From Geothrix sp. (GTDB taxonomy: Bacteria > Acidobacteriota > Holophagae > Holophagales > Holophagaceae): a stretch of DNA of 64,000 nucleotides. Made by a program: the position numbers and the translations under genes. The stretch's first letter is position 1. Each line of letters starts with the position of its first letter. The stretch is from the NCBI RefSeq assembly GCF_030219325.1, contig NZ_CP126625.1, positions 2,592,857 through 2,656,856 of the forward strand, in the 5' to 3' direction. Below are positions 1 through 64,000 of the stretch, one piece after another. A model generated the notes under the pieces. It did not search any database and was not told where the DNA came from. It saw only the letters and a list, made by a program, of their open reading frames with translations.

Positions 1-1363
1 AGGGCCCCACTTCCATCAGGGCCTCGAGCCGCACCTGGTAGAAGCTTCCGGGTTTCCCATCCTCGATCCAACGCTCGATCTTCTTGTAGGCGTTCTCCAC
101 CTCCACGATGGCGCCGTCCACCAGCACGCCGATGGAGATGGCGATGCCGGCCAGGCTCATGAGGTTGGCGTTCTGGCCGATGCCGAACATGGGGATGAAG
201 GCCAGGGCCACGCTCACGGGGATCGTGATGATGGGGACGATGGCCGAGGGGATGTGCCAGAGGAAGACCAGGATGATGATCGACACGACGATCATCTCCT
301 CGATGAGCTTGTGCTTCACCGTCTTGATGGCGTTGTGGATCAGCTCGGACCGGTCGTAGGTCGTCACCACCTCCACGCCCTCCGGCAGGCCCTGCTTCAG
401 CTCGGCGATCCTGGCTTTCACGCGCTCGATGACGTTCAGGGCGTTCTCGCCCTGGCGCATGACCACGATGCCGCCCACCACGTCGCCCTGGCCATCCAGA
501 TCCGCCAGACCCCGGCGCATCTCGGGGCCAAGGGTGACGGTGGCCACGTCGCCCAGCCGCACGGGGGTGCCGTTCTCGGCCTTGAGCACGGCCTGTTCAA
601 GATCCCAGGTGGTCTTCACGTAGCCCCGGCCCCGGACCATGTACTCCCGGCCGCTGTATTCCACGAGACGCCCGCCTCCCTCCGAGTTGGCCGCCTTCAC
701 CGCCCCGATGACGGCGTCGATGGGGATCCGGTAGGCCGCCATCTTGTTGGGGTTGAGCTGCACCTGGAACTGCTTGGCCTGGCCGCCCACCGTGGCCACC
801 TCGGCCACGCCGGGGGTGCTCTGGATGGCGTAGCGGAGGAACCAGTCCTGGAGGGACCTCAGTTCATCCGTGCTGTGTTTTCCGCTCTTGTCCACCAGGG
901 CGTACTGGTAGACCCAGCCCACGGAGCTGGCGTCGGGACCCAGCGAGGTCTGCACGCCGGCCGGCAGGTTGGAAGTGATCTTGCTGAGGTACTCCAGCGT
1001 TCGGCTGCGGGCCCAGTAGATGTCCGTGCCGTCCTCGAAGATCACGTAGACGTAGGAGAACCCGAAGTCCGAGAGGCCCCGCACGGCCTTCACCTTGGGG
1101 GCGCCCAGCAGGCTCGTGACGATGGGATAGGTCACCTGGTCCTCGACGAGGTCGGGGCTGCGGTCCCACTTGCTGTAGATGATCACCTGCGTGTCGCTGA
1201 GGTCCGGCAGGGCATCCATGGGGATGTTCCGCATGGTCCAGAAGGACATGACGATCAGCACCACGGATGCGGCCATCACCAGCCAGCGGTTCTCCGCCGA
1301 GAAGCGGATGATGCGTTGCAGGAAGGTCGGGTGTTCGGGATCGTAGCCTGCGTGGCCGCTCAT
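1..1363 (-). CDS. cusA: CusA/CzcA-type heavy-metal efflux RND pump, C-terminal part beyond the window
   Basis: This is the inner-membrane proton-driven pump of a tripartite metal exporter (Cu/Ag or Zn/Co/Cd class). Only the first ~454 residues are present, because the gene runs off the left edge; the family is usually ~1040 aa. Visible features are an N-terminal cytoplasmic stretch followed by TM1 (around AENRWLVMAAS), the periplasmic porter region with DALPDLSDTQV, and later transmembrane helices containing GIAISIGVLVDGAIVEVENA, typical of the heavy-metal RND subfamily. The ATG is at 1363. It is the last visible gene of a minus-strand operon after the adaptor and TolC genes. A hairpin-forming repeat separates it from the adaptor gene. 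Metal specificity cannot be read from this fragment. Confidence 0.9.
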   Translation of the reverse strand, partial: MSGHAGYDPEHPTFLQRIIRFSAENRWLVMAASVVLIVMSFWTMRNIPMDALPDLSDTQVIIYSKWDRSPDLVEDQVTYPIVTSLLGAPKVKAVRGLSDFGFSYVYVIFEDGTDIYWARSRTLEYLSKITSNLPAGVQTSLGPDASSVGWVYQYALVDKSGKHSTDELRSLQDWFLRYAIQSTPGVAEVATVGGQAKQFQVQLNPNKMAAYRIPIDAVIGAVKAANSEGGGRLVEYSGREYMVRGRGYVKTTWDLEQAVLKAENGTPVRLGDVATVTLGPEMRRGLADLDGQGDVVGGIVVMRQGENALNVIERVKARIAELKQGLPEGVEVVTTYDRSELIHNAIKTVKHKLIEEMIVVSIIILVFLWHIPSAIVPIITIPVSVALAFIPMFGIGQNANLMSLAGIAISIGVLVDGAIVEVENAYKKIERWIEDGKPGSFYQVRLEALMEVGP

Positions 1364-1433
1364 ACAGACCCTCCCCGGCTCATCCGAGCGGACCGATCGG
1401 CCGCGCAGCTCGCACCTGAACAGGAATTTTTAA

Positions 1434-1521
1434 AGCTGAGGAAAGCAGAGGAGCTGAGGAAAGCGGAAAAGGAACCTTTTGCTTTTCTCAGCTCTCCTCC
1501 GCTCCTCCGCTCGCCTCCGCT
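1434..1521. repeat. imperfect inverted repeat between adaptor and pump genes
   Basis: The left arm (about 1434-1472) is built from GAGGAAAGC-like words. The right arm (about 1475-1521) is largely its reverse complement (CTCAGC, CTCCTCCGCT words), so the transcript can fold into a long imperfect hairpin. The architecture, short repeated words forming two complementary arms, is the same as in the other intergenic repeats of this window, but the word is different. Confidence 0.65.
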
Positions 1522-1561
1522 TATGAAATTCTTTGGCAATGGGTTCATGACCATCCTCGAT

Positions 1562-2863
1562 TCAGTGCTTGTGGGTCAGCTGGGCCAGGGCGGCCTTCAG
1601 GCGGGACTCGGAATCCACCAGGAAGTTGGCGCGCACGACGACTTCCTCACCGACCTTCAGACCGGAGCGGATCTCCACCTTCTCGCCCACCATGGTGCCG
1701 GTGGTCACTTCCCGGGGCTCGAACCTGCCCCCGCCCAGGGCCACGAAGACCACCTTGGTGGTGCCCGCATCCAGCACCGCGTCCAGGGGGATGATCATGC
1801 CCTTCCGCCCCTGCCCCTTCAGCAGGACGTCCCCGAACATCTCCGGCTTGAGCTCGCCCCTGGGATTGGCGAACTCCACGCGGGCCCTGGCCGTGCGGGT
1901 CTTGGGATCCATGACCGGATCCACGAACACGATCCGCCCCCGGAAGGTCTTCCCGGGCGAGGCCTCGACCATCAGGTCCGCGGGCATGCCCACCTTGGCG
2001 CGACCCAGTTCGGCCTCGTACACGTCCACCTGCACCCAGACCCGGCTGAGGTCCGTGATCTCGAAGAGGATGTCCGCCGGCGTGATGCGGGCGCCCTCCA
2101 TCACGTTCTTCACCGTCACCACGCCCGAGATGGGGCTGCGCAGCGTCAGGGCCTTCTGGACCTCGCCGGTCTTCTCGAGGTGGTCGATGGCCTCCTTCGG
2201 CACGTCCCAGAGACCGAGACGGCGCTTGGCAGATTCCAGCAGCTCGCCGCCGCTGCCCTGCAGGGATCCCCCCGCGAGGGATTTCTGGGTCTGGAGGGCC
2301 AGGAGGTACTCCCGCTGGGCGCTCACGAACTCCGGGCTGTAGAGGCTGAACAGGGGCTGGCCCTTGGCCACGGGCTTGCCCACGAAATCCACGAAGAGCT
2401 TCTCCACGAAGCCCTCCACCTTCACGGTCACCTTGCGGACGCGGGTCTCGTCGACCACCACGCGCCCCAGGGCCCGGAGCTCTCCGCTCACCATCCCCTC
2501 CGCCACCTTCTCGGTCCTGAGGCCGATGAGCTGCTGGCGTTCGGGGTCGATGGTGATGGCCGCGTGGCCCTCGAGCCCGGTTCCGCCGGTGCCCACCTCC
2601 TCCATGGGCACCAGGTCCATGCCACAGATGGGGCAGGCCCCCGGGTGGTCCTGGATGATCTGCGGGTGCATGGGGCACTGGTACATCTGCTTCTTGGGCG
2701 CGGCTGCGCTGGTGGCTCCGTGGTCGTGACCGTCCTTGGCGCCGGGACGGAGCAGGGCCATGGCTCCCACGCCCACCACCAGGCCGAGGGTGACGAAGGC
2801 GATGGGGCGGAAGGGGAACCCGGACCTGGCCGGGACTTCGAGTGAGGGCTGTTCGAGGCTCAT
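1562..2863 (-). CDS. cusB: CusB-type periplasmic adaptor with heavy-metal-binding domain
   Basis: This is the membrane-fusion (HlyD/CusB-type) subunit that couples the RND pump to TolC. The 433-aa protein has an N-terminal membrane anchor (about residues 19-37) and a His-rich patch GHDH. A heavy-metal-binding domain follows at residues 61-86, with C63, H66, C77 and C80 in the YQCPMHP...CPICGMDLVP signature. The barrel-sandwich/lipoyl and beta-barrel domains come next. The HMBD plus adaptor arrangement is characteristic of Cu/Ag (CusB) exporters, though Zn/Co versions exist. The ATG at 2863 is 10 bp after the TolC stop, so the genes are co-transcribed. Confidence 0.9.
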   Translation of the reverse strand: MSLEQPSLEVPARSGFPFRPIAFVTLGLVVGVGAMALLRPGAKDGHDHGATSAAAPKKQMYQCPMHPQIIQDHPGACPICGMDLVPMEEVGTGGTGLEGHAAITIDPERQQLIGLRTEKVAEGMVSGELRALGRVVVDETRVRKVTVKVEGFVEKLFVDFVGKPVAKGQPLFSLYSPEFVSAQREYLLALQTQKSLAGGSLQGSGGELLESAKRRLGLWDVPKEAIDHLEKTGEVQKALTLRSPISGVVTVKNVMEGARITPADILFEITDLSRVWVQVDVYEAELGRAKVGMPADLMVEASPGKTFRGRIVFVDPVMDPKTRTARARVEFANPRGELKPEMFGDVLLKGQGRKGMIIPLDAVLDAGTTKVVFVALGGGRFEPREVTTGTMVGEKVEIRSGLKVGEEVVVRANFLVDSESRLKAALAQLTHKH

Positions 2864-2873
2864 GGTGGATCTC

Positions 2874-4256
2874 CTACATCTTGGTCATGGCGGGACCGCT
2901 GTCCTGGGCCGCGCCCGGGGCCTTGGCGGTGGATCTGGAGGCGGTCGGAGCGGCGGCACCGGAGGAGATGCTGGCGGAACCGAGGGAGCCGCCAGTGATG
3001 GGCGCCGTGGGCCCGAGGGCCGCCTCGCGCAGGGCGATGTGCTGGGCCTGGAGCTGGGCCAGGGTCTGCAGGTAGGAACCCTGGTCGCCCACCCACCCGT
3101 TGAGGGCCTCCAGGGCACCCAGGAAGGAGCCCCGCCCCGCCTCGTACTGGGCCAGGGAGGCCTTGAAGCTGGCCTCGCTCTGCACCAGCAGCCCATCGCG
3201 GTACAGATCGCGGATGCCCCGCAGGGACCGGATCTGGAAGGTGCGTTCCTCCGTGCGCTGCCAGAGCAGCGTGTGCACGGAATCCACCTCGGCCTTCTGG
3301 CCGAGCCGGTGGTGGTCATGCTCCGCCACCGCCCGCTGCTGCTTGTTGCGGCCGTAGATGGGCAGGGAGATGCTCACCCCCACCTGCCACATGGGGTCGA
3401 GCCCGCCCCGGGGCATGAGGCCCGCCGTCACGGCGAAATCGGGCCGCCGGTCCAGCCTGGCCAGGTCCATCTGCTTCTCGGACTGCTGCACGCCGGCCCA
3501 GGCTCCCGCCAGCTCCGGGCTGCGGGCCTCCACGGCTTCCAGGGTCAGCAGCTCCGGTTCGGGCAGGTCCCGCAGGGAGGCGGTGGTGTCGATGGGATCT
3601 TCCGGGTGGTGCTGGCGCAGGCGGTTGAGGCCGGCCAGGGCTGATTTCTCCTCCGCCTCCAGGGCGAAGGCGGCCTGCTTCAGCCGCGTCCGTTCCAGCT
3701 GGGCCCGCAGCAGATCGACCTGACTGCCCAGCCCCACCTCATAGCGGGAGCGGGCCAGCCGTTCGGCCTGCTCCAGGAAGGTCGCCTGCTGGGCCTGGAG
3801 GGTCTTCTGCTCCCGGATCAGCAGCAGGGCCGCGTAGCCCCGCCTCACGTCGGCTTCCAGCCCCAGGCTCACACGGCTCTTCGCCGCCTCGGACACCTTC
3901 ACGCCCAGGGCTGCAACTTCCGTCCGCAGGCCGCGCTTGCCGGGCCAGGGGAAGGGCTGGGTGAAGGCCACGCTGTAGAAGCTGGTCTCCATGCGGCCCA
4001 CTTCCAGGCGCTTGAAACCGTCGTTCTGCAGGCCCAGGGACAGCGAGGGATCCGGCAGGACGCCGGCCTGCGGCACGCGCTCCTGGTCGATGCGGACGGC
4101 GTGATCCGCCTTCAGGAAGTCTGGATGGTCCTGCAGGGTCTCCCGCAAGAGGTCCGCCAGCACAGGGTCGGTCGATGGAGGTTGGGTCGGGGGGGCCTGG
4201 GCGTGACCGGGCGCAAAGAGCACCAGGGCTGGGACCAGGCGCAGGGATGAGCGCAT
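2874..4256 (-). CDS. TolC-family outer-membrane efflux protein (CusC-like)
   Basis: This is the outer-membrane channel partner of the neighbouring metal RND pump. The 460-aa product starts with a signal peptide (MRSSLRLVPALVLFAPGHAQA) and then the two long alpha-helical hairpin repeats typical of OEP/TolC proteins, rich in Ala, Leu, Arg and Gln. Typical segments include YEVGLGSQVDLLRAQLE and ISLPIYGRNKQQRAVAEH. The C-terminal tail after about residue 425 is low-complexity Ala/Ser/Pro. It lies second in the operon after the Cys-rich protein gene and directly before the adaptor gene. Confidence 0.88.
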   Translation of the reverse strand: MRSSLRLVPALVLFAPGHAQAPPTQPPSTDPVLADLLRETLQDHPDFLKADHAVRIDQERVPQAGVLPDPSLSLGLQNDGFKRLEVGRMETSFYSVAFTQPFPWPGKRGLRTEVAALGVKVSEAAKSRVSLGLEADVRRGYAALLLIREQKTLQAQQATFLEQAERLARSRYEVGLGSQVDLLRAQLERTRLKQAAFALEAEEKSALAGLNRLRQHHPEDPIDTTASLRDLPEPELLTLEAVEARSPELAGAWAGVQQSEKQMDLARLDRRPDFAVTAGLMPRGGLDPMWQVGVSISLPIYGRNKQQRAVAEHDHHRLGQKAEVDSVHTLLWQRTEERTFQIRSLRGIRDLYRDGLLVQSEASFKASLAQYEAGRGSFLGALEALNGWVGDQGSYLQTLAQLQAQHIALREAALGPTAPITGGSLGSASISSGAAAPTASRSTAKAPGAAQDSGPAMTKM

Positions 4257-4325
4257 GGGAACTCCGGAAGGGAAACGTGGCGGCGGCCCGCCTGGATCGG
4301 CGGGCAGGGCTTCGCTGGTCTCCGC

Positions 4326-4706
4326 TCAGATCCGGAACGTGCCCAGGTGCGCGAGCTGCCGCCCCAGGTCCGGGTCGCGTCCCTGGACGAGGGGCCTTGG
4401 CGCCGTGGCGTCGGAAGCGACCCGCGCCTCGGCCCACTGGGTGGGTTCCGGCCGGGGCTCGGTGCGCCGCTGGGCCTGCTGGTTCCGGCGCAGGGAGACC
4501 TGGGGGGCCACCACCGTCTGGCGGTCCGGGCAGGCGCCCCGCGAAGGTCCCCGGTTGCCTTCCGGCTTCGGGCAGGGGCAGCTGTCCTCGATGCCGCTGG
4601 GCGTTCCGCAGCAGCAGGTGTGCGGGGCCTGCGCCGGCGCCCAGTCCCCCGCCCCGCCGCCCAGGAGCAGCACGACGGCAAGGATGGCGCGCAGGATCGA
4701 CCGCAC
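4326..4706 (-). CDS. small Cys-rich exported protein of the metal-efflux operon
   Basis: This 126-aa protein has a signal peptide (MRSILRAILAVVLLLGGGAG) and a Cys-rich N-terminus (HTCCCGTP, then CPCPKPEG and CPDRQ). The remainder is hydrophilic and Arg/Pro-rich. I do not recognise a named family. The clustered cysteines and its place as first gene of the Cus-like operon, 69 bp before tolC, suggest a periplasmic metal-binding or metal-relay protein; that role is inference. The opposite strand is also open here, but the signal peptide, the start with a GGAGG-like ribosome site and the co-orientation favour this frame. Confidence 0.65.
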   Translation of the reverse strand: MRSILRAILAVVLLLGGGAGDWAPAQAPHTCCCGTPSGIEDSCPCPKPEGNRGPSRGACPDRQTVVAPQVSLRRNQQAQRRTEPRPEPTQWAEARVASDATAPRPLVQGRDPDLGRQLAHLGTFRI

Positions 4707-4767
4707 GGAGGAACCTCCGGATGCTTCCCATCATAGGCCTTCCACTCATGTGGCAACACGGAATCCT

Positions 4768-4779
4768 TGACCGAGGTCA
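4768..4779. promoter_or_regulatory. 12-bp perfect palindrome in a divergent promoter region
   Basis: TGACCGAGGTCA is a perfect inverted repeat in the 138-bp gap between the metal-efflux operon (start 4706, minus) and the FAD oxidoreductase (start 4845, plus). It could be an operator for either gene. No metalloregulator gene is adjacent, so the assignment is speculative. Confidence 0.25.
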
Positions 4780-4844
4780 CAGGGATCCGGCGACCGGAGG
4801 CCACCCGAACCAGATTCGGCGCGCATCAGGGCTACGATGGTTCC

Positions 4845-5915
4845 ATGGGCACGGTTGAAACGGCAGAGGTTGTGATCGTCGGGGGCGGCATCGCGGGGCT
4901 CGGCCTCGCCTGCCACCTGGCCGGGGCCGGCCAGCCGGGGATCGTGCTGCTGGACCGCGAGGACCAGCCCGGCACCTATGCCAGCGGCCACAACGCCGCC
5001 GTGGCCCGCGCCCTCACGGGCCGGGACGAGCACACGGCCCTGGCGGTGGAGGGGCGGCGGCGGCTCGCCGCGGCCGGCCTGCTGACCCCCAGCGGCGGCC
5101 TGCTGGTGAGCGCCGACCCCGGCCCCCTGGCGCCCTTCGAGGCCGAAGCCGCGCGGCACGGGGTGGAGGTCCGGCGGGGCGAGGGCATCCCCCTGCCCGG
5201 CCTGAAGGCCGCGGAACACCTGGCCATCCCCGGCGACGGCGTCATCGACATCGCGGGCCTGCTGCGTGCCTGCGCCGAGGGCGCCCGGGCGGGTGGCGCG
5301 GACCTGCGCTTCGGCTGCGCCATGCTCGATCTCAAGCCCACCGGTGACGGCTTCGACCTCGACACGGACCGCGGCCTCCTGCATGCGAAGACCCTGGCCA
5401 TCGCCGCCGGCGCCTGGGCCGGGGAACTGGGCCGCAGCGCGGGCTCGCAGCTCGAGTTCACGCCCCTGCGGCGCTCCCTGGTGTGGAGCGGCGCCGCCCA
5501 TCCCCAGCAGGAGCCCTGGGCCTGGTGGGTGGACCGTCCCTTCTACCTGCGCCCCGAAAGCGGCGGCCTGCTCATGTGCCCCTGCGAGGAGGTCGCCGTG
5601 CCCCTGCCCGCCCGCGGGCGCCAGCCCGACACCGATCCCGCCGTGCTGGAGGGCCTCTTCGCCAGCCTGCGCGAGCTGGCCCCCCACCTGGCCGAGCGCC
5701 CCGTCACGCGGTACTGGACCGGCCTGCGCACCTTCGCGCCGGACCGCCGCTTCGTCCTGGGCTGGGATCCCTGGAACCCCCGCCTCTTCTGGTCCGCGGG
5801 CCTGGGCGGCCACGGCATGACCAGCGGCCTCGCCGTGGGCCAGCTGGCCGCCGACTGCTACCTGCGCCACGCCACCTCCGGGCCGCTCGATCCGGCGCGG
5901 TTTCGGCAGGCGTGA
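4845..5915 (+). CDS. FAD-dependent oxidoreductase of the DAO family (D-amino-acid/glycine oxidase-like)
   Basis: The product is 356 aa. It opens with a Rossmann FAD-binding fingerprint (VVIVGGGIAGLGLACHLA) followed by an acidic beta-strand end (LLDRED), and closes with the DAO-family C-terminal motif around WSAGLGGHGMTSGLAVGQLAA. These proteins oxidise the amine of D-amino acids, glycine or related imino acids. The fold resembles DadA/DauA/glycine-oxidase members, but the substrate cannot be read off. The ATG at 4845 was chosen because the dinucleotide fold begins eight residues later; an upstream in-frame ATG would add an unrelated stretch. Confidence 0.82.
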   Translation: MGTVETAEVVIVGGGIAGLGLACHLAGAGQPGIVLLDREDQPGTYASGHNAAVARALTGRDEHTALAVEGRRRLAAAGLLTPSGGLLVSADPGPLAPFEAEAARHGVEVRRGEGIPLPGLKAAEHLAIPGDGVIDIAGLLRACAEGARAGGADLRFGCAMLDLKPTGDGFDLDTDRGLLHAKTLAIAAGAWAGELGRSAGSQLEFTPLRRSLVWSGAAHPQQEPWAWWVDRPFYLRPESGGLLMCPCEEVAVPLPARGRQPDTDPAVLEGLFASLRELAPHLAERPVTRYWTGLRTFAPDRRFVLGWDPWNPRLFWSAGLGGHGMTSGLAVGQLAADCYLRHATSGPLDPARFRQA

Positions 5916-5930
5916 ATTCAAGAAATTGAA

Positions 5931-6015
5931 ACCGCAGATGACGCAGATTTCGCAGATGAAAACCCTCAGTGAGCGTGCCTCATATTTATCTGCGTCCATC
6001 TGCGACATCTGCGGT
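5931..6015. repeat. CGCAGATGA-word stem-loop repeat
   Basis: The left arm (5931-5960) consists of three near-copies of a CGCAGATGA word. The right arm (about 5985-6015) carries the complementary ATCTGCG words and ends GCGGT, complementary to the ACCGC at the left end. It fills the 139-bp gap between the FAD oxidoreductase and the amidase. Related copies occur at 16669, 18847 and 42261. Confidence 0.75.
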
Positions 6016-6054
6016 TCCAGTATTTTTTCGCGAGGTTGGATCTAGGATCGTTCC

Positions 6055-6891
6055 ATGCGCCCCAGCACCCTCCGCGTCGCCCTCATCCAGCAGGCCACCC
6101 TCTGGCAGGATCCCGCCGCCAACCTGGCGCGGGCCCGGGGCTTCGTGGCGGAGGCGGCCCGCGCCGGTGCGAGGGTGGCGGTGTTCCCGGAGCTGTTCAC
6201 CCTGGGCTTCACCATGGCCCCCGAACCCTTCGCCGAGGCGATCCCCGGCCCCACGGTGGAGGCCGTGGCCAGCCTGTCGCGGGAGTTCGGCCTCTACCTG
6301 GTGGGTTCCGTGGTCGAAGCCCACGCGCCCCACCCCCGCAACGCCGCCTTCGTCACGGCGCCGGACGGATCGCTCCTGGCGGCCTACCGCAAGATCCACC
6401 CCTTCTCCTACGGCGAGGAGAACCTGCACTACAGCGGTGGCACCGAGTGTCCCGTGTTCGCAGTGGACGGCATCCCCTGCGGCCTGCAGATCTGCTACGA
6501 CCTGCGCTTCCCCGAGCCCTTCCGCGCCCTGGCGGCCAGGGGCGCCGAGGTGGTCTTCGTGCCCGCCAACTGGCCCGCCCGGCGCATCGCCGCCTGGTCC
6601 ACCCTGCTGGCCGCCCGCGCCATCGAGAACCAGCTGGCCGTCGGCGGCGTCAACCGCGTGGGCCGCGACGCCCTGGGCCTCGACTACCCCGGCGCCTCGG
6701 CACTGCACGACTGCTTTGGTGAAGTCATCGCCCAAGGGGCTGCCACCGAAGGACTGGTGGTCGGAGACATCGACCTCACCCAGCTGCGCGCCTGGCGCGA
6801 GCGGTTCCCGGCGCTGAAGGATCGACGGGTGGAAGTGTACTCGGCGCTAGAGAGGAAAGACAAAACACCGATGAACACCGATCAAAGCTGA
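6055..6891 (+). CDS. carbon-nitrogen hydrolase (nitrilase superfamily, omega-amidase-like)
   Basis: This is a 278-aa cytoplasmic hydrolase of the nitrilase superfamily, which cleaves amide C-N bonds. The Glu-Lys-Cys triad is visible: E46 in VFPELFTLGF, K113 in YRKIHPF, and C147 in GLQICYDLRFPEPF. The last motif and the short length resemble omega-amidase/Nit2-YafV-type enzymes acting on dicarboxylate monoamides, but substrate assignment is tentative. The final ~13 residues (from about ERKDKTPMNT) are encoded by the repeat at 6866, so the native C-terminus may have been extended by insertion of that repeat. Confidence 0.85.
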   Translation: MRPSTLRVALIQQATLWQDPAANLARARGFVAEAARAGARVAVFPELFTLGFTMAPEPFAEAIPGPTVEAVASLSREFGLYLVGSVVEAHAPHPRNAAFVTAPDGSLLAAYRKIHPFSYGEENLHYSGGTECPVFAVDGIPCGLQICYDLRFPEPFRALAARGAEVVFVPANWPARRIAAWSTLLAARAIENQLAVGGVNRVGRDALGLDYPGASALHDCFGEVIAQGAATEGLVVGDIDLTQLRAWRERFPALKDRRVEVYSALERKDKTPMNTDQS

Positions 6892-6900
6892 TGAACACCG
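6866..6900. repeat. ACACCGATGA-word repeat overlapping the amidase 3' end
   Basis: Three near-copies of the word AACACCGAT/GATGAACACCGAT lie here. The same words occur in inverted orientation at 12283-12341, on the other side of the integron array, so the array is bracketed by inverted copies of this short repeat. Confidence 0.6.
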
Positions 6901-6914
6901 ATCTGTTTTCGGGA

Positions 6915-7026
6915 AGCTAACCGGGCCCCGCCTGCACTGAGGCGCTGAGCGAAGCCGAGGAAGCGGAAAGCTGAGAGAGAGCGGAAGGCAATGCAGGCGG
7001 GGTCCGAGTTGAGCTAGGGGTTAGGC
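6915..7026 (-). repeat. attC 1 (distal end of array; R' core missing)
   Basis: This is the attC of the last cassette. R'' (7020-7026), L'', the central palindrome and L' align with the other sites, but the sequence stops matching after L' at about 6915 and no GTTAGGC core follows. It is therefore a truncated or decayed site that marks the array boundary. Confidence 0.85.
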
Positions 7027-7035
7027 ATTCCGGGT

Positions 7036-7581
7036 TCACTGTCTAGCTATCGCCTTTTTAATGGTACTGTTGACAGCTAGCAAATCATTAAGCATGGTCA
7101 TGTATCTGTCTTCACGGTGAATTGCAGTCATTGCCAAAAGTGTAAACGGTTGATATTGCTTAATTCGAGAACATATATCTATGATTTCTTCCTTTTTGAA
7201 GATCTGGAGCAGCAGTGGATCGCTGTCATCAGAGAAGCTGTAAAGGAGGTCGAGCATTGCGACCTTGCCTTCGTGGTAAACATTGAAGGGCTCAGTTCCT
7301 GTTTCCTCTGCAACACTCCAGCCAGGCCCATTTCCGTTTCGCTTATCTTCGGCAAGGATGCAAAGGTAACCGAAGTATTGCATGGAGTTGGCCATGTTTA
7401 GCCAAGCTGTATGAGCTGTTCGAATTTTATCTAAGGCGAATTCTAGCGACATCTCCGTTATCTTCTGGCGTAAATGACGACGCCTATACCTAAAAACGAC
7501 ATAAGAGGAAAAGATGAGTGAGAGGACGGAAAGAAATAAGGAGACGATTTGAATAGCGCTGGTGTCGTTAGATGGATTCAT
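7036..7581 (-). CDS. cassette protein, membrane-anchored, unknown function
   Basis: The product is 181 aa. An N-terminal membrane helix (about residues 10-30, IVSLFLSVLSLIFSSYVVF) is followed by a basic stretch RYRRRHLRQK, then a soluble alpha-helical cytoplasmic domain. I do not recognise the family. It is the eighth and distal cassette. Unlike several neighbours, it has its own GGAG ribosome-binding site five bases before the ATG at 7581. Base composition and codon use are clearly AT-richer than the flanking chromosome, as is usual for captured cassettes. Confidence 0.75.
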   Translation of the reverse strand: MNPSNDTSAIQIVSLFLSVLSLIFSSYVVFRYRRRHLRQKITEMSLEFALDKIRTAHTAWLNMANSMQYFGYLCILAEDKRNGNGPGWSVAEETGTEPFNVYHEGKVAMLDLLYSFSDDSDPLLLQIFKKEEIIDICSRIKQYQPFTLLAMTAIHREDRYMTMLNDLLAVNSTIKKAIARQ

Positions 7582-7599
7582 TGGATCTCCATGGGGAAT

Positions 7600-7723
7600 G
7601 CCTAACGAATGAAGCTAAGCGGCCACGCCTGCACCGAGACGATGAGCGGAGCCGGGATAGCGAAATGCTGAGAGAGAGCGGAAGGCAATGCAGGCGGGGT
7701 CCGACTTGAGCGAGAGGTTAGGC
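7600..7723 (-). repeat. attC 2
   Basis: A 124-bp attC with core 7717-7723 (GTTAGGC on plus) and core 7600-7606 (GCCTAAC). It belongs to the cassette at 7729-8325 and shares almost all of its sequence with the other sites. Confidence 0.92.
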
Positions 7724-7728
7724 CATGA

Positions 7729-8325
7729 CTACTGCTCAAGAAATGCCTCTGGATTTTTAAGGCGCTTGGCCTGAATAGCGGCTTTGTATAGACCCTGGAA
7801 TGATTCAGTCTCGGAGGCCCAATCGAACTTGGAAGCCTGAACCTGAGGGTACAACAGCTTGAGCGCGGAGCGAGCACCGTGGCCAGCAAGGACATTACTT
7901 GCTGAAACCCAATCGACAAGGAAATCTGACGCCGCATAGAGCTTGAACACACCCCATAGATGGAAGGCTTCTGACCATTCCTGGGAGTTGGCCTCGAAAC
8001 CGCCATGATTCTGTGCGTGCCAGAGCCGGAGAAGGGAAGGCCTATCACCCCGCGAGGCAAGCCATAGATTGGCCCAATATCCCGGCTTGCCGGCGTTCTC
8101 CCGCGCAACGATTTCGACCAATCTGCGGAATTCTTTTCTGGATTTCACCCTTGCCGATTGGAGTGCTTCGACTGCTTTGACCTTTTCCTGATATTCAAAG
8201 GCCTGAATCATTTCTTCTGCATAGTTGTATTCCAGAGCATATGGATCTGGCAGTTTTCTGGCATCGCCCCTCAATGGGGATACTACAAACAGTATTGGTA
8301 TCGCCAAAAGAGAGGATGCGTTCAT
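7729..8325 (-). CDS. cassette protein, exported, unknown function
   Basis: The product is 198 aa with a signal peptide (MNASSLLAIPILFVVSPLRGDA) and a mostly helical mature region rich in Trp, Leu and Ala. No family was recognised. The ATG at 8325 lies only five bases after the attC core (TTAGGC), so the core AGG is the only ribosome-site-like sequence in front of it. The TAG stop is at 7731-7729, just before its attC. Confidence 0.72.
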   Translation of the reverse strand: MNASSLLAIPILFVVSPLRGDARKLPDPYALEYNYAEEMIQAFEYQEKVKAVEALQSARVKSRKEFRRLVEIVARENAGKPGYWANLWLASRGDRPSLLRLWHAQNHGGFEANSQEWSEAFHLWGVFKLYAASDFLVDWVSASNVLAGHGARSALKLLYPQVQASKFDWASETESFQGLYKAAIQAKRLKNPEAFLEQ

Positions 8326-8330
8326 CGAGG

Positions 8331-8454
8331 GCCTAACGAATGAAGCTAAGCGGCCCCGCCTGCACCGAGGCGATGAGCGGAGCCGGGATAGCGGAATGCT
8401 GAGAGAGAGCGGAGGGCAATGCAGGCGGGGTCCGACTTGAGCGGAGGGTTAGGC
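8331..8454 (-). repeat. attC 3
   Basis: A 124-bp attC with cores at 8331-8337 and 8448-8454. It belongs to the cassette at 8461-8982. It has a few substitutions relative to attC 2 in the palindromic arms (CCCCGCC in place of CACGCC), compatible with the stem. Confidence 0.92.
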
Positions 8455-8460
8455 TGCCGA

Positions 8461-8982
8461 TCACTTCGAGCGAGGAATGCTTTCAGGGTGAAGGCGCCTC
8501 AAAATGTCTTGGAGATGCCCACCTTTGGGATAGTAGAAATCTACGAACACGCAATTTCCATTTTCAACGGCTACCTGGGGGGTAACAGCCAGACTGCCAC
8601 GCTTTCCCTTTCTGTCTCGAGTGAAGACTTCTACCCAATATAAACCCTGCCATTTCCGAATACTTCCAACCATGTATGAAGGGGCTGGATCTTGCGTGTT
8701 CAGGAATGGATCAAAGTCGAGCCCGTCTATCTCCCCTTTCGCAGCTGCTTGAGCCTCTGCGTCTTTCTTCAGCTCTTTAAGAAGGAATGGATGAAATAGC
8801 TCAGGCTTTCTTCTAAGTGCAATGTTCGAAGATGGCTCCTTTTGATCTGCCAATGCAAGCGGAACATACCAGTCGTAAAATCCGGTTACTACTTTTCGAA
8901 TGAGATCCTCGGTTGGATCGGCAAAGCAGTTCTGGCCCACGGAGAAGGCCATGATTACCGGAAGGAGGATTGCTCGATTCAT
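8461..8982 (-). CDS. cassette protein, exported, DUF3828-like
   Basis: The product is 173 aa with a signal peptide (MNRAILLPVIMAFSVGQNCFA), followed at once by a segment DLIRKVVTGFYDWYVPLA. That segment resembles the start of DUF3828-type periplasmic proteins, whose function is unknown. The mature part has Trp/Tyr-rich strands (KWQGLYWVEVFTRDRKGKRG). The family suggestion is from memory of the pattern, not from a search. The ATG at 8982 lies eight bases after the attC core. Confidence 0.72.
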   Translation of the reverse strand: MNRAILLPVIMAFSVGQNCFADPTEDLIRKVVTGFYDWYVPLALADQKEPSSNIALRRKPELFHPFLLKELKKDAEAQAAAKGEIDGLDFDPFLNTQDPAPSYMVGSIRKWQGLYWVEVFTRDRKGKRGSLAVTPQVAVENGNCVFVDFYYPKGGHLQDILRRLHPESIPRSK

Positions 8983-8990
8983 GCGAAGCA

Positions 8991-9114
8991 GCCTAACGAA
9001 AGCAGCTAAGCGGCCACGCCTGCACCGAGACGACGAGCGGAGCCGAGATAGCGAAATGCTGAGAGAGAGCGGAAGGCAATGCAGGCGGGGTCCGACTTGA
9101 GCGGAGGGTTAGGG
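8991..9114 (-). repeat. attC 4 (variant core GTTAGGG)
   Basis: A 124-bp attC with core 8991-8997 GCCTAAC and core 9108-9114 GTTAGGG on plus. The variant base is matched by the CCCTAAC core on the other side of the same cassette (9572-9578), which supports cassette circle integrity. The core supplies the stop codon of the cassette gene. Confidence 0.92.
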
Positions 9115-9552
9115 CGAAACACGAATCGCTTGGTTTGCGGATTCGAGCCAAGTGTACGACGCATCTTCTGCGACATACCCAGGAAAGGGTTCACTGCCTT
9201 TAAATCGGAGGCTGACTCCATGTTTCACGAAAAGTGCGCCATTCACCTGATTGAGTTTTCTGAAGTCCCAGATTTGGTAGTCAGAGTTTTCGTATAGGAC
9301 ACTCCCACCATCAAGGACTTTCATTCCCTTTTGGGCGTGAATCGGTGACTTACCGGCCAGAAGGAGGTTCATATCCTCGTTGGCGTTTTGCAGAACCTGT
9401 AGCGATTCCTTTGTGAGTGCCGACTCTTTGTTCGAATCTATGCGAATGAACTCGAATGATGGCTTTGAGGCACGACTGCCAAGATAGAAACAAATCAAGG
9501 CTGTCAGACACAGGAACGGGAGGTGTCTGGTCAGAATGTTTTTTAGATCCAT
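9109..9552 (-). CDS. cassette protein, membrane-anchored, unknown function
   Basis: The product is 147 aa. An N-terminal anchor (about residues 10-26, HLPFLCLTALICFYLGS) precedes a predicted periplasmic domain with mixed strands. No family was recognised. The TAA stop (9111-9109) is formed by the attC core itself, a frequent trait of integron cassettes. An AAGGTG ribosome site precedes the ATG at 9552. Confidence 0.75.
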   Translation of the reverse strand: MDLKNILTRHLPFLCLTALICFYLGSRASKPSFEFIRIDSNKESALTKESLQVLQNANEDMNLLLAGKSPIHAQKGMKVLDGGSVLYENSDYQIWDFRKLNQVNGALFVKHGVSLRFKGSEPFPGYVAEDASYTWLESANQAIRVSP

Positions 9553-9571
9553 GCGGACACCTTGTTATGAG

Positions 9572-9695
9572 CCCTAACGAATGAAGCTAAGCGGCCACGC
9601 CTGCACCGAGGCGATGAGCGGAGCCGAGATAGCGAGATGCTGAGAGAGAGCGGAAGGCAATGCAGGCGGGGTCCGACTTGAGCGGAGGGTTAGGC
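9572..9695 (-). repeat. attC 5
   Basis: A 124-bp attC with core 9572-9578 CCCTAAC and core 9689-9695 GTTAGGC. It belongs to the cassette at 9703-10170. Confidence 0.92.
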
Positions 9696-9702
9696 GCTGA
9701 GC

Positions 9703-10170
9703 TTAACAACCTAAGAACCCGCGCACTTTGAAGGACCGTTTTGATTTCCCTAATTCTAAGATCATTAGGCCCTGGAAATCCGTTTCTTCACCGAAGAGGA
9801 AGGCTGTGATGGTGCAGTGGAAGGTGACTTTGAGGCTCGAATCTCCCCACACCTCTGTGAACTTGCCGCCGATCGAGCCCTTCCCTGACATTTTTGTGGT
9901 TCCGGAGCGGGAAATGAAGGTCACACGATGGAGTTCACCGTTGACTCGAATTCGGCATACACGATCACCATCGTTATCAGGAATGTTGTCCTCTGCGAAT
10001 ACCTCTGGCTGCCCTTCCTTGTTGGTGTAACCCAAGAAATATCCATAGCCACAACCACTGGTTTGTTCGTTCGAATGGAGATTTTCGATAGAAATCCCCT
10101 GTGGTGGTGCTGTGGCCATGAGCGCTGGAAGCATCGCCAAATTCAAAAGGATTGGTCGAAAGCGATTCAT
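9703..10170 (-). CDS. cassette protein, exported, unknown function
   Basis: The product is 155 aa with a signal peptide (MNRFRPILLNLAMLPALMATA) and a beta-rich mature domain with three or four cysteines. No family was recognised. The ATG at 10170 was chosen because it starts the signal peptide and lies five bases inside the cassette. The longer open frame upstream only runs through the attC. The leader is extremely short, about 12 bases from the recombination point. Confidence 0.72.
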   Translation of the reverse strand: MNRFRPILLNLAMLPALMATAPPQGISIENLHSNEQTSGCGYGYFLGYTNKEGQPEVFAEDNIPDNDGDRVCRIRVNGELHRVTFISRSGTTKMSGKGSIGGKFTEVWGDSSLKVTFHCTITAFLFGEETDFQGLMILELGKSKRSFKVRGFLGC

Positions 10171-10175
10171 GAAGC

Positions 10176-10298
10176 GCCTAACGATGAAGCTAAGCGGCCA
10201 CGCCTGCACCGAGACGCTGAGCGGAGCCGAGATAGCGACAAGTTGAGAGAGAGCGGAAGGCAATGCAGGCGGGGTCCGACTTGAGCGGAGGGTTAGGA
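10176..10298 (-). repeat. attC 6 (variant core GTTAGGA)
   Basis: A 123-bp attC, one base shorter than the others next to the GCCTAAC core (10176-10182). The other core is GTTAGGA (10292-10298), matched by TCCTAAC at 10711-10717 across its cassette. Confidence 0.92.
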
Positions 10299-10299
10299 G

Positions 10300-10698
10300 T
10301 CATCGGGAGAGCCGTTCGAGGATGACGCCTCGGTTTGGGGACTCCGGTTTGTAGTATGCGAGACGCCCGGGGATGCACGAAAGGACTGCCCCGAATTCGT
10401 GCATGCAAATCTGGGTAAGTGCCTCGGAGAGCGGGAGTTCTTGACCATCGATCTTCAATCCATCCACGATCACGTGGCAGGTGGGGCCTGCCCCTTTTGC
10501 CTTGAGCAACTTCTCGAGTTCAGCAGGGAAATCCTGGTTGCCTGGAACCTCGGTGCCGAGTGCGGGAATGTAGGGAAGATTGTGGTTCAAACGATCAAGA
10601 ATTTCCTTTCGACGTTTAGAGCTTGAGAGGAATTGAGCCCATCGCGCCTGCTTTTCAGACGTGATGAATGCTTTCACGAACGCCTCTTCATGGCTCAT
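10300..10698 (-). CDS. cassette protein, cytoplasmic, unknown function
   Basis: The product is 132 aa with no signal peptide. The N-terminal half is helical and charged (about residues 1-45), then comes a mixed domain with CHVIVDGLKIDGQELPLSEAL. It may relate to small cassette proteins of unknown role; I could not name the family. The ATG at 10698 lies 11 bases after the AGGAG formed by the cassette's GTTAGGAG core junction. Confidence 0.72.
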   Translation of the reverse strand: MSHEEAFVKAFITSEKQARWAQFLSSSKRRKEILDRLNHNLPYIPALGTEVPGNQDFPAELEKLLKAKGAGPTCHVIVDGLKIDGQELPLSEALTQICMHEFGAVLSCIPGRLAYYKPESPNRGVILERLSR

Positions 10699-10710
10699 GA
10701 CGGGTGGGAC

Positions 10711-10834
10711 TCCTAACGAATGAAGCTAAGCGGCCACGCCTGCACCGAGGCGACGAGCGGAGCCGTGATAGCGAATTGCTGAGAGAGAGCGAAGGACAAT
10801 GCAGGCGGGGTCCGACTTGAGCGGAGGGTTAGGA
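10711..10834 (-). repeat. attC 7
   Basis: A 124-bp attC with core 10711-10717 TCCTAAC and core 10828-10834 GTTAGGA. The core provides the TAA stop of the cassette gene at 10829. Confidence 0.92.
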
Positions 10835-11251
10835 GGCCGGGCGTTCCGTTGCGAGCTTGCCCCTTTTCATGCAGAGCGTGAGATTGAGTGGGTTGCGGCA
10901 GATTATCGCCCACATGGGCTGACTTTCTGAAGTTGAAAAGGAGAGAACTCTCAGCCCATTTGAGAGAGTGACCTCAAGTTCGCTTAGCCGGCCAAAGAGC
11001 TGAAGATCTGTGACGGTTGCTCCTTTGAGTGAGTGGAGAACCTTCATACGGCGCTTCTCGGTGCTTGTACTCCCGCAAAGAATTGAACGCACCTTCTCGC
11101 AGCGCCAATCCCACTCGAACATAAGCGTAGTTTCCCCGATCGGATTTCCCGTATTGCCATCCTTCCGGAACCCAGGTGAAAGTTGGCCCAGTTCCAGAAA
11201 AATGGTTGAACCGTACCCATCCCAGACATGGGAAACAGGTTGGCCAATCAC
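10829..11251 (-). CDS. cassette protein of ~140-150 aa, unknown function, uncertain start
   Basis: The conserved-looking core runs from IGQPVSHVWDGYGS through LMFEWDWRCEKVRS to SESQPMWAI. It appears cytoplasmic and has no signal peptide. The first canonical start in frame is GTG at 11251. The frame stays open upstream through LLFDQFREAV, and a perfect AGGAGG created by the attC core (11289-11284) sits five bases before an in-frame CTG at 11278, so initiation at CTG is plausible. The stop TAA comes from the attC core. No family could be named with certainty. Confidence 0.65.
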   Translation of the reverse strand: MIGQPVSHVWDGYGSTIFLELGQLSPGFRKDGNTGNPIGETTLMFEWDWRCEKVRSILCGSTSTEKRRMKVLHSLKGATVTDLQLFGRLSELEVTLSNGLRVLSFSTSESQPMWAIICRNPLNLTLCMKRGKLATERPAS

Positions 11252-11285
11252 GGCTTCTCGAAACTGGTCGAACAGCAGATGGGCC

Positions 11286-11409
11286 TCCTAACGAATGAAG
11301 CTCACCGGCCACGCCTGCACCGAGACGATGAACGAAGCCGAGTTAGCAAGAAGTTGAGAGAGAGCGAAAGACAATGCAGGCGGGGTCCGAGTGGAGCGGA
11401 GGGTTAGGC
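11286..11409 (-). repeat. attC 8 (most divergent internal sequence)
   Basis: A 124-bp attC with core 11286-11292 TCCTAAC and core 11403-11409 GTTAGGC. It belongs to the first (proximal) cassette. It shows more substitutions than the other sites (GCTCACCGG for GCTAAGCGG, GAACGAAGCC for GAGCGGAGCC). Confidence 0.9.
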
Positions 11410-11418
11410 TGCGAATCT

Positions 11419-11940
11419 TCATGTCCAATCCTCTGCAACACCGATTTCAGTGACAATGTCATTCCGTAATTCGACCCACAAGAAGCCATCGAAGACCTTT
11501 GGGAAGTAATGGAGGACTGTTGCTGTTCCTTTCGATTCTTCTGAAGCTGGTTGACCGAGCGCTGAAATCGCCTGTTCGCGTGTTTGGCCGATGCGAAGAC
11601 CGCACTTTGTGGACCAACCCTTGCCCGTGATGATCATTCGCCAAACATGTGCTTCTTTCTGACCAGGGTTCACACTGGTAGGTTCTGGCTTCGTCACTTC
11701 AACCACCAGCCCAGGGAAGTGCATCTCCTCCCATTTGCCCATCCCCATGTCGGAGTCGTAGCCGCGACGAGACCTGCTTGGTTTCCCGAGAACAGATAGA
11801 ACTCGAGACCGAAGGGACCCAATCGTAAGGTTCTTGACTGCGATCATGTCAGCCGGAATCTGCCCAATAATCTGGCCTTTCGGCTGTGTAGGGCCAGCTT
11901 GGGCCATCAGCAGGAATGCAATTGGTAGGAGAAGGTTCAT
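11419..11940 (-). CDS. first cassette protein, exported, SmpA/OmlA (BamE)-like repeats
   Basis: The product is 173 aa with a signal peptide (MNLLLPIAFLLMAQAGPTQ). Two segments, LTIGSLRSRVLSVLGKPSR and LRIGQTREQAISALGQPAS, match the G-x-(S/T)-xxxV/Axx-LGxP pattern of SmpA/OmlA-type modules, so it looks like a two-module periplasmic BamE-fold protein. It is the proximal cassette. The cassette starts at the GTTAGGC core read at 11960-11954, about 13 bases before the ATG. Confidence 0.75.
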   Translation of the reverse strand: MNLLLPIAFLLMAQAGPTQPKGQIIGQIPADMIAVKNLTIGSLRSRVLSVLGKPSRSRRGYDSDMGMGKWEEMHFPGLVVEVTKPEPTSVNPGQKEAHVWRMIITGKGWSTKCGLRIGQTREQAISALGQPASEESKGTATVLHYFPKVFDGFLWVELRNDIVTEIGVAEDWT

Positions 11941-11960
11941 AGGATATCGAGCAGCCTAAC

Positions 11961-12345
11961 TAGTAATTAGACGAACTGGCCGGGGAGGGGGTGAGTTCGC
12001 CTATTCGGGGGAGGGGGGAGGGTAAGTGTTGAACGAACCGCAGGGCTACGAATGGGGGCGCCTGAATAGGCAGACTAAAAATCGACGGACGGCGGGCTTG
12101 GATGGCCCGGAGGGGGGTGGGCAGTACGCCTAATCAGGTTCAGAAAGATGCAAGTGTTGACGGAACCGTGGGACTACGAAAAGCAAACACGAACTGGAGG
12201 GTATGGACCGGGCAATTCTAGCATCCCGATTGGCGCCTGAAGGCCGGTCGGGCTTGGCGGGGTGGACCTGGGGGTGTTCCTCGCCATCCTGATCGGTGTT
12301 CATCCGTTTTTATCGGTGTTCATCGGTGTTCCGCTTTTCGCGCTT
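11961..12345. other. proximal flank of the cassette array, no gene; decayed direct repeats
   Basis: This stretch is where attI and intI would be expected, yet no integrase reading frame is visible on either strand. It holds two 29-bp direct copies (12024-12052 and 12152-12180, 24 of 29 bases equal by eye) spaced 128 bp. Each is preceded by a GCCTAWTC word. It also holds an inverted pair GCCTATTC (11999-12006) and GAATAGGC (12064-12071). These could be remnants of decayed recombination sites. The last 60 bp contain the ATCGGTGTTCATC repeat. Confidence 0.5.
12283..12341. repeat. inverted counterpart of the 6866 repeat
   Basis: The words GATCGGTGTTCATC, ATCGGTGTTCATCGGTGTT are the reverse complement of those at 6866-6900. 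Together the two copies bracket the integron array in opposite orientations. Confidence 0.6.
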
Positions 12346-13419
12346 TCACTTCGGTGGATTCGCCGGCGCGTCGCGCTTGTACCACGAGGCCTGCCCGTAG
12401 ACGGGCTTCACCTTCTGCTCCAGGGCTTCCAGCTGAGCGGTGTTCAGGGGCAGGAACTCCCGCGCGATCCTCACGTTCTCTTCGAGCTGGGCCACGGTGT
12501 CCACGCCGATGATGACGGTGCTCACGGGGTGGGTCAGGGTGTAGCGCATGGCCTCCTTCATGGTGAGGGTGCCGGGCCGGTCGTGCTTGGCGGTGCCGCG
12601 CCGCTGGTCGGGGGGCGGGGGCTGGACGCCTTCGAGGATGCGGCCCCGGGCGGGGATCTTCATGCCGATGATGCCCATCTCCTTTTCGATGGCCAGGGGC
12701 AGCAGGGTCTTCTTGAAGGGGAGGTGCCAGGTGTCGGCGGCGTTGAAGGCCATGAGCACGCAGTCGAAGGGGAAGCGGCGGATGGCCTCGGCCAGGATGT
12801 CGGGATCCGTGTGGCCGCTGAGGCCCAGGAAGCGCACCAGCTTCTGGTCCCGGGCCTTCTGGAAGGCCTCCAGGGCGCCGCCTTTGGCGCAGACATCGTC
12901 CACGTCCTTCATCGTGCTCATGGCGTGCAGCTGCCAGAGGTCCACGTGATCCGTCTGCAGCAGCTTCAGGGAGGTCTCCAGGATGCGCAGGGAGCCGTCC
13001 GCCGTGCGGTCGTGGGTCTTGGTGGCGAGGAAGGCCTCCTTCCGCCGCCGCTTCATGACCTGTCCGAAGTACTGCTCGCTCCAGCGGGCATCGCCGCCGT
13101 AGCGGGCGGAGGTGTCCAGGTAGTTCACGCCCAGATCCAGGGCCCGCTCGATGAGGGGCACGGCCACCTTCTCGTTCTCCGCCTTCTCGATGGCGGCCTG
13201 GCCGCCGAGGCTGAAGAGGCCCACCAGGTGCCCTGTGCGGCCCAGGTTGCGGGTGGGCATGGCGCCCGCCGTGACGGGATTGAAGGGCGCCGCTGGCGAG
13301 GGCTTCGGCAGTGCGGCCTCGCCGGGTTCCTGCGCGCCCAGCCGGGTGGCGATCAGCCCCGCCGCGGCGGCCGCGCCGAGCTTGAACAGGTCACGGCGGG
13401 TAGTTCCGGAATCCGGCAT
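12346..13419 (-). CDS. aldo/keto reductase with Tat signal
   Basis: The product is 357 aa, starting at the ATG at 13419 behind a GGGAGGA ribosome site. An N-terminal twin-arginine signal (TTRRDLFKLGAAAAAGLIATRL) is followed by an AKR (beta/alpha)8 barrel: GVNYLDTSARYGGDARWSEQ holds the catalytic Asp and Tyr, and ATKTHDRTAD the Lys. The HVDLWQLH strand follows. Members are NADPH-dependent carbonyl reductases; Tat-exported versions of this type occur in acidobacteria and planctomycetes, with unknown substrates. There is an in-frame ATG further upstream, but the Tat motif fixes the start. Confidence 0.85.
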   Translation of the reverse strand: MPDSGTTRRDLFKLGAAAAAGLIATRLGAQEPGEAALPKPSPAAPFNPVTAGAMPTRNLGRTGHLVGLFSLGGQAAIEKAENEKVAVPLIERALDLGVNYLDTSARYGGDARWSEQYFGQVMKRRRKEAFLATKTHDRTADGSLRILETSLKLLQTDHVDLWQLHAMSTMKDVDDVCAKGGALEAFQKARDQKLVRFLGLSGHTDPDILAEAIRRFPFDCVLMAFNAADTWHLPFKKTLLPLAIEKEMGIIGMKIPARGRILEGVQPPPPDQRRGTAKHDRPGTLTMKEAMRYTLTHPVSTVIIGVDTVAQLEENVRIAREFLPLNTAQLEALEQKVKPVYGQASWYKRDAPANPPK

Positions 13420-13523
13420 GGCGTCCTCCCAAATGAAACTGACCCAAGTATCGCGTAAGGATGGCCGTCCCGGCGATGGAATGGGTAGGATCGCTCCAGG
13501 CATGTGCCTGAACGGAGCCCCGC

Positions 13524-14165
13524 TTGGCCCTCTTCCTGAACACCATGCTCTTCGCCTTCCTGGCGCTCTTCCCCATCCTGAACCCGCCGGCCATGGCGCC
13601 CATCTTCCTGCAGCTCACCAGCGGGGTGCGGGACGAGCAGCGCAACCACCTGGCGGCCCTCATCGGGTTCTACACCTGGGCCTTCCTCACGCTGCTGCTG
13701 GTGCTCGGCGGCTGGGCGCTCAAGCTCCTGGGCATCTCCATCCCCGTCATCGCCATCGCGGGCGGGCTGCTGGTCTTCCACAGCGCCTGGCGCATGCTGA
13801 ACCGCGACCCGCGGGTGAGCGAGTCCGACAAGGCGGAGCTGCAGACCGTCCTGCTGGACAAGGCCTTCTTCCCGCTCACCATGCCCTTCACCGCGGGACC
13901 GGGCTCCATCGCCGTGACGCTCAGCCTGGTGCCGCGGGGGCCCATCTGGCACCCGCAGACCTTCACCAGCTTCCTGGCCACGAGCTGCGGCATCGGGCTG
14001 GCGGCCCTCACGGTCTTCCTGTTCTACCGCTTCGGCACCAAGGCCATCCGCCGCCTGGGCGCCACGGGCGAGGCCACGCTCTCCCAGCTGTCGGCCTTCA
14101 TCCTGTTGGCCATCGGCGTGCAGATCGTCTGGAGCGGCCTGCGGGAGCTGATCAGGGGGCTGTGA
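13524..14165 (+). CDS. MarC family integral membrane protein
   Basis: The product is 213 aa with about six transmembrane helices and the N-terminal family signature ALFPILNPPAMAPIFLQL. It also has the second half-repeat VMPFTAGPGS-like segment (LTMPFTAGPGSIAVTLSL). MarC/UPF0056 proteins are inner-membrane proteins of unclear transport function. The start used is TTG at 13524; ATG at 13545 is the alternative. The 3' end overlaps the convergent gene by 14 bp. Confidence 0.85.
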   Translation: MALFLNTMLFAFLALFPILNPPAMAPIFLQLTSGVRDEQRNHLAALIGFYTWAFLTLLLVLGGWALKLLGISIPVIAIAGGLLVFHSAWRMLNRDPRVSESDKAELQTVLLDKAFFPLTMPFTAGPGSIAVTLSLVPRGPIWHPQTFTSFLATSCGIGLAALTVFLFYRFGTKAIRRLGATGEATLSQLSAFILLAIGVQIVWSGLRELIRGL

Positions 14166-14568
14166 GGAAATCGTCCATGCGGGCCAGGGCCTCCTCCTGG
14201 GTGGCGTAGGTGGCGAAGGCGAAGCCCGGCTGCCGGATGCCGGTGATCATCTTGCTCACGCGCACCCCTTCTCGCGCCAGGCAGAGCACGGGCTTGCCGC
14301 GACCCAGGGCGTAGGCGATCTCGAAACCCACGCCATGGGAGGGTGTGCTCACCTCGGCGATGAGGGCGTCGCAATCCCGCAGCCAGGCCGTGTCCCGCTC
14401 GAAGACGGCTTCCGGCGCCAGCCCACCGTCCGCGGCCATCACGGCCTCGGAAGCGAGATGTGCCGTGAGCACGCGATGGCCGAGGGACTGCAGATGGTCA
14501 ACCATCGCGGCGTAGACGGGCTGGTCCTGGCGGCCGCCGGTCAAGGAACATGAGAAGTAGAGGTTCAA
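14152..14568 (-). CDS. nucleoside 2-deoxyribosyltransferase-like / DNPH1-like protein
   Basis: The product is 138 aa from TTG at 14568, four bases after the stop of the upstream S46 peptidase gene, so it probably lies at the end of that transcript. It shows the family pattern: an N-terminal strand LNLYFSCSLTGGR, an internal RDTAWLRDCDALIAEVSTPSHGVGFE with Asp and catalytic-type Glu, and GRGKPVLCLAR. Relatives cleave the N-glycosidic bond of deoxynucleosides or deoxynucleotides. The longer ATG-initiated frame at 14649 overlaps the peptidase gene and is less likely. Confidence 0.75.
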   Translation of the reverse strand: MNLYFSCSLTGGRQDQPVYAAMVDHLQSLGHRVLTAHLASEAVMAADGGLAPEAVFERDTAWLRDCDALIAEVSTPSHGVGFEIAYALGRGKPVLCLAREGVRVSKMITGIRQPGFAFATYATQEEALARMDDFLTAP

Positions 14569-14572
14569 GGTC

Positions 14573-16642
14573 CTACTTCCCCAGCGCCTCGTCCGCGAGG
14601 TGGCCGGCGTCCATGATCTTGCGCAGGGCCTCGAGGATGGCGCGGACATCGGTGGCCACGGCGCGCTTGGTGGCGGCGTCGTAGACGTAGTACCCGCCCT
14701 GCCCTTCGAGCACGCTGTCGAAGTTGATGCCCACGAACTCGCCCTTGGCGTTCACCACGGGGCTGCCGGAGTTGCCACCCACCGTGTCGCAGCCGTAGGC
14801 GAAGTTGAAGGGCGTCTCCAGCGCGAGGCGGCCCTTGGCCTGCAACCAGCGCTCGGGCAGCGTGAAGGCGCCATCCTCGGCGGCCGCGGCGTTGCCGCCC
14901 CAGCCCGCGTGGCGGTCGTAGAGCCCGAGGAAGGTGGTGAAGGGCTGGGCCTTGGTGCCGCTGCCGGTGTCGTAGGTGGCGACGGGCCCCCAGCTCAGGC
15001 GCAGGGTGAAGGTGGCGTCGGGGTACTGGGACTTGCCCAGGGCCTGGAAACGGGCCCGGGCGATGCGCCCGCCGTGCTCGGCGAAGACGCTCTGCACCTG
15101 GTCCTCCCACTGCCGCTGGACGCCCCGCTGGAAGGGATCCAGCACCCGGGCCAGCGCGAGCATGGGGTCCGGATGGCTGGCGAGGGCCTCGCGGCCGCCC
15201 TCCAGGAGCTGCTTGCGGAAGGCCGGATCCTGGAGCCGGGTGCCGGCGCAGGCCGCCTTCGCCACGGCCCCGGGGGTGCGTCCGCCCAGGATGGCTTTCA
15301 CGAAGGGATGGCCCTCGCCCAGTTGCTCCTGCGCTTCGCGGAGGACCCAGGCCAGCCGTGCCTCATCCAGGCCCATGCGCACCGGGCGCGGGCTCAGCAG
15401 CCGCTCCCGGGTGGCCTTCAGGCTGCCTTCGCTGAACTCGGGCAGGCGCTGGGCGGTGGGCCGGGCCTCCTCCTCCAGGATGCGCACGAGGGTGAGGGCG
15501 TGGCCGAACAGGACGCTGCCGCGGGTGCCCAGGCAGGTGTACTCCTTGAGTAGGGCCTTCTGGCGCTCGACGGCCTCCGCGATCCGGTCCCAGCTTCCGC
15601 CGGCGCTGGCCTGGAGTCCGGCCTCCCGGGCCACCGTGGCGCGCAGCTCCTCCTCGCGGGTGGCCACCAGCGCCAGGCTCTCGGGCTTGGCCAGGCCCAT
15701 GAGCTGGCCGCTGAGCCGCTTCTGGCCGTTGCTGATGCTGTAGACGGCGTCGGCGGAGGTGCGCGCGGCCTCGGTCGAGGTCTTCGCGTAGGCCTCCAGG
15801 GCCCGGCGCTGGCGCGCCAGGAAGGCGAGCTGGAAGGGGATGCCCACCTCCTTCGCGTAGCGCATCTGGGCCAGGGTCTGGCCCCGGTAGGTGACGCCGG
15901 GGTGCCCCGAGATGATCGTCAGGTCACCGGCCTTCAGGGGCGTCTGGGCGAAGGGCAGGAAGGCCTCGGGCCGGTAGGGCTTGCCATCTTCGTAGACGCG
16001 GAAGAGCGCGAAGTCCAGGTTCCAGCGGGGGTAGGTGTAGTTGTCGGGGTCGCCGCCGAAGCTGGCCACCTGGACTTCCGGCGCCGCCACCAGCCGCACG
16101 TCCTTGAACTTGCGGTAGCGGTAGAGCCAGTACTCGCCGCCCTGGTAGAGGGTGACGGGCTCGCAGGTGAGGCCGGTCTTCGCCTCCTCCACCTTGCGCA
16201 GGTCGGCCAGGGCGTTGCGCCGGGCCGTGAGCGCGTCCTTGTCGGCAGTGCCCGGCTTCACGGCGCCGTTCACGCGGGCGGTGACGTCCTCGCTGGAGAC
16301 CAGCATCATCAGCTCGAGCCCCGGCACCTTGACCTCCTGGGGCCGGGTGGCGGCGGTGAAGCCGTTCCTCACCAGGTCCGCAGCGGCGGTGGAGACCTGG
16401 GCGATGGCGTCGCGGCCCACGTGGTGGTTGGTGATCACCAGGCCGTCCCGGCTCACGAAGGCGCCGGTGCCGTTGGGGAAGCGCAGCGTGGCCAGCTGCA
16501 GGTTCTTCAGCCAGGCGGGACCGAGGTCCACCCCGTACTTGGCCTGGATGGCCTTGACCGGGACGTTGTCGAAGGTCCACATGCCCTCATCCGCGCGCAG
16601 CGCAGGCAGGGCGAAGAGCAGGGCGAGGGCGGAGAGGCGCAT
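14573..16642 (-). CDS. S46 family dipeptidyl-peptidase, divergent paralogue
   Basis: The product is 689 aa with a signal peptide (MRLSALALLFALPALRA). Exported S46 enzymes release dipeptides from peptide N-termini. The catalytic set is present: His73/74 in TNHHVG, Asp210 in YPRWNLDFALF, Ser625 in GGNSGSPVV. The Asn nine residues before the Asp, which binds the substrate amino group in DPP7/DPP11, is kept. At the S1-specificity position 18 residues after the Ser it has Ser643 (FDSVLEG), where its three neighbours have Gly (FDGNIE). It also has WNLD in place of H-x-LD. It is the last of four tandem genes. The ATG at 16642 follows a GGAG site. Confidence 0.9.
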   Translation of the reverse strand: MRLSALALLFALPALRADEGMWTFDNVPVKAIQAKYGVDLGPAWLKNLQLATLRFPNGTGAFVSRDGLVITNHHVGRDAIAQVSTAAADLVRNGFTAATRPQEVKVPGLELMMLVSSEDVTARVNGAVKPGTADKDALTARRNALADLRKVEEAKTGLTCEPVTLYQGGEYWLYRYRKFKDVRLVAAPEVQVASFGGDPDNYTYPRWNLDFALFRVYEDGKPYRPEAFLPFAQTPLKAGDLTIISGHPGVTYRGQTLAQMRYAKEVGIPFQLAFLARQRRALEAYAKTSTEAARTSADAVYSISNGQKRLSGQLMGLAKPESLALVATREEELRATVAREAGLQASAGGSWDRIAEAVERQKALLKEYTCLGTRGSVLFGHALTLVRILEEEARPTAQRLPEFSEGSLKATRERLLSPRPVRMGLDEARLAWVLREAQEQLGEGHPFVKAILGGRTPGAVAKAACAGTRLQDPAFRKQLLEGGREALASHPDPMLALARVLDPFQRGVQRQWEDQVQSVFAEHGGRIARARFQALGKSQYPDATFTLRLSWGPVATYDTGSGTKAQPFTTFLGLYDRHAGWGGNAAAAEDGAFTLPERWLQAKGRLALETPFNFAYGCDTVGGNSGSPVVNAKGEFVGINFDSVLEGQGGYYVYDAATKRAVATDVRAILEALRKIMDAGHLADEALGK

Positions 16643-16668
16643 CAGGAACTCCAAAATTCAAGAATGGG

Positions 16669-16754
16669 AACCGCAGATGTCGCAGATGACACAGATAAAA
16701 GCCACTCTCCCTCAGGGGATCATTTCATCTGCGCCATCTGCGTCATCTGCGGTT
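16669..16754. repeat. CGCAGATG-word stem-loop repeat between S46 genes
   Basis: The left arm AACCGCAGATGTCGCAGATG... is complementary to the right arm ...CATCTGCGTCATCTGCGGTT, with a ~35-bp central loop. It separates two S46 genes and could act as a processing or termination structure within the run. Confidence 0.75.
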
Positions 16755-16759
16755 AAAAA

Positions 16760-18820
16760 TCAGTTCTTGCCCGTCAGCTCGGTCACCAGGTGCTTGGCGT
16801 CGAAGACCTTGTCCAGGGCCTCCACGATGGCGCGGGCGTCCACGGAGAGGCAGCGGTTCACGCGCGAGTCGAAGTAGTACCGGCCCGCATTGCTTTCGAT
16901 GTTGCCGTCGAAGGCCAGGCCCACCAGCTCGCCCCGCTTGTCCACCACGGGGCTGCCGGAGTTGCCGCCGATGATGTCGTTGCTGGTGATGAAGTTGTAG
17001 GGCGTGAAGAGGTTCAGCTTGTCGCGGCGCTCGACCCAGCGGGCCGGCAGCTCCCAGGAACCCTCCTCGGCCTTGGGGCCCCAGGCGGCGGCGCGGTCGT
17101 AGAGCCCGGCAAAAGTGGTGAAGGGCTGGGCGAGGGTGCCGGAGAGGGGGTAGGTCTCCACGGCGCCGTACGAAAGGCGCAGCGTGAACGTGGCATCGGG
17201 ATAGGTGGAGGTGCCGTAGACGGCGAAGCGGGCCTTGGCGATGCGCGTGAGGTGCTCGGAGATCACCGACTGCAGGGCCTGCTGCTTCTTCTGGACCTCA
17301 TCCAGCTTGGGGGCGAGCTGGCGGGCCAGGACCAGGGCCGGGTCGGTGTACTCGAGGATGGCCTTGGGATCGCCTTCGACCAGCGCCTTGCGCAGGGCCG
17401 GATCGCCGAGCTTGGAACCGGCAAGCAGGGCCTTGGCCGCGGCCTCAGGCGACTTCCCGGCCAGCAGGGCCTGGGTGGCGGGGTGGGCCGCGCCCAGCTC
17501 CTGCTGCACGGTGGCCAGGAAGCCCTGCAACGCGAAGGCCTCCTGTCCGGCGGCGGCGGGATCGATCCGCATGAGACGGGCCTTCAGGCCGGCCAGGGAC
17601 TTCTCGTCGCGGTACTGCGGCGCGCGCTGGTCGGCGGGCTTGGCCATCTCCACGGCGTAGCGGTGCAGGCCCAGGGCGCTACCCAGGGTCTCGCTGCGCA
17701 TGGCGCCGAGGAGGGAAGCCTCCGGGGCCCCCGCCTTCTGCTGCGCCACGGCCTCCTCGACCTTCGCCCAGCTCTGGCCGGCCGAGGCCTTCAGCCTGGG
17801 ATCGGCGTCCACCTTGGTGCGCAATTCCTTCTCCGCCTCGGCCACCTTGGCCATGGCCACCTTGTCCCGCAGGCCATCGGTCTCGCCGGCCACCACCTTG
17901 TAGGCGTTCTCGACGCCCATGAGCTGGTCGGAGACGACGCGGGCCTGCTCCCCGCCCTGGGCCGCGTAGGCGCGCAGCGAGGTGCGCATGCGGTCCAGGC
18001 CGCGGAGGGCCAGGGGATTGGTCACGTCGCGCTTGGCCTCCATCTGGGCCAGGGTCTCCAGCCGCGAGGTGCGGCCGGGGTGGCCGACCGTGAAGGTCAG
18101 GTCGCCATAGGCCACGCCCTTCCCGGTCCAGGCCAGGTGATGGGCCGGCGCGTAGGGCTTGCCGTTCTCGTAGACGCGGAAGAGGCTGAAGTCCAGGTCG
18201 TGCCGGGGCCAGCTGAAGTTGTCCCAGTCCTTGCCGAAGGCGGCCACGCCGTATTCGGGGGACATCACCAGGCGCACGTCGGTGTGCTTCTTGTAGCGGT
18301 AGATCCAGGTCTGCCCGCCCTGGTAGAGCGTGACGGGCTGGCAGTCGAGGCCGGTCTTCGCGCCCTGCTCCTTCACCAGGGCCGCCAGGGCCTCGGCCTT
18401 GGCCTTGGCCGCGGCCTGCTCGTCGGCGCCGGCCGGGACGGCCTTCTCCACCTGCGCCGTCACGTCCTCCATCTCGAGCAGCGTGTAGAGCGCCAGCCCC
18501 GGCACCTTGAGCTCCTGGTCGCGGCCCATGGCCACGAAGCCGTTCTTCACGTAGTCGTGCTGCGCGTCGGAGACCACCTGGGTCCAGTGGTGGCCCACGT
18601 GGTGGTTGGTCAGCACCAGGCCGTCCTTGCTCACGAAGGAGCCCGAGCCGCCGGGGAAGCGCACGGCCGACAGGCGCACGTGGTCCAGCCAGGCCTGGTC
18701 CGGCGCCCAGCCGTACTTGGCCTGGATCTTCTTGGTGGGCAGGTTGTCGAAGGTCCACATGCCCTCGTCCGCGCGCAGCGCAGGCAGGACAAGCAAGAGG
18801 GCGAGGGCAGTCAAACGCAT
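16760..18820 (-). CDS. S46 family dipeptidyl-peptidase (DPP7-like pocket)
   Basis: The product is 686 aa with a signal peptide (MRLTALALLLVLPALRA). Catalytic residues are His73/74 (TNHHVG), Asp210 (WPRHDLDFSLF) and Ser621 (GGNSGSPVV). The substrate-amine-binding Asn is present in DNFSWPR. The S1 position is Gly639 (FDGNIE), the residue associated with broad hydrophobic DPP7-type specificity rather than the Arg of acidic-specific DPP11. Start ATG is at 18820. Third of four tandem paralogues in transcription order, flanked on both sides by stem-loop repeats. Confidence 0.92.
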   Translation of the reverse strand: MRLTALALLLVLPALRADEGMWTFDNLPTKKIQAKYGWAPDQAWLDHVRLSAVRFPGGSGSFVSKDGLVLTNHHVGHHWTQVVSDAQHDYVKNGFVAMGRDQELKVPGLALYTLLEMEDVTAQVEKAVPAGADEQAAAKAKAEALAALVKEQGAKTGLDCQPVTLYQGGQTWIYRYKKHTDVRLVMSPEYGVAAFGKDWDNFSWPRHDLDFSLFRVYENGKPYAPAHHLAWTGKGVAYGDLTFTVGHPGRTSRLETLAQMEAKRDVTNPLALRGLDRMRTSLRAYAAQGGEQARVVSDQLMGVENAYKVVAGETDGLRDKVAMAKVAEAEKELRTKVDADPRLKASAGQSWAKVEEAVAQQKAGAPEASLLGAMRSETLGSALGLHRYAVEMAKPADQRAPQYRDEKSLAGLKARLMRIDPAAAGQEAFALQGFLATVQQELGAAHPATQALLAGKSPEAAAKALLAGSKLGDPALRKALVEGDPKAILEYTDPALVLARQLAPKLDEVQKKQQALQSVISEHLTRIAKARFAVYGTSTYPDATFTLRLSYGAVETYPLSGTLAQPFTTFAGLYDRAAAWGPKAEEGSWELPARWVERRDKLNLFTPYNFITSNDIIGGNSGSPVVDKRGELVGLAFDGNIESNAGRYYFDSRVNRCLSVDARAIVEALDKVFDAKHLVTELTGKN

Positions 18821-18846
18821 AGAAAACTCCGGGGATGAACAACGGG

Positions 18847-18931
18847 AACCGCAGATGTCGCAGATGACGCAGATATGAACCGTTCAGTGGTGGAGGGTCA
18901 TTCCATCTGCGCAATCTGCGTCATCTGCGGT
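18847..18931. repeat. CGCAGATG-word stem-loop repeat between S46 genes
   Basis: Nearly the same arms as the copy at 16669 (AACCGCAGATGTCGCAGATG and CATCTGCGTCATCTGCGGT), with an unrelated loop. Conservation of the arms and not of the loop suggests that the structure is what is maintained. Confidence 0.75.
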
Positions 18932-18941
18932 GAAAAAAATC

Positions 18942-21026
18942 CTATTTGCCTGTCAGTTCGGCGGCGAGGTGGGGCGCGTCGTAGACCTTCACCAGGGCTT
19001 CGAGGATGGCGCGGGCATCCACGGAGACACTGCGGTTCACCTTCTCGTCGTAGAAGTAGCGCCCGGCATTGCCTTCGATGTTGCCGTCGAAGAGCAGGCC
19101 CACCAGCTCGCCCTTGCGGTTCACCACGGGGCTGCCGGAGTTGCCGCCGGTGGTGTCCACGGTGTGGGAGAAGTTGAGGGGCGTCTTGAGGTCCAGCTGG
19201 CCCATGCGGTCCAGCCAGCGCTGGGGCAGGTTCCAGTCGGTGTGGTCCTTGGCCTGGTTGCCGCCCCAGCCGAGGTGGCGGTCGTAGAGGCCGAGGTAGG
19301 TGGTGAAGGGCTGGATGAGGGTGCCGTTGGCCGGGTAGGTGGACACGGCGCCGTAGGTGATGCGCAGGCTGCCGGTGGCATCGGGGGGGAGGGTCTTGCC
19401 ATAGACGGCGAAGCGGGCCTTGGCGATGCGGGCGCCGTGCTCGTCGAGGATGGCCTTCACGCCGTCCTGCTTCCTGCGGAGGGCCAGCAGCGTGGGCTCC
19501 AGCTTGCGGGCCAACTGGATCATGGGATCGGTGCTCTCGGCCACGGCCTTGGCGCCGCCCTCGACCAGGGCCTTCCGCACGGCGGGGTCGGCCAGCCTGG
19601 TGCCTTCCACCAGGGCCTTGGCCACGTCGGCGGGCTTGCGGCCGCCGAGGATCGCGCCCACGAAGGGGTGCTTCGGGCCCAGCTCCCTGGCCGCATCCTC
19701 CAGGCCGCGGGTGAAGAGGAGGGTCTCCTGCTCGGGGTTGGGCGCCTGTCCCATCATCCCGGTGGCGGGCCCGGCGAGGCGGGTCTTCAGGGTCTTGAGG
19801 CCGCTCTCGGAGCGGTACTCCGTGAGGCGCTTCTCCACGGGCAGGTCCAGCTGCTCGCCAAGGCGCACCAGCGCGAGGGCCTGGCCCAGGGTGGTGGAGC
19901 GGGCGGCGCCCACGTACTGGGTCTCCTTGGCCAATCCGGCCTGGGTCTTCAGGGCCTGCTCGATCTTCGTCCAGCTCTGGCCCGTGGTGGCGGACAGCTT
20001 GGGGTCCTTGGCCACGGCGGCCTTCAGGGCCTTCTCGTCGGCCTCGATGCGCTTCATGGCCTCGGGATCCTTCAGGCCGGCCAGGGCGCCCTCGTTGGCC
20101 TTGGCGCCGTTGTTGACGCCGAGGATGAGGGTCTGGACCTGGCGGGCGTGCTCGGCGCTGCGCTTGCCGTACTCCTCGAGGATGCCGCGCGTGCGGTCCG
20201 CGGAGCGCAGGTAGGCGGGGATGCCCAGGTCGCGGTCGTACTTCATCTGGGCGAAGGTCTGCAGGCGGCTGGTGCGGCCGGGGTGGCCCACCACGAAGGT
20301 GAGGTCGCCGGTCTTCAGGCCCTCGGTACTCCAGGTGAGGTGGTGGGGCGGGTTGTAGGGCTTGTCGTTCTCGTAGACGCGCACGAGGGAGAAGTCCAGG
20401 TCATGCCGCGGGTAGGTGAAGTTGTCGTAGTCACCGCCGAAGGCCGCCACGGCGATCTCGGGCGCGGCCACCAGGCGCACGTCCTTGAAGACCTTGAAGC
20501 CGTACATCCAGGTCTCGCCGCCCTGGTAGAGGTTCACGGCGTCGTAGGTGAGGCCGCCCTGCTTCTCCAGCTCGGCCTTGATGGCATCCAGCTCCTTGGC
20601 GCGGGCCTCGGCGGCCTTCTTCTCGGAGAGCCCCGCGGGCACGGCCCTGGCCACGCGCTCGGTCACGTTCTCCATGGCCATGAGCGTGCGGTACGTGAGG
20701 CCGGGGATCTTGAGCTCCTGCTCGCGGGTGGTGGCCACGAACCCGTTCTTCACCAGGTCGCGCTCCTTGGTGGAGAGGCGCTGGATGGAGCCGCGGGTGC
20801 AGTGGTGGTTGGTGAGCACGAGGCCGTCGGCGCTCACGAAGGAGCCCGTGCAGCCGCCCAGGGTGAGCGTAGAGAGGCGCACGTGGTCGATCCAGTCCTT
20901 CGAGGGTTCGAAGGCGTACTTCTCCTTCAGCTGCTTCAGGGGCAGGTTGTCGAAGGTCCACATGCCCTCCTCGGCGCGCAGCGCGGGAAGGGCGAGCAGG
21001 AGGGCAAGGGCGGTAAGGCGGCGCAT
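18942..21026 (-). CDS. S46 family dipeptidyl-peptidase (DPP7-like pocket, TNHHC)
   Basis: The product is 694 aa with a signal peptide (MRRLTALALLLALPALRA). Catalytic residues are His74/75 in TNHHCTRG, Asp211 in YPRHDLDFSLV and Ser630 in GGNSGSPVV; Gly648 is at the S1 position. It is the only one of the four with Cys after the His pair, as in Bacteroidetes DPP7/DPP11. The gene lies 23 bp after the stop of the upstream paralogue, so the two are probably co-transcribed. Confidence 0.92.
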   Translation of the reverse strand: MRRLTALALLLALPALRAEEGMWTFDNLPLKQLKEKYAFEPSKDWIDHVRLSTLTLGGCTGSFVSADGLVLTNHHCTRGSIQRLSTKERDLVKNGFVATTREQELKIPGLTYRTLMAMENVTERVARAVPAGLSEKKAAEARAKELDAIKAELEKQGGLTYDAVNLYQGGETWMYGFKVFKDVRLVAAPEIAVAAFGGDYDNFTYPRHDLDFSLVRVYENDKPYNPPHHLTWSTEGLKTGDLTFVVGHPGRTSRLQTFAQMKYDRDLGIPAYLRSADRTRGILEEYGKRSAEHARQVQTLILGVNNGAKANEGALAGLKDPEAMKRIEADEKALKAAVAKDPKLSATTGQSWTKIEQALKTQAGLAKETQYVGAARSTTLGQALALVRLGEQLDLPVEKRLTEYRSESGLKTLKTRLAGPATGMMGQAPNPEQETLLFTRGLEDAARELGPKHPFVGAILGGRKPADVAKALVEGTRLADPAVRKALVEGGAKAVAESTDPMIQLARKLEPTLLALRRKQDGVKAILDEHGARIAKARFAVYGKTLPPDATGSLRITYGAVSTYPANGTLIQPFTTYLGLYDRHLGWGGNQAKDHTDWNLPQRWLDRMGQLDLKTPLNFSHTVDTTGGNSGSPVVNRKGELVGLLFDGNIEGNAGRYFYDEKVNRSVSVDARAILEALVKVYDAPHLAAELTGK

Positions 21027-21049
21027 GGTGTCTCCGGAGGGCGGAAGGA

Positions 21050-23131
21050 TTACTTGCCGGTCAGCTCGGCCACGAGCGCGGTGGCGCCGTAGACCTTGTC
21101 GAGCGCGTGGAGGATGGCGCGGGCATCCAGCGAGACGCCGCGGTTGGCCGCCTCGTCGTAGTAGTAGTTGCCGGGCAGCATCTCGATGTTGCCGTCGAAG
21201 ATGAGACCCACCAGCTCGCCCTTGCGGTCGATCACCGGGGAGCCGGAATTGCCCCCGATGATGTCCACCTTGTGGGCGAAGTTGAAGGGGACCGCGGGAT
21301 CCATGGCGCCGCGCCGGTCGATCCAGCGCTGCGGCAGGACCCAGGCGCCGTCGTGGGCCCGGGCCGCGTTGCCGCCCCAGCCGTCGTGGCGATCATAGAG
21401 GCCACCGATGGTGGTGAAGGGCTGCATCAGGGTGCCGTTGGCCTTGTATTCGGCCACGGGGCCGTACGTGAGGCGCATGGTGAAGGTGGCGTCGGGATAG
21501 GTGTTCTTGCCGTAGACCGCGAAGCGGGCCTTGGCGATGCGCGCGCCGTGCTCGGCCACGACGCTGGTGACCAGCTCGTCCTGCTTCTTCCGGAGCTCCC
21601 GGGTGATGGGTTCGAGTTTCCGGGCGAGGAGGATCATGGGGTCCGAGCTCTCGGCGACGGCCTTCTTGCCGCCGGCCAGGAGGGCCTTGCGGACCTCGGG
21701 ATCACTGAGCCTGGAGCCTTCCACGGCCGCCTTGGCCACCTCGGCGGGGGACTTGCCGCCCAGCATGGCCTTCACGAAGCGGTGCTGGGGGCCCAGCTCC
21801 CGGGCGGCCTGGGCCAGCCCGCGCGTGAACATGAAGATCTCCTGCTCCTTGTAGAAGGGGGCGGGCACGCCCTGGCGGGCCTTGGCGGTCTTCAGGCTGG
21901 CGTCGCTGTACTCGGGCAGCCGCTGGTCGCTGGGCAGGGCCTCCTGGTCGGTGATGCGCACCAGGGAGAGGGCATGCCCCAGCAGGGTGGAATGGGCCGT
22001 GCCGACGTAGCTCTGGTCCTTGATGAGCCCCCGGGCCGCCTTCATGGCCTGCTCGATCCGGGTCCAGCTCTGGCCCGCCTGGGCCTGGAGCGCGGGCGAC
22101 TTGGCCACCTTGGCGCGCAGGGCCTCCTCGTGCGCCTGGATGCGGGCGAGGGCCTCCTTGTTCTTCAAGCCGGCGAGGTAGCCGCTGCGGGCCTTGAGGC
22201 CGTTCTCGATGCCGAGGATCTGGGTCTCGACCTGGCGCGCCGCCTCCGGGGAGGCCTTCCCGAACTCGATCAGACCCTGCCGGCGGGATTCCAGGTCCTT
22301 CAGGCCCATGGGCAGGGCGAAGTCGCGGGCGTAGGCCATCTGGGCCAGGGTGTCCTGCCGGTTGGTGCGGCCGGGGTGCCCCGTCACGAAGGTGAGGTCG
22401 CCCGCCTTGAGCCCCGTCTCCGTCCACTTGAGGAAATCCTTCGGCTGGTAGGGCTGGCCGTTCTCGTAGACGCGGAAGAGGGTCATGTCCAGGCTGTGGC
22501 GGGGATAGGTGAAGTTGTCGAAATCGCCGCCGAACAGGGCCACCTGCAGCTCGGGCGCGAACACCAGCCGCACGTCGGTGTGCTTCTTGTAGCTGTAGAT
22601 CCAGTGCTCGCCGCCCTGGTAGAGGCTCACGTGCTCGCAGGTGAGGCCGCTCTTCTCCTGCATCTCCTTCTTGATCTTCTCGATTTCCGCGTCCCGGAGC
22701 TTCAGCGCCTCCTTCTCGGGGGTGCCGGCCGGCACGGCCCGGGAGAGGCGATCCGTGATGTCGTCCATGGCCATGAGGGTCACGAGCTCGAGCCCGGGCA
22801 CCTTGATCTCGGCCTCGCGGTTCGCGGCGCTGAAGCCGTTCTTGACGTAGTCGTGCTCCTTGCTGCTCACCCGCTGGATCCAGCCGCGGCCCACGTGGTG
22901 GTTGGTGAGCACCAGACCGTCCCTGCTCACGAAGGAGCCCGAGGCACCCGGGAAGCGGAGGCAGGAGAGGCGCAGGTGGTCCAGCCAGGCCTGATCCGGC
23001 GCCCAGCCGTACTTGGCCTGGATGGCCTTGGTGGGCAGGTTGTCGAAGGTCCACATGCCTTCTTCGGCCCGCAGGGAGGCGGCGGCCAGGGTGAAACCCA
23101 GAAGGGACAGGGCCAGGGAACGGGGCTTCAT
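21050..23131 (-). CDS. S46 family dipeptidyl-peptidase, first of four
   Basis: The product is 693 aa. The start at 23131 was chosen for the signal peptide MKPRSLALSLLGFTLAAAS; the frame is open 73 codons further upstream with no coding character. Catalytic residues are His77/78 (TNHHVG), Asp215 (YPRHSLDMTLF) and Ser629 (GGNSGSPVI), with Gly647 at the S1 position. It is the promoter-proximal gene of the S46 run. The 217-bp region upstream separates it from the divergent beta-barrel gene. Confidence 0.92.
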   Translation of the reverse strand: MKPRSLALSLLGFTLAAASLRAEEGMWTFDNLPTKAIQAKYGWAPDQAWLDHLRLSCLRFPGASGSFVSRDGLVLTNHHVGRGWIQRVSSKEHDYVKNGFSAANREAEIKVPGLELVTLMAMDDITDRLSRAVPAGTPEKEALKLRDAEIEKIKKEMQEKSGLTCEHVSLYQGGEHWIYSYKKHTDVRLVFAPELQVALFGGDFDNFTYPRHSLDMTLFRVYENGQPYQPKDFLKWTETGLKAGDLTFVTGHPGRTNRQDTLAQMAYARDFALPMGLKDLESRRQGLIEFGKASPEAARQVETQILGIENGLKARSGYLAGLKNKEALARIQAHEEALRAKVAKSPALQAQAGQSWTRIEQAMKAARGLIKDQSYVGTAHSTLLGHALSLVRITDQEALPSDQRLPEYSDASLKTAKARQGVPAPFYKEQEIFMFTRGLAQAARELGPQHRFVKAMLGGKSPAEVAKAAVEGSRLSDPEVRKALLAGGKKAVAESSDPMILLARKLEPITRELRKKQDELVTSVVAEHGARIAKARFAVYGKNTYPDATFTMRLTYGPVAEYKANGTLMQPFTTIGGLYDRHDGWGGNAARAHDGAWVLPQRWIDRRGAMDPAVPFNFAHKVDIIGGNSGSPVIDRKGELVGLIFDGNIEMLPGNYYYDEAANRGVSLDARAILHALDKVYGATALVAELTGK

Positions 23132-23348
23132 GCGGGCTCCAGACAGGGTCAGAGGAAAGACCATCGTATCACTAAGTATCCGCCCCCCGGCCGGGCGCAC
23201 CCTGCACAGAATCAAGCCGATCCATTTCCATTCGATGTTAAGTAGGGATGACAGTCGACCCTTCAGTCCCCCCCGGATCAGGTGATCATCGTCACTTGGG
23301 AACCAGGATGTCTTGAATGTTTTACAATTGAGACTCAGGATCATAAAC

Positions 23349-24182
23349 ATGACGAACCCAACCTCCCCCCTCCTCTACCGGCTCCTTCCCGCCCTCCTCC
23401 TCGCCGCTTCGCTGACGGCCCAGGAGAAGAAGGAAGGCCCCATCCAGGACAACTCCTTCCTCGTGGAGGAGGCCTACAACCAGGAACCCGGCGTGGTGCA
23501 GCACATCAGCACCTTCACCCGCTTCCAGGAATCCAAGGACTGGATCTACACCTTCACCCAGGAATGGCCCGTGGGCGGCATCACCCACCAGCTCAGCTAT
23601 ACCCTGCCCTGGCAGCGCCTGGCCTCCCTCGACGGCAAGCAGGCCTTCGGGGATGTCGCCCTCAACTACCGCTACCAGCTGCTCGGCGACGGCGAGGCCA
23701 AGGTGGCCATCGCGCCCCGCCTGTCCGTCCTGCTGCCCACCGGGGACGAGAAGACCGGCTACGGCCGCGGCGCCACCGGCATCCAGGTCATGTTCCCGGT
23801 GAGCGTGGTCCTGACCGACACCCTCGTGGCCCACTCCAACGTGGGCGCCACCCGCACCCCGAACGCCAAGAACCCCCTCGGCGACAAGGCCACCACCCAG
23901 GACCTGGCCCTGGGCCAGAGCTTCATCTGGCTCGTCAATTCCCGCTTCAACCTGATGCTGGAGTACGTCCACACCCGCAGCCAGGCCGTCATCGGCCCCG
24001 ACCAGACCCAGGTCCAGACCGCCACCTACCTGAGCCCCGGCATCCGCTGGGCCTACAACTTCCCCAGCGGCCTCCAGATCGTGCCGGGCATCGCCGCGCC
24101 CATCGGCGTGGGGGCCAGCCGCGGCGAGAAGGCGATCTTCCTCTACCTGAGCTTCGAGCACCCCTTCACCAAGACGAAGTAG
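23349..24182 (+). CDS. outer-membrane beta-barrel protein (MetA/phenol-degradation-transporter-like)
   Basis: The product is 277 aa with a signal peptide (MTNPTSPLLYRLLPALLLAAS). It has alternating amphipathic strands typical of small barrels, including LSYTLPWQRL, VALNYRYQLLGD and VAIAPRLSVLLPTGDEKTG, and it ends in a hydrophobic C-terminal strand. The GDE-P-TG-type pattern resembles the MetA-pathway transporter family, whose real function is unknown. The ATG at 23349 is the start of the signal peptide. It faces the metal-uptake genes convergently. Confidence 0.7.
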   Translation: MTNPTSPLLYRLLPALLLAASLTAQEKKEGPIQDNSFLVEEAYNQEPGVVQHISTFTRFQESKDWIYTFTQEWPVGGITHQLSYTLPWQRLASLDGKQAFGDVALNYRYQLLGDGEAKVAIAPRLSVLLPTGDEKTGYGRGATGIQVMFPVSVVLTDTLVAHSNVGATRTPNAKNPLGDKATTQDLALGQSFIWLVNSRFNLMLEYVHTRSQAVIGPDQTQVQTATYLSPGIRWAYNFPSGLQIVPGIAAPIGVGASRGEKAIFLYLSFEHPFTKTK

Positions 24183-24200
24183 CCGCCCGGCCCGCCCGAT

Positions 24201-25085
24201 CTACTTCCGCTCCGCCTCGTAGGCCCGGTCCCCGGCGCCGGCGAGGCGGTGTTTTTCGGCGTACCCGCGCTTGTGGTAGACCACCAGGTGCACCAGGAAC
24301 ATCAGCACCAGAACGCCGCCGAAGGTGCAGACGATGGTGGCCCCCGTGGGCGTGTCCAGCTTCACGGAGAACAACACGCCCAGGGCCGAGACCAGGGTCC
24401 CCATGGTCCAGCCGATGGCCAGCCGGGGGCCGATGCGGTCGGTGAAGAGCATCGCCCCGACGGAGGGCACGATCAGGTAGCAGAACACCAGCAGCACGCC
24501 GGCGATGGCCACGCTGGAGGTGACCACCAGGCCGAAGGACGCGTAGAAGAGGAAGTCCCACAGGCGGACCGAGATGCCCTGGGCCTCGGCCTCCTTCGGG
24601 TTCATGGAGATCAGCAGGAAGCGCTTCCGGAAGATGAAGTGGAAGAGCCCGATGACGCCGTACAGGGCGGCGGTCTTCCCCACCTCGGCCCACGACACCG
24701 CCAGGATGTTGCCCACCAGCATGTCCTTCAGGTGCTCGGTCTCGCCCGTGGCCTTGCTCATGGCCAGGATGGCGGCGGCCGACGCCACGGCGTAGGCGAT
24801 GCCGATGAAGGCCTCCTGCGGGATGTGGGCCCGCTTGGATCTCGCCACGGAGAAGACGAAGGCGCCCAGGAAGGTGAACCCGAGGCTGATCCAGTAGGCG
24901 GACGTGCCGTGGGGGTCGAAGCCCATGATGAGGGCCACGATGGCCCCCAGGGCCGCGATCTGGGCCAGGGCGAGGTCCACGAAGATGACGCCCCGCTCCA
25001 CGACGTGGACGCCGAGGTAGGCGTGGATGCCCGTGAGGATCAGGCTCGCCGCAAGCGGCGCCAGCAGGAACTGGAGAATGTCCAT
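24201..25085 (-). CDS. metal ABC transporter permease (ZnuB/MntB family)
   Basis: The product is 294 aa with eight or nine hydrophobic helices, typical of ABC-3 permeases for Zn, Mn or Fe. Family-like segments are VFVDLALAQIAALGA near the N-terminus (as GVIFVDLALAQIA) and GVLLVFCYLIVPSVGAML in the middle. The hydrophilic tail (VVYHKRGYAEKHRLAG) is cytoplasmic. It lies 27 bp after the binding-protein gene. No ATPase gene is found in this operon, so the ATP-binding subunit must be encoded elsewhere. Confidence 0.88.
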   Translation of the reverse strand: MDILQFLLAPLAASLILTGIHAYLGVHVVERGVIFVDLALAQIAALGAIVALIMGFDPHGTSAYWISLGFTFLGAFVFSVARSKRAHIPQEAFIGIAYAVASAAAILAMSKATGETEHLKDMLVGNILAVSWAEVGKTAALYGVIGLFHFIFRKRFLLISMNPKEAEAQGISVRLWDFLFYASFGLVVTSSVAIAGVLLVFCYLIVPSVGAMLFTDRIGPRLAIGWTMGTLVSALGVLFSVKLDTPTGATIVCTFGGVLVLMFLVHLVVYHKRGYAEKHRLAGAGDRAYEAERK

Positions 25086-25112
25086 GGGTCGTCCTTCCCT
25101 TGATCGCGCGGG

Positions 25113-26051
25113 CTACTTTGCCTGCTGGAATGCCCTGACGAGCAGGTTCACGTCGTAGTCGAACAGCTTGATGTAGTCGCCCGTGTCCTTGTCGCCGCCC
25201 ACGGAGGGCATCAGGACCACCACCTGCCCGCCCGTCTCCCGCGCTACGCTCTGGGGCGTCTTCAGGTCGAAGTAGGGCTCCACCAGGATCAGCTTCACGC
25301 CCTGGCGCTTCATGAGGGCGATGAGCTCCACCACGTGCGCCGGGCTGGGGGGGATCCCGGGGCGCGGCTCGACGTAGTCCACCACCTGCAGCCCGAAGCG
25401 CTTCACGAAGTTGGGCCAGGACTGGTGGTAGGTGACCACCTTCCGGCCCCGGTAGGGCTTCATGGCGTCATCCCAGCGGCGCTCCGCGTCGGTCAGGCGC
25501 CTCCGGAAGTCCTCGAGCCGCTGCTGGAAGTAGGCTGCGTTCCCGGGGCTCATCTGGGTGAGTTTCTGGGCCAGGCCCGTGGCGACCCGCAGGCCGTTCT
25601 TGGGATCCAGCCAGTAGTGGGGATTGCCCTGCGGGTGCACGTCCCCCATGGCCCGGGAGACCTGCGCGGTGGGGATCTCCAGGATCTCCGCGAACCGCGA
25701 GGCATCGAAGTAGCCGGGCGCGGCGGGCTGGATCTTCGGGTTCCCGCTCTGGGTGATGAGGGGTGGCAGCCAGCCGATCTCCAGCTCGAGCCCCACCACC
25801 ACCACCAGGTCGGCCCGGCGCAGGTTCAGCAGGAAGCTCGGCTTGGCCTCCACGAAGTGGGGATCCTGGTACCCGCGGGCGATGGCGGTCACGCTCACCC
25901 GGTCGCCGCCCACCTCGCTGACCAGGGACCCCAGGTCCGTGGTGGCGGCGACGACGTTGAGCTTCCCGTCGGCCAGCACGGGCTGGGCGGCGAAGGCGGC
26001 CATCAGGAGGGCCATCACCAGGGATCGGCGGGTCTGCCACTGGATCTTCAT
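25113..26051 (-). CDS. metal ABC transporter substrate-binding protein (ZnuA-like)
   Basis: This 312-aa periplasmic protein has a signal peptide (about residues 1-27). Metal-ligand histidines typical of cluster A-I binding proteins are visible: YQDPHFVEAKPS, GNPHYWLDPKNG and YHQSWPNF, plus an Asp near the C-terminus (GDKDTGDYIKL). The long His-rich loop of E. coli ZnuA is absent, so Zn and Mn cannot be told apart. It is co-transcribed with the permease and preceded by an outer-membrane protein gene. Confidence 0.88.
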   Translation of the reverse strand: MKIQWQTRRSLVMALLMAAFAAQPVLADGKLNVVAATTDLGSLVSEVGGDRVSVTAIARGYQDPHFVEAKPSFLLNLRRADLVVVVGLELEIGWLPPLITQSGNPKIQPAAPGYFDASRFAEILEIPTAQVSRAMGDVHPQGNPHYWLDPKNGLRVATGLAQKLTQMSPGNAAYFQQRLEDFRRRLTDAERRWDDAMKPYRGRKVVTYHQSWPNFVKRFGLQVVDYVEPRPGIPPSPAHVVELIALMKRQGVKLILVEPYFDLKTPQSVARETGGQVVVLMPSVGGDKDTGDYIKLFDYDVNLLVRAFQQAK

Positions 26052-26112
26052 CGGGTGCCTCGGGGATGCTTCAAGGGTGGGAAAGGTGCTGGCCCATCAT
26101 GGCCTGGGACGA

Positions 26113-27309
26113 TCAGAAGGGGTGGGCGCCGTGCGCTCCCAGGACGAACACCAGCTGCAGGCGCAGTTCGCTCGCATCCTGATGACCGTCGTACCGGGTG
26201 AAGCGGTACTGCCCCCGCACCTGGCTGAACTCGCTCATCCAGTAGGTCAGGAGGGCCGAGGCGCCCCGGTCCAGCTGGCTGGATTGCGCGGCCCGCTCGG
26301 ACCAGTCGTACCGGCCCCCCAGGGTCCAGCGCTGGTCCAGCCGGTACTCGAGGCTCGAGTAGAAGCCGAAGGCCCGCTGCTGGACCGGCAGCTGATCGCG
26401 GCGGCTCCACACGAGCTCGGTCCGCCACAGGAGCGAGTTGTAGATCGAGCGCCGCAGCGGCTTCCAGCGGAGGCTCACGTCCACGCCGTGGAGCTTCGTC
26501 AGGAAGTCGTGCCCCAGGTCGTTGTGCCCCTGGGCGTAGGAGTAGCCGAGCTCCAGGTTCGTGTTCTCGGTCAAGTCCTCATAGCCCCGCAGGTGGCCCA
26601 CGAAGCTCAGGTCGTTCTTCCGGCTGGATTTGAACAGGTCGCCTGAATCCCCGCGGAACACCTGGGCGGTGGCCTCCAGGAAGAGGTCTCCCGGCGCGGG
26701 CAGGATGCGGCTCACGGACAGCCCCATGTCGCTGATGCCGTCCTCGCCGTTCACCAGGTTCTCCGTCACCAGCGGACGGTCCGTCCAGGGCAGCGCGTGG
26801 TTGTGCGTGGCGTTCACCTTGCCGAAGGCGGCCCGCAGCTTGCCGACCCTGGCCACGAACTCCCCGGGCAGGGCCGTCAGCGTGACGAAGGCCTCCTCCA
26901 CGCTGACCCCGCCATCGCCGAAGGAGAGGAACACGTCCCCCCTGGAATAGGGGTCGATGACCGACTGCAGACCCAGCTCGGCCTCGTGCATCTCCAGGCC
27001 GGGCACGGGACGCACGTCGTTGCGGCCGACCGATCCGCGGAAGTCGCCGTTCAGGCTGATGTCCGGGTTCAGGGCCTTGGCCGCCGACCCCCCGGCCCCG
27101 CCCAGCGGGGGGGCTTCCGCCCGGGGCGCGGCCTGGGCCGCCTTCAGGGCCTGCACTTCCTCTTCGAGCTTGCGAAGCCGCTCCTCCTGGGCCTTCTGCG
27201 GGTCCTCCGCCGGCTGTGGTGCAGGCGGGGACTGGGCCCGTGCCACTCCGACCGGGAGGCCCGCGGCCAACAGGAGGATCAGGGCGGCGCGGGGAAAGGC
27301 ATGTGGCAC
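26113..27309 (-). CDS. outer-membrane porin-like protein of the metal-uptake locus
   Basis: The product is 398 aa: a signal peptide to about residue 26, a Gln/Glu/Lys-rich coiled-coil (about residues 38-62, EERLRKLEEEVQALKA), then a beta-barrel of amphipathic strands ending in VFVLGAHGAHPF. The periplasmic coiled coil followed by a barrel is seen in trimeric porins. First in the operon with the ZnuA-like and ZnuB-like genes and downstream of a Fur-like palindrome, it probably lets metal or metal chelates across the outer membrane; that is inference. Confidence 0.7.
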   Translation of the reverse strand: MPHAFPRAALILLLAAGLPVGVARAQSPPAPQPAEDPQKAQEERLRKLEEEVQALKAAQAAPRAEAPPLGGAGGSAAKALNPDISLNGDFRGSVGRNDVRPVPGLEMHEAELGLQSVIDPYSRGDVFLSFGDGGVSVEEAFVTLTALPGEFVARVGKLRAAFGKVNATHNHALPWTDRPLVTENLVNGEDGISDMGLSVSRILPAPGDLFLEATAQVFRGDSGDLFKSSRKNDLSFVGHLRGYEDLTENTNLELGYSYAQGHNDLGHDFLTKLHGVDVSLRWKPLRRSIYNSLLWRTELVWSRRDQLPVQQRAFGFYSSLEYRLDQRWTLGGRYDWSERAAQSSQLDRGASALLTYWMSEFSQVRGQYRFTRYDGHQDASELRLQLVFVLGAHGAHPF

Positions 27310-27360
27310 GGGCGTCTTCTCCAGATGAAAGCATTTTCTAATTCAATTCAACCCTGGTCA

Positions 27361-27380
27361 ATGGAAATAATTTTCATTTA
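27361..27380. promoter_or_regulatory. candidate Fur/Zur-family operator
   Basis: TGGAAATAATTTTCA is an AT-rich near-palindrome in a GC-rich background, about 55 bp upstream of the metal-uptake operon start (27309, minus) and 80 bp upstream of the divergent efflux adaptor. Its form (GAAA-TAAT-TTTC) resembles Fur-family boxes. No regulator gene is adjacent. Confidence 0.4.
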
Positions 27381-27458
27381 CGATCAAGAGATTCACTAAA
27401 CCTTGAGCCCACCTAGGCGAAGCTTATGCATGAATTGCCCCTTGGGGAGGTCTTCGAC

Positions 27459-28682
27459 ATGAAGCGGAAGCAGCTGTGGATTCTCGGCGGGGGGCTTGCG
27501 GTCCTCCTGGTGGGCGGCGTCGCCATCGCCGGCATGCAGGAGAAGGGCCTGGCCGTGCAGGTGGCCAAGGTCGGACGGGAGAACCTCCAGTCGAAGGTCA
27601 GCGCCAACGGCAAGATCCAGGCGGTGACCAAGGCCGACATCTCAGCCAACGTGATGGGCCAGGTCACCAAACTGGCGGTCAAGGAGGGGGACCGGGTCAA
27701 GAAGGGCCAGTTCCTCATGGAGATCGACCCGCGCAGCGCCAAGGCCAGCACGGAAGCCATGCAGGCCAACCTGCAGGCCGCCCAGTCGGACCTGATCTCG
27801 GCCATGGCCAACCTGGCCCAGGCCCGCTCGGACTTCGACCGGGCCAAGGCCAACCGCGACGCCGGCATCATCTCCGCGGCCGACTTCGAGCGGGCCAAGA
27901 CGGCCTTCGACACGGCCAAGGCCGCCCAGGAGACCGCCCGCCGCAGGGCGGACCAAGCCAAGGCCAACCTCAGCCAGTCCCACGTGGGTCTCCAGAACTC
28001 CACCATCACCGCGCCCATGGACGGCGTGGTCACCGCCCGCCGCATCGAGCTGGGGGAGACGGCCGTGCCCGGCATCCAGAACTCCGCCGGCACCGTGCTG
28101 GTGACGGTCTCCGACATGAGCAAGGTCGAGGCCGAGATGGAAGTCGACGAAGCCTCCATCCCCACCGTGAAGCTGGCCCAGAAGGCCCAGGTGCGCATCG
28201 ACGCCTACCCCAACCAGACCTTCGACGGCGAGGTCACCGAAGTGGGCGGCAGCCCCATCCTGAAGCTCAGCGCCAACGAGGCCATCAAGTTCAAGGTCAA
28301 GGTCTGGATCAAGAACCCGCCCCTCACCATCAAGCCCGGCCTCTCCGCCCAGGCGGACATCTTCACCGGCAGCCGCGACCAGGTCCTGGCCATCCCCATC
28401 CAGTCCCTGGTGACGCGGGAGATCAAGCCCAAGGCCGGCGAGACGCTGAAGCCCGGCGCGCCCCGGGACGAGGAGGGCGTCTGGCTCTTCGACGGCCAGG
28501 GCAAGACCAAGTTCCTCCCGGTCAAGACCGGCCTCCTGGGTGACCTGAACGTGGAGGTGCTGGACGGCCTCAAGGGCGGCGAGACCGTCATCACCGGACC
28601 GTTCAGGATCCTGCGCGACCTCAAGGGCGGCGAGCTGGTCCGCGAGGACAAGAGCAAGAAGAAGGACGAGAAGAAGGGCTAG
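27459..28682 (+). CDS. MacA-like periplasmic adaptor (HlyD family)
   Basis: This 407-aa membrane-fusion protein pairs with MacB/FtsX-type ABC permeases. It has an N-terminal anchor (QLWILGGGLAVLLVGGVAIAG), a lipoyl half (VSANGKIQAVTKADIS, VKEGDRVKKGQ), an alpha-hairpin of about 80 residues, the second lipoyl half (STITAPMDGVVTARRIELGE) and a beta-barrel domain. The ATG at 27459 follows GGGGAGG by eight bases; an upstream ATG at 27426 lacks a comparable site. It is followed four bases later by the first permease. Confidence 0.88.
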   Translation: MKRKQLWILGGGLAVLLVGGVAIAGMQEKGLAVQVAKVGRENLQSKVSANGKIQAVTKADISANVMGQVTKLAVKEGDRVKKGQFLMEIDPRSAKASTEAMQANLQAAQSDLISAMANLAQARSDFDRAKANRDAGIISAADFERAKTAFDTAKAAQETARRRADQAKANLSQSHVGLQNSTITAPMDGVVTARRIELGETAVPGIQNSAGTVLVTVSDMSKVEAEMEVDEASIPTVKLAQKAQVRIDAYPNQTFDGEVTEVGGSPILKLSANEAIKFKVKVWIKNPPLTIKPGLSAQADIFTGSRDQVLAIPIQSLVTREIKPKAGETLKPGAPRDEEGVWLFDGQGKTKFLPVKTGLLGDLNVEVLDGLKGGETVITGPFRILRDLKGGELVREDKSKKKDEKKG

Positions 28683-28686
28683 CCCC

Positions 28687-29916
28687 ATGAACTATCAAGA
28701 GCTGTTCCGGGTGGCCCTCCGGGCCATCCGGGCCCACAAGCTCCGCAGCTTCCTGACCCTGCTGGGCATCATCATCGGCGTCACCACCATCGTGGGCGTG
28801 GTGGGGATCATCACGGGCCTGAACCGCTACGTGCAGGAGAAGGTGATCGTCCTCGCGCCCGACATGTACATCGTCACGCGCTTCGGCATCATCCGCAGCC
28901 GCGAGGAGTTCCTCCAGGCCATCAAGCGGCCCCAGCTCACCTGGGAGGAGTACCAGCGCATCAGCAGCGGCGTGCTCAGCCATGCCTCGCTGACCGCCAC
29001 GCGCTCCTTCAAGACGCTCCCGGTCAGCTACGGCACCCACCGGCTGGCGGACACCTTCGTGGTGGGCAGCACCGCCAACTTCGCCCGGATCCTGAACCTG
29101 GAGACCGGTGGCAACGGCCGCTTCTTCACCGAGGGCGAGGACGAATCCGCCCAGAACGTGGCCGTCATCGGCGCCGACATCAAGGAGGAACTCTTCCCGA
29201 ACCAGGATCCCATCGGCCGGATGATCCTGGTCCGCGGCCAGCCCTTCCGCGTCATCGGCCACATGGTGAAGGAGGGCAAGGGCCTCGGCATCAACCGCGA
29301 CCAGCTGGTGGTCATCCCCTTCCAGGTCTACCGGAAGAACTTCTTCGCCCCCAACGATCCCCTGGACTACTTCATCAAGGCCCGCGGCGGCGTGGAGGGC
29401 CTGAGCGAATCCATCGACGAGACCCGGGCCTTCCTGCGCGCCATGCGCCACACCTCCTGGCGGGATCCCGATCCCGTGGGCTTCCTCACCCAGGACCAGC
29501 TCCAGGAGCTCTGGCGCCAGATCAGCACCGCCACCTTCGTGCTGCTCACCCTCATCGCCTCCGTGTCCCTGGGCGTGGGCGGCATCGTGATCATGAACAT
29601 CATGCTGGTGAGCGTGGCGGAGCGCACCCAGGAGATCGGCGTGCGCATGGCCCTGGGGGCGCGGAAGCGGGACATCCAGCGCCAGTTCCTGCTGGAGGCC
29701 TCCCTCCTCTCCATGGCCGGCGGCGTGGTGGGCGTCCTCCTGGGCGGGGCCATCGCCCTGCTGGTCAAGGCGGCGACGGGCTTCCCCGCCCAGATCACCG
29801 TGGGCATCGTCCTGATGGGCGTGGGTCTCTCCACGGTGGTGGGGCTGCTGGCCGGCTTCCTCCCGGCCCGCCGGGCCGCCAACCTGCCCGTCATCGACGC
29901 CCTGCGGGCGGAGTAG
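28687..29916 (+). CDS. FtsX/MacB-type ABC permease
   Basis: The product is 409 aa with the four-helix MacB-type topology: TM1 near the N-terminus (LRSFLTLLGIIIGVTTIVGVVG), a large periplasmic domain (~230 aa), then three C-terminal helices around VSLGVGGIVIMNIMLVSV. The motif RTQEIGVRMALGARKRDI is the cytoplasmic coupling loop typical of the family. It has no fused ATPase, unlike E. coli MacB, and no ATPase gene is present in this operon. Confidence 0.88.
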   Translation: MNYQELFRVALRAIRAHKLRSFLTLLGIIIGVTTIVGVVGIITGLNRYVQEKVIVLAPDMYIVTRFGIIRSREEFLQAIKRPQLTWEEYQRISSGVLSHASLTATRSFKTLPVSYGTHRLADTFVVGSTANFARILNLETGGNGRFFTEGEDESAQNVAVIGADIKEELFPNQDPIGRMILVRGQPFRVIGHMVKEGKGLGINRDQLVVIPFQVYRKNFFAPNDPLDYFIKARGGVEGLSESIDETRAFLRAMRHTSWRDPDPVGFLTQDQLQELWRQISTATFVLLTLIASVSLGVGGIVIMNIMLVSVAERTQEIGVRMALGARKRDIQRQFLLEASLLSMAGGVVGVLLGGAIALLVKAATGFPAQITVGIVLMGVGLSTVVGLLAGFLPARRAANLPVIDALRAE

Positions 29917-29924
29917 GAGCCACC

Positions 29925-31223
<1,299 letters not shown>

Positions 31224-31443
31224 CTTCTTCCAACGCCCGTGGGCCAGCGCCTGGGCGCTCGCCTTCGGCTCGACGCACGGCGCCCAACCCACGATTGGAT
31301 GCCCCCGCATGGGGCATCCTCCCGATTCAGTCGGGCATTGCCCCCCTGAATCGGAGTGGGACCTTCCCCCGCGAACGGACGCGCCTCCGGCGCGTCCTCC
31401 CACTCGGCCTGCGCTTCGCTTGGCCTCGCGGAGCGGGTCCCGC
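31224..31443. other. 220-bp hairpin-rich insert between two permease tails
   Basis: No gene is apparent. Several perfect hairpins are visible: GGACGCGCC-TCC-GGCGCGTCC, GATGCCCC...GGGGCATC, and GATTCAG...CTGAATC. The segment lies between the true end of the second permease and a relic of another permease 3' end, so it is either an inserted structured repeat or the scar of a deletion. Confidence 0.55.
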
Positions 31444-31499
31444 GGCCCGCGCTGAAGGCTGCCAAGCAGGATCCCATCGAGGCTTTGCGGTACGAGTAA
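31444..31499 (+). pseudogene. 3' relic of a third FtsX/MacB-type permease gene
   Basis: The first 31 bases are identical to 31168-31198. The next 25 differ at several positions, all synonymous, so both encode a tail ending DPIEALRYE before a stop (TAG at the first copy, TAA here). Synonymous-only divergence means the second copy evolved as a coding sequence before being truncated. The body of that gene is missing. Confidence 0.65.
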
Positions 31500-32009
31500 T
31501 ATCAACAAATATCCAAGGCAAATGGAAACCTGGTTGTCGGCCTTGCTCTGCTTCCTGTATGGCCTTTAATGCCTCCACGAAGAACACGAAGAATAGAAGC
31601 TCACGCGGAGCCGCGGAGACCGCGGGATTGAATGCGCATGCGAATTCTCTCAGCGCCCTCTTCGCCCTCAGCCGTGAGAGCTAACCGCGAATGACGCGAA
31701 TCGCCCTGCGGGCGCGCGAATGGCGAACGGACATTCTTCCGCCTCCTCTCACGGGGCGGATTCACCGGCTCTTGAAGGCCGGCGGCACCGTCCCGTGAGC
31801 GGCCAGCCGCGCAAAAACGCGGCTGGGGGCCGAAGGCCCAGGCGGCCTATCCCCGCTGTTTTCGCGCCCATTCGCGTCATTCGCGGTTCCATGCTTTCAG
31901 CCCAAGTGGAGCCCCGTCCCCAGGGGCATGGGATCCGCGGTGAGACGGCATTTCCACAAATCCCGGAAGATCCTTTCCTCATTCCACATGAATTTGTAAA
32001 TTGCCTCAA
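31500..32009. other. gene-free interval with nested short-word repeats
   Basis: Between the permease relic and the radical-SAM gene there is no convincing gene. The interval holds CACGAAGAACACGAAGAA words (about 31574-31593), GCGGAGCCGCGGAGACCGCGG words (31604-31625) and the larger GCGAATGAC repeat at 31683-31888. Short open frames here run through repeats and have no recognisable product. Confidence 0.5.
31683..31888. repeat. GCGAATGAC-word inverted repeat, long loop
   Basis: The left arm AACCGCGAATGACGCGAAT (31683-31701) is complementary to the right arm ATTCGCGTCATTCGCGGTT (31870-31888). The loop between them is ~170 bp and itself contains GC-rich hairpins. It has the same architecture as the CGCAGATG repeats but a different word. 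Confidence 0.65.
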
Positions 32010-33623
32010 TCACTGCACTCGGAGAATCAACTCTCCGTCAACAAGCGCGAACTCGACCTCGCAGGGCATGGCCTCCACGCTGAAGGCCAGCTCTTCCAGC
32101 CGCGTGGTTCCCTCCTCGATCTGGGCCATGAGCGCCCTGGGATCGTGGTGGAAGGAGACGCGTCGGACAGCTGCTGCTTCGTCGCTGGGCTCGTCCATCA
32201 AGGCCGAGGAATAACTGAAGCAGGCGATCACGTCCGCGGCCAGATCGCCCAGCAGGCGGTCGCCCCGCGCTTCGAAGAGGGACCGGAAGAAGCCGCGCTG
32301 GGTCTCGATGGGCGCGGCCTCGGGGTGGGCCTCCAGCCACGCGGCGAAGGCTTCGAAGACCTCGGATGGCCTCAGCTCCAGCGGCTCCAGCAGCATGCCG
32401 AACCAGGGCACGGCCCGGCCCTGGTTGTAGAGGGCGTCGCAGCCTTTGGCAATGCGGCCGGCCTGATCCATGTCCGCGGCGCTGAAGCTGGGCGAGCTGA
32501 GCACGCGGTAGGGGTTGTGGGCCTCGTGCCGCAGCTGGAGCCCGGCGGCCGTCTCGGCCAGGCGCGTGCCCGGGAGCACCGAGAGGCGGAAGACGTCGAG
32601 GTGGTTGGGCACCAGGCCCATGGCGAAATCCACGCTTTCCCGGAACCCCTCGAGGGTGTCGCCGGGAAGCCCGTAGATGAGGTCGAAGCCGTAGGGCACG
32701 CCGGCCTGGTGCAGCAGGAGGATCTTGGCCTCGAAGTCCTCCGGGTCGAAGCTCCGGCTGATGTTCCGGAGCACGTCATCGTGGGCGCTCTGCAGGCCGA
32801 TCTGCAGGGTGCAGCGGATGGCCGCGAAGAGCCCGGCCATCTCCCGATCCAGGAACTCGCTGCGGACCTCGAAGAAGAAGTGGGTGCCGGGGGCCTTGGC
32901 CGCGATGAGCCGCAGCACCTGCTTGGCCTGGACCTTGTGGTAGTTGAAGGTGGGATCGAGGACGAAGACCTCGCGGATGCCCCGGGCCTCGAACAGGTCC
33001 AGTTCCGCCTCCACCCGGGCCAGGGGGATCCGGCGTGTGCCCGCCGTGCCCCGGGCCTCGAAGCAGAAGTCGCAGGTGAAGGGACAGCCCCGGGAGAGCT
33101 CCCAGAGCGCCCCGCCATAGTCCTCGGGGCGCAGGGTGCCATCCAGGTAGGGCGAGGGCAGGTCCGTCAGGTCCTTCACCGGCCGGGGCCGCGCCCACTC
33201 GGCGAGGGCCCGGGGCGGGTCCCCCTGGAGGAGGCGCCCCATGGCCTCGACGAGGATCTCCTCGCCCTCTCCCGGCAGCACGAAGTCCATGGACGGGTCC
33301 GCCAGGACGCCCGCGACATCCGCCGTGGCCTCGGCCCCGCCGGCAAAGATGACGATGTCCGGCCGGTTGGCCTTCAGGCGGGCGGCGATCTCCAGGGTCT
33401 GGCTGCGGTTCCAGACATACATGGAGAACCCCACCAGATCCGGATCGCTGGCCAGGATCCGCGCGGCGCAGGCCGCGGCCGGCTCGGTCACGAAGGCATC
33501 CACCACCCGGGTCTGGATCACCTCCCCGAAGGCGCCCCGGAGCACCGAGGCCAGCATGGCCGGCCCCAGGGGCAGGGCCCGGGGGGAGGGTTCGATGTGG
33601 ATCGCCACCAGGGCCAGCTTCAT
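32010..33623 (-). CDS. B12-binding-domain radical SAM protein (DUF4080-like)
   Basis: The product is 537 aa. An N-terminal cobalamin-binding-type Rossmann domain (about residues 1-140, with DPDLVGFSMYVWN and IVIFAGGAEATA) is followed by a radical SAM core with C180, C184 and C187 in GCPFTCDFCFEARG that would bind the 4Fe-4S cluster. The helical C-terminal ~200 residues resemble DUF4080-type proteins. Such enzymes carry out methyl transfer or rearrangements, and the substrate is unknown here. The gene stands alone, divergent from the carbonic anhydrase gene. Confidence 0.85.
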   Translation of the reverse strand: MKLALVAIHIEPSPRALPLGPAMLASVLRGAFGEVIQTRVVDAFVTEPAAACAARILASDPDLVGFSMYVWNRSQTLEIAARLKANRPDIVIFAGGAEATADVAGVLADPSMDFVLPGEGEEILVEAMGRLLQGDPPRALAEWARPRPVKDLTDLPSPYLDGTLRPEDYGGALWELSRGCPFTCDFCFEARGTAGTRRIPLARVEAELDLFEARGIREVFVLDPTFNYHKVQAKQVLRLIAAKAPGTHFFFEVRSEFLDREMAGLFAAIRCTLQIGLQSAHDDVLRNISRSFDPEDFEAKILLLHQAGVPYGFDLIYGLPGDTLEGFRESVDFAMGLVPNHLDVFRLSVLPGTRLAETAAGLQLRHEAHNPYRVLSSPSFSAADMDQAGRIAKGCDALYNQGRAVPWFGMLLEPLELRPSEVFEAFAAWLEAHPEAAPIETQRGFFRSLFEARGDRLLGDLAADVIACFSYSSALMDEPSDEAAAVRRVSFHHDPRALMAQIEEGTTRLEELAFSVEAMPCEVEFALVDGELILRVQ

Positions 33624-33738
33624 GATTCCGCCTGGCTAGCAGCCTATCCTCCTGCTGCGGGCGGGGTGGCAGCTTTCCCTGCCGCGACTCATGCCCCTGG
33701 ATCTCTGCTCCGATCCAGAGGGGGCCCCTGGAGCTCCC

Positions 33739-34533
33739 ATGCGACTGCTGCCCCTGATCCTCGCCACCACCACCTTCGTCCTGCCCGCCGACGAACATGC
33801 GACCCCGGCAGCCAAGGCCAAGCCGAAGGCCGCGGTCCAGGCCCAGGCCTCCACCCCGGCGGCCCACGGCCCGGCCCCCGCCGCCGATGCGCCGGACAGC
33901 CCCAGCGCGGCCCTCGCCGAGCTCAGCGCCGGCAATGCCAGGTTCGTGGGCGGAAAGCGCGTCCGCACCCTGGACACCGGCCATGACGCGGCCATGCGCG
34001 CGGCCCTGGTGGGCGGGCAGGCGCCCTTCGCCGTGGTCATCACCTGCTCGGATAGCCGGGTACCCGACGCCCTCCTCTTCGACCAGGAGGCGGGGCGCCT
34101 CTTCACCATCCGCGAAGCCGGCAATGCGCCGGACCTGCAGGGCATCGCCTCGGCCGAGTACGCCGCCGAGCACCTGGGCTCCAAGCTCATCGTCGTCATG
34201 GGCCACACCAGCTGCGGCGCCGTGAAGGCCGTGCGCGAGGCCAACGGCAAGTCCCTGCCCGGCAACCTCTGGGCCCTGCAGGCGGGCATGGCGGGCCTGC
34301 TGGAGAGCACGCCCCAGGATCCCAACGAGGACGCCAAGGGACACCTCGGCCGGCTGGAGGAGGCCAATGCCCGCCGCCAGGCCCAGGCCATGCTCGACCG
34401 CTCCGCCCTGCTGCGGGACCTCGCCGCCGCCGAGAAGCTCTGGATCGTGCCCGCCCTCTACAACCTGGCCAGCGGCAAGGTGCAGTTCTTCAAACCGATC
34501 GCGGTGGTTCCCGTGCCGCAGGCGCACCACTAG
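33739..34533 (+). CDS. beta-class carbonic anhydrase, exported
   Basis: This 264-aa enzyme interconverts CO2 and bicarbonate. The zinc site of the beta class is complete: C103, D105 and R107 in CSDSRV, and H156 and C159 in GHTSCGA. An N-terminal signal peptide (MRLLPLILATTTFVLPA) and a ~45-residue Ala/Pro/Lys linker precede the catalytic domain, so it likely acts in the periplasm. The ATG at 33739 is the signal-peptide start; the frame is open 16 codons further upstream. The gene ends in a perfect hairpin. Confidence 0.9.
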   Translation: MRLLPLILATTTFVLPADEHATPAAKAKPKAAVQAQASTPAAHGPAPAADAPDSPSAALAELSAGNARFVGGKRVRTLDTGHDAAMRAALVGGQAPFAVVITCSDSRVPDALLFDQEAGRLFTIREAGNAPDLQGIASAEYAAEHLGSKLIVVMGHTSCGAVKAVREANGKSLPGNLWALQAGMAGLLESTPQDPNEDAKGHLGRLEEANARRQAQAMLDRSALLRDLAAAEKLWIVPALYNLASGKVQFFKPIAVVPVPQAHH

Positions 34534-34557
34534 CAAAATCGCTTTGCGATTTTGCTA
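34531..34557. terminator. perfect 12-bp hairpin between convergent genes
   Basis: TAGCAAAATCGC, loop TTT, GCGATTTTGCTA. It sits at the shared end of the carbonic anhydrase gene and the minus-strand toxin gene and overlaps the former's stop codon region. Its core ATCGC-N3-GCGAT recurs at 35287-35311. Confidence 0.55.
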
Positions 34558-34914
34558 GAAATCCAGAACGGCTGAGAGAGCCTCGGCCAAAGCCTTCATC
34601 TGGACCGGCGTGGCCTTGCCGAGGCGCTTGGTCAGCCGGGACTTGTCCACGGTGAAGATCTGGGTGGCGTTGGCCCAGGAATCCGCAGGGAGGCCATTCT
34701 CCTTCCCCTTTGGGATCGGGACGTAGAAGGCATAGGCGCGCCCCTGCGTCGTGAGCGGCACCACCACGGTGGTGCGGGCGCCCTCGGCATGGTTGCCGAG
34801 ATCGGACTGGATGATGAGGCCGGGCCGGAAGCCACCCTGCTCCGAGCCCCGCCGCGGGTTCCAGTCCAGCAGCCAGATCTCGCCCCGGCTGCACTTCTGG
34901 AAATCACTGGTCAT
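34555..34914 (-). CDS. MazF/PemK-family toxin
   Basis: This 119-aa endoribonuclease toxin shows the MazF/PemK opening RGEIWLLDWNPRRGSEQGG followed by FRPGLIIQSD, the usual beta-strand order and the VVVPLTT strand. The family cleaves mRNA at short motifs and is held inactive by its antitoxin. The ATG at 34914 overlaps the antitoxin stop (ATGA), indicating translational coupling. The longer frame upstream runs through the antitoxin gene in another register. Confidence 0.88.
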   Translation of the reverse strand: MTSDFQKCSRGEIWLLDWNPRRGSEQGGFRPGLIIQSDLGNHAEGARTTVVVPLTTQGRAYAFYVPIPKGKENGLPADSWANATQIFTVDKSRLTKRLGKATPVQMKALAEALSAVLDF

Positions 34915-35177
34915 TTGGCCTTCCGCGACTTGTAGCTCCGCCGACGCGGCTCCGCCGCCACCTCGGCCTGAGCCGCAAACGCGTAGGCCACGTCTTGGGC
35001 TTCGCCATCCCTGCCGTAGGCCGCCCAATCCGCCGCCAGCTTCCGCCGCGCAGCCATCGCCTGCTCTCGGCGCACCAGCTCCGCCAGCCAGCCATTCACG
35101 CTCATGGCCTGGGCTTCCGCCACCTCCCGCAGGAAGCGGCCCAGGTCATCGTCGAGGCGGAGCGTGGTGCTGAACAT
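34911..35177 (-). CDS. antitoxin of the MazF-like pair (ribbon-helix-helix type)
   Basis: The product is 88 aa. The N-terminal half (FSTTLRLDDDLGRFLREVAEAQAMS) has the beta-strand plus two-helix pattern of ribbon-helix-helix antitoxins. The C-terminal half is basic and probably unfolded until it binds the toxin (EPRRRSYKSRKAK). The ATG at 35177 follows an AGAGGAG site. A perfect 11-bp palindrome lies 35 bp upstream and could be its autoregulatory operator. Confidence 0.82.
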   Translation of the reverse strand: MFSTTLRLDDDLGRFLREVAEAQAMSVNGWLAELVRREQAMAARRKLAADWAAYGRDGEAQDVAYAFAAQAEVAAEPRRRSYKSRKAK

Positions 35178-35211
35178 GATCTCCTCTGAATGGGTGGGGC
35201 GATGGTACATG

Positions 35212-35238
35212 CTTTGAAATCATTTTATGATTTCAAAG
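35212..35238. promoter_or_regulatory. 11-bp palindrome upstream of the antitoxin gene
   Basis: CTTTGAAATCA, loop TTTTA, TGATTTCAAAG. It lies 35 bp upstream of the antitoxin start. Candidate operator for autoregulation by the toxin-antitoxin complex, or a hairpin of the same family as 34531 and 35287. Confidence 0.4.
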
Positions 35239-35286
35239 TTCGAAAGCAAGCCCTGGATCGGGCGGCCCCCTTCATGCTTTTCACCT

Positions 35287-35311
35287 AACCAGATCGCGCA
35301 GCGATCTGGTT
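35287..35311. repeat. perfect 11-bp hairpin before the decarboxylase gene
   Basis: AACCAGATCGC, loop GCA, GCGATCTGGTT. It shares the ATCGC-N3-GCGAT core with the hairpin at 34531 and ends 18 bp before the decarboxylase start codon. Confidence 0.5.
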
Positions 35312-35328
35312 CCGGCACAATGATCGGC

Positions 35329-36741
35329 ATGGACGCCCAAGAATTCCGCCGCCTCGGTTACCAGCTCGTGGATTGGATCGCGGACTACCGCGAAGGCCTG
35401 GAGCGCCTGCCGGTCATGAGCCAGGTGAAGCCCGGCGAGGTCCGGGCCGCCTTCCCGGATCACCCGCCCCTGCACGGGGGCCGGATGGATGTGGCGCTGG
35501 CCGCCCTGGAACGGGACGTGATGCCCGGCATCACCCACTGGAACCACCCCTCCTTCTTCGCCTACTTCCCCAGCAACACCAGCTACAGCTCGATCCTCGG
35601 CGACCTGGCCGCCTCGGGCATCGGCGCCCAGGGCATGAGCTGGCAGACCAGCCCCGCCGCCACCGAGGTCGAAGAAGTGGTCATGGACTGGCTGCGCCAG
35701 ATGGTGGGCCTGAGCCCGGGCTTCACCGGCGTCATCCACGACACCGCCAGCACCGCCACCTTCACCGCCCTGCTCTGCGCCCGGGAGAAGGTCTCGGGTT
35801 ACGCGCAGGACACTGAGGGATTGCAGAGTGGCGAGGCACCCCTGGTGGTCTACGCCTCGGACCAGGGCCACAGCTCCATCGAGAAAGCCGCGCTGCTGGC
35901 GGGCTTCGGCCGCAGCTTCCTGCGCCTGATTCCCACGGACGAGCACCACGCCATCCGCATGGATCTCCTGACGGCGGCCATCGAGAAGGACCTCGACATC
36001 GGGCTGCGGCCCTGCGCCCTGGTGGCGGCCGTGGGCACCACGGGCACCACGGCCATTGACCCCGTGGCCGCCATGGCGGATCTCGCGGAAAAGCACGGTC
36101 TGTGGCTACACGTGGACGCCGCCCTCGCCGGCACGGCCATGGTGCTGCCCGAGTGCCGCTGGATGTGGGAAGGGGTGGAGCGGGCCGACAGCCTCGTCTT
36201 CAACCCCCACAAGTGGATGGGCGTGGGTTTCGATCTCAGCGCCTACTACGTGCGCGATCCCCAGCACCTCATCCGCGTCATGAGCACCAACCCCAGCTAC
36301 CTGCGCACCGCCCAGGACGGCCAGGTGAGCAACTTCCGCGACTGGCACATCCAGCTGGGCCGCCGCTTCCGGGCGCTGAAGCTGTGGTTCTACCTCATGG
36401 ACGTGGGCGTGGAGGGCCTGCAGGCCCGCCTGCGCCGGGACCTGGAGAACGCCCAGTGGCTCAAGGCGCAGGTGGACGCGGCCCCCGACTGGGAGCGTCT
36501 GGCGCCCGTGCCCCTGCAGACCGTGTGCCTCCGGCATCGCAAACCTGGCCTCGATGAAGCGGCCCTCGCCACCCACAACCTCGAGCTCGCCCGCCGCGTG
36601 AACGACAGCGGCAAGGCCTATCTGACGCCTTCCATGCTCAAGGGAACCCAGATGCTGCGCGTGAGCATCGGTGCCGAGGCCACCGAGCGGCGGCATGTGG
36701 AAGCACTGTGGGAGGGCCTGCGGGTGGCCGCACAGGCTTGA
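35329..36741 (+). CDS. PLP-dependent group II amino-acid decarboxylase (aromatic-L-amino-acid type)
   Basis: This 470-aa decarboxylase has the family opening FRRLGYQLVDWIADYREGLE, the HPSFFAYFPSN segment, and the PLP-binding lysine K295 in FNPHKWMGVGFD. Length and motifs match the AADC/tyrosine/tryptophan decarboxylase group; the exact amino acid cannot be told from sequence inspection. The ATG at 35329 was chosen; ATG at 35320 would add three residues, and the further upstream frame crosses the hairpin repeat. Confidence 0.88.
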   Translation: MDAQEFRRLGYQLVDWIADYREGLERLPVMSQVKPGEVRAAFPDHPPLHGGRMDVALAALERDVMPGITHWNHPSFFAYFPSNTSYSSILGDLAASGIGAQGMSWQTSPAATEVEEVVMDWLRQMVGLSPGFTGVIHDTASTATFTALLCAREKVSGYAQDTEGLQSGEAPLVVYASDQGHSSIEKAALLAGFGRSFLRLIPTDEHHAIRMDLLTAAIEKDLDIGLRPCALVAAVGTTGTTAIDPVAAMADLAEKHGLWLHVDAALAGTAMVLPECRWMWEGVERADSLVFNPHKWMGVGFDLSAYYVRDPQHLIRVMSTNPSYLRTAQDGQVSNFRDWHIQLGRRFRALKLWFYLMDVGVEGLQARLRRDLENAQWLKAQVDAAPDWERLAPVPLQTVCLRHRKPGLDEAALATHNLELARRVNDSGKAYLTPSMLKGTQMLRVSIGAEATERRHVEALWEGLRVAAQA

Positions 36742-36750
36742 GGCACGACC

Positions 36751-38316
36751 TCAATTCCAGTGCTTCAACGTCGGCCACAGTCCACGGATGGACACCTTAG
36801 GTTTCCGGCACAGGTAGATGGGCCGGTTCTCCTCCTCCATGCCCCAAGGGTGATGGTGCACGGCGGCCACCTGCACCGATTCGAAGACCCGTGACAGTCC
36901 CTCATCGCAGCCCAGGCAGATGTAGGTCGAATAATCCCGCTCCGGCGGGGCCCACAGCGAGTGGGCCTGGTGGGCGCAGATGGCCCGGGGGAGCCCACGG
37001 ACGGGCCCCAGGTGGTTGATGGCCCCGGCCTCGCCGTAGTTGGCGGCGTAGATGGCAGTGTTGGCGCGCTCCTCAGGGGTCAGCGAATGATAGATCTGCG
37101 CCACTTCATCTGCGAGTTCGGGCCAGCCGAACTGGTCACTCAGGCGCTGGTCCAACGGCCCTTCGTGGTGGACTTCCAGCTTGTCGGCCTTGAGCCCGAT
37201 GGCTTGCTGGTAGGCCAGCAACTGGCCCGGAGACAGCAAGGGAAGCAGGGCGGGGATGAGCACCGCCGTCACCGCGACGACCGCGGTGAGCAGCGTCGCC
37301 TTGGGCCACAGCCGGCCGCGGCTCCAGGCCTGCCTGGCCAGCCAGTCCTCCACGGCGACGGCACCAGCCGCGAACAACATGGGGTAGATGGCCGCCAGAT
37401 AGTAGTCCTTGGCGTGAAGCCCCATCATCAGCGCCAGCATGCCCAGGTAGAGGAGGCCCAGCACCCGGAGCCGGGATTGACGGCCGAACAGCAGGGAACA
37501 GAGCCCGGCGAACCAGATGGGGAAGAGCAGCGGGTGGAGGATCTGGATCTGCTGGCGGATGAAGGCCCATGGCCCGAGCACCACGTTCTTCCCCAGGCGC
37601 CGGATGTTGGCCATGTCCTCCAGCAATGGGTAGCCGTGGCGGATCTGCCAGAGCAGTGTCGGAAGGAAGATCAGCATCGCGAGGAACCCAGCCGCCCAGA
37701 ACCAGGGCCTCCGCAGCTCCCGTCGCAGGGGTGTCAAGAGGATGGCGACGAGCGCCGCGAGTCCAAAGACCAGCATGGCGTATTTGTTCTCGAGACCCAG
37801 GCCGGCCAGCACGCCAAACCAGAGCCATAGGCGGGAGTTCCCGGTCCGCACGATCTCGATGACCACCGCGACGCAGCCCATCCAGAACAGCGGCTCGAAG
37901 GCACCCACGCAGAGGATGCTGTCCATGCCGAGGAAGACCGGCACGCCCAGAATGCAGAGGCCTGTCAACAGCTGGGCGAAGCGGCCGCCGCCCAGCTGCC
38001 GCGCCAGCACCATGCTCAGCGCCACCGTGCCCGCCCCCGCCAGGGCGGGCAGCAGGCGCACGACGGGTAGGGATCCGCCCAGCCACGACGCGACCTTGGC
38101 GTAGCCCGCAATCAGCGGCGCGTCATCCACATAGCCCCAGCCCATGTGCCGGGCGCAGTCCAGGAAGTACAGCTCGTCACGGAAGAACCCATAGGCGTTG
38201 CTGGAGAGGAGATGCAGCAGCAGCTTGAGACCCACCAGCAGGCCAAGCAGACGCCAGTCCCAAGGCTGGACGGTCCACCGGCTCGTTTCCAGGGTCGAAT
38301 CCTGACGATCACTCAA
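36751..38316 (-). CDS. GT39/ArnT-like integral membrane glycosyltransferase
   Basis: The product is 521 aa with about ten or more transmembrane helices. The first loop contains the conserved acidic motif (FFRDELYFLDCARHMGWGY) followed by VDDAPLI, as in polyprenyl-phosphate-sugar-dependent GT-C enzymes of the PMT_2/ArnT group. The soluble C-terminal periplasmic domain (about residues 340-521) carries HLGPVRGLPRAICAHQ and a HHHPWGMEEENRPIYLCRKP segment. Such enzymes move sugars from lipid carriers to lipid A, proteins or other acceptors; the target is unknown. Confidence 0.8.
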   Translation of the reverse strand: MSDRQDSTLETSRWTVQPWDWRLLGLLVGLKLLLHLLSSNAYGFFRDELYFLDCARHMGWGYVDDAPLIAGYAKVASWLGGSLPVVRLLPALAGAGTVALSMVLARQLGGGRFAQLLTGLCILGVPVFLGMDSILCVGAFEPLFWMGCVAVVIEIVRTGNSRLWLWFGVLAGLGLENKYAMLVFGLAALVAILLTPLRRELRRPWFWAAGFLAMLIFLPTLLWQIRHGYPLLEDMANIRRLGKNVVLGPWAFIRQQIQILHPLLFPIWFAGLCSLLFGRQSRLRVLGLLYLGMLALMMGLHAKDYYLAAIYPMLFAAGAVAVEDWLARQAWSRGRLWPKATLLTAVVAVTAVLIPALLPLLSPGQLLAYQQAIGLKADKLEVHHEGPLDQRLSDQFGWPELADEVAQIYHSLTPEERANTAIYAANYGEAGAINHLGPVRGLPRAICAHQAHSLWAPPERDYSTYICLGCDEGLSRVFESVQVAAVHHHPWGMEEENRPIYLCRKPKVSIRGLWPTLKHWN

Positions 38317-38495
38317 ACCGGTGGCTCCTTCGGGTTGGACGCGGGCGTGCGGGGGCTTCGTGGAAGGGCCGTCAGAAGTTTAGTGCCATTCTGCGACATG
38401 CCCCCACTTCACGATGAGTCCCTGCGCATGAAACGCCAGCGGACGCCATTCGGCCCTTGTGCCGACAGGCATCCTGCGCCCACAATGGCTCCACC

Positions 38496-38567
38496 ATGAA
38501 GTCCACCCAGAATCTCATCCCGCGCCCTGGCCACCCCATTCCGGCGGCCGGGGGATTGCAGGTCTGA
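38496..38567 (+). CDS. Pro-rich leader peptide upstream of proBA (putative attenuator peptide)
   Basis: This is a 23-codon ORF (MKSTQNLIPRPGHPIPAAG, then GLQV and TGA) with four proline codons at positions 9, 11, 14 and 16. It ends 28 bp before an intrinsic terminator that itself precedes proB by 17 bp. The arrangement (short peptide rich in the pathway's end product, then terminator, then the biosynthetic genes) is the layout of ribosome-mediated transcription attenuation. No clear Shine-Dalgarno site is seen. A weak TTGTGC/CACAAT promoter would start the RNA only a few bases before the ATG. Confidence 0.55.
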   Translation: MKSTQNLIPRPGHPIPAAGGLQV

Positions 38568-38595
38568 ACGAGCATCAGGACCTCCCGCCCTCCCG

Positions 38596-38624
38596 CCCCC
38601 GACCCGCCGTGATCGGGGGTTTTT
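38596..38624 (+). terminator. intrinsic terminator/attenuator before proB
   Basis: CCCCCGA (38596-38602) pairs with TCGGGGG (38613-38619), followed by a TTTTTCTTT tract. GGCGGCCGGGGG at 38543-38554, inside the leader ORF just after its last proline codon, is largely complementary to the terminator's 5' arm and loop (38596-38610) and could form a competing antiterminator. Confidence 0.7.
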
Positions 38625-38640
38625 CTTTCGGCAGGTTTCC

Positions 38641-39498
38641 ATGAACCATCCTTCGAAGGCCTCCCCTGAACCCCTGCAGCGTGTCGGCCTGGCCAGCGCA
38701 CAGCGGATCGTGCTGAAGCTTGGCACCCAGGTCGTGCTGGATGGCGAGGGCAGGCCCGCCCTCAGCCGCCTCTACGGGCTCATGGAGACCGTGGCGGAGC
38801 TCCGCCGCCGGGGCGCCCAGCCCGTGCTGGTGTCCTCCGGGGCCGTGGGGCTCGGGGCCCGGCAGCTGGGCATCCGTCCCGAGAGCCTGTCCCAGAAGCA
38901 GGCCTGCGCGGCGGCTGGCCAGGGCCAGCTCATGTCCATCTACCAGGAGGGCTTCGCCCGCATGGGGCTCTGCGCCGCCCAGGTGCTGCTCACCGAGGAC
39001 GACTTCGCCGATCCCGTCCGTCACGCCAACCTCCGGCGCACGCTGGAGACGCTGCTGGAGCTGGGCGCCATCCCCGTGCTCAATGAGAACGACACCGTCT
39101 CCACCCTGGAGCTGGAACGCCCGGATCCCGGCCACACGCCCATCTTCAGCGACAACGACCACCTCTCGGCCCTGGTGGCCACGCATCTGGAGGCGGACCT
39201 GTTGATCCTGCTGTCGGACGTGACGGCCCTGCACACCGCCAACCCCGGCCTCGACCCCGATGCCACCCCCCTGACCGAGGTCCCCTTCGGCGCCGACCTG
39301 CGGGCCAACCTGGAGGGCGGCTCCGACCGCGGCCGGGGCGGCATGGTCAGCAAGGTGGAGGCGGCCCGCGCCGCCGCCCGGGCGGGGGTTCCCGTGGTGC
39401 TGGCCTCGGGACTCGCCGTCCACATCCTGGCCCGGATCCTCTCAGGCGAATCCGTGGGCACCCTCTTCCTCGCCGCACCCAGGGGAGGCCGGTCATGA
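38641..39498 (+). CDS. proB: glutamate 5-kinase
   Basis: This enzyme phosphorylates L-glutamate to gamma-glutamyl phosphate, the first and feedback-inhibited step of proline synthesis. The 285-aa product has the amino-acid-kinase fold: RIVLKLGTQVVL, VSSGAVGLGARQLG, LNENDTVST and GRGGMVSKVEAARAA. It lacks the C-terminal PUA domain of the ~367-aa E. coli enzyme, as many bacterial ProB do. The stop overlaps the proA start by four bases (ATGA). Upstream lies a putative attenuator. Confidence 0.95.
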   Translation: MNHPSKASPEPLQRVGLASAQRIVLKLGTQVVLDGEGRPALSRLYGLMETVAELRRRGAQPVLVSSGAVGLGARQLGIRPESLSQKQACAAAGQGQLMSIYQEGFARMGLCAAQVLLTEDDFADPVRHANLRRTLETLLELGAIPVLNENDTVSTLELERPDPGHTPIFSDNDHLSALVATHLEADLLILLSDVTALHTANPGLDPDATPLTEVPFGADLRANLEGGSDRGRGGMVSKVEAARAAARAGVPVVLASGLAVHILARILSGESVGTLFLAAPRGGRS

Positions 39499-40811
39499 CC
39501 ACGGCAAGCACCGATCCCGAGGCCATCCACCGCATGGCGCAGGCCGCCCGCGAGGCCTCGCGGCGCCTGGCGACCACCCCCTCCGGGCTGCGCTCCGGCG
39601 TGCTCCTGCGCCTGGCTCAGGAGCTGGGCCGGCGCGCCGAGGAGATCCTCTCGGCCAACGCCCAGGATGTCCGCGCGGCGGCGGGCCTCATCGACTCGTC
39701 GGCCCTCGAGCGCCTGAAGCTGGACGCCGTCAAGCTCGACGCCATGGCAAAGGGCGTCCGCGCCGTGGCGGACCTGCCGGATCCCCTGCATCAGGTCCAG
39801 CTGCGGCGCGAGCTCGACGCGGGGCTCGAGCTCACCCGGGAAAGCTGTCCCCTGGGCGTGCTGTGCGTCGTCTTCGAGTCGCGGCCCGATGCCCTCATCC
39901 AGATCAGCGCCCTGGCCCTGAAGAGCGGCAACGCCGTGCTGCTCAAGGGCGGCAGCGAGGCCCGCCACTCCAATGCGGCGCTGCTCGCCGCGGTGCAGGC
40001 CGCCCTGCGGGACACGGGCATTCCCGAAGCCGCCGTGCAGGGCCTGCCGGATCGCGCGGCGGTCGCTGTGCTCCTGCAGCGCCCGGACCTGGTGGACCTG
40101 GTCATCCCCCGCGGCTCCCGGGAGCTGGTCCTGAGCCTCCAGGCCGCCACCCGCATTCCCGTGCTGGGCCACGCGGACGGGCTGTGCCACATGTTCCTCG
40201 ACGCGGCCGCGGACACCGCCATGGCCGTGGCCCTGGTGCGGGATGCCAAGCTGCAGTACCCCTCCGCCTGCAATGCCGTGGAGACCGTGCTGATCCACCG
40301 TGAAGCGGCGGCCCGGCTGCTGCCCGCCCTGGTGGCGGATCTCGCTCCCCGGGGCGTGGAGCTGCGCGGCTGCCCGAGCTGCTGCGAGCTGATCCCCGCC
40401 ATCGCGCCCGCCACCGACGCTGACTGGGATGCCGAGTACGGCATGCCCATCCTGGCCATGAAGGTGGTGGCTGACCTCGACGAGGCCCTAGCCCACATCC
40501 GCGCCCACGGCAGCGGCCACACCGAGGCCATCGTCACCGAGGACGCCGCCATCGCTGCCCGCTTCCTGGCCGAGGTGGACGCGGCGGGCGTCTTCCACAA
40601 TGCCTCGACCCGCTTCGCCGATGGCTTCCGGTACGGCTTCGGGGCGGAGGTCGGCATCAGCACCGGACGCCTCCACGCCCGCGGACCGGTCGGCCTGGAG
40701 GGCCTGCTCAGCTACCGCTACCTGCTCCGGGGCTCGGGGCAGCGGGTCGAGGACTATGCGGGGCCCGCCGCCCGCCCCTTCACGCACCGCGATCTCATTC
40801 CTGACGCATAA
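39495..40811 (+). CDS. proA: gamma-glutamyl phosphate reductase
   Basis: The product is 438 aa and makes glutamate-5-semialdehyde using NADPH. It has the aldehyde-dehydrogenase-like fold of ProA, with VVFESRPDALIQISALALKSGNA, the catalytic Cys in LQYPSACNAVETVL, and the C-terminal RGPVGLEGLLSYRYLLRGSGQ. It is translationally coupled to proB by ATGA overlap and is followed by a terminator-like hairpin. Confidence 0.95.
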   Translation: MTTASTDPEAIHRMAQAAREASRRLATTPSGLRSGVLLRLAQELGRRAEEILSANAQDVRAAAGLIDSSALERLKLDAVKLDAMAKGVRAVADLPDPLHQVQLRRELDAGLELTRESCPLGVLCVVFESRPDALIQISALALKSGNAVLLKGGSEARHSNAALLAAVQAALRDTGIPEAAVQGLPDRAAVAVLLQRPDLVDLVIPRGSRELVLSLQAATRIPVLGHADGLCHMFLDAAADTAMAVALVRDAKLQYPSACNAVETVLIHREAAARLLPALVADLAPRGVELRGCPSCCELIPAIAPATDADWDAEYGMPILAMKVVADLDEALAHIRAHGSGHTEAIVTEDAAIAARFLAEVDAAGVFHNASTRFADGFRYGFGAEVGISTGRLHARGPVGLEGLLSYRYLLRGSGQRVEDYAGPAARPFTHRDLIPDA

Positions 40812-40883
40812 GGTTCATTTATCAATTCATAAGGTTCTATAACTTTGAGCCGAGAACCTGAACTGCTAGCCTTAACCAATGCT

Positions 40884-40918
40884 TGTCGCCCCCGGGTTGC
40901 CGCAGGGGCGGCATTTTT
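40884..40918 (+). terminator. hairpin with T-tract between proA and the aminotransferase gene
   Basis: TGTCGCCCC (40884-40892) pairs with GGGGCGGCA (40905-40913), one G-U pair, followed by TTTTTC. It could end the proBA transcript or act as an attenuator for the aminotransferase gene that starts 17 bp later. An upstream inverted pair AGGTTCT...AGAACCT (from about 40830) may form a second structure. Confidence 0.6.
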
Positions 40919-40934
40919 CGTATCGGGAGGTACC

Positions 40935-42245
40935 GTGGCTGCCCTTCTCTCTCCTGAAACGCCCGCCTTCGCCGTGCCCGAGACGAACCTCGTCCCGGTG
41001 GGCGACCACCTGGGGAAGATGATGGCCATCCCGGCCTCGCGCATGTTCCTCATCAACAAGTCGCTGAAGGTCTTCCAGGAGAAGCAGCCCGGCGTGCCCA
41101 TCTTCGACGCCAGCCAGGGCGACGGCGGCGCCTCGCTGCCCGGCGTGCCCGAGGCCCTGCTGGACCGTGCCTTCGAGCTGCAGAAGCAGCACGGTACCGC
41201 CTACGACATGCCCTTCGGCACCGAGGCCTACCGCAAGGCCGTGGCCGAAAGCTACTGGAAGCTGGCTCCCGACACCGGCTGGGGCACGGCCAACGTCATC
41301 GGCACCCAGGGCGGCCGCGATGGCCTGCAGAAGGCCTACCAGGCGATGATGGCCCTGGGCCACGGCCGCCAGGGCGACGTGGTGGTCGTGAGCCGCGTGC
41401 CCTGGATCAGCTACAACTGGGGGCCGTACGGCATCGGCGCCAACGTGATGTGGGCCCCGGGCCGCGCCGAGGAGGGCTGGGCCTATTCCGAGGACGGCCT
41501 CCGTGCCTGCGTCACCGAAGCGGCCAAAACCGGCCGCAAGGTGGCGGGCCTCGTCATCACCAGCCCGGACAATCCCACGGGCCAGACGCTTACCCTGGAA
41601 CGCCAGATCACCCTGGCACGGACCGCCCTGGAAGCCGGTGTGGCCTTCGTCCTCTTCGACTGGATGTACCACGCCGTGGGCGATGGCGAGCCCTATGACG
41701 TGAACGCGCTGCTGCGGGCCTTCGAGCCCGAGCTGCGCAAGCGCCTCATGGTGCTGGACGGCATCACCAAGAGCCTGGGCGGGTCCAACATCCGCAACTG
41801 CCACCTGCTGGCGGACGCCGAAGTGGTGAAGACCATCGTGGCCCAGGCCTCGCACACGGTGATCCCCTCCTTCTTCAGCCTGGCCGTGGCCATGGCCGCC
41901 TACGAGCAGGGGTTCGCCGCTGCCAGCGCGCCCATCGCCGAGCCCTGCCGCGCCAGCCGCGCCTGGCTGCGCGAGTTCCTGAAGACCCAGGGACTCACCC
42001 ACATCATCGGCCAGGGCTACTACGCCTTCATCAACGTGGCCGCGGGCCTGAAGGCCAAGGGCTGGGCCGACAGCGAGCCCCTGGGCCAGCATTTCGCCGA
42101 AAACCACGGCGTGGCCGTGGTGCCGGGCGCCTTCTTCAGCCCCTACGGCGGCGAGTGGATCCGCTTCTCCTACGCCACCCCCGTCGAGCGCACCCAGGGC
42201 GCAGCTACACGATTGATCGAGGCCCTTAAAGAACTTGGGAGATGA
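40935..42245 (+). CDS. PLP-dependent aminotransferase, class I/II fold
   Basis: This 436-aa enzyme starts at GTG 40935 behind GGGAGG. Fold type I features are NVIGTQGGRDGLQKAYQAM, VITSPDNPTGQTLTL, FVLFDWMYHAVG and the cofactor-lysine region LDGITKSLGGSNIRNCHLLA. It resembles aspartate/aromatic aminotransferase-like proteins, but the exact substrate is uncertain. It lies between proBA and the ligase-peptidase fusion gene, and a stem-loop repeat follows it. Confidence 0.83.
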   Translation: MAALLSPETPAFAVPETNLVPVGDHLGKMMAIPASRMFLINKSLKVFQEKQPGVPIFDASQGDGGASLPGVPEALLDRAFELQKQHGTAYDMPFGTEAYRKAVAESYWKLAPDTGWGTANVIGTQGGRDGLQKAYQAMMALGHGRQGDVVVVSRVPWISYNWGPYGIGANVMWAPGRAEEGWAYSEDGLRACVTEAAKTGRKVAGLVITSPDNPTGQTLTLERQITLARTALEAGVAFVLFDWMYHAVGDGEPYDVNALLRAFEPELRKRLMVLDGITKSLGGSNIRNCHLLADAEVVKTIVAQASHTVIPSFFSLAVAMAAYEQGFAAASAPIAEPCRASRAWLREFLKTQGLTHIIGQGYYAFINVAAGLKAKGWADSEPLGQHFAENHGVAVVPGAFFSPYGGEWIRFSYATPVERTQGAATRLIEALKELGR

Positions 42246-42260
42246 GAATGAAGAAGGTCT

Positions 42261-42324
42261 AACCGCAGATGTCGCAGATTGCGCAGATGAAAAGCCAAGG
42301 AACTTATCTGCGCCATCTGCGGTT
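42261..42324. repeat. CGCAGATG-word stem-loop repeat
   Basis: A short copy of the family at 5931, 16669 and 18847: AACCGCAGATGTCGCAGATT on the left, ATCTGCGCCATCTGCGGTT on the right, with a ~17-bp loop. It is followed by a run of A and lies between the aminotransferase and fusion genes. Confidence 0.75.
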
Positions 42325-42393
42325 AAAAAAAATCAGTTTTCTTCTTTGAGTCTCTGAGGAAAACACCCCTCAGCTGATTGATCCGGAGTCCCC

Positions 42394-45207
42394 GTGTTCG
42401 ACTTGAACGCCTTTGTCGAGAAGTTCCAGCTGGCGCGCCAGACGGCGCTGGAGACCCGTCCCTCGGGTGGCCTCTGCGGGCTGGAGCTGGAGTGGAACCT
42501 GGTGGATCCGCAGTTCCGGCCGCTGCTCACCGTGGGCACGGGGCCCGACCACATGTCCTTCGTGGACCACCTGCGCTCCAAGGTCCTGTCTCCCTGGACG
42601 GAGGAGTACCACCAGCTCGAAGTCTTCCACTGGATGATCGAGTGGGTGACCAAGCCCTACCACACGCCGCGGGGGGCGGTGTACGAGGGCCGCCTGCTGG
42701 AGGGCGCGCTCATCAATGCCCTGGCCAAGGCCGGCCGCAGCTTCGGGGAGCCGCTCCACTACTGGCACGGCAACCTGCTCGTGCTGCCCAAGATCGGACC
42801 CGACTGCGTGCCCGAGTCCTGGCACCTGGCCAAACGGCGCTACCTGCAGCGCTGCGTGGACATGTACGGCACCGAGCTGGCCACGGCCGGCACCCACTCG
42901 AACCTGAGCCTGCCCGAGCCCATGCTGGCCTGGGACTTCATGCACCTGCCCACCAGCGAGCGGGGCGACACGCACCTGGACGACTACAAGAACCGTATCT
43001 ACATCACGGGCACCCGGCTCATGCGCGCCTTCGCCGCGCTCTTCATCGCCACCAGCGCGAGCACGCCGCTGCAGGCTTCAGAGGAGGACGGCAAGCCCGT
43101 GGTGCGCCTCACGCCCTACGAATCCGTGCGCAACCTCACCTTCCCCAACCCGCCCGCCCTGGACGTGCCGGACCTGAACCGCAGCCATGCCGACTACCTG
43201 CGCCTGTCCTACGACCTGGTCCGCAGCGGCGTGCGCTTCGGCAACAACAACTGGATCCCGGTCCGCGCCCGTTCCCAGGCGGAGCCCGTGGAACGGCTCA
43301 TCCAGGTCACCAGCGACCAGCTGCACGACATCTACGCCCGGGGCCTCTTCGCCGCGGGGCAGACCCGCAACGTGGAGGACATGGCGGCCCAGATCGAGCG
43401 GCAGAACCTCTTCGCCCGCATCGACCTGCCCATGGCCCGCGTGGAGGTGCGCACGGACGATCCCGGCCACGACCTGGCCCTGGACGTCGCCAACCTCACG
43501 CTGAAGCACCTGCTGCTGCTGCGCTTCTACGCGGACCCCGACTTCGCCCGCGGCTTCCGCTACGACGCCGAGGACATCAAGCGGGCCCGCCGCAACGAGG
43601 AGCTGGCCGCCAAGGAGGGCCTGCGCGGCGTCATCGAGGATCCCCTCACGGCCAAGCCCGTCTCCCTGTCCGCCTTCCTGGACTGGACCCTCCTCCAGAT
43701 GCGGCCCCTGGCCGAGGCCCTGGGCCTCTGGGACGACCTCCAGCCCCTGCGGGAGCTGGCGGCCGGCGCCCCCAGCACCGCCGAGCGCATCCGCCAGACC
43801 CTGAAGGCCAAGCTCGGCACCTCGGACATCGTGCCCCCGGCCCTGCTGGTGGAGCTGGCGGAGGCTCGCAAGCTCCGGGTGCGCGACGAGGTGGAGACCA
43901 TCACCGCCCACCTGGCGGACCTCGGCGACGAAGAGGGCAAGCTGCGGGACTTCGTGGAGCATGCCCGCGACGAGGTGACCCTGGATCCCCAGGCCCCCGT
44001 CCGCTTCCAGCCCCGGCCCGAGTCCCTGGTGGACGCGGACTATCCCGACAAGACCACCGAGGTGGTGGCCCTGTCCCAGCGCCTGGTGCGCATCCCCAGC
44101 GTCACGGCCTGCCCCGAGGAGCGGCTGCCGGAGGTCCACCGCGCCGCCACCTTCGTCTACGACTACCTCCGCAACCACGGCGTGCCCGTGCGCACCTTCG
44201 ACCAGGGGCCCTTCCCCGCCGTGCTGGCCCACTTCCCCGGCGGCGAGAAGGCCCCGGCCATGCTCTGCGGCCACTTCGACGTGGTGGAGCCCGAGCCGGA
44301 CGACACCCAGTTCGAGCCGAGGATCCAGGGTGACTACCTGTACGGCCGCGGCGCCGCCGACATGAAGACCGTGGTGTCCACCTACCTCGTCTGGATGAAG
44401 GACACGCTCAGGAAGGGCGCGCCCTACCCGCCCATCAACCTGCTGCTGGTGGGCAACGAGGAGAACGGCGAGCTGGAGCCCATGGGCACGCCCCACGTGC
44501 TGAAGGTCCTCAAGGACGAGTGGGACTACGAGCCCTCCTTCTTCATCGCGGGCGAGCGTACCGGCGAGAAGGGCACCGAGCTCTGGGGCGAGGTCTGCAC
44601 CCAGAACCGCGGCGTCCTGCGCTTCGAGCTCATCGCCCACGGCACCCGCGGCCACAGCGGCCTGGCCGGCGGCAGCGACCTCACCGAGCGCCTGCTCAGC
44701 GCCCGCGAATCCCTGCGCGAGCTCTTCGCCAAGCACCTGACCCTGAAGGCCGCCGATGGCTGGCAGTCCCTGGCCCGCTTCGCCTACATCCAGGTGGGCA
44801 CGCCCGGCATCTACAACATCACGCCGGACCGCGGCTCCCTGGGCGTGGAGATCCGCGCCATCCCCCAGGACGACGTCTCGAGGATGCGCGCCGAGATCGA
44901 GGCCCTGGCCGCCGAGCTGCAGCTGGAGTTCCTGCCCTCCGCCTGGGAACCCGGCGTGGCCTGCGATCCCGAGAACCCGTACCTCAAGGCCCTGCTGGCG
45001 GGCATCACCACCGCCGGAGGCGACGTGCGCATCGGCCGCAAGGGCGCCGGCACCTCCGCCCGCTTCGCGCCTGGTGGCCAGGCCGTGGTGTGGGGTCAGA
45101 CGGGCATCGGCCCCCACGCGGCCAACGAGCGCCACTACATCCCCAGCATCGACCCGTACTACCGGGCCCTGGAGTCCTTTGCCGCCGAGGCGAGTAGACT
45201 GCGCTGA
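42394..45207 (+). CDS. fusion: GCS2-type carboxylate-amine ligase + M20 metallopeptidase
   Basis: One 937-aa frame starting at GTG 42394. Residues about 1-525 look like a glutamate-cysteine-ligase (GCS2) family domain, with the E-x-E pattern in GLELEWNLVD, a long basic helix and the AGTHSNLSLPEP strand. Residues about 550-937 form a complete M20 dizinc hydrolase: H627-x-D629 (CGHFDVVEP), the bridging Asp in YGRGAADMK, catalytic Glu-Glu in GNEENGE and the final His in GPHAANERHYIP. The first half would join an amine to a carboxylate using ATP, the second would hydrolyse an amide. The pairing is unusual. No stop or frameshift is seen at the junction. The substrate is unknown. Confidence 0.8.
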   Translation: MFDLNAFVEKFQLARQTALETRPSGGLCGLELEWNLVDPQFRPLLTVGTGPDHMSFVDHLRSKVLSPWTEEYHQLEVFHWMIEWVTKPYHTPRGAVYEGRLLEGALINALAKAGRSFGEPLHYWHGNLLVLPKIGPDCVPESWHLAKRRYLQRCVDMYGTELATAGTHSNLSLPEPMLAWDFMHLPTSERGDTHLDDYKNRIYITGTRLMRAFAALFIATSASTPLQASEEDGKPVVRLTPYESVRNLTFPNPPALDVPDLNRSHADYLRLSYDLVRSGVRFGNNNWIPVRARSQAEPVERLIQVTSDQLHDIYARGLFAAGQTRNVEDMAAQIERQNLFARIDLPMARVEVRTDDPGHDLALDVANLTLKHLLLLRFYADPDFARGFRYDAEDIKRARRNEELAAKEGLRGVIEDPLTAKPVSLSAFLDWTLLQMRPLAEALGLWDDLQPLRELAAGAPSTAERIRQTLKAKLGTSDIVPPALLVELAEARKLRVRDEVETITAHLADLGDEEGKLRDFVEHARDEVTLDPQAPVRFQPRPESLVDADYPDKTTEVVALSQRLVRIPSVTACPEERLPEVHRAATFVYDYLRNHGVPVRTFDQGPFPAVLAHFPGGEKAPAMLCGHFDVVEPEPDDTQFEPRIQGDYLYGRGAADMKTVVSTYLVWMKDTLRKGAPYPPINLLLVGNEENGELEPMGTPHVLKVLKDEWDYEPSFFIAGERTGEKGTELWGEVCTQNRGVLRFELIAHGTRGHSGLAGGSDLTERLLSARESLRELFAKHLTLKAADGWQSLARFAYIQVGTPGIYNITPDRGSLGVEIRAIPQDDVSRMRAEIEALAAELQLEFLPSAWEPGVACDPENPYLKALLAGITTAGGDVRIGRKGAGTSARFAPGGQAVVWGQTGIGPHAANERHYIPSIDPYYRALESFAAEASRLR

Positions 45208-45233
45208 GCCCTTCCCCCCCTGGGGTACCGTCC

Positions 45234-46034
45234 TTGAAGTCCTTCCTCGCCTCGCTGAGATACGAGTTCTCGTCCGCCCGGGAACCGAACATGGAGCTCC
45301 GGCTCTTCCGCCTGCTCTGCCTGGCGGCGGCCTTCCTCTCCTTCGCCGTGGTCATCCCGGTGAACGCCATCCAGAACCTGCCCTGGATGCTCAATGCCAC
45401 CATCGCGGTCTTCGGGCTGGCGGCCCTGGCCCTCTACTGGGCCTCGCTCCGCGGGTCCCACTACATGCGGACCTTCTTCGTGGTCGTGGCCCTGGTCCTC
45501 AACCTGTGCTGGTTCACGGATGCGGGTTCCCAGGGCAGCATCGCCATGTTCTTCTTCGCCGGCGTCATGATCAACGGCATCTTCTTCCGCGGGCGGGAGC
45601 GCTGGGTCTTCCTGCTCCTCTTCCTGGCGAACGTGCTGGGGCTCCTGGCCCTTGACCATGTCCGTCCCGGGTGGTCGATCCCCTTCCAGACGCCCTTCGA
45701 CCGCTACCTCGACCTCACCACCGGCTTCCTGGTCAGCGTCGTGGCCTGCGTCCTGATGCTGTGGGTGGTGGTGGCCACCCACGATGAGGAGCGGAAGCAC
45801 CTCCACGAGGCGAACCAGGCGCTCCAGCGGAGCCTCAACGAGATCCGAACGCTCCAGGGCATGCTCCCGATCTGCGGCTGGTGCAAGAAGATCCGGGATG
45901 ACGAAGGGCTGTGGACCCAGGTGGAACACTACCTCGCCGAGCACACCGAGGCCTCCTTCACTCACGGCATGTGCCCGGAATGCGCGAAGGAGCACTTCCC
46001 CAAGGCCGAGGCTCAGGCACCTTCAGAATCCTGA
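45234..46034 (+). CDS. six-helix membrane protein with C-terminal CxxC...CxxC motif
   Basis: This 266-aa protein starts at TTG 45234, 26 bp after the fusion gene. About six membrane helices occupy residues 20-185, then a short coiled coil (HDEERKHLHEANQALQRSLN) and a terminal domain LPICGWCKKIRDDEGLW...HGMCPECAKEHFP. That Cys4 module is widespread at the C-terminus of bacterial PAS/receiver signalling proteins and is likely a zinc-binding element; its role is unknown. Here it is attached to an integral sensor-like membrane domain with no kinase or cyclase. Confidence 0.75.
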   Translation: MKSFLASLRYEFSSAREPNMELRLFRLLCLAAAFLSFAVVIPVNAIQNLPWMLNATIAVFGLAALALYWASLRGSHYMRTFFVVVALVLNLCWFTDAGSQGSIAMFFFAGVMINGIFFRGRERWVFLLLFLANVLGLLALDHVRPGWSIPFQTPFDRYLDLTTGFLVSVVACVLMLWVVVATHDEERKHLHEANQALQRSLNEIRTLQGMLPICGWCKKIRDDEGLWTQVEHYLAEHTEASFTHGMCPECAKEHFPKAEAQAPSES

Positions 46035-46087
46035 GCCTTCCTGCGACCCGGGCGGCCTCGGACAGGATCAGCGGCAATCCCCTTTGT

Positions 46088-46258
46088 TCAGCTGCCGCAA
46101 GTCACGGCCTCCCCGGCGGAGACCGCCTGGAACCTGGCCCTGCACTGATCACTGCAGAAGGAGTAGGTCCTGCCATCCCGCACGGCGTGGAGGGCGGTGG
46201 CCACTTCCACATTCATGCCGCATGTTGGGTCTTTGGTGAAGGTCTTCGACTCGCTCAT
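46088..46258 (-). CDS. YHS-domain small metal-binding protein
   Basis: This 56-aa protein is a single YHS/TRASH-like domain: DPTCGMNV, then TYSFCSDQCRARF. The cysteines suit binding of copper or another soft metal. The frame is shared with a much longer antisense open frame, but the protein from ATG 46258 is a complete domain with its own start. It stands alone between the membrane protein and malate synthase genes. Confidence 0.8.
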   Translation of the reverse strand: MSESKTFTKDPTCGMNVEVATALHAVRDGRTYSFCSDQCRARFQAVSAGEAVTCGS

Positions 46259-46461
46259 GGTCCTGTCCTTTTCCGGAGGCTTCGATGGGCCCCCTTGAAG
46301 GCAAGGGTCATCGCCTCTGCCGGCTGACTGAGCATTTCCCGAGCCACCTGTCATTTTGTCTGTTTGCATCGGTTTATGCGCACAGCCATGCCCAAGCCAA
46401 CGGTGTCCCCCATCAGAATGAGGAGGAGGGGCAGCCATTTCGATGGTGGTGGCGGAGGTGA

Positions 46462-48336
46462 TCAGAAATCCAGGTTCTCCGTCAGCCGCGTTCCATCCTT
46501 CTCGAAGGCCTCCAGGAACTGCGCGATGCGGCGCTCCGCCACGGACAGCTGGTCCACGCCCAGGTTGAGGTTGAGCAGATCCACGTACCAGGGCGCCTTG
46601 ATGTCGCTTCCCACGTAGGTCTGGACGATGGCCCGGGCGATGGGCAGGGTCGTGTCCTTGGAGTCGTCGTGGACGTCGCGGTTGCCGGCCTGGCGGAGCT
46701 TGGCGTATTCCTCCTCCAGCAGGCGGGCGAAGAGGGCGGGCGTGAAGGGAGCCCCGGCGGCGCAGCCGGTCCCGGCATCGGCCTCGGTGAGCACCGCACC
46801 CTTGTGGATCCACTCCCACAGGATGGAGAGCCGGATCTCGCCCGTGGCCATGTCCTCCATGAGGTAGAGCACGTCGTCGTTGCCGAAGAAGTCCGCGGGC
46901 TTCAGGGCGGCGGCCTGGAAGCCGCGCAGGAAGGCGTTGCCATACTGCAGGGCCACGGAGAGCAGGTCGCGGGCGCCGGCGATGGTGCGCGGCGCTGGCT
47001 CCAGCTGCATGAGGCCCGCGGCGTCTTCCGGCGTGTAGGTCAGCGCCGGAAAGGCACGGCCCGCCTGGTTGGCCTGCCCCGCCTTCTCCCAGACGGGGCG
47101 GACGATGTGGACCATCTTCCAGTGGGCCACCCACTTGCCCGAGGCACCTTCGCGCTGCTCGCGCTCGGCACCGGCCACGGCCTTCTTCATGCTTGCGGAG
47201 ACGCCGGCCTCGGAGCCCACGGGGATGTTGGGCTCCATGCCGCCCTGCCAGAGGGCGTAGCGGCCGTTCCGGTCCGGGGTGTTCATGGCGCGGCGCACGC
47301 GGTCCTCGTAGGTCCGCATGTAGCCGTAGGTCATGGTGATGGCCTGGATGTTGGGGTTCACGAAGTCCCGGTCCCAGGCCAGCGCGTCGGAGACGCTGTT
47401 GATGTAGTCCCAGCGGCCGGTGTTGAAACCCACGAAGTGGGGCGACAGGGCGGCGCGGATCTCCATGAGCTGGAAGCACTGCTCGATCTGCTCCACCAGC
47501 ACGTAGCACTTGATGGTGCCCACAGGCAGGCCCAGGTGCGCCTCCAGGGCGAGGATCATGCTGTTGAAGAGGGCGGCGTCCTCGGCGGTCTGGGTCTTCG
47601 GAAGGTAGAGAACGAGGCTGCGGCCGGCGGCCCGCAGGCGCTCCTGGTTGTTCACCACGAACATCACCATGTCCGCGATGGAAGCGGAGAAGCCGTGGCC
47701 GTCCCGGCGGATGTGCCGGTCGTCCAGGTGGAGGCCCCGCACCCGGTAGATCACCGTGGTGAAGTCCAGTTGCTGGCGCCAGTCGGCGATGATGGGACGC
47801 CCGAAGAAACCCTGGGCCCACTGGTTCATCTCATGGGCGACCTCCTCGGCCACCTCGAGGAAGAGCGGGTCGCGGGCGAGGGCGAGCTTGAGGTTGCGGT
47901 GGTTGTCCAGGGACATGGTGTCCACCTGGCCCAGGGCGTCCTCGCCGTCGAACATCCAGCCGTCGGCGCCAGAGAGCAGGGCGTAGGCCACGTTGCGGAT
48001 GCCCGAGCGCACGTCGGCGCGGGGCTTGGTGGCAGGACCTGTCCCCTGGATCCACTGGCGCTGGAGGTCGGGCGGGATCACGGCGCCATCGAAGTTGCCG
48101 GCGCGGGCGTCGGCCACCTTGATCTGGGTGCCAGGGATGAGGGACCCGAGATCAAGGAAGGCGATGCGCTCGCCCTTCGCATGGCGACGCTTCCGCAGGG
48201 CGGTGCGGGCGGCCATGCGCTCGCGGCGGCGCTCGTTGAGGGGCGCCAGCACGTCCAGGGCGCGGAGCACCTCCGGCGTGTACACATCCGGATACTGGGC
48301 CAGGATCCCCGCGCGGAATTCGAGAGAGGTGGTCAT
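46462..48336 (-). CDS. aceB: malate synthase (AceB-like)
   Basis: It condenses glyoxylate with acetyl-CoA to malate. The 624-aa product shows the malate synthase TIM-barrel pattern: FDGEDALGQ with acidic Mg ligands, LYLPKTQTAEDAALFNSM, GTIKCYVLVEQIEQCFQLME, FVGFNTGRWDYINS, and the C-terminal helical plug with WEWIHKGAVLTE. It is longer than the ~530-aa E. coli AceB, mostly in the C-terminal half. It is divergent from a LysR gene and close to glycerate kinase and an LctP-type permease, which suggests glyoxylate or glycolate metabolism. Confidence 0.85.
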   Translation of the reverse strand: MTTSLEFRAGILAQYPDVYTPEVLRALDVLAPLNERRRERMAARTALRKRRHAKGERIAFLDLGSLIPGTQIKVADARAGNFDGAVIPPDLQRQWIQGTGPATKPRADVRSGIRNVAYALLSGADGWMFDGEDALGQVDTMSLDNHRNLKLALARDPLFLEVAEEVAHEMNQWAQGFFGRPIIADWRQQLDFTTVIYRVRGLHLDDRHIRRDGHGFSASIADMVMFVVNNQERLRAAGRSLVLYLPKTQTAEDAALFNSMILALEAHLGLPVGTIKCYVLVEQIEQCFQLMEIRAALSPHFVGFNTGRWDYINSVSDALAWDRDFVNPNIQAITMTYGYMRTYEDRVRRAMNTPDRNGRYALWQGGMEPNIPVGSEAGVSASMKKAVAGAEREQREGASGKWVAHWKMVHIVRPVWEKAGQANQAGRAFPALTYTPEDAAGLMQLEPAPRTIAGARDLLSVALQYGNAFLRGFQAAALKPADFFGNDDVLYLMEDMATGEIRLSILWEWIHKGAVLTEADAGTGCAAGAPFTPALFARLLEEEYAKLRQAGNRDVHDDSKDTTLPIARAIVQTYVGSDIKAPWYVDLLNLNLGVDQLSVAERRIAQFLEAFEKDGTRLTENLDF

Positions 48337-48546
48337 CGTAGCCTCCGACGGGGCCGGGAAGATCCGCGGCCCTGGTTCACAGGTGTGTCATTTGCTGCCC
48401 TGACATCCAATTTCCCTTCTCTGCGCCCGGGAAACCAGCGAATCTTTTCGATCCCTGGAATCGGATTCACTGATCGAACGGTCCGCTATGCCTGCGCCTC
48501 CAGGGCTTTCCGGAGCGCCCTGGAAGGCCCCGGTACAATGGCTGCC

Positions 48547-49437
48547 ATGGATGTCCGGACCCTATCGACCTTCGCCGCCGCCGCCCGCACCCTCAATTTC
48601 ACGAACGCCGCACGCTCCCTGGGCTACGCGCAGTCGAGCGTGACGGCCCAGATCAAGAGCCTGGAAGAGGATCTCGGCTCGTCGCTCTTCAACCGCGTCG
48701 GCAACCGGCTGGAGCTCACGGAGCCCGGCGAGCGGTTCCTCGTCTATGCCGAGCGGATCCTCGCCCTGACCCACGAGGCCAAGGCCTCGCTGCAGGATGA
48801 GGCCGGGGTGGGCACCCTCCGGTTCACGGCGCCCGAATCCGTCTGCACCTACCTGCTGCCGCCGGTCCTGAAGGCCTTCAAGGACAGATTCCCCCGGGTC
48901 CACCTGCAGTTCCTCCCGGGCTTCGTGCGCGATTTCAAGCGCCAGGTGCTGGACGGCACGGCCGATTTCGCCTTCATCCTGGAGGAGCCCTTCCCCTCCA
49001 AGACGCTGGCGGTGGAGCGGCTCCGGGACGAGGAGATCCTCATCGTGGCGGCGCCTTCGCACCGCTTCGCCACCGCAAGCCGGGTCTCCGCCCAGGACCT
49101 CATCGGGGAGGATGTCCTGCTGAAGGCCCTCGGCTGCAGCTACCGCAACCAGTTCGAGCGGCAGCTGATCACCGCCGGCGCGCACCCGGGCCGCTTCCTC
49201 GAATTCCAGGGCGTCGAGACGATCAAGCGCTGCGTGGAAGTGGGCCTGGGCATCGCGCCCCTGCCCCGGATGGCCGTCGAGGCCGAACTGCAGTCCGGGA
49301 AGCTGGTGGCCCTCCACTGGGAAGGGCCGGAGATCAGGATCTCCACGCACCTGGTGTGGAATCCGGATCGGCACATGGGTGCCGCCGAAAAGGCCTTCCT
49401 GGAGCATGTCCGCGCTGCGTTTCCGGCCAGCCGGTAG
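48547..49437 (+). CDS. LysR-family transcriptional regulator
   Basis: The product is 296 aa with a winged helix-turn-helix in the first 60 residues (LSTFAAAARTLNFTNAARSL, QSSVTAQIKSLEEDLGSSLF) and a LysR substrate-binding domain (TLRFTAPESVCTYLLPPVL). It is divergently placed 210 bp from malate synthase, the usual location for its target promoter. An ATCC-N8-GGAT inverted repeat (about 48451-48466) in that gap is a possible binding site. The ATG at 48547 was chosen; 48538 would add three residues. Confidence 0.88.
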   Translation: MDVRTLSTFAAAARTLNFTNAARSLGYAQSSVTAQIKSLEEDLGSSLFNRVGNRLELTEPGERFLVYAERILALTHEAKASLQDEAGVGTLRFTAPESVCTYLLPPVLKAFKDRFPRVHLQFLPGFVRDFKRQVLDGTADFAFILEEPFPSKTLAVERLRDEEILIVAAPSHRFATASRVSAQDLIGEDVLLKALGCSYRNQFERQLITAGAHPGRFLEFQGVETIKRCVEVGLGIAPLPRMAVEAELQSGKLVALHWEGPEIRISTHLVWNPDRHMGAAEKAFLEHVRAAFPASR

Positions 49438-49444
49438 GGCCGAC

Positions 49445-50590
49445 CTATCGGCGCAGCGCCATCCCCACCCTCAGCATCCGGCAGACCCGGCGGGCTGCGG
49501 CCTCCACCAGGGCGGCCCCCTGGTCCATGCAGGCCTCCAGCGCCATGGGCTGGGGCACGGTGCTGGCCAGGGCATCGATGCCGTGGGCCAGCACGTCCTC
49601 CGCGCCGTCGCCCAGCCCGCCCGAGAGGCAGATCACGGGCACGCCGTGGCGCCTGGCCACCGCCGCGACGCCCACGGGGGCCTTCCCCATGGCCGTCTGG
49701 AAGTCCGTCCGGCCCTCCCCGGTGATGACCAGGTCCGCGCCCTGGACCAGGGCCTCGAAGCCCGTGGTCTCTAGCACGATGGACACGCCGGGCCGCAGGC
49801 TGGCCGGGGTGAAGAAGAGCAGGCCGGCCCCCAGCCCGCCCGCCGCGCCAGCGCCCGGCAACAGGGCCACCTCCCGGCCCGTGGCCTGGGCCGCGATCTT
49901 CGCGAACACGCCCAGGGCCGCATCGAGTTCGGCCACCATGTCCGGCGTGGCGCCCTTCTGGGGGCCGTAGACGGCGGAGGCCCCGCGGGGGCCGCAGAGG
50001 GGGTTGTCCACATCGCAGGCCACGAGGAGGGCGCTCTCCGCCAGTCGCGGATCCAGGCCTGACAGGTCCACGCGGGCGAGCCGCGCCAGGGCGGCGCCGC
50101 CTTCCGGCAGGTCGCGGCCCTCGGCATCGAGGAAGCGCACGCCCAGGGCCCGGGCCATGCCCGTGCCGCCATCGTTGGTGGCGCTGCCGCCGATGCCGAT
50201 GACCAGCCTCCGGAGCCCGGCGTCCAATGCCGCCTTCATCAGCTCGCCGGTGCCGGAGGTGCTGGTGACGCGGGGATCGCGGCGCTCCTTGGGAATCAGC
50301 GGCAGGCCCGAGGCCGAGGCCATCTCGAGGAAGGCCGTGGCGCCATCGCCGGAGATGCCCCAGTGGGCGCGCACGGGGTCGCCCAGAGGGCCGCGCACCT
50401 CCGTGTGCATGAGGCGGCCACCAGTGGCCGCCACCAGCGCCTCGACAGTGCCCTCGCCGCCATCCGCGATGGGCACCTTGAGCACTTCCGCGTCGGGGAA
50501 TACGGCTTGGATGCCGCGCTCCATGGCCTCGGCCACGCCGAGGGCCGACACGCTGCCCTTGAAAGAATCCGGAGCCACGATGATGCGCAT
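49445..50590 (-). CDS. glycerate 2-kinase (GarK/GlxK family)
   Basis: This 381-aa enzyme phosphorylates D-glycerate. It shows the family start MRIIVAPDSFKGSVSALGVAEAM, the conserved GGSATNDGGTGMARALG loop, and the C-terminal CLSGGLGDGAEDVLAHGIDA. Glycerate arises from glyoxylate through tartronate semialdehyde, which fits the adjacent malate synthase and permease genes. It follows the permease gene but is separated from it by a strong terminator. Confidence 0.93.
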   Translation of the reverse strand: MRIIVAPDSFKGSVSALGVAEAMERGIQAVFPDAEVLKVPIADGGEGTVEALVAATGGRLMHTEVRGPLGDPVRAHWGISGDGATAFLEMASASGLPLIPKERRDPRVTSTSGTGELMKAALDAGLRRLVIGIGGSATNDGGTGMARALGVRFLDAEGRDLPEGGAALARLARVDLSGLDPRLAESALLVACDVDNPLCGPRGASAVYGPQKGATPDMVAELDAALGVFAKIAAQATGREVALLPGAGAAGGLGAGLLFFTPASLRPGVSIVLETTGFEALVQGADLVITGEGRTDFQTAMGKAPVGVAAVARRHGVPVICLSGGLGDGAEDVLAHGIDALASTVPQPMALEACMDQGAALVEAAARRVCRMLRVGMALRR

Positions 50591-50634
50591 GGGCCCACCT
50601 CACACACAGATGTTGCACTCAAAGATAAAAATAA

Positions 50635-50662
50635 CCGCCAAGACGCGGGGGCGTCTTGGCGG
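50635..50662 (-). terminator. strong intrinsic terminator after the permease gene
   Basis: A perfect 12-bp stem CCGCCAAGACGC / GCGTCTTGGCGG with a GGGG loop, followed on the minus strand by TTATTTTTATCTTT. It terminates the permease transcript just before the glycerate kinase start. Confidence 0.85.
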
Positions 50663-50677
50663 CGGTCGCTCGTCTCG

Positions 50678-52303
50678 TCAGGGAACGAGTCCCGGGAACA
50701 GGAATGCGAAGCCCCAGGTCATGAGGGCCAGCAGGATCACGTAGGGGATCGTGTACTTGATCGTCTGCCGCATGATGAGGCCTTCCTTGCCCGCCAGGCC
50801 CACGGCGGTGGCGGCGATGACGATGCTCTGGGGCGAGATCATCTTGCCCGCGGAGGCGCCCGCGCTGCCGGCCGAGGCCATGAGGATGTCCGACAGGCCC
50901 ATGCCCTGGGCGGTGAGCTTCTGCAGGTTGCCGAAGAGGGCGTTGGCCGAGGTGTTGCTGCCCGTGAGGAAGACGCCGATGGTGCCGAAGAGCGGGCTCA
51001 GCAGCGGGTAGACGTGCTGGCTCACCAGAGCCACGATGCCGTTGGCCAGGGTGGCCACCATGGAGATCTGCTTGGTGGCCAGATCGCCCACGAAGGCCAG
51101 CTTGGTCTTGGGATCGATGATGGGCAGGGCCAGGTTCATCACCTCGGCGATGGAGAGGATGCAGGCCACGGCGATGAAGGAGGGGATCATCTGCTTGAAG
51201 GTCTTGCCGAACTGCTCGCCCATCACGGAGTACTTGATGCCCATGAAGGGGAAGGCGATGGCGCCGGCGATGAGCATGATGGTGCCGGGGGTCTGCAGCC
51301 AAGTGAAGGCGTAGAGCTTGCCGGGGTTGTAGATCTGGGTCTTGAGGACCAGCCAGTTCCAGCCGGGGGCCGCACCCGCGAACAGGGGCTTGGTCTTGGG
51401 CAGGTTCACGGCGATGACCAGCACGGCCAGCAGCAGGTAGGGCAGCCAGGAGAGGAACAGCTCCTTGAAGTGGAATTCCTTGGGGGCGTTGTCGGCGGGG
51501 GCGTCGCCCTCGAAGAGCCAGGGCTGGGCGTGCTTCTGCGTCTTCAGGTAGATGGCCGTGGCCACGAGGCAGGCGAGGCCGGCCAGCACGGAGGTGAGGT
51601 CCGCGCCGATGAAGTTCGACACCAGGAACTCGGTGATGGAGAAGCTGAGGCCCGCCACCAGGATGGTGCCGATGGCGCCCTTCAGGCCCTTGGACTTGGA
51701 CATGGCGTAGACCGTGGCGAAGGCCATGATCATGGCCAGGGGCGCCATGAAGCGGCCGGTCATCTGGGAGAGCTTCATCACGTCCAGGCCCGTGGTCTTG
51801 GCCAGGGTCACGGTGGGGATGGCCAGCGAGCCGAAGGGCACGGGGCCCGTGTTGGCCACGAGGCACACGAGCGCCGCCATCATGGGGTTGTAGCCCAGGC
51901 CGATGAGGATGCTGGCGGGAATGGCCACGGGGGCGCCGAAGCCGCAGATGCCTTCGAGGAAGGCGCCGAAGCCGAAGGCGATGAGCAGGGCCTGGGCCCG
52001 GCGGTCGATGGTCAGGCTGGCCATGGCCCCCTGCATCTTGTCCATCCAGCCCGTGGTCTTCAGCACGTTGTAGACCACCAGCGCGCCGAAGGGGATGTAC
52101 ATGATCGGGAAGAGGCCCGTGAGGCCGCCCTGCAGGGCCGCCAGCAGGGTGACCTTCGCCGGGAAGTGGAAGACGAAGATGGCCGTGAGCACGGTCACCA
52201 GCCACGCGACGGGGGCGACCTTCGCCGCGGGTTTCATCATCAGCGGGATGCCGATGAGCAGGACGATGAGCGGCAGCGTGGCCGCAAGGGCACCCAACAA
52301 CAT
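50678..52303 (-). CDS. LctP/GlcA-family permease for L-lactate or glycolate
   Basis: This 541-aa integral membrane carrier has about 12 to 14 helices and the lactate permease family features: SITEFLVSNFIGADLTSVLAG, GAFLEGICGFGAPVAIPASIL and SPQSIVIAATAVGLAGKEG near the C-terminus. The family exchanges or symports L-lactate, D-lactate or glycolate with protons. Neighbouring malate synthase and glycerate kinase tilt the guess to glycolate, without excluding lactate. A FadR-type palindrome lies 42 bp upstream of the start. Confidence 0.9.
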   Translation of the reverse strand: MLLGALAATLPLIVLLIGIPLMMKPAAKVAPVAWLVTVLTAIFVFHFPAKVTLLAALQGGLTGLFPIMYIPFGALVVYNVLKTTGWMDKMQGAMASLTIDRRAQALLIAFGFGAFLEGICGFGAPVAIPASILIGLGYNPMMAALVCLVANTGPVPFGSLAIPTVTLAKTTGLDVMKLSQMTGRFMAPLAMIMAFATVYAMSKSKGLKGAIGTILVAGLSFSITEFLVSNFIGADLTSVLAGLACLVATAIYLKTQKHAQPWLFEGDAPADNAPKEFHFKELFLSWLPYLLLAVLVIAVNLPKTKPLFAGAAPGWNWLVLKTQIYNPGKLYAFTWLQTPGTIMLIAGAIAFPFMGIKYSVMGEQFGKTFKQMIPSFIAVACILSIAEVMNLALPIIDPKTKLAFVGDLATKQISMVATLANGIVALVSQHVYPLLSPLFGTIGVFLTGSNTSANALFGNLQKLTAQGMGLSDILMASAGSAGASAGKMISPQSIVIAATAVGLAGKEGLIMRQTIKYTIPYVILLALMTWGFAFLFPGLVP

Positions 52304-52344
52304 TGTCTACCTCCGGATCAACTGCCAATGACACTACCCTCTGA

Positions 52345-52355
52345 TGGTCAGACCA
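52345..52355. promoter_or_regulatory. FadR-type (GntR family) operator upstream of the permease gene
   Basis: TGGTCAGACCA is a perfect palindrome of the form TGGT-N3-ACCA, matching the FadR-subfamily consensus used by LldR, GlcC and PdhR. It sits 42 bp upstream of the permease ATG. No GntR gene is in the window, so the regulator would be encoded elsewhere. Confidence 0.55.
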
Positions 52356-52379
52356 CCAAGCCCAAAAAGCATCACAACG

Positions 52380-52411
52380 CGAGGGCCAGGTCCCGTGGGA
52401 CCCGGCCCTCG
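52380..52411 (-). terminator. terminator after the tricorn-like peptidase gene
   Basis: CGAGGGCC/GGCCCTCG outer stem and GGTCCC/GGGACC inner stem form a near-continuous hairpin. On the minus strand it is followed by GCTTTTTGG. It lies 47 bp beyond the peptidase stop. Confidence 0.7.
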
Positions 52412-52457
52412 TCCGTTCACGATGCCGCCGGGATAATTCCGGCGTTCAGGGGAGGCC

Positions 52458-55400
52458 CTACTTGGTCTTGATGGGGTCGGCCGGACGCTTCGGCAAGGCC
52501 ATGGGTTTCTCGGCCATGCGCTTGAGGACTTCCTGCACGCCCCGCTCCAGCTGGAGATCATGGCCCGCCAGCATGGACGCGGGGTCGTTCTCCACCTCGA
52601 TGTCGGGGGTCACGCCTTCGCCTTCGATGATCCACTCGCCCGTGGGGGCGTTGGTGCCGGAGCGGGGCACGAAGACGCTGCCGCCGTCGATGAGGGGCAG
52701 GTTGCCCCCGCCCACGACGCCGCCCCAGGTGCGCTTGCCGATGAGGGGGCCGAGGCCCGCGAACCGGAAGTGGTAGGGGAAGATGTCGCCATCGCTGGCG
52801 CTGGTCTCGCTGGTGAGCGCCACCATGGGTCCGTGGAAGACGGTGCTGGGGTAGGTCGAGGGATGGTCGCCGTCATTGCCGAAGCGGGTGCCCAGCAGCT
52901 TCCTGCCCAGGCGCTCGAGGATCATCTGGCTGATGTTGCCGCCCCCGTTGGCGCGGACGTCCACCACCAGACCCTGCTTGCGGATCTGGGGGTAGTACCA
53001 CTTGATGAACTCATAGAGCCCGGGGGCGCCCATGTCGGGGATGTGGAGGTAGCCCACCTTGCCGCCGCTGAGCTTGTCCACGGTCTCCTTCGAGCGCAGC
53101 ACGAAATCGAGGTAGCGCAGGCTGGCGTCGCTCTCGATGGGACGGTAGGTCACCTGCCGGGCACCCTCCAGCGTGGGCTTGGTGTTGAGCGTCAGCGTCA
53201 CGGTGAAGGTCTTGTTCCGCAGCAGGCGGTAGGGATTCTCGTCCGCCTTCAGGTCCACGCCATCGATGGCCAGGATGTAGTCGCCCTCGCGCGCATCCAC
53301 GCCGGGCTCCGTCAGCGGGCTGCGGTACTTGGGCTCCTCGTTGTGGCCCCGGTAAATGTGGGTGAGCCGGTAGCGGCCCGTGGCGGCGTCCAGCTCGATG
53401 CGGGCGCCGGGCAGACCCACCTTGGCGCGCTCGGGCAGGAACTGGTCACCGCCCTCGGTGTAGGTGTGGCCGATGTTCAGCTCGGAGATGAGCTCGGTCA
53501 GCACGTAGGTCAGGTCCGAGCGGTGCGTCACGTGCTGCAGCCAGGGGCGGTACTGCTCGCGCAGGGCCTTCCAGTCGTAGCCGTGCATGTTCTTCACGTA
53601 GAAGAAGTCGCGAAAGCGCCGCCAGGTCTCGTCGTAGATCTCGCGCCACTCTTCGGCGGGGATGCGATCCACGAAGAGGTCCTTGGTGGAGACGGTCTTC
53701 TTGTCGGCACCCTTGGGCTTGGCTTCGATGAGCTGGTACGAGGCCGCCGGGCCCTGACCGGTCCGCGCCAGGATCTTGGTGCCGTCCTGGCTGAGGGTCC
53801 AGCCCTGGACCTCCGGCAGCAGCTCGCTCTCCTGGCGCTTCTTCAGGTCGAAGATCCAGAGGCTGCTGCCAGCGTTCCGGCGCCCATTGGCTTCGCCGTA
53901 CACGAAGGGCGAGGCCTTGGTGTAGAGAAGGAAGCCGCGGATCGCCTCCAGGCCGCCCAGGTTGTCAGCAGGCAGGGGCACCCGCACGCCCCGCTGTTCG
54001 AAGCCGTCCCAGTCGATGCGCACGGCCACGGGGCCCTTGGGCGCGTCGGCCGACTTGTCGGCCTTCTTGTCGCCGTCCTCCTTCTTCTCGGGCGCAACAC
54101 CCACCTCGTCGCTCTCGGGCGGGAAGGGATGGGCCACGTCCTTGCGCAGGGTGTAGGCGATGACGTCCACATTGCGGTTGCCCGCGTAGTCGAACTCCAG
54201 GTTGCTGATCTGCGGCGCGAAATCCCGGCGGCTGAGGGCGTAGAGGTGCTTGCCCTCCGGATCCCAGGCGGGATCGGTCACGGGGAACAGGTCACCCGTG
54301 AGCCGGCGCAGCTGCTGGTCCGCCAGGCCCCAGGCGTGCAGGCTGCGGGTGCCGTTCAGGTTGCCCAGGGAGAAGGCCAGGATCTGGCCGTCCGGGGACC
54401 AGGCCAGGTCGCCCGCCCGCCCGAACTCGTCCTTGGCCGCCTTCACCAGCTTGCGATCGGCCAGGCCGATGACATAGACGATGCCGTCCTTGTCCGTGAA
54501 GGCGAGGTGCTTGCCATCGGGGGACCAATTGGGCGCGTTCAGCTGGGTCACCAGGCCCGTGGTCAGGGCCTCGGGCTTGCTTTTGCCGTCCTGGTCCACC
54601 AGGTAGAGCTGGTCCTCGCCGCTGAGATCCGAGATGAAGGCGATCTTCTTGCCGTCCGGCGACCAGCGGGCATTCCGGTCGTGGGCGCCGGAGCTGTTGG
54701 TGAGGTTGCGTGTCGGCCCCTTCTCGATGGGCACGGTGAAGACGTCGCCCCGCGCCACGAAGAGGGCCCGCTCGCCTTTGGGCGACAGGGCGAAGCCCTC
54801 GATGTTCCGCTCGACGCTGATGCGCGCGGGCCGCGAGGCGCCGCCATCCGTGGGCACGTGGATGGCGATGCCCTTGTCGCTGCCGTCCTGCACGTTGAAC
54901 ACGCGCAGCTCGCCGTTCAGCTCGTAGACGATGCGCGACTGGTGATCGCTGGAGGGCCAGCGCACGTCCCAGGTCTTCTGGAAGGTGAGCTGCTTCACGG
55001 TGTCGGAGCTGGGCTCCACCGAGTAGAGGTTCAGCGTGCCGTCCCGGTCCGAGGCGAAGTAGACCTTGTCGCCGATCCACATGGGATCCCGCTCGGTGCG
55101 CTTGCTGGAGGCGATCTTCTTCTGCTGCCTGGTGGCGAGGTCGAAGACGTAGAGCTCCTGCGCCCAGCCGCCCTCGTAGCGCTTCCAGTGGCGGAAGTCG
55201 CGGAACATGGGCGCGTAGGCGATGCGCTTGCCGTCGGGCGAGAAGGAGCCGGGGCCCGCCGTGGGCATGGGCAGCTTCATCGGCAGACCACCCGCGAGGG
55301 CCACGGTGTAGAGCGCCGTGCGGCTCAGCACGCCATCCGCGTCGCTCGCGGCCCGGAACACCACGCTGCCGCCGTCCGGCGTCCAGCCCACCACCTGGTG

Positions 55401-55757
55401 GTCGTAGCCGCCCCGCGGCGGCAGCGGGCCCGTAGCGGGATCGAAGGTGAGCTGGCGGGGCACGCCGCCCCCGCTGGGCATCACGTAGACCTGCTCGTCC
55501 CCGTCGTACTGGCCGGTGAAGGCGATCCACTTGCCATCGGGGCTGAACTTCGCGAAGAGCTCCAGGCCCGGGTGGGCCGTCAGGCGCGTGGCGGCGCCGC
55601 CGGTGGCGGAAGCGGTCCAGATGTCCCCGCCGTAGGTGAAGGCCACCTTGTCCCCGTGGATGTCCGGGAAGCGGAGCAGCTTCGTCTGGGCCTGCGCGGC
55701 GCCGGCAAGGGCGAGCGCGAGGGCCAGGCTGCGAAGGAGAAGGGAGCGTCCGGGCAT
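52458..55757 (-). CDS. tricorn-type S41 peptidase, exported
   Basis: This 1099-aa product starts at ATG 55757 (GAGGTG ribosome site) with the signal peptide [19 protein letters not shown]. It has two N-terminal beta-propeller regions of TolB/PD40-type repeats ([25 protein letters not shown]), a Lys/Glu-rich linker (about residues 545-570), a helical core, a PDZ-like segment ([18 protein letters not shown]) and the S41 catalytic domain with [14 protein letters not shown] and [16 protein letters not shown]. Tricorn-type enzymes trim peptides into di- to tetrapeptides, complementing the S46 peptidases of this window. The signal peptide implies periplasmic action. Confidence 0.9.
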
Positions 55758-55878
55758 GGGAACACCTCGAGGGGGAGTGGGGAAACGGTGACCATTGTAT
55801 GACGAGGTAGAGCGACCCGCGCCATCAAACCTCCGCATCTTGGCCCGCCCCGACCCAGATCCGCTAGCCTGGATGGCG

Positions 55879-56664
55879 ATGCGCACCCCACTGGCCCTCA
55901 GCCTCCTGCTCTCCGTTCCATTGTGGGCTGAGGAACCGTCCATTGAGGTGAATCCCAACCGGCCCACCTTCGCCACACCCGCCGCAACAACCCAATCCGG
56001 CGTGGCAGAGCTGGAATGGGGCCTCCAGCGGAGCACGCTCCGCGACGATGGCACCACCTTCGGAACCCCCACGCTTCTGAAATTCGGTTTGATCAAGGAT
56101 CTGGAACTGCGCCTGTCCACTCCCGGCTTCCTGCGCCTGGCGCCCGTGGGCGACCCGACCGCCTCTGGCCTGGGAGACCTGAGCCTGGGCGCGCAGTGGT
56201 GCTACCTCCACGATGGACTGTTCGGCATGGATCAGGCCGTCCAGCTGGCCCACACCTTTCCCACGGCACCATCGTCCCAGGGCCTGGGCAACGGCGCGCC
56301 CATCGACACCCTCACCCTGATCTTCAGCCGGGATGCGGGCCCCTACCACGTCGACGTGAACTTGCTGGAATCCTGGATCGGGCTCGCGCCCGATGCGGGT
56401 GGAGGCCGCGCCACCCAGACCGCAGGCACGGTTTCCATCACCCGGAACCTCAACGACCAGTGGTCCATCACCGGCGAACTGTACGCCCTTCAGGCCACGC
56501 CGCTGAATGCGCAGATCACCTCGAATCTCTGGGCCGTGGCCTACAAGGCGTCCAAACGGTTGGTGCTGGACGCGGGCGTGGATGTGGGACTCAGCCATGG
56601 GGCGCCCCGGTACACGGTGTTCACGGGATTGACGGTGGGGCTGGGGCGCTTCCGCAAGCCATGA
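55879..56664 (+). CDS. outer-membrane beta-barrel protein (MetA/phenol-degradation-transporter-like)
   Basis: The product is 261 aa with a signal peptide (MRTPLALSLLLSVPLWA) and the opening EVNPNRPTFATPAATTQSG. It then alternates amphipathic strands such as VAELEWGLQRSTLRDD, LGDLSLGAQWCYL and VSITRNLNDQWSITGEL, ending in FTGLTVGLGRF. This is the layout of small DUF-type transporters like the one at 23349. The stop overlaps the xseA start. ATG at 55873 is an alternative start. Confidence 0.68.
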   Translation: MRTPLALSLLLSVPLWAEEPSIEVNPNRPTFATPAATTQSGVAELEWGLQRSTLRDDGTTFGTPTLLKFGLIKDLELRLSTPGFLRLAPVGDPTASGLGDLSLGAQWCYLHDGLFGMDQAVQLAHTFPTAPSSQGLGNGAPIDTLTLIFSRDAGPYHVDVNLLESWIGLAPDAGGGRATQTAGTVSITRNLNDQWSITGELYALQATPLNAQITSNLWAVAYKASKRLVLDAGVDVGLSHGAPRYTVFTGLTVGLGRFRKP

Positions 56665-57977
56665 GCGAACCTGCCCCCCTTTCCGTCAAGCGCCTGCTGG
56701 AGCAGGTCAAGGCCCGCCTGGAGCCGGCCTTCGCGAGCGTCTGCGTGGTGGGCGAGGTGTCGAATTTCCGCGGCTCGGGGAAGCACTGGTACTTCACGCT
56801 GAAGGAGGAGGGTGCGGCCCTCTCCTGCGCCGTGTGGGCCAGCCAGCAGCGCTTCCTCCAGCACAAACCCGTCGACGGCCAGCGGGTGGTGCTGAAGGGC
56901 AGCCTGAACCTCTACGTGGCGGGGGGCACCATCACCCTGGCCGTCACGCACTGCGAGCCCGCCGGCGTGGGCGACCTGCAGGCGCGGCTGCGGCAGCTGG
57001 AGGCAGAGCTGCGCGTCCAGGGCTGGTTCGACCGCCCCAGGCGCCCCCTGCCCCGCTTCCCGAAGAAACTGGGCGTGGTGGCGGCCCTGGGGGGCGCGGC
57101 GCTGCGTGACGTGCTGGAGGTGATGGCCCGGCGCGCGCCGGGCATCGACGTGCTCATCGCCCCCGCCGCCGCCCAGGGTGACCGCTGCGTACCCGAGACC
57201 CTGCTGGCCATCCAGGAGCTGCAGGATCCCCACTGGGGCTGCGAGGCCCTGCTGCTGGTGCGGGGGGGCGGCAGCCTCGAGGATCTCTGGGCCTTCAACG
57301 ACCCGGAACTCGTGCGGGCGGTGGCGGAGTGCCGCATCCCGGTCATCACGGGCGTGGGCCACGAGATCGACACGACGCTGGTGGACCTCGCGGCGGACCG
57401 CCGTGCGGCCACGCCCAGCCAGGCCGCGGAGCTGGCCACGCCGGACCGGTCGGCCCTGGGTGCCGAGCTGCGGCGGCGCGTGGATGCCCTGTGCGCCAAG
57501 GTCCTGTGGCGGCTGCAGGGGCAGGAGACCAGCCTCAACCTGCTGACCGACCATGGGCTGCAGCGGGCGGAGCCCTTGGCCCCGGTCCTGGCCCGCTTCG
57601 GGACCCTGGCCCAGCGCCTGGCCCTGGCCCACCCCAACCGGGGCCTGGATGGCGCCGCCGCGAGGCTGGCCCTGCTGCGGCAGAGGCTGGGCCACCTGGG
57701 GGCCCAGGTGGCGGGCGAAGTGGACCTCCCCCGGGTGCGAGACGCCCAGCGCCGCCTGGAGCCAGCGGTCACCCGCGCCCTTCAGCGGCGCGACCAGCGG
57801 CTGGCTGTGATGGCTGAGCGTCTGCAGGGGCTGGATCCCACCGGCCCGCTGGAGCGGGGCTTCGTGCTGGCCCTGGGGCCCGACGGCCGGCCGGTGACCC
57901 GCGCCTCGGCCCTGCCCGCCGGCGCGGGCCTCCGCCTGCGCTGGAAGGATGGGGAACGCGTCGCGACACTCGACTAA
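56661..57977 (+). CDS. xseA: exodeoxyribonuclease VII large subunit
   Basis: The product is 438 aa and, with XseB, degrades single-stranded DNA. It has the OB-fold start (LSVKRLLEQVKARLEP, VVGEVSNFRGSGKHWYFTLK), the catalytic domain with RGGGSLEDLWAFNDPELVRA and PVITGVGHEIDTTLVDLAADR, and a long coiled coil before the C-terminal GFVLALGPDG segment. The ATG overlaps the previous stop (ATGA). No xseB gene follows directly; the next gene is a protein kinase. Confidence 0.93.
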   Translation: MSEPAPLSVKRLLEQVKARLEPAFASVCVVGEVSNFRGSGKHWYFTLKEEGAALSCAVWASQQRFLQHKPVDGQRVVLKGSLNLYVAGGTITLAVTHCEPAGVGDLQARLRQLEAELRVQGWFDRPRRPLPRFPKKLGVVAALGGAALRDVLEVMARRAPGIDVLIAPAAAQGDRCVPETLLAIQELQDPHWGCEALLLVRGGGSLEDLWAFNDPELVRAVAECRIPVITGVGHEIDTTLVDLAADRRAATPSQAAELATPDRSALGAELRRRVDALCAKVLWRLQGQETSLNLLTDHGLQRAEPLAPVLARFGTLAQRLALAHPNRGLDGAAARLALLRQRLGHLGAQVAGEVDLPRVRDAQRRLEPAVTRALQRRDQRLAVMAERLQGLDPTGPLERGFVLALGPDGRPVTRASALPAGAGLRLRWKDGERVATLD

Positions 57978-58022
57978 AGGACGGGTTGGCTGTGCTAAGG
58001 TAAAAAAAATATCTGGTGCGAA

Positions 58023-60809
58023 ATGTCCAATGAACCCCAGCCTGCGTCCGCGCTTCCTCCGGGGAGACGGCTCCTGGAGCCGGGGGATCAGGTGGGTCGC
58101 TTCCGCGTCGAGTCGCTGCTGGGCAGCGGCGGCATGGGCGAGGTGTACCTGGCCTGGGATCCCACCCTGGAGCGCAACGTGGCCCTCAAGGCGCTGCGGG
58201 TGGGTGGCGAGCGCGAGGCCGGCGCGCCGGAGCGGTTCCGCCGCGAGGCCCTCGCCCTGGCCCAGCTCAACCACCCGAACGTCTGCCAGATCCACGACTG
58301 GGTGGATGAGCCCAGCGGCACCTTCATCGCCATGGAGCTGGTGGCGGGCCAGACGCTCGATCAGGCCGCCCCCGGCCTCAAGATCCGGGACAAGCTCCTA
58401 GTGATCCGTGGCGTCTCCCTCGCACTGGAGGCAGCCCACGCGAAGGGCCTGGTCCACCGCGACCTCAAGCCCGGCAACATCATGGTCGCGCCGGGGAAGG
58501 GTGACCAGGGCCCCAGCGTGAAGGTCCTCGACTTCGGGCTGGCCAGGCTGGCGGGGACTCACGGCACGGGGGAATTCCAGATCACGCCTCCGCCCGTCCC
58601 CAACCTGGCCCTGCTCCAGGCCCTCGAGGAGGCCGAGAAGAAGAAGAACGCGGATGGACGCGAGACCGCCATGACCCGCACCGAGGGTGAGCGGCGGGAT
58701 GCCTCGGGTTCCCACAGCTGGGAGCAGCTGACCCAGGCCGGTACCTTCATGGGCAGCCCCAGCTACGCCTCCCCGGAGCAGATCCAGGGGCAGGCGGCGG
58801 GGCCCTCCAGCGACGTGTTCTCCCTGGGCATCGTGGCCTGGGAGCTCCTCGTGGGGGAGCACCCCTTCCCCGGCGAGGGGCGGGCCCGCATGCGGGCCAT
58901 CGTGGAGGGCTCCCGGCGCGAGCTGAAGGTGCGGGGCCTCCCTTCCGGAACGTCGGACCTGCTGCGGGCCATGCTGGAGGCCCACCCCTTCAAGCGCCCC
59001 ACCGCCGCCCGCGTATCCGCCACGCTCGGCCACCTCCTGCGCCCGCAGAGCCTGCTGCGCTGGACGGCGGTCTCCGTGGCGGGGGCCCTGCTCCTGGCCG
59101 GGGCCGTGAACCTGTTCCTGAGCCGGGGCATCATCGCCGATCTCGTGAAGCAGCACCCCGCCCGGCTGGTCGTGCTGCCCTTCGCGAACCAGACCGGCGA
59201 CCCGGGCATGGATGCCGTGGCGCGCCTCGTCCTCCCGGAAATGCTGGAGGCCTCGCTCCGGGAACACCCGAAGCTGGCGCCTCTGGATCTGGAGAGCGTG
59301 GCGAAGGCGCGCAGCACCCTGCGCCTGCCCCTCCAGGGCGCCCTCAGCGCCGAGGACCAGACGCGCCTGGTGTCGGCGCTCGGCACCCAGCTCCTGCTCC
59401 GCGGGACGCTGACGAAGGGCGTGGGCGGGGCCGTCATGGTGGCCTACGAGCTCATCGATGCCAGTGGGAAAGTCAGGCAGGCCGGAGAGGCCCGGGAAAC
59501 CGGCGACCTCGCCACGGTCACCCTGCCGCTGGCCCGTAGAGTCTCCGGGGATCTCATCAAGGCCGTGGATCCCTTCGCCTCCCGCTCCCGCGGTGCCCTG
59601 CCCGACGTGCCTCCCGAGGCGCTCGAGGCCTATGCCCGCGGAACCCAGCTCGTGGATCAAGGCGAATTCAAAGAGGCGGCACCAGCCTTCCAACGGGCCG
59701 CCCAGCTGGCCCCAGACTTCGCACCGGCGGTGCTGGGCTACGCTCGGTGCCTCAGCCGCCTGGCGGACATTCCGCCCGAGCCCGTCTTCCAGTGGGCGCG
59801 CTGGGCCGCGCGGTCCCAGGGCAACCGGGTGGACGAGATGAAGGCCCTGCACTACCTGGCCGTTCGCCAGGGGGATCGGGGGCAGTGGGAAGCCTCCGAC
59901 AAGACCTGCCGCGAAGCCCTGGCACTGGCAAAGACTCTGGGTGATGCTGCATTTGAAGCTGGCGTCCACGCCACCCTTGGGGTGAATTTCCAGCGTCAGC
60001 ACAAACTTGCAGAAGCCGAAGTTGAGTACCAGCAGGCCCTGACCTTGAACGAGTCCGTGGACAACAAGATCAATGCCACCAGGGCCCTGAACAACCTGGC
60101 GGTGCTGGAGAAAGAGCGCGGCAATCTCAAGGGCGCCGAGACCCGCTACCTGGGTGCGCTCCAGACCGTGCAGGGCTATGGCGACAAGTGGGTGGAAGCC
60201 ATCATCACCAGCAATCTCGGCGACCTGGCGCTGGCGCAGGAGGGCGGGCTGGATCGCGCCGAGTCCTTCTTCCGCAAGGCCCAGGCGCTGCGCGAATCCA
60301 ACGGCGACCAGAACGGCCTCATCTACACGCTGATGGGCCTGGCCAGCGTCGCCCAGGCCCGGGGCGACCTTGATCGCGCCGAAGGCCTGGTGCGGCAGTA
60401 CCTGGACTTGGCCCGCCGGACCAGCCTGCGGCCCATGGAGGCCCTGGCCCTCTACAACCTGGGCGAGCTGAACCGCACGGCGGTGCGCTTCGAGTCCGCC
60501 CGCGGGTTCTACCGCCAGTCCCTGGCCCTCCACCAGGAGCTCAAGGATGCGGTCATGGAGGCCCACTGCCTGGCGGGCGAAGCCGAGTGCCTGGCCCGGG
60601 ACGGCCGCCGCGGCATGGCCCGCAGCCTGTTGGAGCGCAGTCGCACCCTCTCCACCGACGAGACGCCCTACATCCTCCGGGCCCAGGCCTGGCTGGCCCG
60701 CGGGGAGGGCCGCGGCGACGCCGCCAAGACCCTGTTCGCCAAGGCCCTCCAGGCGGCCCGCATCCAGGCTCCGGAAATCGTCCGGGAGTTGAAGGACGCG
60801 GCCCGCTGA
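58023..60809 (+). CDS. Ser/Thr protein kinase with transmembrane helix and TPR repeats
   Basis: The product is 928 aa. The eukaryotic-like kinase domain spans about residues 25-340: Gly loop LLGSGGMGEVY at 32-42, Lys56 (ALKAL), HRDLKPGN with Asp147, and DFG Asp170. A ~50-residue low-complexity insert follows the DFG region. A transmembrane helix lies at about 345-365. The outer part has an Ala/Leu-rich region and multiple TPR-type helices from about residue 540 (such as AINATRALNNLAVLEKERGN-like units). The kinase faces a PP2C phosphatase gene tail to tail 12 bp away. Confidence 0.9.
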   Translation: MSNEPQPASALPPGRRLLEPGDQVGRFRVESLLGSGGMGEVYLAWDPTLERNVALKALRVGGEREAGAPERFRREALALAQLNHPNVCQIHDWVDEPSGTFIAMELVAGQTLDQAAPGLKIRDKLLVIRGVSLALEAAHAKGLVHRDLKPGNIMVAPGKGDQGPSVKVLDFGLARLAGTHGTGEFQITPPPVPNLALLQALEEAEKKKNADGRETAMTRTEGERRDASGSHSWEQLTQAGTFMGSPSYASPEQIQGQAAGPSSDVFSLGIVAWELLVGEHPFPGEGRARMRAIVEGSRRELKVRGLPSGTSDLLRAMLEAHPFKRPTAARVSATLGHLLRPQSLLRWTAVSVAGALLLAGAVNLFLSRGIIADLVKQHPARLVVLPFANQTGDPGMDAVARLVLPEMLEASLREHPKLAPLDLESVAKARSTLRLPLQGALSAEDQTRLVSALGTQLLLRGTLTKGVGGAVMVAYELIDASGKVRQAGEARETGDLATVTLPLARRVSGDLIKAVDPFASRSRGALPDVPPEALEAYARGTQLVDQGEFKEAAPAFQRAAQLAPDFAPAVLGYARCLSRLADIPPEPVFQWARWAARSQGNRVDEMKALHYLAVRQGDRGQWEASDKTCREALALAKTLGDAAFEAGVHATLGVNFQRQHKLAEAEVEYQQALTLNESVDNKINATRALNNLAVLEKERGNLKGAETRYLGALQTVQGYGDKWVEAIITSNLGDLALAQEGGLDRAESFFRKAQALRESNGDQNGLIYTLMGLASVAQARGDLDRAEGLVRQYLDLARRTSLRPMEALALYNLGELNRTAVRFESARGFYRQSLALHQELKDAVMEAHCLAGEAECLARDGRRGMARSLLERSRTLSTDETPYILRAQAWLARGEGRGDAAKTLFAKALQAARIQAPEIVRELKDAAR

Positions 60810-60821
60810 GCCGCAACCGAA

Positions 60822-62759
60822 TCAGCGGCTGAGGATGAGCAGGGTGAGGTCGTCGGCGAGGGGCCTGCCTTCGCCGAAGGCCACCACGTCCGCCAGAATG
60901 GCGGCCTGCAGATCCTCCGCCGGAAGGGTGAGCAGTGTCTCCAGCCGGTCCTCACCGTAGAAAGTGTCATCGGGAGCCTGCGCCTCGGTGAGCCCGTCCG
61001 TGTAGAAGATCAGGCTGTCACCGGGCTCCAGGGTGCCCTCGCAGAGTTCCAGGGCCTCCCGGAAGCGGCTGCCGCTGAGGCCCACGCCGAGCCCCCGGGG
61101 GTGCAGCCGGGTGACCTGCCCGTCCTGGCGCCGCAGGAACGCGGAGGGATGCCCCGCCCGCACGAACTGGAAGCGGCCCGTGCGGGGGTGGAAGGTGCCG
61201 TAGGCCAGGGTGAGGAAGAGGCGCCGGTCATGGCCCTGGCACCAGATGGCGTTGAGGCGGTCGGCCACGTCCACGGGCCCCAGGGCCTGCTTGTCCAGGG
61301 CCGAGAGCACGCCCTTGGTCTCCGCGGCGTAGAAGGCCGCGCTGGTGCCCTTGCCGCTGACGTCGAGGATCAGGAAGGCCAGGCTGCCATCGGCCAGGGG
61401 GAACAGGTCGTAGTAGTCCCCGGCCACCTCGCGGGCCGGCAGGATGGTGGCCCGCACCGAGGGCATGCGCAGCGCCTCCAGGTCGGGCAGCAGGCGCATC
61501 TGCACCTCGCGCGCCACCCGGAGTTCCTGTTCCATGCGCAGGCGCTCCTCCCGCTCGGAGGCGGCGGTCTGCAGCCGCGCCGCCATGTCGTTGAAGGCGG
61601 CGGAGAGCTGGGCCACCTGGTCCCTGCCCCGGGGATGGATGCGCGCGGAGAAATCCCCCAGGCTGAGCTGGTTCACGCCCCGGTGGAGATCGTTCACGGC
61701 CCGCCCGAGCGACCAGGCCAGGACCAGTCCGAGGATCGCCGCAAAGGCCTGGGCCAGGGCCAGGGCCACCAGCACCAGCGACACGACGATGATGGCCTTC
61801 ACGGTGCCCAGGGACATGCCCTGCCGCCCGCTGGCGCCAAAGCCCGCGAACAGGGCGTAGAGGTTCGTCTCGGGCGTCGCCGTGAGCACCAGCGACTGCC
61901 CCGTGGACCAGTCCGTGATGGTGAAGGCCAGGGGCGGCAGGTCGAAGGGCGCGAACAGGCCCGAGCCCTGGAGGGGCTGTCCCTTGGTCCAGGTGGCCAC
62001 GGCCTGGCCCTGTCCCGCCAGGATCGCTGCCTCCTTGCCCACGCGCCCCCCGCCGGCGGTGATCTTGAAGGACTCCTTCCCCCTCTTGTTCTTGCTCTCC
62101 CGCTGCGGGGCCAGCTGGAACAGCACCTGGCCGCCCGCCAGAGCCTGGGCGCGGTCGCCCAGGACGCCGAGGTTGAGCGAGAGGATGCGGAAGCCGCCGG
62201 ATTCCTTGCGCACGGCCCGCAGGTAGGTGTCCTTGCGGGGTTCCTTCAGGTTGGTGTCGTGGCTGTCGGCCCAGACCATGCCGATGAAGGTCTCCGGCAC
62301 GCCGTCCGGCAGCTGCCGCGCATGCTCCACCCAGGCCCCGCCGTAGGTCCGCAGGGCCTGCAGGGCGGCCGCATCCGTGGATTCCTGGTTGGCGGTCTTC
62401 AGGGCGTCTTCCCAGGCCGCCAGGGTCTGCTGCGTGGAGCGGCTCACCTGCGCCCCCAGCCCGAGCCAGCTCAGGGCCATGAGCATCAGGGCCAGGGCCA
62501 CCACGGGCAGCACCGACATGAGCGCGAGGATCACCCACAGCCGCCGCGAGACGCGGAACAGGAGCCTGTTCCAGATCCAGCGCAGGCCGCGGAAGAGGAG
62601 CCACAGTCCGCCGGCCCAGGCCAGGGCCCCGGCGCAGCCGGATCCCACCGGCGGCAGGGCCAGGGCCAACCCAACGGCGAGGAAGGCCCAGGGCCAGTCA
62701 CGCCGGAAGCGGAAGGCGGCCCAGCCGCGGCGGAGCAGGTCCTGAAGCGAGCGGAGCAT
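60822..62759 (-). CDS. membrane SpoIIE-type PP2C phosphatase with HAMP domain
   Basis: The product is 645 aa. Two N-terminal hydrophobic regions (about 20-60 and 72-95) and a third helix at about 330-350 flank a ~230-residue extracytoplasmic sensor domain. A HAMP linker (LHRGVNQLSLGDFSARIHPRG) and coiled coil lead to a SpoIIE/PP2C domain with VAGDYYDLFPLADGSLAFLILDVSGKGTSAAF and the final acidic FYTDGLTEAQ region. It probably dephosphorylates a Ser/Thr-phosphorylated partner, perhaps in the network of the convergent kinase. Confidence 0.9.
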   Translation of the reverse strand: MLRSLQDLLRRGWAAFRFRRDWPWAFLAVGLALALPPVGSGCAGALAWAGGLWLLFRGLRWIWNRLLFRVSRRLWVILALMSVLPVVALALMLMALSWLGLGAQVSRSTQQTLAAWEDALKTANQESTDAAALQALRTYGGAWVEHARQLPDGVPETFIGMVWADSHDTNLKEPRKDTYLRAVRKESGGFRILSLNLGVLGDRAQALAGGQVLFQLAPQRESKNKRGKESFKITAGGGRVGKEAAILAGQGQAVATWTKGQPLQGSGLFAPFDLPPLAFTITDWSTGQSLVLTATPETNLYALFAGFGASGRQGMSLGTVKAIIVVSLVLVALALAQAFAAILGLVLAWSLGRAVNDLHRGVNQLSLGDFSARIHPRGRDQVAQLSAAFNDMAARLQTAASEREERLRMEQELRVAREVQMRLLPDLEALRMPSVRATILPAREVAGDYYDLFPLADGSLAFLILDVSGKGTSAAFYAAETKGVLSALDKQALGPVDVADRLNAIWCQGHDRRLFLTLAYGTFHPRTGRFQFVRAGHPSAFLRRQDGQVTRLHPRGLGVGLSGSRFREALELCEGTLEPGDSLIFYTDGLTEAQAPDDTFYGEDRLETLLTLPAEDLQAAILADVVAFGEGRPLADDLTLLILSR

Positions 62760-62766
62760 GCCCGGC

Positions 62767-63513
62767 TCAGGCCATCAGCATTCCGCCATTCACGCTGAGG
62801 ACCTGCCCGGTGATGTAGCTGGCCTCGTCGCTGGCGAGGAACGCGACGGCGGCGGCGATGTCGGCGGGTGTCCCCATGCGGCCCAGGGGGATCTGCTTGG
62901 TGAACTCGGCCTTCACGTCCTCAGGCAGACCCGCCGTCATGGCGGTCTCGATGTAGCCCGGCGTCACCGCGTTGGCCGTGACGTTGCGGCTGGCGAGCTC
63001 CCGGGCCACGGACTTGGTGAGGCCGATGAGGCCGGCCTTGGCCGCCACGTAGTTCGCCTGGCCCGGGTTGCCCATCTGGCCCACCACGGAGGCGATGTTG
63101 ATGATGCGGCCCCAGCGCTGCTTCATCATGGGCTTGGTGGCCGCCTGAATGGCCGTCCACGCGCCCTTGAGGTTGGTGTCGATCACCGCGTCCCAGTCCT
63201 CCTCCTTCATCTGGATGAGGAGCTTGTCGCGGGTGATGCCTGCGTTGTTCACCAGGATGTGGATGGCGCCATGGCGTTCCACGGTGGTGGCCACGGCGGC
63301 CTTCACGGAGGCCGTGTCCGACAGGTCGGCGGCGATGACGTCCGCCTTGCCCCCGGCCGCGGTGATGGCATCCGCCACGTCCTGCAGCTTGTTCAGCGTG
63401 CGGGCCGCGCAGACCACCGTGGCCCCCTGGGCGGCGAGCTGCTTCGCGATGGCTTCGCCGATGCCCTGGCTGGCGCCGGTGACGAGGGCGACCTTGCCGT
63501 CGAGGCTGAACAT
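62767..63513 (-). CDS. fabG: 3-oxoacyl-ACP reductase
   Basis: This 248-aa short-chain dehydrogenase of fatty-acid elongation has the TGASQGIG NADP-binding loop, NNAG, the catalytic Ser (IINIASVVGQMGNPGQ), the YxxxK pair (NYVAAKAG) and PGYIETAMT, as in FabG. The ATG at 63513 follows GGAGGTCCC; upstream in-frame codons lack coding character. It lies seven bases after the phosphatase gene start in the same orientation, so the two may be co-transcribed. Confidence 0.92.
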   Translation of the reverse strand: MFSLDGKVALVTGASQGIGEAIAKQLAAQGATVVCAARTLNKLQDVADAITAAGGKADVIAADLSDTASVKAAVATTVERHGAIHILVNNAGITRDKLLIQMKEEDWDAVIDTNLKGAWTAIQAATKPMMKQRWGRIINIASVVGQMGNPGQANYVAAKAGLIGLTKSVARELASRNVTANAVTPGYIETAMTAGLPEDVKAEFTKQIPLGRMGTPADIAAAVAFLASDEASYITGQVLSVNGGMLMA

Positions 63514-63676
63514 GGGACCTCCAAAACGAGTGAAGGGACAGCATACCAAGGTGGGCCGGGGCCATCTGGCCCCAGATCTCGCGCAACGCATGCGATGTGC
63601 GCAGGGAAGAACGGTTCCGGGGGCTTGCCCAAGGCCTGGATGGGACTACCATGGGGCCCTTCCCCCGGGAGGGACC

Positions 63677-64000
63677 ATGCTCGTCTTCGCCTGTCTCCTG
63701 CTACTCCAGACACCCGGGGCCCAGGCCCCGGCCTGGTCCGCCACCACCCTGGAGGCGGCCGCCACCGAGGCCAACAAGAAGGTGCTCGCCGAAGCCAAAC
63801 CCATCACGGTCACGGGCGAAATCGTGGACGTGTCCTGCTACACCCAGTTGGGCAAGCGGGGCGAGGGCCACAAGGCCTGCGGCACCCTGTGCGTGGCCTC
63901 CGGATCGCCCGCGGGCATCCTCACCTCCGACGGTACGCTCTACATCCTCATGGCCGAGCCCCATCACCCGAGGCGGGATGGCAAGGCGAGCCTGGCCAAA
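63677..64000 (+). CDS. exported protein, incomplete at the right edge
   Basis: The first 108 residues only. It has a short signal peptide (MLVFACLLLLQTPGAQA), then ATEANKKVLAEAKPITVTGEIVDVSCYTQLGKRG and a CGTLCVASG segment. The two Cys clusters (SCYTQLG, CGTLC) with GEIVD suggest a small periplasmic protein of the kind that handles metals or haem, but the fragment is too short to name it. Confidence 0.7.
   Translation, partial: MLVFACLLLLQTPGAQAPAWSATTLEAAATEANKKVLAEAKPITVTGEIVDVSCYTQLGKRGEGHKACGTLCVASGSPAGILTSDGTLYILMAEPHHPRRDGKASLAK

Follow-up and report, generated by a model that had tools for sequence, protein, structure and literature searches.

What is the function of a reading frame of 23 codons, carrying four prolines within eight codons, that stands with a terminator directly upstream of proB? 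Proline synthesis is a textbook case of ProB feedback control, and the first-pass annotation proposed for this region a ribosome-mediated attenuator of proBA. We examined the region in the window, that is, in the whole 64-kb stretch of DNA that was analysed. That reading was supported by conservation, by the match between codons and genes in sister operons, and by folding. As judged from sequence and modelled RNA structure, the element is very probably a transcription attenuator in which the ribosome senses charged tRNA-Pro. The features of the region are as follows:

38457..38462, + strand: −35-like hexamer TTGTGC (TTG in 25 of 26 relatives)
38481..38486, + strand: −10-like hexamer CACAAT (distance to the leader ATG identical in 26 of 26)
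38496..38567, + strand: leader peptide ORF of 23 codons, MKSTQNLIPRPGHPIPAAGGLQV (start, stop and a length of 22-23 codons in 26 of 26 relatives)
38520..38543, + strand: regulatory codons 9-16 with four prolines (CCG, CCT, CCC, CCG)
38525..38532, + strand: region 1, CCCTGGCC, which can pair with GGCCGGGG at 38546-38553 by duplex calculation
38543..38554, + strand: region 2, GGCGGCCGGGGG, partner of region 1 or of the 5′ arm and loop of the terminator
38560..38583, + strand: inner hairpin AGGTC...GACCT around the stop codon, within the antiterminator
38596..38619, + strand: terminator hairpin with stem CCCCCGA/TCGGGGG (stem in 26 of 26 relatives)
38596..38608 and 38613..38619, + strand: regions 3 and 4, parts of the terminator hairpin
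38620..38628, + strand: T-tract TTTTTCTTT (identical in 15 of 26)
38641..39498, + strand: proB, glutamate 5-kinase, the putatively regulated gene (TIGR01027, 257 bits against a cut-off of 186)
39495..40811, + strand: proA, glutamate-5-semialdehyde dehydrogenase (NF001221/TIGR00407, above cut-off)

The leader upstream of proBA and its conservation

The genome of the window is a single contig of 3.73 Mb, and the named relatives nearest to it by ProB are Geothrix and Holophagaceae records. The proB and proA genes overlap by 4 nt. On their 5′ side, the neighbouring long ORF (36751-38316) lies on the minus strand and gave no match to NCBIfam. Because of this orientation, we read the segment 38317-38640 as a divergent promoter region; the terminator before proB does not serve the upstream gene. 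The open frame of proB reaches 748-818 aa in some members of the genus (L021, L023, L025-L027), which suggests a possible ProB-ProA fusion there.

Of 47 genomes of the genus searched for ProB, 28 gave a clear match. Two of these (G034 and G038) are cut at a contig end and were dropped, so that the conservation set consisted of 26 genomes, that of the window included. All 26, each with an intact region upstream of proB, carry the element, which comprises a promoter-like pair, a leader and a terminator hairpin. The cultured relative Geothrix fermentans DSM 14018 (L043) has the same element. Of the 26 leaders, 22 are 23 codons long and four are one codon shorter. In the window its prolines stand at codons 9, 11, 14 and 16 and its stop codon at 38565-38567, and the frame described by the first-pass annotation, with four prolines in eight codons, was thus found in the sequence as claimed. 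That annotation had also staked its proposal on conservation in close relatives. The frame was kept in 26/26 genomes, the proline of codon 11 in 26/26 and that of codon 9 in 25/26, followed by codon 14 (19/26) and codon 16 (15/26). At codons 9 and 11, the commonest codon is replaced in 12 instances, 11 of them by a synonymous codon, and the P-x-P spacing is kept in 25 of the 26 leaders.

The proline richness of the whole leader by itself is hardly above the C-rich background: the mean number of CCN codons per leader is 4.65 in frame versus 3.65 and 4.54 in the two alternative frames. At codons 9-16 the means are 3.5 in frame versus 1.96 and 2.54. We also counted differences among the 23-codon leaders (22 in all), using pairs in which at most 25 of 69 sites differ. 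In these pairs, codon positions 1, 2 and 3 held 568, 510 and 640 differences, and 903 codon differences were non-synonymous and 262 synonymous. The peptide outside the prolines is poorly conserved and under little coding constraint, in keeping with a leader whose codons and RNA pairing count for more than its peptide.

The choice of proline codons was compared with the six coding sequences of the window, which use CCC 129, CCG 43, CCT 14 and CCA 2 times. Across the 26 genomes, codon 9 of the leader is CCG in 20 and CCT in five, and codon 11 is CCT in 20 and CCC in six. Since CCC dominates usage, measured here in the window only, the leaders mostly avoid the commonest proline codon at these two positions. 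Codon bias of attenuation leaders is known and has been tied to selective charging of tRNA isoacceptors, as described in PMC1183508. Pairing of region 1 could be an alternative cause of the codon choice. Many proB and proC leaders, among them that of G065 from another genus, share the same six nucleotides, CCTAGC, at codons 11-12; the counterpart in the window is CCTGGC (38526-38531). Codon choice or pairing could explain this retention.

The end of the −10-like hexamer lies exactly 9 nt before the start codon of the leader in 26/26 genomes, and the TTG of the −35-like hexamer is separated from the −10-like hexamer by 17 or 18 nt in 25/26. Transcription usually starts 6-8 nt downstream of the −10 sequence. 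Given these two distances, the 5′ untranslated region of the leader mRNA would be about 1-3 nt long, and the mRNA is probably leaderless or nearly so.

The stem and T-tract that the first-pass annotation had placed before proB were both found, the stem in all 26 relatives. In addition to the genomes with the identical tract, eight of the 26 have other T-rich tracts and three have an interrupted one (TTCCTGTTT). The distance from the leader stop codon to the T-tract is 49-58 nt in the 26 genomes, and the terminator duplex has a mean z of −2.62 and is negative in 26/26. A strict scan, requiring an exact G+C arm of 5-6 bp followed by T4, revealed a single hairpin on both strands of the 64-kb window, namely that of the proB leader. 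The same strict hairpin scan of 18 more distant ProB loci (L052-L069; 300 nt upstream and the first 100 nt) gave none. A pattern search of the window's own genome for strong C5G/CG5 terminators returned three: those before proB and pheA, and one without a leader beside a tRNA-like sequence, the tRNA-like neighbour being judged by eye. A generic consensus scan of 38300-38800 reported no promoter and no terminator, because the hairpin loop is longer than the 8 that it allows and the promoter-like pair in the window fits only 7 of 12 consensus bases.

Antiterminator pairing and the predicted switch

The claim that the G-rich GGCGGCCGGGGG is complementary to the terminator arm CCCCCGACCCGCC (38596-38608) was confirmed, with one mismatch and a bulge. 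Over the 26 leaders, the duplex of regions 2 and 3 has a mean z of −1.24 and is negative in 21, and the duplex of regions 1 and 2 has a mean z of −0.37 and is negative in 20. Folding of the stretch after the prolines, compared with shuffled region 2, gave a mean z of −1.08 over the 26. For the window alone, 17 of 100 shuffles do at least as well as the native G-rich segment in pairing with the terminator arm, which is not significant.

RNAalifold, applied to three subsets of the 26 leaders, returned mostly the terminator or an inner hairpin; covariation energy was low, and no one 2:3 structure was common to all. As the antiterminator differs between clades, a swap test was used instead, with 11 clade representatives and clades grouped by eye. 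For regions 2 and 3, the sum observed with their own partners was reached by 159 of 20000 permutations, and by 1155 of 20000 when the arm ended right after the C-run. For regions 1 and 2 it was reached by 12430 of 20000, which is not separable from chance. The statistical support for the antiterminator is moderate; the 1:2 hairpin, which contains the regulatory codons, is a possible pairing for which statistical support is absent.

The switch was modelled by folding at equilibrium with the ribosome placed at Pro9, Pro11, codon 14 or the stop codon, the terminator probability being taken from the full RNA. In the window, the probability that the 5′ arm of the terminator is held by upstream sequence was 0.97 at Pro9, 0.97 at Pro11, 0.86 at codon 14, 0.10 at the stop codon and 0.96 without a ribosome. 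The terminator probability at these positions was 0.00, 0.01, 0.96, 0.99 and 0.59, respectively. The rise from 0.00/0.01 to 0.99 bears out, within the folding model, the ribosome switch suggested before, in which a stall frees region 2 and a ribosome at the stop codon covers it. At codon 14 the terminator probability is already 0.96, and the model therefore requires the ribosome to wait at codons 9-11. Averaged over the 26 leaders, the arm is held upstream with a probability of 0.75 (Pro9), 0.76 (Pro11), 0.81 (codon 14), 0.08 (stop; low because region 2 is masked in the model) and 0.45 (without a ribosome), and in 24/26 it is held by more than 0.3 more at the Pro11 stall than at the stop. The corresponding terminator means are 0.77, 0.57, 0.92, 1.00 and 0.92. 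As the terminator wins at equilibrium in many stalled relatives, the model needs co-transcriptional folding.

The proposed mechanism can be set out as follows. Transcription would begin beside the leader ATG, and a ribosome would load onto the leaderless mRNA. With ample Pro-tRNA, the ribosome would reach the stop codon at 38565 and cover the G-rich region 2; the CCCCCGA/TCGGGGG hairpin would then form, and RNA polymerase would halt before proB. With scarce Pro-tRNA, the ribosome would wait at codons 9-11 and leave region 2 free to pair with the 5′ arm and loop of the terminator, so that transcription would proceed into proBA. The parts of this scheme, their conservation and the codon match in sister operons are read from sequence, and the switch from predicted folding. 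Because proline richness and the shuffles of the window are near chance, the weight of the case lies in conservation and in codon matching across operons.

Sister leaders and competing explanations

A search model was built from the 26 leaders and run on the 47 genomes of the genus; it was sequence-only, as the clades could not be covered by a single structure. Scans of more than 40 genomes use stricter filters, and the match counts for the genus and the phylum are lower bounds. The model gave at least 100 matches in the genus: 27 strong ones, four before a divergent proC, and 69 weaker ones. The strong matches are the 26 proB leaders and the leader of G044, which lies at a contig end. In four genomes of the genus without a ProB match, a proB-like leader stands before the divergent proC.

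All 69 weaker matches (E up to 1e-3) were examined under one ORF-choosing rule, and the downstream genes were named by comparison with five reference proteins chosen after examination of the first 18 loci. Fifteen matches precede proC, and P-x-P is present in 15/15; 34 precede pheA, with at least three Phe codons in 34/34; 18 precede asnB, with at least two Asn codons in 18/18. The remaining two have no reference-protein match: one is a leader with an AIAII run before ilvA, and the other a Phe-rich leader before an unrelated frame. Among representatives, three proC genes, one pheA and one asnB passed their NCBIfam cut-offs. The mean proline share is 20.4% in proB leaders, 11.8% in those of proC, 3.9% in those of pheA and 10.2% in those of asnB. 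The Phe share is 18.9% in pheA leaders versus 1.7% in proB leaders, and the Asn share is 13.4% in asnB leaders versus 4.4% in proB leaders. Some cross-occurrence was observed: P-x-P in 7/18 asnB and 1/34 pheA leaders, and at least two Asn in 4/26 proB leaders. Across the sister operons, the identity of the leader codons follows the product of the next gene. As leaders of one gene are homologous, these matches amount to about four to five independent observations, not 69.

A proline leader precedes 25 of the 40 correctly placed proC genes of the genus (three more near contig ends were left out), and the other 15 have none. The window's own genome is among those with a leader, MIQSTVVHPRPSTLSAGGSCTPR, followed by a terminator before proC (G000:C1:638738-638809; L125/L169). 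This leader shares CCGCGCCCTAGC with many proB leaders. The same genome has a Phe-codon leader, MLISRRFFAFSFRTSGARPGGV, with a terminator before pheA (G000:C1:482565-482633; L089/L163). The pheA product is chorismate mutase/prephenate dehydratase, and its leader is built like that of proB.

Leaders with Asn codons stand before asnB at 18 loci of the genus (including L092, L095, L099, L101 and L168) and, at L159 in G053 from another genus, before an asnA-like gene, whose protein scores below the NCBIfam cut-off (97 bits versus 309). They are predicted to form an asparagine attenuator. The first-pass annotation mentions neither the leaders of proC, pheA and asnB nor a leaderless mRNA. At L207 (G034:C107, minus strand), a leader ending in LLHHAIAIITSRQGA is followed by a terminator and an ilvA fragment, likewise below cut-off (357 bits versus 411); an isoleucine attenuator is predicted here.

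A clear ProB match is absent from five near-complete genomes of the genus (99-100%; G008, G017, G020, G029 and G032). Four of the five keep proC, and three (G008, G017 and G020) have a proline leader there. Proline auxotrophy or another route to P5C is possible in these organisms.

In the wider family, a clear ProB was found in eight further genomes. In G066, G070, G050 and G051, which belong to two other genera, the ProB match begins 2-23 nt past the stop codon of proC, and in 4/4 a proline leader and a terminator-like hairpin stand before the proC that heads proB; the T-tract of G051 is poor. An SPRPSH leader and a terminator precede proB in G065, and G069 has a proline leader, MLNLRPIPRPPFRPTGA, without a clear T-run. 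No leader was found at proB of G052 and G059. A scan of 297 genomes of the phylum gave leaders of any kind in at least 22, all of which belong to a single family (genera g1, g4 and g5); because it missed G065, which has a leader, this count shows only the reach of sequence similarity.

These comparisons also bear on other explanations of the element. The leader might be translated and sense translation in general (initiation, coupling or access of Rho), its proline codons merely reflecting the C-rich region 1. The similar whole-leader CCN counts in the other two frames and the weak overall coding signal agree with this. However, sister leaders built in the same way have Phe codons before pheA, Asn codons before asnB and Ile codons before ilvA, and proline codons recur before proC in other genera, and we regard this explanation as quite improbable. 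Less probable still is an ORF on which ribosomes stall because Pro-Pro bonds form slowly or EF-P is lacking, so that it reports the state of EF-P or translation instead of tRNA charging. Adjacent prolines (PPP) occur in five of the 26 leaders (L011, L014, L015, L017 and L018), but the other 21, that of the window included, have none, and it is the spaced P-x-P that is kept in 25/26. We give the least credence to the last two explanations. A terminator or insulator that simply precedes proB, the ORF being there by chance and without regulation, would suit the generic scan, which reports neither promoter nor terminator here, but the frame, length and promoter spacing of the ORF are kept in 26/26, and the upstream gene, on the other strand, provides no + strand transcript to end. 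T-boxes regulate proline genes in some Firmicutes, but a T-box or a metabolite riboswitch is equally hard to credit here, as Rfam gave no family at gathering score in the window, neither a T-box nor a curated amino-acid leader, and at E up to 1 the two matches in 38400-38700 belong to other families and lie far below their gathering scores.

Relation to known attenuators

Ribosome-mediated attenuation sensing charged tRNA-Pro can be compared with several described systems. Classical leader-peptide attenuators are those of the trp, his, phe, leu, ilv and thr operons of Proteobacteria and Actinobacteria. Like them, the element has a short ORF with end-product codons, competing pairings and an intrinsic terminator just before the first gene, and the pheA leader of the genus shares even its amino acid with the classical phe attenuator. 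Unlike in the classical cases, the predicted signal is proline (and asparagine), the targets are proB, proC and asnB, the host belongs to Acidobacteriota, the leader mRNA is probably leaderless, and the 1:2 hairpin is without statistical support. The proline T-box of Firmicutes shares the pathway and the signal, charging of tRNA-Pro; it reads the tRNA directly without a ribosome, however, and no T-box match was found at the proB leader.

The Salmonella mgtCBR (mgtP) and mgtA leaders also have proline codons in a short ORF, and low Pro-tRNA raises transcription of the coding region, as described in PMC3641672. Their targets, according to the same description, are mgtC and genes for Mg2+ transporters instead of those of proline synthesis, and mgtP has a Shine-Dalgarno-like sequence upstream; the likeness to our element is one of description. 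The ilvB-II attenuator of Corynebacterium, as presented in PMC10272879, likewise combines a short uORF containing product codons with a terminator and antiterminator, but its codons are for branched-chain amino acids and its host is one of the Actinobacteria. That 2023 paper reports that uORF attenuation of ilvB was inferred in further groups, Leptospira included, and cites a title according to which the C. glutamicum ilvBNC leader peptide is reportedly formed without a ribosome binding site.

The authors of a 2010 survey stated that, to their knowledge, no leader peptides had been shown outside Proteobacteria and Actinobacteria before their own Firmicutes case, and that in Acidobacteria almost no predicted attenuator had an associated function (PMC2965389). 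The words proline and asparagine are absent, as whole words, from the main text of a survey of Actinobacteria (PMC1262725). The first-pass annotation had called a proline leader new to its author. Our literature search, weakened in part by gene names that matched words like 'probable', gave no proBA proline leader and no asparagine leader among the entries listed. The signal and targets of the proBA attenuator are apparently undescribed, and priority is not certain.

We lean towards a broader reading in which Holophagaceae would use leaderless attenuators of one build, in which a few exchanged codons decide what is sensed: proBA and proC would have Pro, pheA Phe, asnB and the asnA-like gene Asn, and ilvA Ile. 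The proBA and proC elements would provide a predicted transcriptional proline sensor made from a short reading frame, and the Phe, Asn and Ile sister leaders serve as built-in specificity controls that make a change of the amino acid of the attenuator directly testable. If the reading is true, the proline leader sits before whichever gene heads the proline operon, proline and asparagine synthesis would each gain their first case of ribosome-mediated attenuation, and Acidobacteriota their first described set of such attenuators.
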